Positions 1 through 35,472 of a stretch of 35,472 bases of DNA are shown here, piece by piece; positions within the stretch are counted from its first letter, which is position 1; every line of letters begins with the position of its first letter. The position numbers and the translations under genes were made by a program. The stretch covers positions 2,857,708 through 2,893,179 of the forward strand of contig NZ_CP017675.1 in NCBI RefSeq assembly GCF_001870225.1, read 5' to 3'. This DNA comes from Gloeomargarita lithophora Alchichica-D10 (GTDB taxonomy: Bacteria > Cyanobacteriota > Cyanobacteriia > Gloeomargaritales > Gloeomargaritaceae). A model generated the notes under the pieces. The model was not told where the DNA came from. It saw nothing but the letters and a program-made list of their open reading frames with translations, and searched no databases.

Positions 1-124
1 CTATAAGGTGGGGGATAGTTACCACGTTACCTTTGGCGGCGACCTACCTCCAGGTACTTATAGCTACTACTGCACGCCTCACCGGGGGGCTGGGATGCAG
101 GGTAAAATTGTGGTGGAAGGCTAA
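1..124 (+). CDS. petE: Plastocyanin, C-terminal part (partial at window edge)
   Basis: Plastocyanin is the small blue-copper protein of the thylakoid lumen that carries electrons from cytochrome b6f to photosystem I. The visible 40 codons, read from base 2, end in [19 protein letters not shown]. This is the plastocyanin C-terminal loop, with the Cys, His and Met copper ligands at family spacing (C-x2-H-x4-M). The 5' end, signal peptide and first His ligand lie outside the window. A small membrane-protein gene follows after 15 bases in the same direction. The identification rests only on the C-terminus but the loop is diagnostic. Confidence 0.9.
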
Positions 125-139
125 TTTGGAGTTGTAACG

Positions 140-304
140 GTGGTGACCACCCCAAACTTAACTTTGGTGGGCTTATTCTGGGGGGCAATCGTGCTTTTGG
201 GCGGGGTCACCTTGGGGGTGGGGTATCTCACCTGGGCAGAATGGCGGGATCGGCGGCGACAACAAGCTCAAGGCCGTTCCCGCGCTTCATCAGGGCGGCG
301 ATAA
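140..304 (+). CDS. Small single-span membrane protein, function unknown
   Basis: A 54-residue reading frame begins with GTG at 140, with GGAG nine bases upstream (127-130); a GTG at 143 is an alternative. It has a short polar N-terminus (VVTTPNLT), one hydrophobic segment at about residues 8-30, then the motif TWAEWRDRRRQQ and a very basic, Ser/Arg-rich tail. A single span with a WRDRRR-type tail resembles the small accessory subunits found around photosynthetic and NDH-1 complexes, but I cannot name the family. It lies 15 bases after petE, so co-transcription is likely. The frame, the start with a ribosome site and the clear membrane segment support a real gene. Confidence 0.6.
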   Translation: MVTTPNLTLVGLFWGAIVLLGGVTLGVGYLTWAEWRDRRRQQAQGRSRASSGRR

Positions 305-334
305 AATAGTAAGATGTAAATAGTAAAACATTCT

Positions 335-413
335 TAGTCCGGGGGCGATGCCCCTGCGACCGCTGTTCTCATAGCGATAGCGTGGCGTAGCCATATTCAA
401 ATAGGATTGCTAT
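335..413. repeat. Partial dispersed MITE-like repeat (ATAGCAATCCTA end)
   Basis: This remnant holds the conserved core GGGGGCGATGCCCCTGCGACC and ends in TAGGATTGCTAT. The reverse complement of that end, ATAGCAATCCTA, begins the copy at 17201. Relative to the copy near 4001-4047 it carries a 25 bp insertion at 370-394. The opposite end is missing or diverged. The interval 305-439 otherwise shows no gene. Confidence 0.6.
370..394. repeat. Short nested repeat, core GCGTGGCGTAGCCAT
   Basis: This 25 bp unit contains GCGTGGCGTAGCCAT, whose TGGC/GCCA arms form a small hairpin. It interrupts a larger repeat between CTGTTC and the 3' end TAGGATTGCTAT. The related copy near 4021-4047 lacks it, so the two copies look like filled and empty sites. 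Confidence 0.7.
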
Positions 414-439
414 ATTTTTACCGCCGCCTAATTTTCCCC

Positions 440-1405
440 CTACCCCGACTGCTCATAGCGTTCGTAGGCACTGACAATCCGTTGCACCAGGGGATGGCGC
501 ACCACATCCGCCGCTGTAAGTTGACAAAAGCCAATCCCCGGCACCCCCTGGAGTACCTGCGCCGCTACGGTCAACCCCGAATCCTGTCGCCGGTCTAAAT
601 CCACCTGGGTTGTATCACCGGTGATCACCATGCGGGAGCCAAACCCCAGGCGGGTCAACAGCATTTTTATCTGCCCCGGCGTGGTGTTTTGCGCCTCATC
701 CAGGATGATAAACGCCCGGTTCAGCGTCCGCCCCCGCATATAGGCCAAAGGAGCCACCTCGATCACCCCCCGCTCCAACCACTGGGGAATCCGCACCGGG
801 TCGAGCAAATCGTACAGGGCATCGTACAACGGACGCAGATAGGGGCTGATTTTTTGTTGCAAATCCCCCGGCAAAAAACCCAACTTCTCCCCCGCTTCCA
901 CCGCCGGACGGGTGAGGATCAACCGCTCACATTCCTGGTTGTGCAAAGCCTGTACCGCCAAAACCGCCGCCAAATAGGTTTTCCCCGTCCCCGCCGGCCC
1001 GATGCCAAAGGTAATTTCATGGGTGCGAATCGCCTGAATGTACTGCCATTGCCCTAAGGTACGGGCACAGATTTCTTCCCCCCGGCGGGTGTGCGCCAGA
1101 ATATCCCGGTGCATTTGGGTGACCAGTTCCGGGTCAGGTGCAGTCAATACCGTGTCAATATCCGCCGCCGTGATGGGTTGTCCCCTGCGCCAAAGGTGCG
1201 CCAAAGCCGTCACCACCTGGATACAGCGGTTGAGCGCTGGTTGCGTCCCCACCAGGTGCAATTCCTGACCCCGCAGTACCGCCTGCACCCCTAGGGCTTG
1301 GTTCAGTTGGCGCAAATTGGCTTCGCCCGCCCCCGCCAAGGCAACGGCACTTGCCCGATCCGGCAAGGGGAATACCAGTACCTGTTGCGGTTCTAAAGCC
1401 GTCAG
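440..1405 (-). CDS. phoH: PhoH-family ATPase
   Basis: PhoH-family proteins are cytoplasmic P-loop ATPases linked to RNA metabolism and phosphate stress; the precise role in cyanobacteria is unsettled. From the proposed start the protein has 321 residues, normal for the family. It has Walker A GPAGTGKT at about 136-143 and Walker B FIILDEAQN further on. The open frame runs back to 1606, but the part upstream of 1405 only overlaps the KH gene in another frame and does not look like PhoH. No ATG, GTG or TTG fits. A CTG at 1405-1403 overlaps the TGA of the KH gene (CTGA), giving 4-base coupling. It is the last gene of the rpsP-KH-phoH operon. The function is secure; the start codon is inferred. 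Confidence 0.9.
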   Translation of the reverse strand: MTALEPQQVLVFPLPDRASAVALAGAGEANLRQLNQALGVQAVLRGQELHLVGTQPALNRCIQVVTALAHLWRRGQPITAADIDTVLTAPDPELVTQMHRDILAHTRRGEEICARTLGQWQYIQAIRTHEITFGIGPAGTGKTYLAAVLAVQALHNQECERLILTRPAVEAGEKLGFLPGDLQQKISPYLRPLYDALYDLLDPVRIPQWLERGVIEVAPLAYMRGRTLNRAFIILDEAQNTTPGQIKMLLTRLGFGSRMVITGDTTQVDLDRRQDSGLTVAAQVLQGVPGIGFCQLTAADVVRHPLVQRIVSAYERYEQSG

Positions 1406-1704
1406 CGGTTGCCTCCCCGGCGGGGCCGGGTGGGGGTGCGTTCCCCCCGTTCTGCCGTAGCGTTTAAGCCGTAGATGTCTAAATGGCAGGTTTGTCCCGC
1501 CACCTGTGCTGCCGTCTGGGTCACCGTGCGAATCGCCTGCAAGGTACGCCCGCCCCGCCCCAGCACCCGCCCCCGGTCGGATTCCGCCAAGGCCACCCGC
1601 AACCACACGCCCCCGGCCAACACCTCCCGATGCAAACGCAATTCATCGGGGTGGCTCAACATGGGGGTGAGCAAGTACCGAATTAGTCCTTCGTAATTAG
1701 GCAT
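1402..1704 (-). CDS. khpA: KH-domain RNA-binding protein (KhpA-like)
   Basis: This 100-residue protein is a single KH domain with the RNA-contact GxxG loop (VLGRGGRTLQAI, about residues 47-58) and a basic, disordered tail (RTPTRPRRGG). KhpA-type proteins bind RNA and commonly sit between rpsP and ribosome-maturation or phoH genes, as here. The ATG at 1704 lies five bases after the rpsP stop. The stop codon overlaps the proposed CTG start of phoH, so the three genes are probably translated in a coupled way. The short tail is longer than in many Firmicutes KhpA proteins. Confidence 0.88.
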   Translation of the reverse strand: MPNYEGLIRYLLTPMLSHPDELRLHREVLAGGVWLRVALAESDRGRVLGRGGRTLQAIRTVTQTAAQVAGQTCHLDIYGLNATAERGERTPTRPRRGGNR

Positions 1705-1709
1705 GAAAA

Positions 1710-1970
1710 TCAGGCATGAAGTTGGTCAAAAATCTGCGCCTTAGTCAAAATACTGCGTACCGTTGGGGTCGGTTGCGCCCCTTGCTTCAGCCACTTGACA
1801 ATGGCCGGGACATTCAGGCGGGTCTGTTGCGCCGGGTCGCTCAACCGGGGGTTGTAAAAACCCACCTCTTCCAATGCCCGCCCATCCCGCCGGGACAAGG
1901 CCGCCGTCGCCACAATCCGGTAGGAAACCTGACCCTTGCGCCCGTAACGCTTTAACCGCAGTTTGACCAT
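1710..1970 (-). CDS. rpsP: 30S ribosomal protein S16
   Basis: The 86-residue product matches S16 throughout: [14 protein letters not shown] at the N-terminus, then [20 protein letters not shown] and GFYNPR, with [15 protein letters not shown] near the C-terminus. S16 is a primary 16S-binding protein needed for 30S assembly. The length is typical. It is the first gene of the minus-strand rpsP-KH-phoH operon and diverges from obgE. The 68 bases between the two starts contain a symmetric AT-rich element that could serve as -10 boxes for both. Confidence 0.97.
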
Positions 1971-1999
1971 GAATTAAGCCATGCCCCTAAAATTTCCAC

Positions 2000-2015
2000 T
2001 AGAATTTTAATTCTA
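2000..2015. promoter_or_regulatory. Candidate divergent promoter core (palindromic -10 pair)
   Basis: The sequence TAGAATTTTAATTCTA is a perfect inverted repeat (TAGAATT-TT-AATTCTA). Read on either strand it offers TAGAAT, one base from the sigma-70 -10 consensus. It lies 38 bases before the obgE start and 30 bases before the rpsP start. No convincing -35 box is seen on either side, so this is a suggestion only. Confidence 0.4.
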
Positions 2016-2038
2016 CCACAAATTACCCAGCTAACACC

Positions 2039-3073
2039 ATGCAGTTGATTGACCAGGCGGAAATCACCGTCCAGGGGGGCAAGGGCGGGGATGGCATCGT
2101 GGCTTTTCGCCGGGAAAAATACGTCCCTGCCGGGGGGCCTGCCGGGGGCAATGGTGGCAAGGGGGGGGATGTCCTGGTTCAGGCGCAAACCGGGCGCAAT
2201 ACCCTGCTGGATTTTCGCTACCAACGGCATTTTCAAGCCGAAGACGGCCAACGGGGGGGGCCAAGCAACTGCACCGGCGCCGGTGGCAAAGACCGGGTGA
2301 TTCCCATCCCCTGCGGCACTTTGATCACGGATGCGGACAGCGGTGCATTGGTGGCGGATGTGGTCACGCCGGGGCAAACCCTGGTGATTGCCAAAGGGGG
2401 CAAGGGGGGGTTGGGCAACCGCCATTTTTTGAGTAACCACAACCGGGCACCGGACTACGCTTTGGCGGGGTTGGCGGGGGAATTTCGGCACCTGCGCTTG
2501 GAATTGAAACTTTTGGCTGAAGTGGGCATCGTTGGGTTACCCAATGCGGGCAAATCCACCCTGATCAGCCGGATTTCAGCGGCCAAACCCAAAATTGCGG
2601 ACTATCCCTTCACGACCCTGGTGCCCAATCTGGGGGTGGTGGCGAATCCCCAGGGCGATGGCACCGTGTTTGCGGATATTCCTGGCCTCATCGCCGGTGC
2701 CCATGCGGGGGTGGGGCTGGGCTATGACTTTTTGCGCCACATCGAGCGCACCCGCTTACTAATTCATCTGCTGGACAGCACTGCCCCCGATCCGGTGGGC
2801 GATTACCAGGCCATCAGAGACGAATTGGCGCAGTACATTCCCCAACTGGGTCAGCCCCTCACCGAGCGTCCCGAACTGATCGTGTTAAATAAATTAGATG
2901 CCCTAAGCGATGTCGAAACAATTGAGGACATTGTGCAAAAATTATCCATACATAATACCGTCTGCGTCATCTCCGCCGTCACGGGGGCGGGGGTCACCGC
3001 CATGCTCCAGCAGGTGTGGCAAAGATTGGAATTAACCGCCGATCCCGTAAAGACGGCGGCTGACCTGGGCTAA
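2039..3073 (+). CDS. obgE: GTPase ObgE/CgtA
   Basis: Obg is a ribosome-associated GTPase acting in 50S assembly and stress control. The 344-residue protein has the glycine-rich Obg fold at about residues 1-158 (repeated KGGDG, GGxGGKGG). The G domain follows, with G1 GLPNAGKST at 166-174, G3 DIPG at 213-216, G4 NKLD at 284-287 and G5 SAVTG at 312-316. The extra C-terminal domain of Bacillus Obg is absent. The gene diverges from rpsP. Its last 42 bases overlap the 3' end of the convergent SDR gene. Confidence 0.97.
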   Translation: MQLIDQAEITVQGGKGGDGIVAFRREKYVPAGGPAGGNGGKGGDVLVQAQTGRNTLLDFRYQRHFQAEDGQRGGPSNCTGAGGKDRVIPIPCGTLITDADSGALVADVVTPGQTLVIAKGGKGGLGNRHFLSNHNRAPDYALAGLAGEFRHLRLELKLLAEVGIVGLPNAGKSTLISRISAAKPKIADYPFTTLVPNLGVVANPQGDGTVFADIPGLIAGAHAGVGLGYDFLRHIERTRLLIHLLDSTAPDPVGDYQAIRDELAQYIPQLGQPLTERPELIVLNKLDALSDVETIEDIVQKLSIHNTVCVISAVTGAGVTAMLQQVWQRLELTADPVKTAADLG

Positions 3074-3835
3074 CTGTTTCAACAGCCACGGGCGGGGGGT
3101 GATGGCGGGCAAAAAACCACTCAGCAAGCGATTTTGCCACCCCGGAATCCCCCAGGGCAGACCCCGTTCCAGCACCCGGAAGGTAAAGCGCACCACCGCC
3201 GCCGGGGACATCTTTTGCATCCGTAAATCCTGACCCATCCGCTGAAAAAATTCCGTTGCTGTCGGGCCGGGGCAAAGGGCAAAAAACTGCACCCCGCTCC
3301 CTTGGTATTCTGCCCAGAGAGCTTCAGTCAATGACCGCACAAATGCTTTACTGGCCGAGTACACGGCTTGGTAGGGCAAAGGGTAAAATCCCAACACCGA
3401 AGCCACGTTGATCACCAGGCCAGAACGCCGCTCGACCATCCCCGGCAAAAAAACGTGGGTCAAAGCCACCAAAGCCGCCACATTGACCTGAATTAAAGCC
3501 GCTTCCTCCACTGGGTCAATGGTGTGAAATGCCCCGTGGGTACTAAATCCCGCATTATTGACCAAAATATCCACTGGCCTGCCCTGGGCATTGATTTCCG
3601 CCACTAAAGCCGTTACCGCTGGCGGTTGTGCCAAATCTGCTGGGATAGTTAATGTATTAACTTTATATTGCTCTTGTAATTTACTTGCTAGTACATTTAA
3701 CCGTTCTAGCGAGCGGGCAGTGAGGATGAGAGCGCACCCCCGTTGGGCCAATTCTTCTGCAAAAATCGCACCAATACCTGTGGAAGCTCCGGTAACCAAA
3801 GCCGTTTTACCCGCATAGGTAAATTTCATGGGCAA
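3032..3835 (-). CDS. Short-chain dehydrogenase/reductase, classical SDR
   Basis: A 267-residue classical SDR that should reduce or oxidise a carbonyl/alcohol using NAD(P)H; the substrate is unknown. It has the cofactor loop TGASTGIG at 15-22, NNAG at 93-96, the catalytic Ser near 146 (INVAS) and Tyr159-x3-Lys163 (YSASK). The basic Arg41 at the end of the second strand suggests NADP preference. Proteins with this layout are often annotated DltE-like or as ketoreductases, but nothing here decides. The ATG at 3835 (MPMKF) or at 3829 could start it. The 3' end overlaps obgE on the other strand. Confidence 0.9.
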   Translation of the reverse strand: MPMKFTYAGKTALVTGASTGIGAIFAEELAQRGCALILTARSLERLNVLASKLQEQYKVNTLTIPADLAQPPAVTALVAEINAQGRPVDILVNNAGFSTHGAFHTIDPVEEAALIQVNVAALVALTHVFLPGMVERRSGLVINVASVLGFYPLPYQAVYSASKAFVRSLTEALWAEYQGSGVQFFALCPGPTATEFFQRMGQDLRMQKMSPAAVVRFTFRVLERGLPWGIPGWQNRLLSGFLPAITPRPWLLKQLAQVSRRLYGIGG

Positions 3836-3929
3836 TCAGTCGTAACGCTTTTCCAACTATAGCAATTTGACCGGATTTAACTACGATTGCGCCCCGATAA
3901 CCCCTGATTCTGAATGGATAGAGTATTGA

Positions 3930-4148
3930 ACACCTCTATTTATTTGAACCAACCAAAAATCCCATCACTGAAATGCAGAAATTCCGCAGAACCAGGTACG
4001 GGGGCGGCGCCCCTGCGACCGCTGTTCAGAATTGAATTAGGATTGCTCTATTTATTTGAACCAACCAAAAATCCCATCACTGAAATGCAGAGATTGCCAA
4101 GAACCAGGGACGGGAGTGGTGCCCCTACAACCTATTTTTAGAGATGCC
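3930..4148. repeat. Two tandem MITE-like repeat copies
   Basis: Copy one spans about 3930-4047 and copy two about 4047-4148. Both open with CTCTATTTATTTGAACCAACC, run through CCCATCACTGAAATGCAG and reach a G-rich core ending CCCCTACAACC or CCCCTGCGACC. Copy one begins like the GGACACCTCTA family but ends GAATTGAATTAGGATTGCT, the end of the ATAGCAATCCTA family, so it is mosaic. Copy two ends CCTATTTTTAGAGATG. Apart from a weak ATAGCAAT sequence at 3859, I see nothing else in the gene-free stretch 3836-4176. Confidence 0.7.
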
Positions 4149-4176
4149 CAAAATAAATAAAAACGTCCCAGTACCC

Positions 4177-4848
4177 TTAGGTGAATTGCTGACTTAAATT
4201 CATGGGATCATGGACAGTAATTTTTTTCTTGGTAATCGAAATCCTGCCCTCTTGCCGCAAATCCCCCAGCAAACGGGTGACGGTTACCCGCGTAGAACCA
4301 ATCGCTTCCGCAATCGCCTGATGGGAAAGTTTGAGGTCAATCGTTACCCCCACCTGCCCCGGCACCCCAAAATCCCGACATAAAATCAATAAAAAACTCG
4401 CCAAACGGTCACCCATATCCCGATGCGCCAGGGTTTCAATCATCATTTCCGTTTGCAAAATCCGTGACGACAAACCCCGCAACAATAACAGGGATAATTC
4501 CGGGTCACTTTTTAGGAGTATTTCAATCTGTTCAATCGGCACCGAATAGAGTTGGGTGGTGGTAAAACCCACGGCATGATAAAACCGATCCGAGCGGTGT
4601 CCAGTGATAAAAGAAAGCACCCCAAAAACACTATTTTCCCTGAGCAATGCCACGGTAATTTCTTCCCCGGATTCATAGACCCGTGAGAGCTTCACCGCCC
4701 CTTTGATTAAAAAATAAACCCGCTCGGCGGGATCACCCGGAAAAAAAATGGTTTTCCCCCGCTCAAAGGTTTCTACCCCCTGGGGAAATGTGCCATTGGA
4801 TAAACGCTGTAAAAGGGTATAAAGGGGCTTATCTTGCAGTACGGCCAT
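4177..4848 (-). CDS. ntcA: Global nitrogen regulator NtcA
   Basis: NtcA is the CRP-family transcription factor that senses 2-oxoglutarate (with PipX) and controls nitrogen assimilation in cyanobacteria. The 223 residues match the family length. A CRP-like effector domain lies at about 25-130, a long dimer helix at about 120-150, and the [28 protein letters not shown] at 174-198 has the NtcA-type recognition helix. The gene diverges from fabI. A site close to the NtcA consensus lies upstream, which fits autoregulation. Confidence 0.95.
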
Positions 4849-4891
4849 CGCTGGGGGGCATCCGGTTCTAAAGATAAATTGCTATGATTTC

Positions 4892-4934
4892 AACCTATCG
4901 GGAATTGGTCAAAGTAAATTGTATCCCTTGTAAC
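4892..4934 (-). promoter_or_regulatory. Candidate NtcA-activated promoter of ntcA
   Basis: On the minus strand, GTT-N8-TAC (4934-4921) differs in one base from the GTA-N8-TAC consensus. It is followed after 23 bases by TAGGTT (4897-4892), which fits a TAN3T -10 box. The arrangement matches known class II NtcA promoters and points at ntcA, whose start is 44 bases further on. The near-palindrome also faces fabI on the other side. The call is by pattern only. Confidence 0.45.
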
Positions 4935-5010
4935 CATTGGTTAGCCCTTGTGCCGAAGTCCATTCCGGGTTAGGGTGAAACGGTGTTCATACAATTTTGG
5001 TGAATTATCC

Positions 5011-5799
5011 ATGTTGCATTTGCAGGGGAAAAAGGCGTTAATTTTGGGCATTGCCAACGAGTATTCCATCGCCTGGGGGATTGCCCAACAACTGCATCAG
5101 GCGGGAGTCAGCCTGGGGGTCACCTATCTACCCGATGCCAAAGACCGCTTTAAGCAAAAGGTGGCGCAGTTGACAGAGCCTTTGCACCCGGAATTGTTTC
5201 TCCCCTGTGATGTGCAAAACGATGCGCAGATTACGGAGCTATTCCAGACGGTGGCGCAACAGTGGGGGACTCTGGATATATTAGTACATTGTTTGGCTTT
5301 TGTCCCCAAAGAAGGCTTGGAGGGGGATTTTAGTCAAATATCCCGTGCCGGTTTTACCCAGGCGTTGGATGTGAGTACCTATTCGCTGGTGGCCTTGTGT
5401 CGGGCGGCCAAACCCCTGTTTAGTTCCACAGCTTCGGTGATTACGTTGTCCTATTTGGGTGGGGTGCGGGTGGTGCCGAATTACAATACGGCGGGGATTA
5501 CCAAAGCGGGTTTGGAAATGTGTGTGCGTTATCTGGCCTACGAGTTGGGGGCGCAGGGGGTGCGGGTGAATGGCATTTCCGCCGGGCCGATCAAAACCCT
5601 GGCTTCTTCGGCGGTGGGGGGGATTCGGGACATGATTCAGCAGGTGCGGCAGGTGGCTCCCCTGCGGCGTTCGGTGACCCAGGGGGAAGTGGGGAATGCG
5701 GCGGCATTTCTCTGTAGTGACCTCGCCAGCGGGATTACGGGGCAGATTCTCTATGTGGATGCGGGGTATGAAATTATGGGGATGACGGCGGGGGGGTAG
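5011..5799 (+). CDS. fabI: Enoyl-[acyl-carrier-protein] reductase (NADH)
   Basis: FabI performs the last reduction of each fatty-acid elongation cycle in type II synthesis. From the ATG at 5011 (MLHLQGKKALILG) the protein has 262 residues. An upstream in-frame start at 4948 would add 21 residues that do not resemble the family. It has the FabI-type cofactor motif GIANEYSIAWGIA at 13-25. The catalytic region is Tyr148 (LSYLGG), Tyr158 and Lys165 (YNTAGITK), spaced as in E. coli FabI. It is divergent from ntcA and followed by a separate transcription unit. Confidence 0.95.
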   Translation: MLHLQGKKALILGIANEYSIAWGIAQQLHQAGVSLGVTYLPDAKDRFKQKVAQLTEPLHPELFLPCDVQNDAQITELFQTVAQQWGTLDILVHCLAFVPKEGLEGDFSQISRAGFTQALDVSTYSLVALCRAAKPLFSSTASVITLSYLGGVRVVPNYNTAGITKAGLEMCVRYLAYELGAQGVRVNGISAGPIKTLASSAVGGIRDMIQQVRQVAPLRRSVTQGEVGNAAAFLCSDLASGITGQILYVDAGYEIMGMTAGG

Positions 5800-5906
5800 T
5801 TGCGGAGCTTGGGGCGCACTGCCAAGGGATTTAGCAAAACCAGCCGGTTGCACCCCGTTCTAAAATTAGGAAGGGGAAAAAATTTGGGACTGCGCCGGGG
5901 GTCATT

Positions 5907-7100
5907 GTGACAGTTACAACATCTATAGCACCGATTCGTCCGGCCATTCACGCCCTGCAACCCCAATTAGTCCAATGGCGCAGGGGATTGCACCAGCGAC
6001 CGGAGTTGGGATTTCGGGAGGTGGAAACGGCGGCACGGGTGGCAGAATTACTCCGACAATGGGGCTATGAACCCCAAACGGGGATTGCCCACACCGGGGT
6101 GATGGCGGTTATTTCTGGGGCGAAACCCGGATCGGTATTGGGACTGCGCGCCGATATGGATGCCCTGCCGATTCAGGAATTGAATACGGTGCCCTACCGT
6201 TCCCAGATTGCGGGGGTGATGCACGCCTGCGGCCATGACGGGCATACGGCGATTTTGCTGGGGGTAGCCCATTACCTCGCCCACCACCGGGAACACCTGC
6301 GGGGCACGGTCAAACTCATTTTTCAACCGGCGGAGGAAGGGCCGGGGGGTGCCAAACCCATGATCGAGTGCGGGGTGTTGGAAAATCCTAGGGTGGAAGC
6401 CATGTTCGGCCTGCACCTGTGGAATGACCTGCCTGCGGGGGCGGTGGGGGTGCGTTCCGGGGCATTGATGGCCGCTTCGGATTTTTTTCGCTGTCACATT
6501 CAGGGGCGGGGCGGGCATGGTGCCAAACCCCAACAGACCGTGGATGCCCTGCTGGTGGCGGCGCAGGCGGTGGTGGCCTTACAAAGTCTAGTGGCACGGC
6601 AGATCAGCCCTTTGGAACCGGCGGTGGTGACGGTGGGAGAATTGCACAGCGGTCATGCCCGCAATGTGATTGCTGACCAGGCCACTTTTGGGGGTACGGT
6701 GCGGTATTTCAACCCGGAATTAGCTGGGGTAATCCCGCAAAAATTGGAGGCGATCATCCAGGGGATTTGCCAGGCCTACGGTGCCACCTACCAATTGGAT
6801 TACGAATACCTTTACCCGCCGCTGGTGAATCACCCGGCAATGGCGGATTTGGTGCGGACTGTGGCGCAGGCGGTGGTGGAGCCAGGGCTGGGCTTGATGC
6901 CCGATTGTCAAACCCTGGGGGGGGAGGATATGGCCTTTTTCCTCCAGGAAGTGCCGGGGTGTTACTTCTTTTTGGGTTCCGCCAATCCCTTGAAAGGGTT
7001 AGATTTCCCCCATCATCATCCCCGGTTTGATTTTGATGAAGCGGTACTCAGTTTAGGGGTAGAATTACTTATTCGCTGTTTAGAACAATACGGGCATTAA
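5907..7100 (+). CDS. M20 family amidohydrolase (N-acyl-amino-acid hydrolase type)
   Basis: A 397-residue M20D-type metal-dependent amidohydrolase of the group that includes hippurate, N-acyl-amino-acid and IAA-amino-acid hydrolases. Metal-ligand motifs are HACGHDGH at 106-113, PAEEGPGG at 141-148, GLH at 168-170 and a C-terminal FPHHHPRFD. The lid domain sits in the middle of the chain. The start is GTG at 5907 (MTVTTSIAP). The physiological substrate is unknown. It heads a tight cluster with the DUF4340 gene (3-base gap) and cobK. Confidence 0.93.
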   Translation: MTVTTSIAPIRPAIHALQPQLVQWRRGLHQRPELGFREVETAARVAELLRQWGYEPQTGIAHTGVMAVISGAKPGSVLGLRADMDALPIQELNTVPYRSQIAGVMHACGHDGHTAILLGVAHYLAHHREHLRGTVKLIFQPAEEGPGGAKPMIECGVLENPRVEAMFGLHLWNDLPAGAVGVRSGALMAASDFFRCHIQGRGGHGAKPQQTVDALLVAAQAVVALQSLVARQISPLEPAVVTVGELHSGHARNVIADQATFGGTVRYFNPELAGVIPQKLEAIIQGICQAYGATYQLDYEYLYPPLVNHPAMADLVRTVAQAVVEPGLGLMPDCQTLGGEDMAFFLQEVPGCYFFLGSANPLKGLDFPHHHPRFDFDEAVLSLGVELLIRCLEQYGH

Positions 7101-7103
7101 ACG

Positions 7104-7700
7104 ATGAAACTTTCCCCAAATACCTTGATTATTCTTGGCCTTGCCATCGGTCTCACCGGAGGAATTGGCTATTGGGAATTGGTGGGCAAACCCCAGCGGG
7201 AAGAACGGCAAATTCAGCAAGCGAAGCTATTTAATTTTGCTGAAAAAGATGTCACCGCAATTACCATTATTAAACCCAAGTTAACCTTGAAATTTCAGCG
7301 GGTAAAACTGGGACAATGGCAGATGGTAGAACCGCAAAAAAAACCGGCCAATGATGCCCCGATTGCGTTTTTACTAGGGCAACTCACGAATGTAGAGCGG
7401 GTGCAAGAAAATGATATTACTATCCCCGCCCAGGACAAGGCCAAATTTGGTTTGGCGGTTCCCAGTGCCACCATCCAAGTTACGTTGGAAAATGGGTCTC
7501 AGCACCGCTTAATTTTGGGTAATACGGATTTCAGCGGCACGGCTTTATACGCCGAAATTGACCCGCCCGCCGAAGCGACTTCCCTGCCCATTGCCCTGGT
7601 GCCGATTGATTTACAAAATGCGGTCAACCGGGACGTAAAAGAATGGCAAGCCCCGGCGCAAAAAGCGGAGCCGAAACCGAGTCCAACGCCCAAACCCTAA
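7104..7700 (+). CDS. DUF4340 domain-containing membrane-anchored protein
   Basis: This 198-residue protein has one N-terminal membrane segment (about residues 7-24, NTLIILGLAIGLTGGIGYW) followed by an extracytoplasmic domain. The domain has alternating strands in the style of DUF4340 (ITIIKPKLTLKFQRV...GQWQMVEP...LTNVERV...FGLAVPSATIQVTL). It ends in a Pro/Lys-rich tail. DUF4340 proteins often accompany gliding-type ABC transporter genes, but none is present here. Function unknown. It lies 3 bases after the amidohydrolase stop and 1 base before the cobK start, so co-expression is very likely. Confidence 0.8.
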   Translation: MKLSPNTLIILGLAIGLTGGIGYWELVGKPQREERQIQQAKLFNFAEKDVTAITIIKPKLTLKFQRVKLGQWQMVEPQKKPANDAPIAFLLGQLTNVERVQENDITIPAQDKAKFGLAVPSATIQVTLENGSQHRLILGNTDFSGTALYAEIDPPAEATSLPIALVPIDLQNAVNRDVKEWQAPAQKAEPKPSPTPKP

Positions 7701-7701
7701 A

Positions 7702-8451
7702 TTGACCCTGTGGCTGATCGGCGGCACCCGAGAAAGTGCCGAATTGGCACCCCATTTGCCCAATAATTGTGTGATTACTGTTACAACTGAACGGGCAAAA
7801 AATCTTTACACCCAAACCGATTGCCCAGTAGTTGTCACCCGTTTTACAAGAGAAAATATCGGGGCATTTATCGAGAATTATCACATCACTAAAATTTTAG
7901 ATGTTTCCCATCCCCATGCGGTGCAAATTTCCCAACTAGCGATTGAATGTTCTGGGCAATATAACCTAGCATATCTCCGCTATGAACGTCCTCAGATAAT
8001 TACTCGTATATCTAATTGTTTTTATTGGCAAAATTTAACCGAATTATTGACCAGCGATCAATTCAATCAATGCTATCCCCAACGCATTTTAATCACCCTG
8101 GGTTATCGGCAATTACCTATACTCAAAAATTTCTGGGGTAAACATACCTGGTTTGTTCGCATTATTCCCGATCCGATTGCCTTATCTGCCGCCTTAGAAA
8201 CCGGATTTTCACCCCAGAATATCCTTGCCCTATGGCCGCCGGTGGCACTGGATTTGGAACGGGCGATTTGGCAAAATTGGGGCATTACCCAGGTGATTGC
8301 CAAGGCTTCCGGTGCGCCTGGGGGTGAGGATGTAAAACAGCAATTGGCAGAGGAATTGGGGGTGGTTTTGCATCTGCTGAAACGCCCAGGGATGACCTAT
8401 CCCCAATCCACCGATGACTTGCGGGTGGCTCTCATCTTTGCCCAAGGGTAA
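7702..8451 (+). CDS. cobK: Precorrin-6A reductase (CobK/CbiJ family)
   Basis: CobK/CbiJ reduces the (cobalt-)precorrin-6A macrocycle with NADPH in cobalamin synthesis. The 249-residue protein has the family's opening LWLIGGTRES, the LDVSHPHAVQIS segment, LAYLRYERP and, late in the chain, KASGAPGGEDVKQQ. The start is TTG at 7702, one base after the preceding stop; no ATG fits. The weak start codon suggests translational coupling to the DUF4340 gene. The cobalt or precorrin form is not distinguishable; cyanobacteria mostly use the anaerobic cobalt-early route. chlB, another tetrapyrrole gene, follows after 89 bases. Confidence 0.9.
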   Translation: MTLWLIGGTRESAELAPHLPNNCVITVTTERAKNLYTQTDCPVVVTRFTRENIGAFIENYHITKILDVSHPHAVQISQLAIECSGQYNLAYLRYERPQIITRISNCFYWQNLTELLTSDQFNQCYPQRILITLGYRQLPILKNFWGKHTWFVRIIPDPIALSAALETGFSPQNILALWPPVALDLERAIWQNWGITQVIAKASGAPGGEDVKQQLAEELGVVLHLLKRPGMTYPQSTDDLRVALIFAQG

Positions 8452-8540
8452 ACATTAAAAATCCTTGCATATTTCCGCAAGACGTGACCCCATCACCCTA
8501 AGCTAGGCAAAGTTACTACAGTCAACCGGGGAGAACGCCC

Positions 8541-10067
8541 ATGAAACTTGCCTATTGGATGTATGCCGGGCCGGCGCATATTGGTACCCTGCGGGTGGCC
8601 AGTTCCTTTCGGCGGGTTCATGCCATCATGCACGCGCCCCTGGGGGATGATTATTTCAATGTGATGCGTTCCATGTTGGAGCGGGAGCGCAATTTCACCC
8701 CCGTCACGACCAGTATCGTGGATCGTCATGTGTTGGCGCAGGGTTCCCAGGAAAAGGTGGTGGACAATATCACCCGCAAGGACGAAGAAGAACACCCGGA
8801 TTTGATTGTTTTAACCCCAACCTGTACTTCTAGTATTTTGCAGGAAGATTTGCAGAATTTTGTGGAGCGCGCCACGGAACAAACCCGTTGTGATGTGTTA
8901 TTAGCTGATGTGAATCACTACCGGGTGAATGAACTGGAGGCCGCCGACCGCACCCTCGAACAAATTGTGCGTTTTTATCTGCAAAAAGCCGCTAAAAAGG
9001 GCAATTTAATCACCCAAAAAACGGCACAGCCGTCGGTGAATATTCTGGGTAGTACGACCCTGGGATTTCACAACCAGCATGACCTGCGGGAATTGCGAAA
9101 ATTAATGGGCGATTTAGGCATTCACGTCAATGTGGCACTCCCCGAAGGGGCAACCGTTGACCAGATTGCTCGCCTCCCCCAAGCCTGGTTTAATTTGGTG
9201 CCCTACCGGGAAATTGGTCGCTTGGCGGCGCAATATGTGCAAACGGAATTTGGCCTGCCGCTGGTGACCACTGCCCCGATGGGTGTGATGGCGACGGCGC
9301 AATGTATTCGAGAAATTCAACAGGTATTAAATGACCAGGGACAAGGGGTGGATTATGAGGCATTTATTGACGAACAAACCCGGTTTATTTCCCAGGCGGC
9401 GTGGTTTTCTCGCTCGATTGATTGTCAAAATTTAACGGGTAAAAAAGCGGTGGTTTTTGGGGACAATACCCACGCCGCCGCCATGACCCAAATTTTGGCC
9501 AGAGAAATGGGGATTCATGTGGTTTGGGCGGGCACCTATTGCACCTCGGATGCGGATTGGTTTCGAGAACAGGTGTCTGGTTATTGTGATGAAGTAATCA
9601 TTACCGATGACCATACCCGGATTGGGGATGCAATTGCCCAGGCGGAACCTTCAGCGATTTTTGGCACCCAGATGGAACGCCATGTGGGTAAACGCTTGAA
9701 CATTCCCTGTGGGGTGATTTCGGCACCGGTGCATATCCAGAATTTCCCCTTGGGTTATCGGCCTTTTTTGGGCTATGAAGGCACCAATCAAATTGCCGAT
9801 TTGGTTTACAATTCTTTTACTTTGGGTATGGAAGATCACTTGCTGGAAATTTTTGGTGGCCACGACACGAAAGAAGTGATTACCAAAACCCTCTCTGCCG
9901 ACACGGATTTAGGTTGGACACCGGAGGCGCAAAAGGAATTGAATAAAGTGCCGGGTTTTGTACGGGGCAAGGTCAAGCGCAACACGGAAAAATTCGCCCG
10001 GGAGCAGGGTTTTCCGACCATTACCGTAGAGGTGATGTACGCCGCCAAGGAAGCGGTGGGGGCTTAG
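8541..10067 (+). CDS. chlB: Light-independent protochlorophyllide reductase subunit B
   Basis: ChlB forms with ChlN the catalytic NB component that reduces protochlorophyllide to chlorophyllide in the dark, using electrons from ChlL. The 508-residue protein starts [20 protein letters not shown]. It carries Asp36 (GDDYF), the unusual aspartate ligand of the NB iron-sulfur cluster, and Cys95 (TPTCTSS). The C-terminal ChlB helical domain ([29 protein letters not shown]) is complete. GGGGAGA lies just before the ATG. chlN and chlL are not in this window. Its stop overlaps the stop of the convergent zur-like gene. Confidence 0.98.
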
Positions 10068-10453
10068 GCGGGGTCTTGGCAGTTTTGGCAGAGGCCAAAA
10101 AATTCGAGGGTGTGGTAGTACACCTGAAACTTGTGGGCTTGGTGCAGATGATGCTCTAGGTCTTGGACTGGGCAATCTCCCAGGGGAATCGAGCAATTAC
10201 ACCGCAAACAGGTAAGGTGATGGCGGTCGTAGGGCAAACCGCTGTACACCGCCTCCCCACTCGGCAATAGGCGGGCTTGGATGACCCCACTTTTTTTCAA
10301 AGTCTCCAACGCCCGATAAACCGTCGCCAAACCTACCCCTTGGCGCAATTGTTTCAGCCGCAGGTAGATGGCTTGGGCGGACAAGGCTTGGGATTGCTCC
10401 TGCAAAAGTTCCAGGATGCGTTGTTGGTTGGGCGTGAATTGGGCGGTCGCCAT
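10064..10453 (-). CDS. zur: Fur-family repressor, probably zinc-type (Zur/FurB)
   Basis: A 129-residue Fur-family metalloregulator starting at ATG 10453 ([14 protein letters not shown]); a longer open frame upstream overlaps the previous gene and is not Fur-like. The winged-helix recognition region is [16 protein letters not shown] at about 41-56. Metal residues include HH at 78-79, Cys82/Cys85 and Cys122/Cys125, forming the structural zinc site. The SAQAIYLRL...[10 protein letters not shown] pattern and short length look closer to cyanobacterial FurB/Zur than to FurA or PerR; that subgroup assignment is inference. It is the last gene of the trpG operon and overlaps the chlB stop by 4 bases. 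Confidence 0.85.
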
Positions 10454-10482
10454 CGGTATTTCCGTGAACCCCGGATTCGATT

Positions 10483-10689
10483 TTAACTCAGTTTGAGGGC
10501 GTTCACGGGCACCTGCTCCCAGGATTCCACCGCCCGCAGACGGGCTTGCCACCCCTGGGCACGCTGTTCGGGGGTGAGATTATTTGTAAAATTGACATGA
10601 CATTGCTGGGCAATGGTTTCATCACCGGTAGCCAGACACGCATGGATTAATCCCCCTGGGTCGAGTTGCTCATTCACCCAAATCACCAT
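10483..10689 (-). CDS. Small conserved cyanobacterial protein, function unknown
   Basis: A 68-residue protein from ATG 10689 (MVIWVNEQLDPGGLIHACL), ending AVESWEQVPVNALKLS. GGGAGG sits about 6 bases before this ATG, which favours it over the ATG at 10695 or the TTG at 10704. No membrane segment or known motif is visible. The even mixture of residues and the LTPEQRAQGW stretch suggest a small folded domain. It lies between trpG and the zur-like gene with short gaps (30 and 29 bases), so all three are probably transcribed together. Confidence 0.75.
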   Translation of the reverse strand: MVIWVNEQLDPGGLIHACLATGDETIAQQCHVNFTNNLTPEQRAQGWQARLRAVESWEQVPVNALKLS

Positions 10690-10719
10690 CCCCATGCCTC
10701 CCAAACTGCCAAGTTTATT

Positions 10720-11316
10720 TTAAGTCGGCACCGGGGACAAATCCCGGAGAAAATTGGCCAACAATGCTGGTCCCACGGCAGTTAAAATGCTCTCCGGGTG
10801 AAACTGCACCCCTTGCAGGGACGGGTACTGCTGATGTCGGACACCCATGATGGTGCCATCCTCCGTCCAGGCGGTGATTTCTAGTCCATCGGGGCAGGAA
10901 TTTTTCCCGATCACCAGGCTATGGTAACGGGTGGCGGTAAAGGGTATGGGTAGCCCCTGGAACACCCCCACGCCCCGGTGATAAATTTCTGAAGTTTTGC
11001 CGTGCATCAGGGTCGGGGCGCCAACAATTTGCCCCCCAAACACCTGGCCAATACTTTGATGCCCCAAACACACGCCCAAAAGGGGTATCCTCGTTCCCAT
11101 CTGACGGATTAATTCCAGGGAAATTCCCGCATCCTCCGGGCGACCGGGGCCTGGGGAAATGACAATCCCATCGGGTTGGAGGGCGACAATCTGGGCTAAC
11201 GTAATCTGGTCATTGCGAAAAACCTTGACCTCTGCCCCCAATGCCGCCAAATACTGCACCAGGTTGTAGGTAAAGCTGTCGTAATTATCAATGACCAAAA
11301 TGACGGGGGGAGACAC
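10720..11316 (-). CDS. trpG: Anthranilate/aminodeoxychorismate synthase glutamine amidotransferase
   Basis: Class I glutamine amidotransferase of 198 residues that releases ammonia for anthranilate (tryptophan) or aminodeoxychorismate (folate) synthesis. The oxyanion motif [11 protein letters not shown] is at about 54-64, the nucleophile Cys83 is in GVCLGHQ, and the His173/Glu175 pair is in QFHPES. A TrpE or PabB partner gene is not adjacent, so the trpG versus pabA role is open; single amphibolic subunits are common. It is the first gene of the minus-strand cluster with the small conserved gene and the zur-like gene. Confidence 0.93.
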
Positions 11317-11412
11317 GGGCGATATGCGTTCAATTACTACTGTTTATATTTTAGAACAACGGCCTGGGGATACACCGCCCCATACTTGGTTTTTGATACA
11401 GCACTTCTTAGT

Positions 11413-11544
11413 ATAGTAATCGTAATTGAATTTAGGAGACCTCTAAAAATAGGTTGCAGGGGCACCGCCCCCGTCCCTGGTTCTCGGTAATACCGGTATT
11501 CCAGAGAGATCGCTTTCTGCTAGTTCAAATAAATAGAGGTGCCC
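11413..11544. repeat. MITE-like repeat, reverse orientation
   Basis: Read on the minus strand this opens with CACCTCTATTTATTTGAACT and contains the palindrome AATACCGGTATT. It then has a G-rich core (GGGGGCGGTGCCCCTGCAACC) and ends CCTATTTTTAGAGGTCTCC at 11435. Bases 11413-11434 (ATAGTAATCGTAATTGAATT) resemble the end of the second repeat family, again suggesting a composite. It fills most of the gene-free interval 11317-11606. Confidence 0.7.
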
Positions 11545-11606
11545 TCAAGTTGACTGAGCTAATTGCGACAATTTAATTCCGGTGTTGATCTGCTGTGGAG
11601 TTACAG

Positions 11607-12116
11607 ATGAAACCAGAAATTGTCTTAAGACCTGCATCTATAAACGATCTGGAGATATTGCGGCGTTGGGATGAACTGCCGCACGTTATCGAGTCTGACC
11701 CAAATGATGATTGGGAGTGGGAAATAGAACTCAATCGTGACCCTCCCTGGCGCGAGCAATTCATGGCAGAAATTGATGGCAAACCATTTGGTTTTCTCCA
11801 GATTATTGACCCGACGGCAGAGGAGTCTCACTACTGGGGAGGGGTTTCTGCAAATCTGCGAGCCATTGACATTTGGATTGGGGAAGAAAAGTATCTTGGT
11901 CAAGGATTGGGTACAGCCATGATGCGGTGGGCTTTGGCTCATTGCTTTGCGGTGCCAGCGGTCGAAGCTGTCCTTATAGACCCTTTGGAGCGTAACGTCA
12001 GAGCCAGACGTTTTTATGAGAGGCTCGGCTTTGTAGAAGTTGAGAAACGACGGTTTGGTTCCGATGACTGCGTGGTGTATCGTCTGGAGCGTTCATTGTG
12101 GGTAGAAGTACCATAA
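11607..12116 (+). CDS. GNAT-family N-acetyltransferase
   Basis: A 169-residue GNAT acetyltransferase from ATG 11607 (MKPEIVLRPASINDL), with GTGGAG about 7 bases upstream; a GTG at 11595 would add four residues. The acetyl-CoA loop is YLGQGLGTAMM (Q/R-x-x-G-x-G/A type), and the C-terminal ARRFYERLGFVEVEKRRF is typical of motif B. The opening WDELPHV...DPNDDWEWE and the IDIWIGEEKYLGQGLG block resemble the AAC(6')-type group, but substrate and any resistance role cannot be told from sequence. It stands alone between a repeat and a hairpin-rich spacer, which suggests mobility. Confidence 0.85.
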   Translation: MKPEIVLRPASINDLEILRRWDELPHVIESDPNDDWEWEIELNRDPPWREQFMAEIDGKPFGFLQIIDPTAEESHYWGGVSANLRAIDIWIGEEKYLGQGLGTAMMRWALAHCFAVPAVEAVLIDPLERNVRARRFYERLGFVEVEKRRFGSDDCVVYRLERSLWVEVP

Positions 12117-12130
12117 TTTACGCTGAATGT

Positions 12131-12381
12131 ACCCCTGGGATATACAGGGCAATCTCACGGGATTATTGGTATTAGAAGTTTCCCACGAATTTGATGTTTG
12201 GTACCCAAAATTTAAGGGGAACCGGTAAACCAGTCCCCCCACTTTTAGAATTTAATTAAACCCAGAACCTTTACTAGGTGGTTCCGTTCTAAATTGAGAT
12301 TCAACCCAAGAACCTCATGCGCTGGTTCCTATAATTAACGCTACATTTAGTATTCCAGGTCACTAAACCTGAGCATGGTTT
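12131..12381. repeat. Series of short inverted repeats in a gene-free spacer
   Basis: The 321 bases between the GNAT stop and the J-protein stop hold several hairpins. CCCTG/CAGGG lies near 12133-12149. A GGGG/CCCC-armed stem is at 12216-12238. Three related stems with AACC/GGTT arms follow: GAACC...GGTTC at 12265-12284 and 12310-12328, and AAACC...GGTTT at 12365-12381. The last four are 45-55 bases apart. No open frame of note is seen. They could act as terminators for the two convergent genes or form a structured RNA. Confidence 0.5.
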
Positions 12382-12437
12382 CTTAATTATTTCTCTGTGT
12401 TGCTGGAATCGAGCCAAATATCAACAGGTATTACGTT

Positions 12438-13325
12438 CTATGACGAAACTGAAGTGTTTTGGGTGCGGGGATTAAAGCGCTCGATTTGGCGAATTTGTTC
12501 ATACAGTTGTAGTTCTTGCGGGCTGGGTTCTAGGGGCACTTGGATCAGCAATTCCACAATTTGGTCACCCCGGCTTTGGTCTTCCCGCAGGTAGCCCCGA
12601 CCGGGGAGGCGCAGGCGTTGGTGGTTTTGCACCCGGGGGGGAATGACCATTTTCACGGAGCCATCCAGGGTGGGGACTTGGGCGTGGGTGCCCAGGATGG
12701 CTTCGCTGGGGGTGATGGGTAGGGTGCAGTGGATGTCGTCCCCTTGTAGGCGGAGTTGCTCGTCGGGGCTGACTTGGATGTTGAGGTACAGGTCGCCGCC
12801 GTTGTCCCCTTGTTTTCTCAGGCGGATGCGTTGGCCGGTGACCATGCCGGGGGGCAGGTTGATTTCCAGGGTGCGTGCGGCGAGGCTAAGCCGTTGACGA
12901 CCGCCTTTGTATGCCTGTTGTAATGATATATTTAGTCGGGCTTCGATGTCACCGGGGCTTTCCCAGGACTCCTGGCGGGGTTCACTGCGGCGGGTAAAGC
13001 GGATCAGCAGTTGGTCTAAAAAGTCCTGGAAATCGGGGAAGCGGCTGTAATCAAAGTCCGGGTTGGGGCGGGGGGCGGTTTCCCCTTGAAAGCCTTTTTG
13101 TTGCCAGTATTGCCCAAAACGGTTGTATTCTGCCCGTTTTTCGCTGTCGGATAGGACTTGGTAGGCTTCGCCGATGATTTTGAATTGCTCTTCGGCGGCT
13201 TTGTCGCCGGGGTTCAAATCCGGGTGGTAGCGGCGCGCTAGTTGGCGGTAGGCGCGTTTGATGTCGCTGGGGCTGGCGTGGCGTTCTACCCCCAGAATTT
13301 GGTAATAGTTGCGGAAATTCTGCAT
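12438..13325 (-). CDS. J-domain co-chaperone, DnaJ type without zinc finger (CbpA-like)
   Basis: A 295-residue J protein from ATG 13325 (MQNFRNYYQILGV). The J domain covers about residues 5-70 with the HPD motif at 34-36. A short Phe/Asp-rich linker and the two beta-sandwich substrate-binding domains follow (LNISLQQAYKGGRQRLSL, then LPITPSEAILGTHAQVPTLDGSVKM). No CxxCxGxG zinc repeats are present, so it is type II (CbpA/DnaJ2-like). An open frame continues upstream to 13382 but overlaps dnaK. It starts 4 bases after the dnaK stop and probably serves that Hsp70. Confidence 0.93.
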   Translation of the reverse strand: MQNFRNYYQILGVERHASPSDIKRAYRQLARRYHPDLNPGDKAAEEQFKIIGEAYQVLSDSEKRAEYNRFGQYWQQKGFQGETAPRPNPDFDYSRFPDFQDFLDQLLIRFTRRSEPRQESWESPGDIEARLNISLQQAYKGGRQRLSLAARTLEINLPPGMVTGQRIRLRKQGDNGGDLYLNIQVSPDEQLRLQGDDIHCTLPITPSEAILGTHAQVPTLDGSVKMVIPPRVQNHQRLRLPGRGYLREDQSRGDQIVELLIQVPLEPSPQELQLYEQIRQIERFNPRTQNTSVSS

Positions 13326-13329
13326 GGGA

Positions 13330-15243
13330 CTACCAGTTTTCATCGTCCCATTCCCGGCGCCGGCGGGGGGCGGGGGTGTCATCCAGGCGGCTCCAGGGGG
13401 GCGAAAACCAGGGTACTTCGTCCTCCTCTTGTTGTTGGCGGACGACGGCCAGCAGTTCGGTGAGTTGTTCTTGCAGGCGGCTACTCAGACGGTCAACTTT
13501 CACCAGGTCGTTGGCGGCCAAACTCCGGCGCAGGGATTGGATCAGTTGTTCGATTTTTTGGCGCCGTTCCCGCAAAAACAAAAACCCATAATCCAGGGTG
13601 ACCTGCCGCAGTTGCCGCTCCGTGCGTTGAATCAGCACTTCTGCTTTTTGGCACTGTTCGACCCGTTGTTTTTGGGCTTGATCCGCCGGGGCCGCCCGTT
13701 CCGCCTCCGTCAGCATTTTTTGCACCTCGCCCTGGGTCAAGCTGGCCGCATCCTGCACCGTCACCGTATGTTGCCGCCCGGTTTGCCTGTCCTGGGCGGA
13801 CACCTGTAAAATCCCGTTGGCATCAATATCAAAGGCCACCTGCACCTGGGGTAAGCCCTTGGGAGATGGGGGAATCCCGGTCAACCGGAACCGCCCCAGG
13901 GATTTGTTGCCCGTGACCAGGGGACGTTCCCCCTGGAGGACATGAATTTCCACCGCACTTTGGTTGTCCTCGGCGGTAGAAAAAATGTCCGAGCGCCGCA
14001 CCGGCACCGGCGTATTCCGGGGAATCAGGGTTTTCATCATGCCCCCGGCGGTTTCCAACCCCAGGGACAGGGGGGTGACATCCAACAACAGCACATCCCG
14101 CAATTCCCCCGCCAGCACCGCCCCCTGGATAGCCGCCCCCACCGCCACCACTTCCTCCGGGTTGACCCCCTGGCAGGGTTCCTGATGGAGCAGTTCCCGC
14201 ACCAGCTGGCGCACCATCGGCATCCGGGTCGCCCCCCCCACCAGCAAAACCGCATCTATATCCTCCGGTTCTAAACCGCTGTCGGTCAGGGCTTGATCCA
14301 CCGGCGAGCGCAGGCGTTCGAGTAAATCCCCGCAGAGAGATTCAAATGTAGTGCGGGTCAGTTCTGTTTCCAGATGCTGGGGGCCATCGCCAGTGGCGGT
14401 GATAAAAGGCAGGTTAATCAGGGTGTTTTTCACGTTAGAAAGCTCGATTTTGGCCTTTTCAGCGGCTTCTAATAACCGTTGAAACGCCTGCCGTTCCCGG
14501 CGCAAATCCACCCCCGTATCCTTTTGAAATTGCTCCGCCAGCCAGTCCACCAGCCGGTGGTCAAAGTCAACCCCGCCCAACTGGGTATCTCCGCTGGTCG
14601 CCCGCACCTCAAATACCCCCTGGCTAATGTCCAGGATAGAGACATCAAACGTCCCCCCCCCCAGGTCAAATACCAGTACGGTTTGTTCGGTTTTTTTGTC
14701 CAAACCATAGGCCAAAGCGGCGGCGGTGGGTTCATTCAAAATCCGTTTTACCTCCAACCCCGCCAACCGCCCCGCATCCCGGGTGGCCTGCCGTTGGGCA
14801 TCATTGAAATAGGCGGGCACCGTGATCACCACCTCCGTCACCGGTCGCCCCAACACCTGCTGGGCATCATCGGCTAATTTTCGCAAGACCATCGCCGCCA
14901 CTTCCTCCGGGGCGTACTCCTGCTCCATGCGCGGGCAAACCACCTGCACCCGATTGCGCTCCCCCCGGCGCACCGTGTAGGGCACCCGCCGCGCCACCGT
15001 AGGCAATTCATCGTAGGTCATGCCCATCAACCGCTTCACCCCATAAAACGTATTTTTGGGGTCAAGCACCGCCTGCCTGCGGGCCAGTTGTCCCACCAAC
15101 CGTTCCCCCTCCCGGGAAAACCCCACCACGCTGGGGGTGGTACGGCTACCCTCCTGGTTGGGAATCACCATCGGTTTCCCCCCCTCCATCACCGCCACCA
15201 CCGAATTGGTTGTCCCCAGGTCAATGCCCACCACGCTGGTCAT
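13330..15243 (-). CDS. dnaK: Hsp70 chaperone DnaK paralogue
   Basis: A 637-residue Hsp70. The ATPase domain has [13 protein letters not shown] at the N-terminus, [32 protein letters not shown] and LVGGATRMP. The substrate domain contains [17 protein letters not shown] and ends with a helical lid. The C-terminus is unusual: it finishes with an Arg-rich then Trp/Asp-rich segment ([12 protein letters not shown]) instead of the acidic tail of housekeeping DnaK. Cyanobacteria carry several DnaK proteins, and this one, paired with a zinc-less J protein, is likely a specialised paralogue. That subgroup call is inference. Confidence 0.95.
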
Positions 15244-15366
15244 GGGTTACGCTGTCCACCTAAAAGTTCCATGTATCCTATCTTACTGCGAACCCATCAG
15301 CAGGCCGGATTTCCCTACTCCCATGCGTTCTGGGTTAATCTAGTAATACCCTAGCCCCCCCCCTCC

Positions 15367-15738
15367 ATGAGCGACCCCTCCCCCAATTTTTGGCAAAAAG
15401 CCCAGGCCAAAATCCAGGACATGGCCAGCAGTCCCCCGGCGCAACAGGTCAAAAAATTGGCGCAAAATGCCGCCCAGCAGATTGGAGAAACCGCCCAAGG
15501 TCTGCAACACCAGACCGAGGAATTGCTCCAGAGTGAACGGGTACAGCATCTGCGCCAGGATGCCACCCAAACCGCCCACAAAGTCACCCAGCAAGCGGGC
15601 ACGGTTTTGGGGCAAGTCAGCGAAACCCTCAAAACCACCGCCACTGACCTGGTGCAACAAGCCAAAAAACAGTTGGATACCCCCCCAAAAACTATCCCCC
15701 CCCACGCACCTGCTAACGAAAACCGCACAACCGATTAG
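15367..15738 (+). CDS. Amphipathic-helix (apolipoprotein/LEA-like) protein
   Basis: The 123-residue product is rich in Gln, Ala, Thr and Lys and has almost no aromatic residues after Trp9. Roughly eleven-residue periodic units recur (AQNAAQQIGETAQGLQHQTEELL, ATQTAHKVTQQAGTVLGQVSETLKTTATDLVQQAKKQL), predicting a long amphipathic helix or coiled coil. A Pro-rich disordered tail ends it. No signal peptide is seen. LEA-like and YtxH-like proteins share this appearance; a role in stress or membrane association is only a guess. It diverges from dnaK with a 123-base spacer, which hints at possible stress co-regulation. Confidence 0.7.
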   Translation: MSDPSPNFWQKAQAKIQDMASSPPAQQVKKLAQNAAQQIGETAQGLQHQTEELLQSERVQHLRQDATQTAHKVTQQAGTVLGQVSETLKTTATDLVQQAKKQLDTPPKTIPPHAPANENRTTD

Positions 15739-15856
15739 GTCTATTAATCAAGACCGGGGATGGTGCGCCTCATTATCCTGGGGCTGGAACTCAATTCTGG
15801 CCATCCACTTCTACAATAGAAACATTCCTTAGCCACTCTCCCCGTCCCCAATCCGC

Positions 15857-16447
15857 ATGGCTTTGCCCGAACAAATTCTCACTTCCGAATCGAGCCTCAA
15901 TGACCTACTCAGGGCCTATCGGCAGGGGCAGCGGGATTTTAGCGGCATCAACCTGCAAGGCTTGAACCTCAGCCGGGTCAATCTGACCAATGCCATCCTC
16001 GTCGGTGCCAATCTCAGCTACACCAACCTGAGCGGTGCCAATTTATACGAAGCCAATTTAACCGAAGCGAAACTAGACGGCGCCTACCTGGGGAGCGTTA
16101 TTTTACCCGACCAAGAAACCGGTCGCCTGGTGTATGGTTCCGTTTTGGTGCGTACCAACCTCAGCCGCGCCATCCTAGAACGAGCCAGCCTGGTGGAAGC
16201 CAACCTCAGCCGCACCACCCTGTTTCAGGCCAACCTCCGCCAAGCCGACCTGCGCCAAGCCAACCTGTATCGCACCAATTTCAATGGGGCAGACCTCACC
16301 GAAGCCCAACTGCGGGGAGCCAAACTCTGCGGCGTGAATTTGGAAAACGCCATCATTGACATCCTGGAACTCAGCAAGGCCAACCTCGACCCAGAAACCC
16401 GGCAAATGGTGGCCGAACGCCTGAGTAGCGGCAGTTGGCACAGTTAA
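15857..16447 (+). CDS. Pentapeptide-repeat protein
   Basis: A 196-residue protein made largely of A(D/N)LxX pentapeptide repeats (ANLSYTNLSGANLYEANLTEAKL and a second block from about residue 98 to 170). The two blocks are separated by a short insert (GSVILPDQETGRLVYGSV). Such repeats form right-handed quadrilateral beta helices. Cyanobacteria have many copies, mostly with unknown partners. There is no signal peptide, so it is probably cytoplasmic. It stands alone, with TACAAT about 45 bases before the ATG as a possible -10. Confidence 0.92.
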   Translation: MALPEQILTSESSLNDLLRAYRQGQRDFSGINLQGLNLSRVNLTNAILVGANLSYTNLSGANLYEANLTEAKLDGAYLGSVILPDQETGRLVYGSVLVRTNLSRAILERASLVEANLSRTTLFQANLRQADLRQANLYRTNFNGADLTEAQLRGAKLCGVNLENAIIDILELSKANLDPETRQMVAERLSSGSWHS

Positions 16448-16524
16448 TTAATTGCGGGTGCAACGGCGGCAGATGACTAGAAACTGAACCCCAACAGATT
16501 ACACCTGTCCCCTGCCACCCAATG

Positions 16525-16681
16525 TTAGCTGGCTGGGAACAAAACCGCTTCAGGCTTGGCACGGATCACCTGCTGGAGGGTGTAATCCAGTCTGTATCCA
16601 AAATCGTCTGGTCGCTCGAAACTCGCAGACATAATTGGCACGTTCTCGAATAGCCTGCTTGAGTTCATCGCTGATTGACAT
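16525..16681 (-). pseudogene. Truncated HNH-type endonuclease remnant joined to unrelated coding tail
   Basis: From ATG 16681 the frame reads MSISDELKQAIRERANYVCE, the typical opening of small cyanobacterial HNH endonucleases, which normally continue with a second Cys and the HNH core. Here the match ends after 20 residues and the frame stops at 16550. In another frame, about 16626-16525 encodes a clean but different tail (SFERPDDFGYRLDYTLQQV... ending LFPAS, then TAA) that I do not recognise. The junction near 16620 looks like a deletion or recombination joint. The start overlaps the end of the split antitoxin-like gene by 17 bases, a normal operon overlap. The remaining stretch 16448-16524 shows nothing. 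Confidence 0.5.
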
Positions 16682-17095
16682 TTTGAGCAGTAAGCATCGC
16701 ATTGATATGAGTAAAGATACGATCTAGTGGGACTTTATAAGTTTTAAGCCCTAAAACAGGCTCAAGCTCAAGCACGACAGGCAAAACACATCGACAAGGT
16801 AAAAATGGCTGGAACCCAGTCGCATCAAGAAAATATGCTGATCGAGGTAAAACAATTGCTGTGTCTAGGTCTGAGGCCGTTTAGGAGCCAGTTTCTCTCA
16901 AAGTCCCACTAGCTCTCCAATCGCATCCAATTCCGCAAGTTCATCAGGCGTGATCTGATCAGCTTTTTTCTTTTCTAGTAGGGTTTCCATTCGCAGTTGA
17001 AGAGATTCACTGAATTTGAATAAATGCCAATTGCTAACTTTTTCAAGTTGAATCTCATGGATGAGAGAAGACGGTTTATTAAGAGTTGTAATCAT
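16665..17095 (-). pseudogene. Small antitoxin-like gene split by a MITE
   Basis: The 5' part (17095 to about 16910) encodes MITTLNKPSSLIHEIQLEKV...KKADQITPDELAELDAIGEL. The frame then enters an inserted element and stops three codons later at 16898 (65 residues). Removing bases 16727-16909 plus one TA copy restores GAG-CTA-GAT and joins the frame seamlessly to DRIFTHINAMLTAQNVNQR and a TGA at 16665. The repaired protein would be about 82 residues. Its pairing with a downstream HNH-type gene resembles small cyanobacterial two-gene modules; the antitoxin label is inference from size and context. Confidence 0.65.
16727..16909. mobile_element. 183 bp MITE with GTGGGACTTT inverted ends and TA duplication
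   Basis: The element has perfect 10 bp terminal inverted repeats (GTGGGACTTT at 16727-16736, AAAGTCCCAC at 16900-16909) and is bounded by TA at 16725-16726 and 16910-16911. Excision with one TA restores the interrupted reading frame exactly. Size, TIRs and TA target fit a non-autonomous IS630/Tc1-mariner-type element. Short open frames inside show no transposase motif. Confidence 0.8.
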
Positions 17096-17110
17096 TTAGA
17101 CCTCATTGAA

Positions 17111-17200
17111 TTAAATTTTTGCAAACCAACCGACATCAACTTCTACTGACTCGATCATGGCGATCTTGACACCAAGCCCCAACGCTTTCAAGCGTGGGAC
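17111..17200 (-). pseudogene. C-terminal fragment of an unknown gene cut by a repeat
   Basis: Minus-strand bases 17200-17111 keep an open frame reading VPRLKALGLGVKIAMIESV and ending DVGWFAKI before TAA. It runs straight into the end of a MITE-like repeat at 17201, beyond which no matching N-terminus appears. It lies 15 bases upstream of the split antitoxin-like gene, so it was probably the gene before it in the same operon. I do not recognise the family. The fragment is short and could be chance. Confidence 0.35.
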
Positions 17201-17216
17201 TATAGCAATCCTATCT

Positions 17217-17239
17217 GATAGCTTGCGTGGCGTAGCCAT
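17217..17239. repeat. Short nested repeat, core GCGTGGCGTAGCCAT
   Basis: A 23 bp copy, GATAGCTT followed by the core, near the left end of the repeat at 17201-17343. It is nearly identical to the copy at 19949-19971, differing by one base (T to C). Confidence 0.7.
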
Positions 17240-17298
17240 AGAACCATACACCGCAGGTGCTTCTGGTACGGAGCCTACGCCCCTGCGACCTTTGTTCC

Positions 17299-17323
17299 CA
17301 TAGCGTTAGCGTGGCGTAGCCAT
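17299..17323. repeat. Short nested repeat, core GCGTGGCGTAGCCAT
   Basis: A 25 bp copy beginning CATAGCGTTA. It is inserted between a GTTC-type sequence and the repeat's right end, the same place as the copy at 370-394. Confidence 0.7.
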
Positions 17324-17346
17324 ACTCATTTAGGATGGCCGTATCC

Positions 17347-17556
17347 TTAAGGCAACGAGCGGGGTTGGTTGCGAAAATTCAGCAAAGGCCCCCACAGGAG
17401 TAACCCCGGAAAAAAGAAAAATACGAGAAAATACATAAACCCCCGCTCAAACGAACTGGCCACATACCAGCGTTTGTTGAGGTAAAAATAAGTAGCCAAG
17501 GAGAATACCATCAAATAAGCAACCGCCAACCCGCCGTAAAGAATCAGTACATCCAT
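17347..17556 (-). CDS. ndhL: NAD(P)H-quinone oxidoreductase subunit L
   Basis: NdhL is a small membrane subunit of the cyanobacterial NDH-1 complex used in respiration and photosystem I cyclic electron flow. The 69-residue protein has two membrane segments (about 5-26 and 40-59) and the family's conserved stretch YFYLNKRWYVASSFERGFMYFLVFFFFPGLLL followed by NFR. GAGGGAAG lies about 7 bases before the ATG. The ATG shares two bases with a possible ATG of the divergent gene (CATG). The stop lies 3 bases from a MITE-like repeat. Confidence 0.93.
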   Translation of the reverse strand: MDVLILYGGLAVAYLMVFSLATYFYLNKRWYVASSFERGFMYFLVFFFFPGLLLWGPLLNFRNQPRSLP

Positions 17557-18910
17557 GGACTTCCCTCAAATGATGTTGTTTCCTAGGTTTTATCCTAATG
17601 CCTGCGTGGGCGCAATGGTACTCTTGGCAACCGCTACCCTACCCCTCCTGGGTCAGCCCCAGCCTTTAGCAACCCAGACCGCCCGCCGGGAGCAGGTGCA
17701 ACGGGAGCAACAACGCCTGCAACCCCAGCACTACGACCTCCGCCGTTACCCCCTGACGGCAGACCAGGAAACCCACTGGCGGCGACTGTTGTGGGCAACG
17801 GCATTGCAACAACCCCAACAACCCCAGGTTTTTCAAGCCCTGCGGCAAATCCTCAACCGGGCTGAGGCGAAAAATCTTACCCCCACGGCACAAAAAATCA
17901 TTACCCAGGCGTTGCAAGTAAGTAATTTGTATCTACGCCAGTATCCTATCACCCGCCCCCAACTCCAGCCCAGTTTAGAACAGGTGGTGAAAACCAGTCC
18001 CCATCCCCGCTGGGTCGCCCTGGCCTTGAATAGCTTAGCTCGTAGCGACAGCCTCACCCCGGCGCAGAAAACCCAACTGATCACCCAAACCCGCCAGCGG
18101 TTTCCCCAACCCCCGGATTTACTGCAAATCGTATTACAAGAATTGGCACAGGAACCTTTACCCCTACCGCCTGTAGAAGAACTTTTGGCGTGGCAAGCCC
18201 AACCAGATCAGATGCAATTGTATGTATTTTGTCAAAGAAATCGCTGGACACCCTGTACGTTGATTGTCAAAAATAACCAGGGGGAATTTCACCGGGAACA
18301 GGGGCAGATGTGGTCACGGCCTTTGTTGCTCCAGTCGGTGTATGGCTTGGACTGGGCGTTTACCTACGGGCAGACCCCCCAGGGATTGCAACGCTTGGCG
18401 GGGATTACCGAAACCCGTAAGGGGGAGCTATTTCGGGCCTACGGGCAATTTCCGTTGGTGAAGTTATTTTTACCGTTTGAGCCGGGGGTCAAGGAATTTT
18501 TCCCCGGTGAACCGGTGCCTACCCTGGCGGCCTACCAAGAACGCCTGCCCCCCCGTTGGCGGGATTATGCGCCTTTGCACCAGAGTTACCAGGCGGGGCG
18601 GTTGGGGCGGAGTTTGCTGCGGATTCATGGCACGGGGGATACGCCGGAGTTGTTCGCCCGTCCGCCGGGGGTGGATCACGCCTGGAACCCGGCCTTGGGT
18701 TGTCTCACGGCACTGGAACTCTACACGCCCCAAGGGGAATTGGAACGGGGGGATATGGCGGCAATTTTGCGGGTGTTGGACATGGCGAGTGGGGGCACCC
18801 GCATGGGGTATCTGCTGGTGGTGGAATTGCCGGACTCAGTAGGCATCACCTTGGGAACGGCCTGGTTACAACCCTATTTAGACAAGATGCCAGGGATCGC
18901 TCGTCCCTAG
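17555..18910 (+). CDS. Secreted protein, possibly L,D-transpeptidase-like
   Basis: A 451-residue protein with a hydrophobic N-terminal segment (about residues 15-34, NACVGAMVLLATATLPLLG) that looks like a signal peptide. A Gln/Pro/Leu-rich helical region follows to about residue 215, then a mixed domain. Near the C-terminus His358 (LRIHGTGDT) and Cys383 (PALGCLTALELY) are spaced like the HG...GC motif of YkuD-type L,D-transpeptidases, but the usual S-H-G-C-I/V-R context is imperfect. The peptidoglycan role is therefore inference. The ATG at 17555 overlaps the ndhL start on the other strand; ATGs at 17570 or 17573 would avoid this. Confidence 0.7.
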   Translation: MDFPQMMLFPRFYPNACVGAMVLLATATLPLLGQPQPLATQTARREQVQREQQRLQPQHYDLRRYPLTADQETHWRRLLWATALQQPQQPQVFQALRQILNRAEAKNLTPTAQKIITQALQVSNLYLRQYPITRPQLQPSLEQVVKTSPHPRWVALALNSLARSDSLTPAQKTQLITQTRQRFPQPPDLLQIVLQELAQEPLPLPPVEELLAWQAQPDQMQLYVFCQRNRWTPCTLIVKNNQGEFHREQGQMWSRPLLLQSVYGLDWAFTYGQTPQGLQRLAGITETRKGELFRAYGQFPLVKLFLPFEPGVKEFFPGEPVPTLAAYQERLPPRWRDYAPLHQSYQAGRLGRSLLRIHGTGDTPELFARPPGVDHAWNPALGCLTALELYTPQGELERGDMAAILRVLDMASGGTRMGYLLVVELPDSVGITLGTAWLQPYLDKMPGIARP

Positions 18911-18975
18911 AGATACTGGCTATGTTTACATTTGTTTACAATAGATTTACGGTCACGCAATCGGCGGGGTAGGCG

Positions 18976-19860
18976 GTGGTTTGGCGGGGGGAATGGGCGG
19001 CGCTGGGGGCGGCTTTGCTGTGGGCGAGTATGTCCCGGATTTATGTGGGTTGGGGCAAGACCTTTGCGCCTTTATTGCTGAACTGGCTGAAGGGGGTTTT
19101 GGCGTTGGGGATGTTTGCCCTGACCTTGGGGTGGCGGGGGGAAGGGTGGCCGCCGGTGGGAGGCTGGCCTCTGCTGGGCTTGGCGTTGAGTGGCGTTTTG
19201 GGGATTGGGGTGGGGGATACGGCGTTTTTTGCCGCCTTAAATTCCCTGGGGGTGCAACGCACATTGCTGATGGATAGCCTGTCGCCTATGCTGGTAACCC
19301 TGTTGGCCTGGGCGACCCTGGGGGAGGGCATCCAAGCGGGGCAGTTGGGGGGCATGGGCTTGACGGTGACCGGGGTGGTGCTGGTGGTGACAGAACGCCC
19401 GGTGAGTATCCGGGAGCGGTTTCATCTTTGGCCGGGGCTGGGCTGGGGGGGGATTTTTGCCCTCTCCCAGGCGGCGGGGGTGGTGTTGTCCCGCTGGGCG
19501 TTGGTGGATTCGCCGATCACGCCCCTGTGGAGTACGACGATTCGCCTGTTGGCGGGGGTATTGGTGTTGGGATTGGGGGTGAATCGCCCGGTATGCCGTC
19601 CGGGGTGGCAGGCTCTGCGCCAACAACCGGCTTGGTTATGGAGTTTAACAGGTACAGCGTTTTTAAGTACCTATGTGGGAATTTGGCTCCAACAAACGGC
19701 CTTGAAATGGGCACCGGCGGGGATTGCCCAAACCCTGAGTAGTACGAGTCCCCTGTTCGCCCTGGGGTTGGCGCGGGGGGCGGGGGAGCGGGTCAGTCGG
19801 CGGGCATGGTGGGGGGTAGGAATCGCCCTGGCCGGTTGCTGGTGGTTATTCCAGGGGTGA
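18976..19860 (+). CDS. EamA/DMT-family transporter
   Basis: A 294-residue inner-membrane protein with about ten hydrophobic segments arranged as two EamA repeats (about 5-140 and 155-293), typical of drug/metabolite transporters that export small metabolites. Recognisable pieces are the first-span LGAALLWASM, DTAFFAALNSLGVQRTLLMDSLSPMLVTLLAW, and the second-repeat STYVGIWLQQTALKWAPAGIAQTLSSTSPLFAL. The start is GTG at 18976 (MVWRGEWAALG). Substrate unknown. It follows the secreted protein gene by 65 bases. Confidence 0.9.
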   Translation: MVWRGEWAALGAALLWASMSRIYVGWGKTFAPLLLNWLKGVLALGMFALTLGWRGEGWPPVGGWPLLGLALSGVLGIGVGDTAFFAALNSLGVQRTLLMDSLSPMLVTLLAWATLGEGIQAGQLGGMGLTVTGVVLVVTERPVSIRERFHLWPGLGWGGIFALSQAAGVVLSRWALVDSPITPLWSTTIRLLAGVLVLGLGVNRPVCRPGWQALRQQPAWLWSLTGTAFLSTYVGIWLQQTALKWAPAGIAQTLSSTSPLFALGLARGAGERVSRRAWWGVGIALAGCWWLFQG

Positions 19861-19921
19861 GGGTTTTTCTCCCGAATCATTTGCGATGGCGATAGCGAGA
19901 CAATTCTCTATAATTGCTATA

Positions 19922-20062
19922 GGACACCTCTATCTATTAGAACCAACCGATAGCCTGCGTGGCGTAGCCATAAATCTCATCGCTGGAATGTAGAGATTCT
20001 GGAGAACCAAGTGCGGGGGGTGCCCCCCTGCGACCGCTAATTTACAATTTATAGAGGTGCCC
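19922..20062. mobile_element. MITE with GGACACCTCTAT ends, carrying a nested short repeat
   Basis: The left end is GGACACCTCTAT, the right end ATAGAGGTGCCC, and TATA flanks both sides. The core has AGAACCAAGTGC then GGGGGGTGCCCCCCTGCGACCG. Within the segment that reads CCAACC-AAAAATCCCATC elsewhere, this copy carries 23 extra bases at 19949-19971. It occupies most of the gene-free stretch 19861-20091. Confidence 0.75.
19949..19971. repeat. Short nested repeat inserted in a MITE
   Basis: GATAGCCT followed by GCGTGGCGTAGCCAT, placed between CCAACC and AAATCTCATC of the host repeat. The copies at 3951 and 4060 read CCAACCAAAAATCCCATC without it. This is the cleanest filled/empty site comparison in the window. 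Confidence 0.75.
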
Positions 20063-20091
20063 TATATTACTTAACCCAATTCTGTATTTTT

Positions 20092-20757
20092 ATGAATGAA
20101 TCCGACCCCAAATTCCAAGCCAAACTCCGGCAATTAGAGGTAGAACTCCAGGGGAAAACAGCCGCTCCAGCGAAGGATTCTCCTCAGAAGCACCGGGGGC
20201 AAATTCGTCATAATTTGGCAATACCATTCTACCTATTAGCAATTCCCTGGGGACAACAATTTATAGACCAAATTATTTTTGCCGGTCGCTGGAATTTTGT
20301 GATTATACCCCGCCAAATTTCCGGGTTGCCAGGGATTTTTTTGTCAGCTTTTTCCCATGCTAATTTTGCCCATTTAATTGCCAATAGTATTCCTTTCATT
20401 ATTTTTAGTTGGTTAATTCTTTTTCAGAGTCGTAAAAACTATGGCATTACCCTGGGGATAGGTTGGCTAGGAGGGGGTCTATTGTGCTGGTTACTTGGGC
20501 CAACTCCGGTGCATGGTTTAAGTGGTGTGGTTTATACTTTATTTGGTTATTTACTCTGGATTGGGTGGCAGGAAAAACGATTGGTTTCCCTGGCGATTTC
20601 CCTATTTGTTTTAATCAATTACGGTGGGTTGGTTTGGGGCGTATTACCCCAAGAACCCCAGGTAGCCTGGTGGGGGCATTTGATCGGTTTTGCGTTGGGT
20701 ATCGGTACGGCCTATTATTTGGGTAAAAAATCAACTCAATCCGCAGTTAAAGAATGA
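20092..20757 (+). CDS. Rhomboid-family intramembrane serine protease
   Basis: A 221-residue rhomboid protease with a soluble N-terminus of about 40 residues, then six or so membrane segments. The family landmarks are HANFAHLIANS (HxxxHxxxN type, residues 89-99), the catalytic Ser144 in HGLSGVVYTLFGY and His196 in WWGHLIGFALG. Both catalytic residues are present, so it should be active within the membrane; substrates are unknown. The last four bases (ATGA) overlap the start of the GT61 gene, indicating translational coupling. Confidence 0.93.
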   Translation: MNESDPKFQAKLRQLEVELQGKTAAPAKDSPQKHRGQIRHNLAIPFYLLAIPWGQQFIDQIIFAGRWNFVIIPRQISGLPGIFLSAFSHANFAHLIANSIPFIIFSWLILFQSRKNYGITLGIGWLGGGLLCWLLGPTPVHGLSGVVYTLFGYLLWIGWQEKRLVSLAISLFVLINYGGLVWGVLPQEPQVAWWGHLIGFALGIGTAYYLGKKSTQSAVKE

Positions 20758-21890
20758 AATTCTCAGATAGAATACACCATCGTTGGAGTAAGTTGATTGC
20801 CCCCATAAATGGCAAAATTCCTGCCCAGGGGTGTTGGTCATCCGGCTGGGATTATTATCACTATTATCAGCATCAAAATTTACCAGGGCTGAACTATTAC
20901 TCCCACTGGTCAACTTATCAAGAACATTATCCCGTTCCCCGTTCGATTTATCCCCAACCCCACGGTGCTTTTCACTGGACAACCATTACCATGCCAGAAA
21001 GTTATTGGTTGAGTGTTCCCCAAGCTACCGTATTAAGTGGTCGCCAGTCCGTAGGCAGTGTGGTCGCCCATGATGGCAAAGTCATCCATGATTTGTCTCG
21101 ACAGTGGGCAAATCACCCACAAAAAAACGAAGCGTGCCATCATAAATTTCCCCGACCGACGCTGTTAGAAAATACCATCGCTGTCCTGGGCATTGGTGGC
21201 GGTGGCATGAATTATTACCACTGGTTGACGGATGTTTTACCCCGTATAAATTTACTGAAATATGGGGGGATTTGGGATAAAATTGATTATTTTCTCATTG
21301 ATGAACCCAGTCCTAAAATGGCTATTGGTTTAGATATTTTAGGGATTCCTTTGGCGAAGAGAATTTATACACGCTTTGACCGAGTTTTATCTAGCCCGCT
21401 GGTGATTGCACCGCAATTTTTAAGGGCGCAACCCCGCTGGCGGATTGATTTTTTGCGAGAAACCTTTTTACCCCACAGGGATACCAACTATAGTAAAATC
21501 GAAAAAATTTACATCAGTCGTTCTAAAGCGAGTCGCAGGCGGATATTAAATGAGGCGGAAATTTTGGATTATTTAACACCCTTGGGCTATGTGCCCTGTT
21601 GGTTAGAAGATTTAAGTTTTTTGGAGCAAGTGAGTTTATTTTCCCAGGCCAAATTTGTAATTGGGTTGCATGGTGCGGGGTTGACGAATATCGCCTGGTG
21701 TCCGCCGGGAGGACGTTTACTAGAAATATTCCCCAGTGAGTCTATTCCCAGTTATTATTGGGTATTAGCCAGTCAAGTTGGGGTGGATTATTATTATTTA
21801 CTTTCCCTAAATTCTCCTCCATTATCTCAGGATGATACGGTGATTGATCTCAAGCAATTTCAGCAGGCGGTAGAACATTTAGAATCCTAG
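20754..21890 (+). CDS. Glycosyltransferase family 61 (DUF563) protein
   Basis: A 378-residue protein of the GT61/DUF563 type. The middle has GGGGMNYYHWLTDVLPRINLL (the N-x-Y/F-H-W motif). Further on are IYISRSKASRRRILNEAEI and the conserved VIGLHGAGLTNIAWCPPGGRLLEIFP. GT61 enzymes transfer pentose or related sugars, and in bacteria often serve polysaccharide synthesis. No signal peptide or membrane segment is seen. It starts within the rhomboid stop region (ATGA overlap), and pyrD follows 13 bases after its stop. Confidence 0.88.
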   Translation: MKFSDRIHHRWSKLIAPINGKIPAQGCWSSGWDYYHYYQHQNLPGLNYYSHWSTYQEHYPVPRSIYPQPHGAFHWTTITMPESYWLSVPQATVLSGRQSVGSVVAHDGKVIHDLSRQWANHPQKNEACHHKFPRPTLLENTIAVLGIGGGGMNYYHWLTDVLPRINLLKYGGIWDKIDYFLIDEPSPKMAIGLDILGIPLAKRIYTRFDRVLSSPLVIAPQFLRAQPRWRIDFLRETFLPHRDTNYSKIEKIYISRSKASRRRILNEAEILDYLTPLGYVPCWLEDLSFLEQVSLFSQAKFVIGLHGAGLTNIAWCPPGGRLLEIFPSESIPSYYWVLASQVGVDYYYLLSLNSPPLSQDDTVIDLKQFQQAVEHLES

Positions 21891-21903
21891 GAATAAAGCC
21901 TCA

Positions 21904-22992
21904 ATGAATTTATATACCACTTTCCTTCGCCCGCTTTTGTTTACCTATGATCCGGAATGGGTGCATCACCTATTGATCCAGAAACTTGATCAAACTAAGG
22001 GCAAAGAATTTCAGGGGTTAAAACAGCTAATTCATCAACAATTTGGTTACAATCATTTGGCTCTCCACCAACAAATTTGGGGCTGTCATTTTCCTAATCC
22101 TGTAGGGTTGGCCGCTGGTTTTGATAAGGATGGTTTGGCCTGGAATTGGTGGGCTGATTTTGGGTTTGGTTTTGCGGAATTGGGCACCGTTACCCCGCAA
22201 GCGCAACCGGGGAATCCCCCGCCCCGTTTATTTCGTTTGCCCCAGGATCAGGGGGTCATTAATCGCATGGGATTTAATAATCAAGGGGTGGCACATTTAC
22301 AACAGCAGTTGACCCATGATTTGGGGTTAGAAAAACGGAAAATTCCCATCGGAATTAACTTGGGTAAGGGTAAAAATACAACCTTAGACCAAGCATGGCG
22401 GGATTATTTATATGGGTTTCAAGGCTTGAAAAATTACGGTGATTACTTTGTGATCAATGTCAGTTCTCCCAATACGGCTAACCTGCGGGATTTACAAGCG
22501 CAGGCTTTATTAAAACCCATTTTTGAGGCGTTACAACAGGAAAATCTAGGACAAAAACCCCTCTTGGTGAAAATCAGTCCCGATTTAGAAAATCAGGCGA
22601 TTATTAACATTTTAGAATTAGTTACTACCTATGATTTGGCGGGGGTGATTGCGACGAATACTACGATTGCTCGCCCGGAATTGAAAAGTGCTTATGCTCA
22701 GGAAATTGGGGGCTTGAGTGGCCGCCCCTTGACTAGACGCGCCACCGAGGTAATTCACCTAATTTACCAACAGACGCAAGGTCAATTACCGATTATTGGG
22801 GTGGGGGGAATTTTCACGGCTGAAGATGCCTGGGAAAAAATCACGGCGGGGGCTTGTTTACTGCAAATTTACACAGGTTGGGTCTATCAGGGGCCAGGCA
22901 TTGTAAAAAAGATTTTGCTAGACTTGACGGAAAAATTAACCGCATTAAATCTAAGCACAATTAGTCAGGCGGTGGGTTTGGCGCATCGTTGA
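21904..22992 (+). CDS. pyrD: Dihydroorotate dehydrogenase (quinone), class 2
   Basis: PyrD class 2 is a membrane-associated flavoenzyme that oxidises dihydroorotate to orotate in pyrimidine synthesis and passes electrons to quinone. The 362-residue protein has the class 2 N-terminal helical extension (MNLYTTFLRPLLFTYDPEWVHHL), then NPVGLAAGFDKDG, RLFRLPQDQGVINRMGFNN, the catalytic serine region NVSSPNTANLRDLQ (about residue 185), GVIATNTT and the FMN-phosphate loop GVGGIFTAEDAWEKI. It is third in the rhomboid-GT61-pyrD cluster and converges on the coiled-coil/cNMP gene. Confidence 0.96.
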   Translation: MNLYTTFLRPLLFTYDPEWVHHLLIQKLDQTKGKEFQGLKQLIHQQFGYNHLALHQQIWGCHFPNPVGLAAGFDKDGLAWNWWADFGFGFAELGTVTPQAQPGNPPPRLFRLPQDQGVINRMGFNNQGVAHLQQQLTHDLGLEKRKIPIGINLGKGKNTTLDQAWRDYLYGFQGLKNYGDYFVINVSSPNTANLRDLQAQALLKPIFEALQQENLGQKPLLVKISPDLENQAIINILELVTTYDLAGVIATNTTIARPELKSAYAQEIGGLSGRPLTRRATEVIHLIYQQTQGQLPIIGVGGIFTAEDAWEKITAGACLLQIYTGWVYQGPGIVKKILLDLTEKLTALNLSTISQAVGLAHR

Positions 22993-23026
22993 GGTGCATT
23001 TAGTATTTACGCTAATAATGTCTGCG

Positions 23027-24607
23027 CTAACCATTCCCCAGGCGTTCGGCGACGAGGCGGGATAAATTTAACAAAACCTTGGCGGCCACCGGGGGATGGT
23101 ACTGCACGAGTTGCTCCATGGCACTGCGGCCTAAAATCACCACTTGGGTGGGGCTGAGGGCAATCACATCGGCAGTACGGCGGGCGCCGGTGATGAAGGC
23201 GACTTCCCCGACAATGCGCCCCGGTCCCAATAGGGCAATGGTGTTTCCCTGGGGGGCACGGACCTCCACCAGGCCGGTCTGAATGACGTATAAATCCTGG
23301 CCGAGGTCGTTGGCTTGAATCAGGGGTTCCCCGGCTTGGTAGGTGGCGCAAGTACCGGTTTGGAGGACGATACTGGAATCTTCGGCGGACAAACCTTCTA
23401 AAAATACGACGGCACCGGCGGCGGGTTCCCATTGGGCACTTAGGCATCCCCACAGGGCTTTGAGGAGCCATTCGGCCACGCCTACGGAGTTCAGGTTTTG
23501 GGGCACGGGGGCTTGGCTGTGCAATTCGTTGACTTGGGTTTGGGCTTGTTGGAGGCGGTCGGCGAGGGTGTCCAGGAGTTCTTTTTGGAGGGTGTAGGTG
23601 GCCTGCCAACGGGCGTAGTCCTGGGTGTTTTGTTGCCAGGTGGCTTGGTGTTGCGCCAACTCCTGGGTGAGTTCCTGGGCGGTTTGTTCGCTGAGGACAA
23701 GTCGGGCTTCCTGGGCTTGCAGGTCGGCCTGTTCCTGTTGCAGGTGGGCTTGTTGCTGTTGGTAAAGGGTTTGGGCTTGTTGCCAATAGTTTTGCATTTG
23801 GGTTTGCAACCAATCCCAACCGGGGGGCGCCGGTTGTTGACCGGTTTGACACAGCAAAGTCAGTTCCCGGCAGAGCTGGTGCCAGCGGAGTTGGTCGTTT
23901 TGGTAGGCCTGTTGGTGGCGGGCGAGATTGCGTAGGTATTGGTCGGGGGGCGGGCTGGTGGGGTGGTGCAGGGTACGCAGGTGGTCAATGTGGGTCTGGA
24001 GTTGGGCGGCCTGTTGCTTGATCTGCTCGAAAAGCGGTTCTAATGGCACCGCCGGGGTAGGGGTTTCCCTGGCAAAGGTCGCACCCGTGGGGGCAGGGAA
24101 GGTTTGGGCGAGAATGTACTGCACCAAGTACTGTTGGGATTGCAGGAGGTATTCTTGGTTTTGGATTTGTTCGGCCAAAAAACGCACCAGGGTACGGCGG
24201 CTATTCAATTCCCCCCGCAGTTGCCCCAGGGTGGTTTGGTGTTGTTGCCATGCCTGCTGGGTGTGCGCCCATTGTGCCATTTGCCCCTGGTAAGGGCGGT
24301 ATTGCTCCTCCAACCAGGTCGCCCGGTCTTGCAGTTGGTGCCGTTGTTGGGCCACCAGGGAGGTCTGCAAATTCAGCAGGGTTTGCAATGCCGCCAGGGA
24401 ATGGGTGGCACCGGGAAGCGTCACGGGCAGGTAGGTATCGCTCTCCACCCACACCAAACTGCCGGGAGTCATGTCCGGGGGTAACGCCATCGCCGGGGTG
24501 ACCGGGGGGCGGGAAACCGCTACCCAACCGGTGGTGTCCGCCTGAACCAGCGGCTGGATGACCAACCCAGTCTCACCGGCGCCGACCAAACCCAAGTATC
24601 GTTCCAT
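23027..24607 (-). CDS. Coiled-coil protein with C-terminal cyclic-nucleotide-binding domain (HmpF-like N-terminus?)
   Basis: A 526-residue protein in three parts. Residues 1-75 form a small domain (YLGLVGAGETGLVIQPL...TGWVAV...GSLVWVESD). Residues about 80-370 are Gln-rich coiled coil. Residues about 405-520 are a cyclic-nucleotide-binding domain. The phosphate-binding cassette GEVAFITGARRTADV keeps the Glu and the second-position Arg that bind cAMP phosphate and ribose, so binding is plausible. The N-terminal part and the QEYLLQSQQYLVQYIL stretch recall the pilus motility protein HmpF, but weakly. It starts at the stop of the LapA-type gene (TAATG) and ends the signalling operon. Confidence 0.85.
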   Translation of the reverse strand: MERYLGLVGAGETGLVIQPLVQADTTGWVAVSRPPVTPAMALPPDMTPGSLVWVESDTYLPVTLPGATHSLAALQTLLNLQTSLVAQQRHQLQDRATWLEEQYRPYQGQMAQWAHTQQAWQQHQTTLGQLRGELNSRRTLVRFLAEQIQNQEYLLQSQQYLVQYILAQTFPAPTGATFARETPTPAVPLEPLFEQIKQQAAQLQTHIDHLRTLHHPTSPPPDQYLRNLARHQQAYQNDQLRWHQLCRELTLLCQTGQQPAPPGWDWLQTQMQNYWQQAQTLYQQQQAHLQQEQADLQAQEARLVLSEQTAQELTQELAQHQATWQQNTQDYARWQATYTLQKELLDTLADRLQQAQTQVNELHSQAPVPQNLNSVGVAEWLLKALWGCLSAQWEPAAGAVVFLEGLSAEDSSIVLQTGTCATYQAGEPLIQANDLGQDLYVIQTGLVEVRAPQGNTIALLGPGRIVGEVAFITGARRTADVIALSPTQVVILGRSAMEQLVQYHPPVAAKVLLNLSRLVAERLGNG

Positions 24608-24930
24608 TAACCAGCGGTTTCCTCCACCGGGCCAGGAAGGGAGGGTTGTTGGCGGTATTGTTCAATATCTTTTTCCAGGGAAGCAATTTTCTGATCCCGC
24701 CGCCATAGTTCCCGCCGGGCGATAAACCAACGCTGAAACTGGTTCCAGATGCCAAACAACCACGCCAGGGTCGCCCCCACCCCCATGGCCATGATCAATT
24801 CCACCGCCAGGGGATAGCTCACCGTGTAGGAGCCGACCAGATGCACGGTGGCGGATTCCATATTCTGCAAACTGAAAAAAACCAGTGCCAAGCAGAAGGC
24901 GAAAATCAAAGCGGCGTTAATCTGCACCAT
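24607..24930 (-). CDS. LapA-domain (DUF1049) membrane protein
   Basis: A 107-residue protein from ATG 24930 (MVQINAALIFAFCLALV), preceded by GAGGTGGG; an in-frame GTG at 24939 is less likely. Two membrane segments (about 3-20 and 41-62) are separated by the short loop FFSLQNMESATVHLVGSYTVSYPLAVELI, the LapA/DUF1049 signature. A charged helical tail follows (ARRELWRRDQKIASLEKDIEQYR). LapA acts in lipopolysaccharide assembly in enterobacteria; the cyanobacterial role is unknown. It shares one base with the next gene's start and lies 62 bases after the NUDIX gene. Confidence 0.88.
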   Translation of the reverse strand: MVQINAALIFAFCLALVFFSLQNMESATVHLVGSYTVSYPLAVELIMAMGVGATLAWLFGIWNQFQRWFIARRELWRRDQKIASLEKDIEQYRQQPSLPGPVEETAG

Positions 24931-24992
24931 AAGACCCACCTCGTAGGTTACCGATTATAGGGTATCAGGGTTCCTGCCAACCCCCTGAGTTC

Positions 24993-25556
24993 TCAACGTT
25001 CCTTAAAATCTGCCCCCCCCCAAAACCGCCGTGCCAAAAAGAAACTGGCGATGGTCTTGGCATCTACCCCCTCGCCCCGGTCAATGGCCGCTTGCAATGC
25101 CTGGGGAGAAAGCAACACCACGGCGATGTCCTCATCCGCATCCTGGTCGGGTGGGTGGGCCAGGGGAGCCAAATCCGTGGCGAGATAGGCATAAATCACC
25201 TCATCCGAATAACCGGGTGCCAGGAAAAATTCCCCCAGGGAACGCCAGGTATGCGCCCGATAGCCGGTTTCCTCCTGGAGTTCCCGCTGAATTGTGGTGA
25301 GCGGGTCTTCCCCCCCCTCCACCGTACCCGCCGGAAATTCCAGCAGTCGCCCCTGGGCAGCAAACCGATACTGGCGCACCAACACCAACTGCCCTTCTGG
25401 CGTAATGGGCACGGCCAAAGCCCCCCCCGGATGGCGCACACAGTCCCATTCCCCCTCCACGCCGTTGGGCAGGCGCAGGCGGTTGACCTCGTAGCGAAAC
25501 TTGCGCCCCTGCACCCAGAGCCGTTTCTGCACCAGTTCCGGCGGTTCGTTGCCCAT
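24993..25556 (-). CDS. NUDIX hydrolase, ADP-ribose pyrophosphatase type
   Basis: A 187-residue NUDIX enzyme. The Nudix box is intact (GTVEGGEDPLTTIQRELQEETGY, pattern Gx5Ex7REUxEExGU) at about residues 77-99, which supplies the metal-binding glutamates. The preceding LVRQYRFAAQGRLLEFPAG and the later APGYSDEVIYAYLATDL are typical of the ADP-ribose/sugar-nucleotide pyrophosphatase group. Substrate is inferred. Its ATG shares one base with the TGA of the upstream kinase gene (TGATG), so translation is coupled to a signalling protein. Confidence 0.93.
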   Translation of the reverse strand: MGNEPPELVQKRLWVQGRKFRYEVNRLRLPNGVEGEWDCVRHPGGALAVPITPEGQLVLVRQYRFAAQGRLLEFPAGTVEGGEDPLTTIQRELQEETGYRAHTWRSLGEFFLAPGYSDEVIYAYLATDLAPLAHPPDQDADEDIAVVLLSPQALQAAIDRGEGVDAKTIASFFLARRFWGGADFKER

Positions 25557-27238
25557 CAGGAGGGGAGTCCTTTAGTACGCCGTTGCTCCAGCCATTGGCG
25601 TACTATGGGCACCTGGGCAATGTCCCGCAGGACATCGGCAACACAGGCATACCGTTCTTTGCAATGTTGCCGCACCATTTTTTCCAGAACATTGGCTGTG
25701 GCGACACTCACCGCCCCCCCGGTCAGGAGGAGTCGCCAGTCCAATTCCCCCCGCTCCGGGTGTAGTTCAATTTGCTCCAGGGTTTGCCCCGTCAAGGCTT
25801 GCAGGGCGATCATCCCCACGGCGTAAATATCACTGCTAAACACGGGCTGACCCATACATTGTTCAATCGGGGCATAGCCCATCGTCCCCACGGAAACCGT
25901 CTGGTTGCGGGTGATGTGCTCCGGGGTGAGGCTGGCCTCTAAGCATTTCACAATCCCAAAATCAATCAACACCAGTTTACAGTCGCTGGTGCGGCGGATG
26001 ATATTGTCCGGTTTCACATCCCGGTGGATCACCCGGTTGGCGTGGACAAATTCCAAAATTTTGAGAATGCTAATCACCAAATTTAACACCTGGGGTTCGG
26101 GTAACGGTTGCCCGGGGTGGAGTTCCTGGCTGAGACTTTCCCCCTCGATGTATTCCTGCACCAGGTAAAACTGCTCTTCCTGTTCAAAATAGGCCAACAG
26201 GCGGGGAATTTGGTCGTGGGCACCCAATTTTTCCAGGGTTTCGGCTTCCGTGTTAAACAGGCGGCGGGCGGTGGCAGAAATTTCCGCATGGGGGGGCGTG
26301 GGACGCAGTTGTTTGACCACACACAGGGGTTCCCCTGGCCGGTGGGTATCCTGCGCCAGGTAGGTCATGCCAAAGCCCCCCTGTCCCAACAGGCGTACCA
26401 TGCGGTACCGGTGGGCAAGCAGGTTGGGGTCAGACCATTCCACCGGAGTTTGGGTGGCCGCTACCGTCGCCAGTTGGGCTTCAATCCGCGCCAGAGCGAC
26501 GGCAAAATCAATCGGTTTGGTGATGTAGTCGTTCGCCCCCAACCGAAATGCCTCCACCATGTCCTCGCTCTGGCTCCGGGCGGTGGCCATGATCACCGGC
26601 AGTTGCGCCTGGGAATAGGTTTGGCGTAACCGCTCCAGGGTCGCCAGCCCCCCCATCCCCGGCATCATCACATCCAACAGCACCAGGTCGAATTTTGCCT
26701 GGGCAATCCGTTCCAGAGCCGCTTCCCCACTCTCCACCGCCTCCACCCCGTAGCCCTGGCGTAGCAACCGGCGCGACAGCATATCCCGGTTGTCGGCGTT
26801 ATCATCCACGATCAGCAGGCTGGCCTTGGGGGGGGCGGGTGAAGCGGGTTGGGATTCTGGTGGGAGGAGGGGTTCCTTGCCCAGCAGGGCGTGAATTTTC
26901 CCCAGCAACCGCTCCAACTCCACGGGCTTGGTGTCGTAGTCGTCACAACCGGCGGCTAAGGCTTTTTCCCGATCGCCCCCCATCGCATGGGCGGTCAAAG
27001 CAATCACCGGGATATGGCGGGTGGTGGCATTGTCCTTCAAAATGCGGGTGGCCTCCCACCCATCCAGCCCTGGTAGGCTCAAGTCCATCAGGATCAGATG
27101 GGGCAGGTGTTGTTGCGCCATATCCACCCCCATTTGCCCATCCGTGGCGGTGACCACCTGAAACCCCTTGCGTTGCAGGCGGCGCAGGAGCATATCCCGA
27201 TTGAGTTCGTTGTCCTCGACGATCAACAGGGTGTGCAT
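25556..27238 (-). CDS. Ser/Thr protein kinase with two N-terminal receiver domains
   Basis: A 560-residue protein with two REC domains and a Hanks-type kinase. REC1 (about 1-120) has phospho-acceptor Asp52 and Lys104. REC2 (about 139-255) has Asp189 and Lys241. The kinase domain (about 278-545) has the glycine loop GQGGFGMTYLA, Lys309, HRDVKPDN at 405-412 and DFG at 426-428, so all catalytic residues are present. This design lets an aspartyl phosphorelay control Ser/Thr phosphorylation. It starts 3 bases after the stop of the hybrid histidine kinase, its likely phosphodonor, and overlaps the NUDIX start by 1 base. Confidence 0.94.
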   Translation of the reverse strand: MHTLLIVEDNELNRDMLLRRLQRKGFQVVTATDGQMGVDMAQQHLPHLILMDLSLPGLDGWEATRILKDNATTRHIPVIALTAHAMGGDREKALAAGCDDYDTKPVELERLLGKIHALLGKEPLLPPESQPASPAPPKASLLIVDDNADNRDMLSRRLLRQGYGVEAVESGEAALERIAQAKFDLVLLDVMMPGMGGLATLERLRQTYSQAQLPVIMATARSQSEDMVEAFRLGANDYITKPIDFAVALARIEAQLATVAATQTPVEWSDPNLLAHRYRMVRLLGQGGFGMTYLAQDTHRPGEPLCVVKQLRPTPPHAEISATARRLFNTEAETLEKLGAHDQIPRLLAYFEQEEQFYLVQEYIEGESLSQELHPGQPLPEPQVLNLVISILKILEFVHANRVIHRDVKPDNIIRRTSDCKLVLIDFGIVKCLEASLTPEHITRNQTVSVGTMGYAPIEQCMGQPVFSSDIYAVGMIALQALTGQTLEQIELHPERGELDWRLLLTGGAVSVATANVLEKMVRQHCKERYACVADVLRDIAQVPIVRQWLEQRRTKGLPS

Positions 27239-27241
27239 GGG

Positions 27242-29962
27242 TTAGCTCGCCTGACCGGTTTGCAAAGCCTGGAGCAACAATTCCCGCACCGAAGCCAAGA
27301 GCCGCTCCAGGTTAAATTGCCCCTTTTGCCAAATTTGCTGTACTGAGTGTTGCAGGTGTTGCCGTTCCATGAGGGTGAGTTCCTTGGCAGTGATCACAAT
27401 CACCGGAATTTTTTGCCATGCCTCATTCTGGCGCAATTGCTCCACCACCGCAAACCCATCTACCTCTGGCATCATTAGGTCAAGCAGAATCACATCCGGG
27501 GGATTGTCGGCCAGTGCCTCTAAGGCCAACCGCCCATTGGCCGCCGTTTGTACCTGCCAGCCCTGTTTGTGCAGTACCCGCTCCAGCATCTCCCGGGTGT
27601 CCGGGTCATCCTCCACCACCAGCACCCGCTGTCCCTGGGTTTGGTAGCGTTGCAAAATCCCCACCAGGCGCTCCCGGTCAATGGGTTTGGTAAGATAATC
27701 CGTCGCCCCCAGGGCAAACCCCACCTTCTGGTCATCCACCATCGAAAGAATAATCACCGGAATGCTACACAGTTCCGGGTCGGCCTTCAATTCCGCCAAC
27801 ACCGACCAGCCACTCACATCCGGCATCATCACATCCAAGGTAATCGCCTGGGGCCGAATTTCCCGAGCCAAGCTCACCACCCGCGCCCCCTCCGTGGTCA
27901 CCACCACTTCAAAACCTTCCTTGGTCAAAAATCGCTGGAGCAAATCCCCCACCTGGGGGTCATCATCCACCACCAGCACCCGCCGATTGCCGGTTCCCGT
28001 GGGTAAAATCTCCCCCAGGGGCGCGCCTGGGTTCAAAATCGGCAACTGCACCGTGAAGGTCGTCCCTGCCCCCGGCGCACTCTCGACCGTGATTTCGCCC
28101 CCCATCAGGTGACAAAACCGCCGACTGATCGCCAACCCCAACCCCGTGCCCCCATACTTGCGGGTGGTGGAACTGTCCGCCTGGGTAAAGGCTTGGAACA
28201 GCTTATCCATCTGCTCCGGGGTCATGCCAATCCCCGTGTCCCGCACCTGCAACACCAGCCAATCCGCCCCCGTTTGGATTTGCCGCCTGCCGGTCAAAGT
28301 AACCGTGCCCCGTTCCGAAAATTTAGCCGCATTGCTCAGCAAATTTAACAATACCTGGCGCAATTTGGTCATATCCGTGTGGAGGAAGCCCAAATCCGCC
28401 GCCAAATCCAGGCGCAATTGGTTTTGGTTTTTGTGTAACAAAGGCATGGCCGTGGTCACCACCTCCCGCACCAGGTCGGATATGGCGAAGGTTTCCAGGT
28501 ATAAATCCATCCGCCCCGCTTCGATTTTAGAAATATCTAAAATATCGTTAATTAAGGCTAATAAATGCTTGCCCGCCCCCCGAATTTTTTCCAAATCGGG
28601 AATCATTTCCTCTTGGTTGGTATCTTCGGCGGTTTCTTGCAAAATCTCGCTGTAGCCAATGATGGCATTCAACGGGGTACGCAGTTCGTGGCTCATATTG
28701 GCCAAAAATTGACTCTTGGCTTGATTGGCCTGCTCGGCGGCCTCCCGTGCCCGTTGCTGTTCCTCGTGGTAGCGCCGCTCCGTAATATCCCGCAGATTGA
28801 CAATCACCCCCCGCACCACCTGATCCGCCAGCAAATTATTAAAAATTCCCTCCAAATATCGCCCACTTTGATCCTGGTGTTGGACGGCAAATTCCTGGGG
28901 CTTACTCACCCCCGGTTGACCACCCACCTGGGCGAATTGCGCCTGCACCTGGGCTTTTTGGGGTAACGCCACCAGTGACCAGAGGGGCTGTCCCAGCAAT
29001 TGGGCGGGCGGGTAACCCAAAAGACTCGTCACCGAGGGGCTACTATAGCGAATTTTTCCCTCCCCATCCAGGATCAGTACCATATCCGAGGCGTGTTCGA
29101 GCAAAGCCCGAAAATACCGCTCCCGTGCCTGAATTTGCGCCTGCGCCTGTTGCAAGCCCTCATCTCTGGCCACCAATTCCTGAATCATCTGCTCAAAACT
29201 ATGCGCCAACTTTCCCGGTTCGCGCCCTTGGCGGGTCAACCGTTGCAATTCCCCCTGCACCGCCGCCGCCTGCTCCGGGTTAAAGTCTTGCCCCAACCGC
29301 CGCATCACCTGCACCAACCGGCTAATGGGGCGAATCACCGTCTGCCGGAGCAACCAATTCAAAATCAACAAGACCACCGCAAACACCGCCACCAATTTCA
29401 GCATCACCGCCCCCAACAACCCCTGGCTCCGGTCAAACACCTGTTGGGCGGGCAAGTAAATTATTTGTGCCGCCGCCACCTCCCCGGTGACCCGCAAGGG
29501 TTGGGCAGTATAAAATACCTGACCCGTGGGCAAAAATCCCGACAGTTCTTTTAATTCGGGATCGGTGCGAAATTGATTGACCAAACCCGTTTCAAATTCA
29601 TTGGCCTTGTCCTGGGGATTGGTGGGATTGGGGGTAGCTTCCTTATATCTGAAATCCTGATAGGGAGCCTGTTTTTGAAAATACTTAAATACCTCAGTTG
29701 CCCCGTAGTCCGGCACGGTTTGAGGGATAAATTGGGGACTTTTTCCCAATTGGTCTTTGAATAGGGGATTGATCTGTTCACTGGTGTAGGTTCGCACCCC
29801 GTTCATCATGGCAATTAGGGTTTGGGCTTGGCTGGCAATTTCCGTTTCGGCCTGCTGTTGTATCTGCGTGGAAAGCCCCACCCCCGCAATCACAATCCCA
29901 GTCACAAACACGAGGGTCAAAATGGCACTAAACAGGCCGCTAAGTTTAACAAATAACCACAT
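27242..29962 (-). CDS. Hybrid sensor histidine kinase (DUF3365-PAS-HisKA-HATPase-REC-REC)
   Basis: From ATG 29962 (MWLFVKLSGLFSAIL) the protein has 906 residues. It has a first membrane span at about 2-28, an extracytoplasmic DUF3365/Tll0287-like sensor at about 35-180, a second span at about 184-206 and a HAMP-like linker. A PAS domain lies at about 280-395, HisKA has phospho-His425 in MSHELRTP, and the ATPase domain keeps N, G1 and G2 boxes (NLLSNAAKF, DTGIGM, GTGLGLAI). Two receivers carry LDVMMPDVSG and LLDLMMPEVDG. The sensor has no cysteine, so no CxxCH haem site. An in-frame GTG at 30001 lies inside the adjoining MITE and is less likely the start. Confidence 0.93.
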   Translation of the reverse strand: MWLFVKLSGLFSAILTLVFVTGIVIAGVGLSTQIQQQAETEIASQAQTLIAMMNGVRTYTSEQINPLFKDQLGKSPQFIPQTVPDYGATEVFKYFQKQAPYQDFRYKEATPNPTNPQDKANEFETGLVNQFRTDPELKELSGFLPTGQVFYTAQPLRVTGEVAAAQIIYLPAQQVFDRSQGLLGAVMLKLVAVFAVVLLILNWLLRQTVIRPISRLVQVMRRLGQDFNPEQAAAVQGELQRLTRQGREPGKLAHSFEQMIQELVARDEGLQQAQAQIQARERYFRALLEHASDMVLILDGEGKIRYSSPSVTSLLGYPPAQLLGQPLWSLVALPQKAQVQAQFAQVGGQPGVSKPQEFAVQHQDQSGRYLEGIFNNLLADQVVRGVIVNLRDITERRYHEEQQRAREAAEQANQAKSQFLANMSHELRTPLNAIIGYSEILQETAEDTNQEEMIPDLEKIRGAGKHLLALINDILDISKIEAGRMDLYLETFAISDLVREVVTTAMPLLHKNQNQLRLDLAADLGFLHTDMTKLRQVLLNLLSNAAKFSERGTVTLTGRRQIQTGADWLVLQVRDTGIGMTPEQMDKLFQAFTQADSSTTRKYGGTGLGLAISRRFCHLMGGEITVESAPGAGTTFTVQLPILNPGAPLGEILPTGTGNRRVLVVDDDPQVGDLLQRFLTKEGFEVVVTTEGARVVSLAREIRPQAITLDVMMPDVSGWSVLAELKADPELCSIPVIILSMVDDQKVGFALGATDYLTKPIDRERLVGILQRYQTQGQRVLVVEDDPDTREMLERVLHKQGWQVQTAANGRLALEALADNPPDVILLDLMMPEVDGFAVVEQLRQNEAWQKIPVIVITAKELTLMERQHLQHSVQQIWQKGQFNLERLLASVRELLLQALQTGQAS

Positions 29963-29989
29963 AACCCAGGGCAACCAATAACTGCTACC

Positions 29990-29995
29990 ACTATA
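29990..29995 (-). promoter_or_regulatory. Candidate -10 box at a MITE junction
   Basis: On the minus strand TATAGT sits exactly at the join between the MITE end (GAGGTGTCC) and host DNA, 27 bases before the hybrid kinase ATG. It is one base from the TATAAT consensus. No clear -35 box is seen within the MITE. NtcA-like or other operator sequences were not found. Confidence 0.3.
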
Positions 29996-30102
29996 GGACA
30001 CCTCTATTTATTTACACCACCAGAAAGTCATCTCGCTGGAATGCCGGTATTACCGAGAACCAGGTGCGGGGGTGCCCCGGCGACCTATTTTTAGAAGTGT
30101 CC
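29996..30102. mobile_element. MITE with GGACACCTCTA ends between GST and hybrid kinase genes
   Basis: The left end is GGACACCTCTATTTATTTAC, the right end CCTATTTTTAGAAGTGTCC, flanked by TATA on one side and GATA on the other. Inside are CATCTCGCTGGAATGCCGGTATTACC, the palindromic CCGG region and a G-rich core. It is about 107 bp, shorter than the copy at 19922 by the nested repeat and some core sequence. Confidence 0.75.
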
Positions 30103-30132
30103 GATAGTCGGAACGCCTGGATTTTTCCTACC

Positions 30133-30684
30133 CTAACCCGCCATCGCCTTTTGGAAGGCCGTCCGCCCGCCACACCGTTGCAAATAAGCCCCAATCGCCG
30201 GGTAGGGACTGAAATCCAACCCAAACATCTGCACCGCAAACCCCAAAATTGACCCCAAGGCCACATCCGCCACCGTCAATTCTGCCCCGGTGATGTATGC
30301 CTGGTCACTCAAAATCTGTTGCAAAGGCGGCAAAAGTTTGCCCATTTCCGGCTCCCGTTTGTCCCCCTGCGCCAGGGCTTGCACCAGGGTCGAATTGCTA
30401 AACAAAACCCACTGATAAATCGCTCCCCGTTGCCCCACATCGGCGGGCAGGTGGCCGTACTTATCTGCTAAGTACAATAAAATCGCCCCCGACTCCCACA
30501 CCACCGTCTCCCCGTCCACCAGGGCAGGGACTTTCCCCATCGGGTTAATCCCTAAATAATCCGCCTGCCGGTGCGCTCCCGCCGCCATATCCAGGCACAC
30601 AAATTCGTAGGGAGTTTGCAATTCCTCCAAATACCAGGCGACAATCATCGCCCGGGAGCGGGTTCCCCCGTAGAGTTTTAGCAT
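30133..30684 (-). CDS. Glutathione S-transferase family protein
   Basis: A 183-residue GST. The thioredoxin-like N-terminal domain (about 1-75) reads MLKLYGGTRSRAMIVAWYLEELQTPYEF, with the glutathione-site segment NPMGKVPALVDG and ESGAILLYLADKYG. The all-helical C-terminal domain contains the N-capping motif region LTVADVALGSIL. It resembles the beta/maleylacetoacetate-isomerase-like group; the substrate is unknown. It lies directly downstream of psaM (20 bases) and upstream of the MITE that precedes the signalling operon. Confidence 0.93.
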   Translation of the reverse strand: MLKLYGGTRSRAMIVAWYLEELQTPYEFVCLDMAAGAHRQADYLGINPMGKVPALVDGETVVWESGAILLYLADKYGHLPADVGQRGAIYQWVLFSNSTLVQALAQGDKREPEMGKLLPPLQQILSDQAYITGAELTVADVALGSILGFAVQMFGLDFSPYPAIGAYLQRCGGRTAFQKAMAG

Positions 30685-30704
30685 CGTATTTGGTTCAACA
30701 ACTG

Positions 30705-30800
30705 CTATTTATACAAAGCCAAACCCAACCGCAGAGCCATCACCAACGGCAATAAAGCCACCACCATCGCCGCAAATACCTGGGTATCTGAAAGTTCCAT
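30705..30800 (-). CDS. psaM: Photosystem I reaction centre subunit XII
   Basis: PsaM is a single-span thylakoid protein that helps stabilise the photosystem I trimer. The 31-codon frame from ATG 30800 reads MELSDTQVFAAMVVALLPLV and ends LGLALYK before TAG. This matches PsaM in length, in the LSDTQ opening, in the single hydrophobic span ending in LLP, and in the final LYK. Such a short frame is easily missed in automated annotation. GGGGGATG lies just upstream. It shares direction with the GST gene and diverges from terC. Confidence 0.92.
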   Translation of the reverse strand: MELSDTQVFAAMVVALLPLVMALRLGLALYK

Positions 30801-30900
30801 TTGGGCATCCCCCGCAACAACATTCCCTCAATACTGTGCCGGAAACGGTCGCCCAATGCACCAATCTGTTACATTATGAAATACTGTGTCAGAAAAATCC

Positions 30901-31599
30901 ATGCTTGACCAATTGATCGAACTACCCCAACAATTTGGGTTGCAAACCCTGATTATCATTGGGATTTTAATTTTATTAGAAGCAGTACTTTCTGCTGACA
31001 ATGCCATTGCACTGGCCGCCATTGTCCAGGGACTCCACGACCCCAAACTGGAGCAACAAGCCCTGAATTGGGGGTTAGGTGCGGCGTTTATTCTCCGCAT
31101 TTTGTTAATTTTAACCGCCACCTGGGTCTTAAAGTTTCCCCTGGTTTCGATTGCGGGGGGATTGTATTTGCTGTGGTTGGCATTCAGCTATGTGCGTACC
31201 CGCGGCGAAGCAGAAACAGGTAAAGAAAAAACCATGACCCCGGTGGAATCAATTTGGCAGGTAATTCCCACCTTAGCCCTCACGGATTTGGCCTTTTCTT
31301 TGGATAGCATTACCACCGCCATTGCCGTAGCGGAAGAAACCTGGTTAGTTCTACTGGGCGGGGTGATTGGCATTATTGCTTTACGATTTTTAGCGGGTTT
31401 ATTCATTCGTTGGCTGGAGATTTACACCCATCTCCAGGATGCGGGTTATGCCACGGTGGTTGTAGTGGGCATCCGCTTACTGGTTAAAGCGGTTCGCCCG
31501 GAATTGATTCCCCCGGAATGGGTAACCACGAGTTTGATTTTACTCCTGTTTGTGTGGGGTTTTTCTCAGAAGAATCCTGAGGCTCCCATTTCTTCTTGA
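30901..31599 (+). CDS. terC: TerC-family integral membrane protein
   Basis: TerC-family proteins have about seven membrane spans and are linked to metal-ion (notably manganese) efflux or to membrane-protein insertion in thylakoids. From ATG 30901 (MLDQLIELPQQFGLQTL) the protein has 232 residues; a GTG at 30886 would add five. The two conserved acidic motifs are present: LEAVLSADNAIALAA near the N-terminus and LTDLAFSLDSITTA in the second half. The name comes from tellurite operons, but a photosynthetic role is more likely here. The next gene starts directly after its stop. Confidence 0.92.
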   Translation: MLDQLIELPQQFGLQTLIIIGILILLEAVLSADNAIALAAIVQGLHDPKLEQQALNWGLGAAFILRILLILTATWVLKFPLVSIAGGLYLLWLAFSYVRTRGEAETGKEKTMTPVESIWQVIPTLALTDLAFSLDSITTAIAVAEETWLVLLGGVIGIIALRFLAGLFIRWLEIYTHLQDAGYATVVVVGIRLLVKAVRPELIPPEWVTTSLILLLFVWGFSQKNPEAPISS

Positions 31600-32568
31600 A
31601 TGGTCACGGCTACTCCAGTCCCCCGGTTTTTGGCGAAATTAGCGGGGCAAATCTGGCCGGATGACCCCCAAGCACAATCTGCATTTACAACTGCATTACA
31701 AACACCCCAACGGTTGTCTCCAGGGATTTTGTGGTGTCGTGAGCGCCCGGAACCCTTGCCTTTCCCCGTTTTAGCTCCTTATCCTTGGCAACCGGCGTGG
31801 GTGGATCGTCTGCCCCCGGATACCCAGCCCGGTCGTCATGCGTACCATGCCCAGGGGTACTACTATTGTCTGGACATCTCTTCGGTGTTTGCGGGGGCGG
31901 TGTTGGGGGCGATTCCCATCCCTAACCCGGTAGTGATTGATGTCTGTGCCGCTCCGGGGGGCAAGGCATTGCTGGCGTGGCGGTACTTACAACCGCAGGT
32001 ACTGCTCGTCAATGAAACAATTGGGAAACGGGTGGGGATGTTGGTGAGTAATCTGCGCCGCTGTCGGGTGCCGGGGGTGGTCTTGCGCCAGGATAGCCAG
32101 GTTTTGGCGCAGTATCTAGCCCAAAGTGCCGCTGTGGTGGTGGTGGATGCCCCCTGCTCCGGGCAATCGTTGCTGGCCAAGGGGGACAAAAATCCCGGTT
32201 GTTTTCATCCGGTTACGATTGGGAAAAATGCCAACCGGCAACGGCGGATTTTGGCGAATGCCGCCCAACTGGTCAAACCGGGGGGCTATTTGGCCTACCT
32301 GACCTGTACCTATAGCCCGGCGGAGAATGAGGAAAATTGCCGCTGGTTGCTGGGAAAATTCCCCCAATTTCAGGCGGTGGCGGTGTCTGATTTGGCGGCG
32401 GCGCAATCCCATCTGGCGGACTTTCCCTGTTATCGCCTCTGGCCGCAATCCGGGGCGGGGGCGGGCGCATTTACCTGCCTTTTGCGGGACTGCACCGAGG
32501 GCACGGGGGCGGAAATTCCTTGGGCGTGGCTCGCTCAGACTGCCGTTGCCCGCCCGGATGGCCGCTGA
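31600..32568 (+). CDS. RsmB/NOP2/Sun-family RNA (cytosine-5) methyltransferase
   Basis: A 322-residue SAM-dependent methyltransferase of the Sun/NSUN family acting on rRNA or tRNA cytosines. Motif I is VIDVCAAPGGKALLA, motif IV DAPCSGQSLLAKGD has Cys186, and motif VI TCTYSPAENEENC has the catalytic-position Cys236. The N-terminal NusB-like extension of classic RsmB is absent, so it may be an RsmF-like or cyanobacterial short form. The ATG at 31600 immediately follows the terC stop. The target is unknown. Confidence 0.9.
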   Translation: MVTATPVPRFLAKLAGQIWPDDPQAQSAFTTALQTPQRLSPGILWCRERPEPLPFPVLAPYPWQPAWVDRLPPDTQPGRHAYHAQGYYYCLDISSVFAGAVLGAIPIPNPVVIDVCAAPGGKALLAWRYLQPQVLLVNETIGKRVGMLVSNLRRCRVPGVVLRQDSQVLAQYLAQSAAVVVVDAPCSGQSLLAKGDKNPGCFHPVTIGKNANRQRRILANAAQLVKPGGYLAYLTCTYSPAENEENCRWLLGKFPQFQAVAVSDLAAAQSHLADFPCYRLWPQSGAGAGAFTCLLRDCTEGTGAEIPWAWLAQTAVARPDGR

Positions 32569-32641
32569 AATCCATAACAAATTCCATCAAAAATCCAGGA
32601 ACGGCTTGGGATTGTGGTAATTTCCAAATTGTCCCCCCAAA

Positions 32642-33130
32642 ATGGACGGTCTTATGAGTGCGATGCCCAGCATTTCTCCCCGGCAGATGAACCTCCTGCG
32701 GGTGGTGGCGGCCATGTCCTGGAGCGATGGGGAGCTTTCCCCGGAAGAAAGTGCCCTGATCCTCGACCGATTTTCCCAATTGTTTGCCCAGGATGAGCAA
32801 CAACAGGCGCAGTTACGTCAGGAATTACACGATTATGTTATGCAGAATATTCCCCTCGAAGAGATTGTCCCCAAATTGCAAAGCGATACGGAAAAATTCC
32901 TGGTTTTGCAGTTGGGTTATGCGGTGATCCAAGCCAGTAGCCGCGCCCCTGGTGAACCGCTGGTAAATGAGGATGAGCAGGCCGCCTATAGTAAATTAAT
33001 TAACCTGTTGCAGATTCCCCCGGAGCAGGTTAGTGCCCTGGAAGCGACCATGGATGACCAACTGCAAAGCCATAGCGTGGTGGATGCGGTGGTGGATAGG
33101 GTGAATCAATACCTCCAACACCATTCCTAA
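32642..33130 (+). CDS. TerB-family protein
   Basis: A 162-residue helical protein with the TerB fold pattern: LLRVVAAMSWSDGELSPEESALI at the N-terminus (an acidic, metal-binding-like loop WSDGELSPEE), LRQELHDYVMQNIPLEEIV and LQLGYAVIQASS...VNEDEQAAYSKLINLL. TerB domains are seen in tellurite-resistance and phage/stress modules, but stand-alone cyanobacterial copies have no established role. It lies between the methyltransferase and dnaB in the same direction. ATG 32642 is taken as start; ATG 32654 is possible. Confidence 0.85.
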   Translation: MDGLMSAMPSISPRQMNLLRVVAAMSWSDGELSPEESALILDRFSQLFAQDEQQQAQLRQELHDYVMQNIPLEEIVPKLQSDTEKFLVLQLGYAVIQASSRAPGEPLVNEDEQAAYSKLINLLQIPPEQVSALEATMDDQLQSHSVVDAVVDRVNQYLQHHS

Positions 33131-33183
33131 TTCCGGTTTACTGTCGAACATTCGTTACAATGGGGGTAAATCAGGGCTTTGTT

Positions 33184-34548
33184 ATGCTTTCGGATGCGCC
33201 CAAACGTCCTCGAAATTCGGAATTAAGTTTTTCTCCTCACCAATTACCCCCGCAAAATGTAGCGGCGGAGGAGGCGATTTTGGGGGGGATTTTGCTTGAC
33301 CCGGAGGCTCTCGGTCGGATTAGTCATTTGCTCAAACCGGAATTTTTTTATATCCAATCCCACCAGGATATTTACCGGGCGGCCTTGAGTTTGCAAATGC
33401 AGGGAAAACCCACGGATATGACCGCCGTAGCTACTTGGTTGCAGGATCAGGGGCTATTGGAAAAAGTGGGCGGGCCGGCCAAATTGGTGCAGTTGGTGGA
33501 ACAGGTGGTCAGTGCGGTCAACATTGACCAGTATGCGGCTCTGGTGGCGGATAAATACCTGCGGCGGCAATTGATTCAAGCGGGGCAGGACATTCTCCGG
33601 TTGGGCTACGAAACCACTTTATCTATGGAGCAGGTGCTGGATCAGGCGGAACAGCATATTTTCGCCATTTGTCAAAGCCAGCCCCGTCAGGAACTGGTGT
33701 CCACCGCTGAAATGGTCAGCAGTATTTGGCAAGAAATCGAACAACGCTCCGAGGATATGTTGCCGCCGGGGATTACCAGTGGTTTTTACGACCTGGATGC
33801 CCTCACCCAGGGGTTTCAGCGTTCAGATTTGATCATTGTGGCCGGTCGCCCCTCGATGGGGAAAACCTCTTTTTGCTTGAATATCGCCCGCAACATCGCC
33901 GCCACCCACCGCTTGCCCACCGCCTTATTTAGCCTGGAAATGTCCAAGGAACAACTGGTGTACCGGCTGTTGTCCAGCGAAGCCCGCATTGAAAGTACCC
34001 GCCTCCGCACTGGCCGCATCGCCGAGCAGGAATGGCCGAACCTGAACCAAGCGATTAGCAACCTGGCGCAATTGCCGATTTTTATTGACGATTCCGCCAG
34101 TGCCACGATGATGGAAATCCGCTCCAAAAGCCGCCGGTTAAAGTCAGAACAGGGCAGTCTGGGCTTGGTTTTGGTGGATTACCTGCAACTGATGGACAGT
34201 GGCACCAACAGCGATAACCGGGTGCTGGAATTGTCCCGCATGACCCGGGGCTTGAAAACCCTGGCGCGGGAATTGCAAGTGCCGGTGATTGTCCTGTCCC
34301 AGTTGAGCCGGGGGGTGGAACATCGCACCAACAAACGCCCCATGCTCTCGGATTTGCGCGAGAGTGGCAGTATTGAACAAGATGCGGACGTTGTGATTAT
34401 GTTGTACCGAGATGAGTATTACAATCCCGATACGCCAGAGCGGGGGGTTTCGGAGGTGATTATCGCCAAACACCGCAATGGCCCGACGGGGGTAGCCAAA
34501 ATGTTGTTTGATGCCAGTTTTACCCAGTTCCGCAATATGAAACATTAG
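33184..34548 (+). CDS. dnaB: Replicative DNA helicase
   Basis: DnaB is the hexameric helicase at the replication fork. From ATG 33184 (MLSDAPKRPRNSELS) it has 454 residues; ATG 33160 would add eight. TACAAT at 33156-33161 looks like a -10 box overlapping that upstream ATG, which favours the later start. The N-terminal domain (LPPQNVAAEEAILGGILLDPEA) is followed by the RecA-like domain with Walker A GRPSMGKT at 221-228 and Walker B LVLVDYLQL. Near the end is HRNGPTGVAKMLFD. No intein interrupts it. The TAG stop uses the first G of a MITE. Confidence 0.97.
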   Translation: MLSDAPKRPRNSELSFSPHQLPPQNVAAEEAILGGILLDPEALGRISHLLKPEFFYIQSHQDIYRAALSLQMQGKPTDMTAVATWLQDQGLLEKVGGPAKLVQLVEQVVSAVNIDQYAALVADKYLRRQLIQAGQDILRLGYETTLSMEQVLDQAEQHIFAICQSQPRQELVSTAEMVSSIWQEIEQRSEDMLPPGITSGFYDLDALTQGFQRSDLIIVAGRPSMGKTSFCLNIARNIAATHRLPTALFSLEMSKEQLVYRLLSSEARIESTRLRTGRIAEQEWPNLNQAISNLAQLPIFIDDSASATMMEIRSKSRRLKSEQGSLGLVLVDYLQLMDSGTNSDNRVLELSRMTRGLKTLARELQVPVIVLSQLSRGVEHRTNKRPMLSDLRESGSIEQDADVVIMLYRDEYYNPDTPERGVSEVIIAKHRNGPTGVAKMLFDASFTQFRNMKH

Positions 34549-34657
34549 GACATCTTTATTTATTTGAACCAGCAGAAAGTTATCTCGCTGGAATACCGGT
34601 ATTACCTAGAACCAATTACGGGGGCGGTGCCCCTGCGACCTATTTTTAGAGGTGTCC
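34548..34657. mobile_element. MITE with GGACATC/GGTGTCC ends at the dnaB stop
   Basis: The left end is GGACATCTTTATTTATTTGA, the right end CCTATTTTTAGAGGTGTCC, and ATTA flanks both sides. Inside are the palindrome AATACCGGTATT and the G-rich core GGGGGCGGTGCCCCTGCGACC. Its first G completes the dnaB TAG codon. It is the most intact 110 bp form of the family in this window. Confidence 0.8.
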
Positions 34658-34679
34658 ATTAGCACCGATAATGCGGTCT

Positions 34680-34743
34680 GGAACCTCTATGATAATCTCA
34701 CCAAATCCGGGGATGCTGCCCCGGCGATTTATTTTTAGAAGTA
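34680..34743. repeat. Degenerate MITE remnant
   Basis: GGAACCTCTATGATAATCTC at the left and GGCGATTTATTTTTAGAAGTAG at the right match the ends of the 107-141 bp family, with the middle largely deleted. It follows the intact copy at 34548 and fills the rest of the gap before the response regulator. Confidence 0.55.
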
Positions 34744-34753
34744 GCTACAACTC

Positions 34754-35371
34754 TCAAGCCCCCATATAATTCATCGCCCAGCGTGCCAATTCGGTGCGGT
34801 TGCCGAGGCCAATTTTATTGAGCATATTGCTGACATGGCTTTCCACCGTGCGCCGGGACACGTTCAGTTCATCCGCCACCTGTTGATTGGTCAATCCCTG
34901 CGCCACCAACCGCAAAACTCGCCGCTCGGTGGGGGTGAGATAGGTGTCTGGGGGGAACTGGGCTGGCGATTCCCCTTGGGTCGCCCAACCCAACCGCGCC
35001 AGGGACGAACGGATTTGGGCCAGCAATTCTTCCGGCTCAAAAGGTTTGACCAAATACACATCCCCCCCGGCGTTCAACCCCACAATCCGGTCGCCCACAT
35101 CCCCCTTGGCGGAGAGAAAAATGAGAGGCACGGAGCGCAAACGGGGATTTTGGCGCAGTTTTTGGACAAACTCAAACCCATCCATCAGCGGCATCATCAC
35201 ATCACAGACCACCAGGCTGGGATGCACTTCGCTCAACAAATTCCAGCCTTCTTGCCCGTTGGCCGCCGTTACAACCCGGTAGCCACCCTCCAACTCCAGA
35301 TACTCCTTGGTGAGGAACCGCAATTGGCTGTCGTCATCAATCAGAATAATAGTGGGTGCTTCAGCAGTCAT
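34754..35371 (-). CDS. NarL/LuxR-type response regulator
   Basis: A 205-residue two-domain regulator from ATG 35371 (MTAEAPTIILIDDD); an in-frame start at 35395 would add eight residues. The receiver (about 5-125) has the acidic pocket DDD, phospho-acceptor Asp57 (VVCDVMMPLMDG) and Lys107 in YLVKPFEPEE. The LuxR HTH (about 145-200) is LTPTERRVLRLVAQGLTNQQVADELNVSRRTVESHVSNMLNKIG. The layout resembles the cyanobacterial/plastid Ycf29 type. No partner kinase is adjacent; the hybrid kinase at 27242-29962 lies in a different operon. Confidence 0.93.
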   Translation of the reverse strand: MTAEAPTIILIDDDSQLRFLTKEYLELEGGYRVVTAANGQEGWNLLSEVHPSLVVCDVMMPLMDGFEFVQKLRQNPRLRSVPLIFLSAKGDVGDRIVGLNAGGDVYLVKPFEPEELLAQIRSSLARLGWATQGESPAQFPPDTYLTPTERRVLRLVAQGLTNQQVADELNVSRRTVESHVSNMLNKIGLGNRTELARWAMNYMGA

Positions 35372-35417
35372 GGCAGGACTCCCAAGGTGGAACACGATTG
35401 AATTAGGAAACCAGGGG

Positions 35418-35437
35418 CAAGGGACTTAAGCCCCTTG
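35418..35437. repeat. Palindrome CAAGGGACTT/AAGCCCCTTG
   Basis: A 20 bp near-perfect palindrome (one mismatch pair) followed by TTTTA on the plus strand. It could be a rho-independent terminator for a plus-strand transcript or the end hairpin of an IS200/IS605-type element. It lies upstream of the response regulator, so it is not that gene's terminator. The window ends 35 bases later, so this cannot be settled. Confidence 0.45.
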
Positions 35438-35472
35438 TTTTACAGGTGTTTTAGCATTAAGTCGGTATGCCA

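What the first reader, a model, noticed from the sequence alone, without database searches (positions are those of the whole stretch)
16665..17095. A 183 bp MITE cleanly splits a small antitoxin-like gene
Perfect 10 bp inverted repeats (GTGGGACTTT) bounded by TA on both sides interrupt a reading frame. Deleting the element plus one TA restores the frame exactly across GAG-CTA-GAT and gives a roughly 82-residue product that ends 17 bases inside a downstream HNH-type gene start. The insertion and its target duplication are seen directly. The 65-residue frame normally called here is therefore only the 5' half of a broken gene. If the gene was an antitoxin, its partner had to be lost too, and the adjacent HNH remnant is indeed truncated.
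Basis: partly seen in the sequence, partly recalled or inferred. Interest (0 to 1): 0.7.

Follow-up and report, generated by a model that had tools for sequence, protein, structure and literature searches.

The report
Mobile DNA splits a nuclease-partner gene
A short non-autonomous transposon, one of about 35 nearly identical copies in this cyanobacterial genome, has landed in and broken a small gene whose nuclease partner next door has also lost its core: an ordinary kind of event, here documented in full detail.

Summary
A miniature inverted-repeat element interrupts a minus-strand gene (17095 to 16665). Removing it restores an 81-aa frame; uninterrupted relatives up to 88% identical exist in other cyanobacteria, most followed by a full ~150-aa HNH endonuclease gene that overlaps it. 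The chromosome holds about 35 copies (31 with both exact ends 181 bp apart), all 97% or more identical to the window copy.

Three corrections. (1) The element is 181 bp with 9-bp ends (TGGGACTTT) and a 4-bp NTAN target duplication (CTAG here): left and right 4-mers agree in 28 of 32 copies (shuffles: mean 3.9, maximum 13). The tenth "repeat" base belongs to the duplication, so an IS630 (TA) parent is not supported. No transposase with these ends was found. (2) The HNH remnant is not simply truncated: an in-frame 321-bp internal deletion removes the HNH motif and keeps both ends. (3) "Antitoxin" is untested, but 62 of 63 full-length HNH genes of this clade have the small gene directly upstream, whereas the small gene often stands without HNH. 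This fits HNH depending on the small protein, as in toxin-antitoxin pairs.

Verdict: new member of a known kind (MITE); modest interest. The unstudied HNH/small-protein pair is the better lead.

The parts
16728..16908 (.). MITE proper, 181 bp, terminal inverted repeats TGGGACTTT / AAAGTCCCA (9 bp, perfect)
16724..16727 (.). target-site duplication, copy 1: CTAG
   Evidence: 28 of 32 copies have identical NTAN 4-mers on both sides
16909..16912 (.). target-site duplication, copy 2: CTAG
16913..17095 (-). 5' part of the interrupted small gene (first 61 codons, MITTLNKPSS...LDAIGE)
   Evidence: homologues L061-L068
16665..16724 (-). 3' part of the small gene (DRIFTHINAMLTAQNVNQR and stop); the Leu-62 codon at the joint lies in the duplicated CTAG
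16550..16681 (-). remnant of the HNH endonuclease gene, 43 codons plus stop: first about 20 residues joined in frame to the last about 23; 321 bp (107 codons) carrying the HNH motif deleted

Best explanation
A non-autonomous DNA transposon (MITE) with 9-bp inverted repeats was mobilised in trans by a transposase that makes 4-bp staggered cuts at NTAN sites. It spread in this lineage to about 35 copies and inserted at a CTAG in the 62nd codon of a small gene (A). Gap repair duplicated CTAG. The net 185-bp insertion breaks the frame and stops translation after 65 codons. A and the overlapping downstream HNH nuclease gene (B) form a two-gene module found on chromosomes and plasmids of many cyanobacteria. 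B lost its catalytic core here by a separate in-frame deletion of 321 bp. The module is therefore dead in this genome, which has no other copy of A or B above the search thresholds. Shown: insertion, duplication, copy number, intact homologues, gene order, deletion. Inferred: trans-mobilisation, timing, and that A restrains or otherwise supports B. The order of the two lesions is not established.
For: Copies in own genome at 97-100% identity; matching 4-mers flank 28 of 32 copies against a shuffled mean of 3.9 and maximum of 13. Removing other copies also restores frames, with Pfam domains running across the joint in four (photolyase, Methyltransf_30, N6_Mtase, integrase arm domain). No copy in the same-genus genome or 384 others at the sensitivity used, so the spread looks lineage-specific. 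A cousin on Chroococcidiopsis plasmid pCHRO.01 has the same ends and a CTAA duplication. Intact A at 88% identity with a full, overlapping HNH gene. HNH PF01844 at 2.3e-16 in the homologue. Deletion junction.
Against: No autonomous parent was found. The chromosome shows no other convincing pair of exact TGGGACTTT ends at IS spacing; one 2769-bp pair uses one end of a known MITE copy. Only three transposase families were searched, and some stretches of the genome read as N in the tool. Four of 32 copies lack matching 4-mers. The sister genome has no module at this place to show an empty site directly.
Confidence: 0.93

Rival explanations
1. The element is a derivative of an IS630/Tc1-mariner element with a 2-bp TA duplication and 10-bp ends.
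For: TA stands next to both ends at nearly all copies.
Against: The outermost base of the supposed 10-bp repeat varies from copy to copy and equals the base beyond the opposite TA. The three DDE_3 (IS630-type) loci in the genome have no pair of such ends.
Confidence: 0.07
2. A and HNH are a toxin-antitoxin module: HNH is a DNA-cutting toxin and A its antitoxin; the HNH core was lost first, and only then could A be broken by the MITE.
For: 62 of 63 full-length HNH genes of this clade have A directly upstream, while about half of 119 A genes have no intact HNH. Of 8 broken A genes only one stands next to an intact HNH (Fisher p about 0.02-0.04). The one HNH without an A hit has a truncated A upstream and lacks its own start. 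The pair occurs on conjugative and mobilizable plasmids.
Against: No toxicity data. A has no antitoxin domain match. The pattern also fits A being a chaperone, a targeting subunit or a regulator, or A having a function of its own. Loci are phylogenetically related, so the p-values are optimistic, and the lists were truncated.
Confidence: 0.5
3. The two lesions are unrelated decay of a dispensable accessory locus; A is not an antitoxin and the order of loss does not matter.
For: HNH decay beside an intact A is common (L064, L070, L072, L077, L078, L085, L086). A with internal stops beside broken HNH also occurs.
Against: Random decay should leave intact HNH beside broken A about as often; that is seen once or twice only.
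Confidence: 0.45

Closest known systems
Prokaryotic MITEs (reviewed in PMC10969869), for example Chunjie, Correia and cyanobacterial MITEs
   Same: Under 500 bp, terminal inverted repeats, target duplication, tens of copies, no transposase gene, insertions inside genes
   Different: New sequence family; the only relatives found are one copy on Chroococcidiopsis plasmid pCHRO.01 (69% identity) and a half copy in a Gloeocapsa MAG
IS5-type elements (target motif YTAR, PMC10359306)
   Same: 4-bp duplication centred on TA
   Different: Only 11 of 28 matched duplications fit YTAR; no IS5-family transposase with TGGGACTTT ends was found
IS630/Tc1-mariner
   Same: TA at the heart of the target
   Different: Those duplicate TA only (own knowledge); here four bases are duplicated
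HNH endonucleases (PF01844), including PtuB-like effectors
   Same: Homologues of the lost partner match PF01844 at 2.3e-16 and weakly match PtuB models
   Different: Paired with a small uncharacterised protein rather than PtuA; far below PtuB's curated cut-off

Membership tests
MITE | short, no transposase gene | tested here: met
   181 bp; no open frame long enough for a transposase
MITE | terminal inverted repeats | tested here: met
   9/9 bp TGGGACTTT; same ends in other copies
MITE | target-site duplication | tested here: met
   NTAN, 28 of 32 copies
MITE | many similar copies in the genome | tested here: met
   34 full-length or nearly full-length matches plus fragments at 97-100%
MITE | mobilised by a related autonomous element with the same ends | tested here: inconclusive
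   no such element found; three families searched and some stretches masked
IS630/Tc1-mariner derivative | 2-bp TA duplication with fixed element ends | tested here: not met
   the end base varies with the flank; 4-bp duplication
IS5-type derivative | YTAR 4-bp target | tested here: inconclusive
   4 bp, but only 11 of 28 are YTAR
Type II toxin-antitoxin | two small overlapping or abutting genes | tested here: met
   in most intact homologues the HNH start overlaps or abuts the end of A
Type II toxin-antitoxin | toxin rarely found without antitoxin | tested here: met
   62 of 63 full-length HNH genes have A directly upstream
Type II toxin-antitoxin | toxicity of one protein and neutralisation by the other | not testable with these tools
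   needs expression tests
HNH endonuclease (window remnant) | HNH motif present | tested here: not met
   motif lies in the deleted 107 codons; intact homologues have it

The most novel reading that the evidence does not exclude
The small protein plus HNH nuclease is an undescribed toxin-antitoxin or defence module of cyanobacteria, and this locus is a natural double knock-out that records the permitted order of loss (nuclease first, then partner).
Probability: 0.4. Interest if true: 0.55.

Novelty: new member of a known kind. Interest (0 to 1): 0.3.

Why it matters
The case corrects an annotation (a 65-aa frame that is part of a broken gene) and defines a transposon family that has broken several genes in one cyanobacterial chromosome and entered two CRISPR arrays. 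The survey points to a widespread, unnamed small-protein/HNH pair with a strongly one-sided dependence that a simple laboratory expression test could settle.

Tried and rejected
Autonomous parent: PF13358, PF13546 and PF01609 searched in the own genome; ends of the hits inspected; none match. Pairs of exact ends 0.5-5 kb apart: only chance pairs or pairs that use a MITE end. The extra left part of the composite copy at 1254592-1255073 turned out to be another interspersed repeat, not a transposase end. Element in viral contigs: none. The other hit of the genome scan, Candidatus Methylomirabilis L116, has no NTAN 4-mer before the end-like sequence and no second end, and was taken as chance. Empty site in the sister genome: the two flanks map to places 77 kb apart, so no empty site could be read. 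Papers naming this HNH pair: none found.

Full report
Observation. The repeat GTGGGACTTT is present only at 16727-16736 (+) and 16900-16909 (-) of the window, 0.02 matches expected, each bounded by TA. Joining the flanks yields an 81-residue frame on the minus strand from 17095 to 16665. The mechanical ORF list shows the 65-aa frame 16898-17095, whose last residues come from the element.

Copies. The chromosome in which the window lies (3,049,282 bases, one contig) holds 34 matches covering 183 or more of 187 query bases at 97-100% identity, plus fragments. The window copy equals the family consensus. 31 pairs of exact TGGGACTTT ends lie 181 bp apart.

Correct boundaries. In the aligned copies the supposed first base of the repeat is G, T, A or C, and it equals the base after the opposite TA. 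Taking the element as TGGGACTTT...AAAGTCCCA, 28 of 32 full copies have the same 4-mer NTAN on both sides; 100,000 shuffles of the right-hand 4-mers gave a mean of 3.9 and a maximum of 13. The duplication is therefore 4 bp and the element 181 bp. Here the duplicated CTAG is its own reverse complement, which lengthened the apparent inverted repeat to ten bases; 8 of 32 copies show this. An IS630-type TA duplication is thereby disfavoured. IS5 uses YTAR (PMC10359306), but only 11 of 28 matched duplications fit YTAR, so the parent family is left open.

Relatives of the element. None in the same-genus genome or 384 other genomes of the phylum when searched with the left 29 bases and three mismatches; the BLAST search of the same set gave only short matches of 29-42 bases outside the own genome. 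One cousin lies on Chroococcidiopsis thermalis PCC 7203 plasmid pCHRO.01, 69% identical, flanked by CTAA on both sides. A left half with CTAA before it lies in a Gloeocapsa MAG.

Impact of other copies. Removing the element and one duplication from other copies restores long frames. In four the Pfam domain crosses the joint: photolyase FAD domain (L005), Methyltransf_30 (L007), N6_Mtase (L021) and an integrase arm domain (L120). One copy sits inside a CRISPR repeat and another in a spacer of a second array.

The interrupted gene. Of 386 genomes of the phylum, 80 match the restored protein at E 0.001 or better; the best are 88% identical over 80 residues with no stop. In the closest relatives the gene overlaps the start of a roughly 150-aa HNH gene by 11-14 nt, with PF01844 at 2.3e-16. 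Among 37 inspected loci 29 have an HNH-family frame, whole or broken, starting within 60 nt. The window's HNH gene aligns to these at both ends, with 321 bp missing in frame between nucleotides 61 and 382 of the homologue. HNH genes are also internally deleted in L080, L084 and L085/L086, so this is a recurrent way of losing the nuclease.

Antitoxin-like? Searching both genes independently in the same genomes, 62 of 63 full-length HNH genes of the clade have the small gene directly upstream, but only 66 of 119 small genes have any HNH match of the clade next to them. The single HNH without a hit has a small-gene stump broken after about 45 codons and lacks its own start. One small gene with a premature stop stands before an intact HNH (L136, a draft assembly). 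This one-sidedness is what a toxin that needs its antitoxin would give. It also fits other forms of dependence, and the counts are not corrected for relatedness and come from truncated lists. The pair sits on several Nostocales plasmids. No paper found describes it.

Synthesis. The boundaries, the IS630 suggestion and the description of the HNH remnant needed correction. As a MITE insertion it is an ordinary kind of event, well documented here; the small-protein/HNH pair is the lead worth an experiment.

Noticed in passing
L019 1408-1862 (own genome, copy at 1396475-1396661): A copy of the element lies inside a CRISPR repeat (GTTTCAATCCTCATTCACTCCTAAGAATGAATGCAAT), duplicating its CTAA.
   Followed up: partly
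L028 1426-1734 (own genome, copy at 2204811-2204997): Another copy lies in a spacer of a second CRISPR array with a different repeat.
   Followed up: partly
window 17199-17340: Interspersed repeat (GTGGCGTAGCC...) with more than 30 matches in the same-genus genome G085.
   Followed up: no
window 16465-17344: The whole module is missing in the same-genus genome; its two flanks map about 77 kb apart there, so the module sits at a rearrangement or insertion point.
   Followed up: partly
L080, L084, L085, L086: Internal deletions of the HNH gene that keep both ends, as in the window; in frame in L084 and L085/L086 (probably one event), out of frame in L080.
   Followed up: partly
L020 1370-1851 (own genome 1254592-1255073): Composite 482-bp copy bounded by ATAA, containing another repeat family and a nested intact element with its own CTAT duplication.
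   Followed up: partly
L155: A 75% identical small gene near the end of an IMG/VR contig labelled viral, next to a TnpB-like gene; no full HNH frame in the held stretch.
   Followed up: no

Follow-up and report, generated by a model that had tools for sequence, protein, structure and literature searches.

A copy of a many-copy mobile repeat (MITE-1) in the genome of Gloeomargarita lithophora Alchichica-D10 holds a very short unit that other copies of the same repeat read straight through, which raises the questions of whether this unit was gained or lost, what kind of element it is, and what moved it. The whole stretch of DNA analysed, 35,472 nt long, is referred to here as the window. Our reading, to which we give a probability of about 0.85, covering the insertion and the identity of the element, not the enzyme, is that the feature at 19951-19971 is an inserted mobile element of very small size, belonging to the small dispersed repeats (SDRs). 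To our knowledge, the mechanism by which the 20-nt repeats of cyanobacteria move has been open since 2008.

Table 1. Coordinates of the SDR units, their hosts and the empty sites in the window.
Feature	Position	Strand	Basis
Host MITE-1, 141 bp, TA-flanked; TIRs GGACACCTCTAT / ATAGAGGTGCCC (11/12 matching)	19922..20062	+	
MITE-1 left TIR, GGACACCTCTAT	19922..19933	+	sequence
MITE-1 right TIR, ATAGAGGTGCCC on +	20051..20062	-	sequence
Target dinucleotide GA, host sequence directly 5' of the insert	19949..19950	+	empty copies CCAACCGA^AAATC
Inserted SDR unit, TAGCCTGCGTGGCGTAGCCAT (21 nt)	19951..19971	+	filled/empty comparison
3' hairpin of the SDR, GTGGC-GTA-GCCAT	19959..19971	+	
Empty junction in a MITE-1 copy (GAACCAACCAA^AAATCCC)	3956..3957	+	
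Empty junction in the adjacent MITE-1 copy	4068..4069	+	
SDR TAGCGATAGCGTGGCGTAGCCAT (23 nt), right arm of a MITE-2 (site C: GTTCTCA^ATTCAAATAGGATTGCTATA)	372..394	+	
SDR TAGCTTGCGTGGCGTAGCCAT, after the left arm of a MITE-2 (ATAGCAATCCTATCTGA^)	17219..17239	+	
SDR TAGCGTTAGCGTGGCGTAGCCAT, right arm of the MITE-2 that also carries the SDR at 17219..17239	17301..17323	+	
MITE-2 left arm as empty target, CACCCGATTGGCGAAC			

The Inserted Unit and Its Copies

The two copies of MITE-1 cited as empty in a preliminary description of this locus (at 3951 and 4060) are indeed so, both reading GAACCAACCAAAAATCCCATC across their junctions. That description had given the unit as 23 bp; the insertion itself stands and the size does not, because an empty copy reads CCGGAACCAACCGAAAATCTTATC, so that the leading GA belongs to the host and the insert is 21 nt long, placed at CCGA^AAATC with neither duplication nor loss. 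With exact empty partners at hand, the insertion of a unit this short and devoid of TIRs is strongly supported. MITE-1 gives 59 genomic alignments at E<=0.01, and its further copies in the window lie at 3924-4150 (two, head to tail), 11428-11551 (reverse strand), 29990-30109 and 34541-34657. The window also contains repeated coding-like segments, possibly receiver domains, that matched as diverged direct repeats (26645-28000 and 35148-35284).

The core of the unit, GCGTGGCGTAGCCAT (19957-19971), has four exact matches in the window versus 0.07 expected by chance, and the genome-wide collection of copies that had been proposed returned 99 exact copies, 54 forward and 45 reverse, from the single contig of 3,049,282 bp, while the reversed-pattern control returned none; the flanks of these copies were compared, filled/empty pairs counted and target duplications sought. 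A chance origin of the copies is ruled out by the counts for the window, the genome and the 21-mer (see below), each set against expectation or reversed controls. The units range from 17 to 29 nt and are mostly of 21 nt (21-23 nt being usual), and those at filled/empty pairs have fixed ends in common, TAGC...CAT.

Filled and Empty Sites in MITEs and in the SDR Itself

Filled and empty copies were compared by script, and all counts of this section cover the retrieved surroundings of SDR and MITE copies only; cluster counts from an automatic context clustering, which had merged different hosts, were excluded. At the site of the window finding (site A, MITE-1), GAACCAACCGA[TAGCCTGCGTGGCGTAGCCAT]AAATCTCATC stands against GAACCAACCGA^AAATCTTATC, with 8 single-filled and 10 empty copies among the retrieved loci, and the double-filled copies carry TAGCCTGCGTGTCCGCAGGACAT as their second unit. 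Another host is MITE-2, with ends TATAGCAATCC, whose retrieved loci are filled in the left arm (site B, CACCCGA[TAGCCTGCGTGGCGTAGCCAT]TTGGCGAACAG versus CACCCGA^TTGGCGAACAG, 15 filled and 17 empty), ten bases further in by a unit with a CC/GG stem (site B', 11 filled and 6 empty), and in the right arm (site C, GTTCTCA[TAGCGTTAGCGTGGCGTAGCCAT]A versus GTTCTAA^A, 14 filled by a single unit and 22 empty, with further filled copies holding two units). The proposed check of orientation was also run and finds the SDR in both orientations relative to one host, as MITE-1 carries it reversed at site D (2 filled and 30 empty among the retrieved loci). A third repeat family provides one more filled/empty site (site E). 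A search for a parent IS of these MITEs beside IS630-like genes found none.

The SDR also serves as its own host. At site G one unit is nested in another, TTGCGTGGCGA[TAGCGCAACGTGTCCGCAGGACAT]AGCCAT versus TTGCGTGGCGA^AGCCAT, and a 46-mer double unit resolves into the 29-mer TAGCGTTAGCGA^TAGCGTGGCGTAGCCAT with the 17-mer TAGCGTGCCGTAGGCAT inserted at GCGA^. Double units are accounted for by renewed use of a GA target.

Insertions in a CRISPR Array, Transposase and tnpB Genes

One example of a very different host is a CRISPR array (site F) in the window genome, with 37-nt repeats, adjoining a type I-C-like cas locus (L281, 294-3296; G000:C1:1396193-1399195), in which cas1 and cas2 were recognised from their translations and the remaining cas genes were named from reading the proteins. 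Two of its repeats are 59 nt long and each contains an SDR (CACTCCCA[TAGYGAAGCGTGGCAAAGCCAT]AGAATG), while some 36 others read CACTCCTA^AGAATG. The polarity here is that of a gain, because a length of 37 nt is typical of the array and one of 59 nt exceptional. The filled repeats share a C, which points to a single insertion that was then copied locally. Both lie at the end of the array far from cas2, that is, leader-distal; an argument for polarity from CRISPR chronology was dropped, leader-distal order alone giving no date for the insertion.

Other examples come from the genus-mates G004 and G002, with 28 and 55 copies of the core, respectively, whose units again run from TAGC to CAT and follow GA or CA; empty partners were found with a joined-flank query, and genes were named by reading translations. 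In an IS630-like transposase gene (empty partner GCGGTTTA^TGGTAAC), a 22-nt insert shortens the open frame. A tnpB gene is matched by the empty partner GGCTTCTGA^AACATC, and in a second tnpB-like gene (L327), for which no empty partner was found, removal of the insert lengthens the reading frame. One IS has two sites that are filled in G002 (L309/L376), while its roughly 20 copies in G004 (L377, for example), nearly identical to one another, are all without an SDR. Its copies in G002 contain one or two SDRs. Empty partners are also present for the sites in L321, L316 (where the right side has diverged), L334 and L310/L303. An IS630-like element with the same SDR in its transposase gene (L326, 1388-1409) apparently has about ten copies in G002, and these imply that the broken form was amplified, presumably in trans.

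The Rule of Insertion

Overall, filled/empty pairs were found for about 18 separate positions, spread over three genus-mates and Nostocales. The SDR enters in one orientation and is almost always joined directly to a preceding A, usually that of GA or CA, in the window genome (G000), G002, G004 and Nostocales, and the nearest empty copy has A at -1 at 17 of the approximately 18 positions, the exception being site D, where the host bases vary. In the sampled Nostocales loci, some of whose units have close empty partners, 33 of 40 units follow GA, the others following CA (3), TA (2) and TG (2). Units with a CC/GG stem have T where the empty copy has the A at -1, both at site B' (GATTTGCGT[TAGCCTGCGTGCCGTAGGCAT]ACAG) and at an IS site (L309, 2104). 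Target duplications were sought at every junction, and apart from site B, where the junction can be shifted by 1 nt, none was found; nor was there any net loss of target. The earlier suggestion that the mechanism is not DDE transposition fits a unit that has no TIRs and makes no multi-base target duplication.

The 3' part of the SDR folds as GTGGC-GTA-GCCAT, and in other copies the stem is exchanged with compensation: a loose scan that yielded 147 hairpins (32 in the reversed control) has GC/GC stems in 95, CC/GG in 22 and TCC/GGA in 5. The minimum free energy of the main form is no better than that of shuffles (z -0.16), and the CC/GG and TCC/GGA forms have a remarkable minimum free energy that comes from a different, longer pairing. 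The evidence from stem compensation is moderate: independent changes are scarce, and matched stems can also arise when a hairpin is repaired by template switching.

What Moved the Unit

We propose that a structured single strand containing the hairpin would be joined in trans to the 3'-A of the target by an enzyme, and in the version that we prefer the strand would be DNA, handled by a Y1/HUH-type transposase of the IS200/IS605 or RAYT class. Transposases of these classes insert without target duplication. This version, with its single-stranded hairpin DNA and its Y1/HUH enzyme acting in trans, we hold at somewhat under even odds. A Y1 (HUH) transposase is present in all 16 of the SDR carriers tested, with Y1 nearly ubiquitous, and is missing only from SDR-free genomes, the genus-mates or relatives G001, G003, G006 and G008; it is also present in nine other SDR-free genomes, and in one carrier of 12 SDR copies (G085) the Y1 match is weak and RAYT-like. 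This distribution is weakly consistent with a Y1 role, confounded as it is by kinship and genome size. The only Y1 transposase gene of the window genome lies upstream of a tnpB-like reading frame (L274, approximately 1463-2700), and inspection saw no SDR-like ends beside this TnpA gene. Another or an unknown route is rather unlikely.

As to reverse transcription, the preliminary description had offered the retro-insertion of a small RNA, a route of the RT type that Elhai and colleagues are said to have favoured. A small structured RNA inserted by a reverse transcriptase (of a group II intron, retron or similar) fits the duplication-free, orientation-specific insertion and the compensated hairpin, and most Nostocales carriers have many RVT_1 genes. 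However, no RVT_1 domain is detectable in the window genome, a single contig with 99 copies and the richest of all, nor in G005, G091 and G098 with one or two copies each, and the window has no match to an Rfam family. As the richest genome is without an RVT_1 match, retro-insertion is disfavoured here and the proposal finds no support in this genome, although a reverse transcriptase since lost may have acted earlier; we consider this route unlikely.

The other suggestion made at the outset, template switching, fares less well. Polymerase template switching, or the capture of hairpin DNA during repair, has in its favour that template switching is readily provoked by hairpins and very short inserts, and that the T found in place of A beside the CC/GG units could have been copied from the source. 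However, repair capture as a rule produces ends that vary and deletions of small size, while here the ends are constant and the net loss is zero, and the dispersal is chromosome-wide, not local. The simple form of the process fails to explain dispersed, precisely ended, zero-loss insertions, and we regard this class of explanation as distinctly unlikely.

That SDRs spread only passively, from a few ancient accidental entries, with all copies as passengers of MITEs and ISs, is improbable. Most genomic copies are in fact passengers multiplied by MITEs and ISs, as in the MITE at 19922-20062, many sitting at a handful of identical MITE positions, and IS copies with the same SDR have been amplified in G002. 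However, about 18 independent positions with identical ends, an orientation rule and A at -1 require a recurrent specific process, and the single-copy and nested sites mostly contradict purely passive spread. As to loss, with the SDR original to its hosts and the empty copies as precise deletions, any single MITE site is symmetric between it and gain, but we find it hardly credible, given the same 21-mer in unrelated hosts and in both orientations within one host, the exceptional length of the filled CRISPR repeats, the longer reading frames restored by removal of the insert from transposase and tnpB genes, and the interruption of one SDR by another. A core confined to these host repeats, with deletion scars in hosts lacking it, had been named as the sign of loss; it was looked for, and the copies and junctions described above differ from it on both counts. 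By sequence comparison, the SDR units moved by insertion, and the empty sites do not reflect loss.

Distribution and Significance

The 21-mer TAGCNTGCGTGGCGTAGCCAT is present in 15 of 290 cyanobacterial genomes (control 0), these being the window genome, two genus-mates, members of family f32 (Nostocaceae-like by named matches), and two others with single copies; it is absent from viral contigs. The many 15-mer matches outside cyanobacteria were set aside, being expected by chance in so large a collection. That Nostocales and Gloeomargarita-type genomes have the 21-mer in identical form points either to its horizontal spread or to a conserved machine that constrains it strongly. Insertions in CRISPR repeats and transposase genes mean that function can be affected, and the multi-copy ISs, of which both filled and empty alleles exist, are possible targets for an assay. 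The mechanism is further constrained by the exact ends, the GA/CA target, the lack of multi-base duplication, and an SDR-rich genome with no detectable RT. A bolder view, which we put forward tentatively and on balance doubt, is that the SDR is among the smallest mobile units of DNA, a 21-nt single-strand hairpin inserted by a dedicated, trans-acting, non-RT enzyme; the hairpin would be conserved to the letter between Gloeomargaritales and Nostocales, and both CRISPR repeats and transposase genes would be open to it.

Comparison with Known Systems

The element is assigned to the SDRs by description. Elhai's 2008 study of Nostoc punctiforme and relatives reportedly described SDRs of 21-27 nt with compensatory structure, minitransposon hosts and nested copies, and is said to have suggested RNA intermediates and a restriction of SDRs to a coherent subgroup of cyanobacteria. 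The present element agrees in size, many dispersed copies, compensated hairpin, precise insertion, minitransposon hosts, nesting, presence in cyanobacteria and a 21-mer that extends into Nostocales. The sequence of the unit was sought in the published text available for searching, and no text containing it was found. According to one report, SDR5 enters HIP1 between its third and fourth bases (PMC4390886); in contrast, the target here is (G/C)A^, and the lineage is Gloeomargaritales, in a genome without RVT_1.

Small palindromic dispersed repeats are also known as REPs and REPINs, which are associated with RAYT transposases and, in the view of two papers, would be mobilised in trans in single-stranded form (PMC3116915; PMC3733652); the latter places Elhai's repeats from cyanobacteria among REP-like sequences that lack a tag. 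The SDR shares their small size, palindromy and dispersal but differs in having no inverted doublet, its units being single or tandem; a GTAG or CGTC tag is absent from the foot of its hairpin, which reads GC-GTGGC...GCCAT with GTA in the loop. Non-autonomous derivatives of IS200/IS605 are alike in their duplication-free, oriented insertion beside a short target (for the SDR GA/CA^, only 1-2 nt) and in requiring a hairpin, as in the model preferred here, and differ in having two end hairpins and far greater length. MITEs, likewise non-coding, dispersed and of high copy number, are the hosts of the SDR, with TIRs and TA flanks; compared with these and other DDE-type elements, the SDR has no TIRs, duplicates no target sequence and is shorter by several-fold. 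What is new here is the SDR in a Gloeomargaritales host lineage, together with the constraints that it places on the mechanism.
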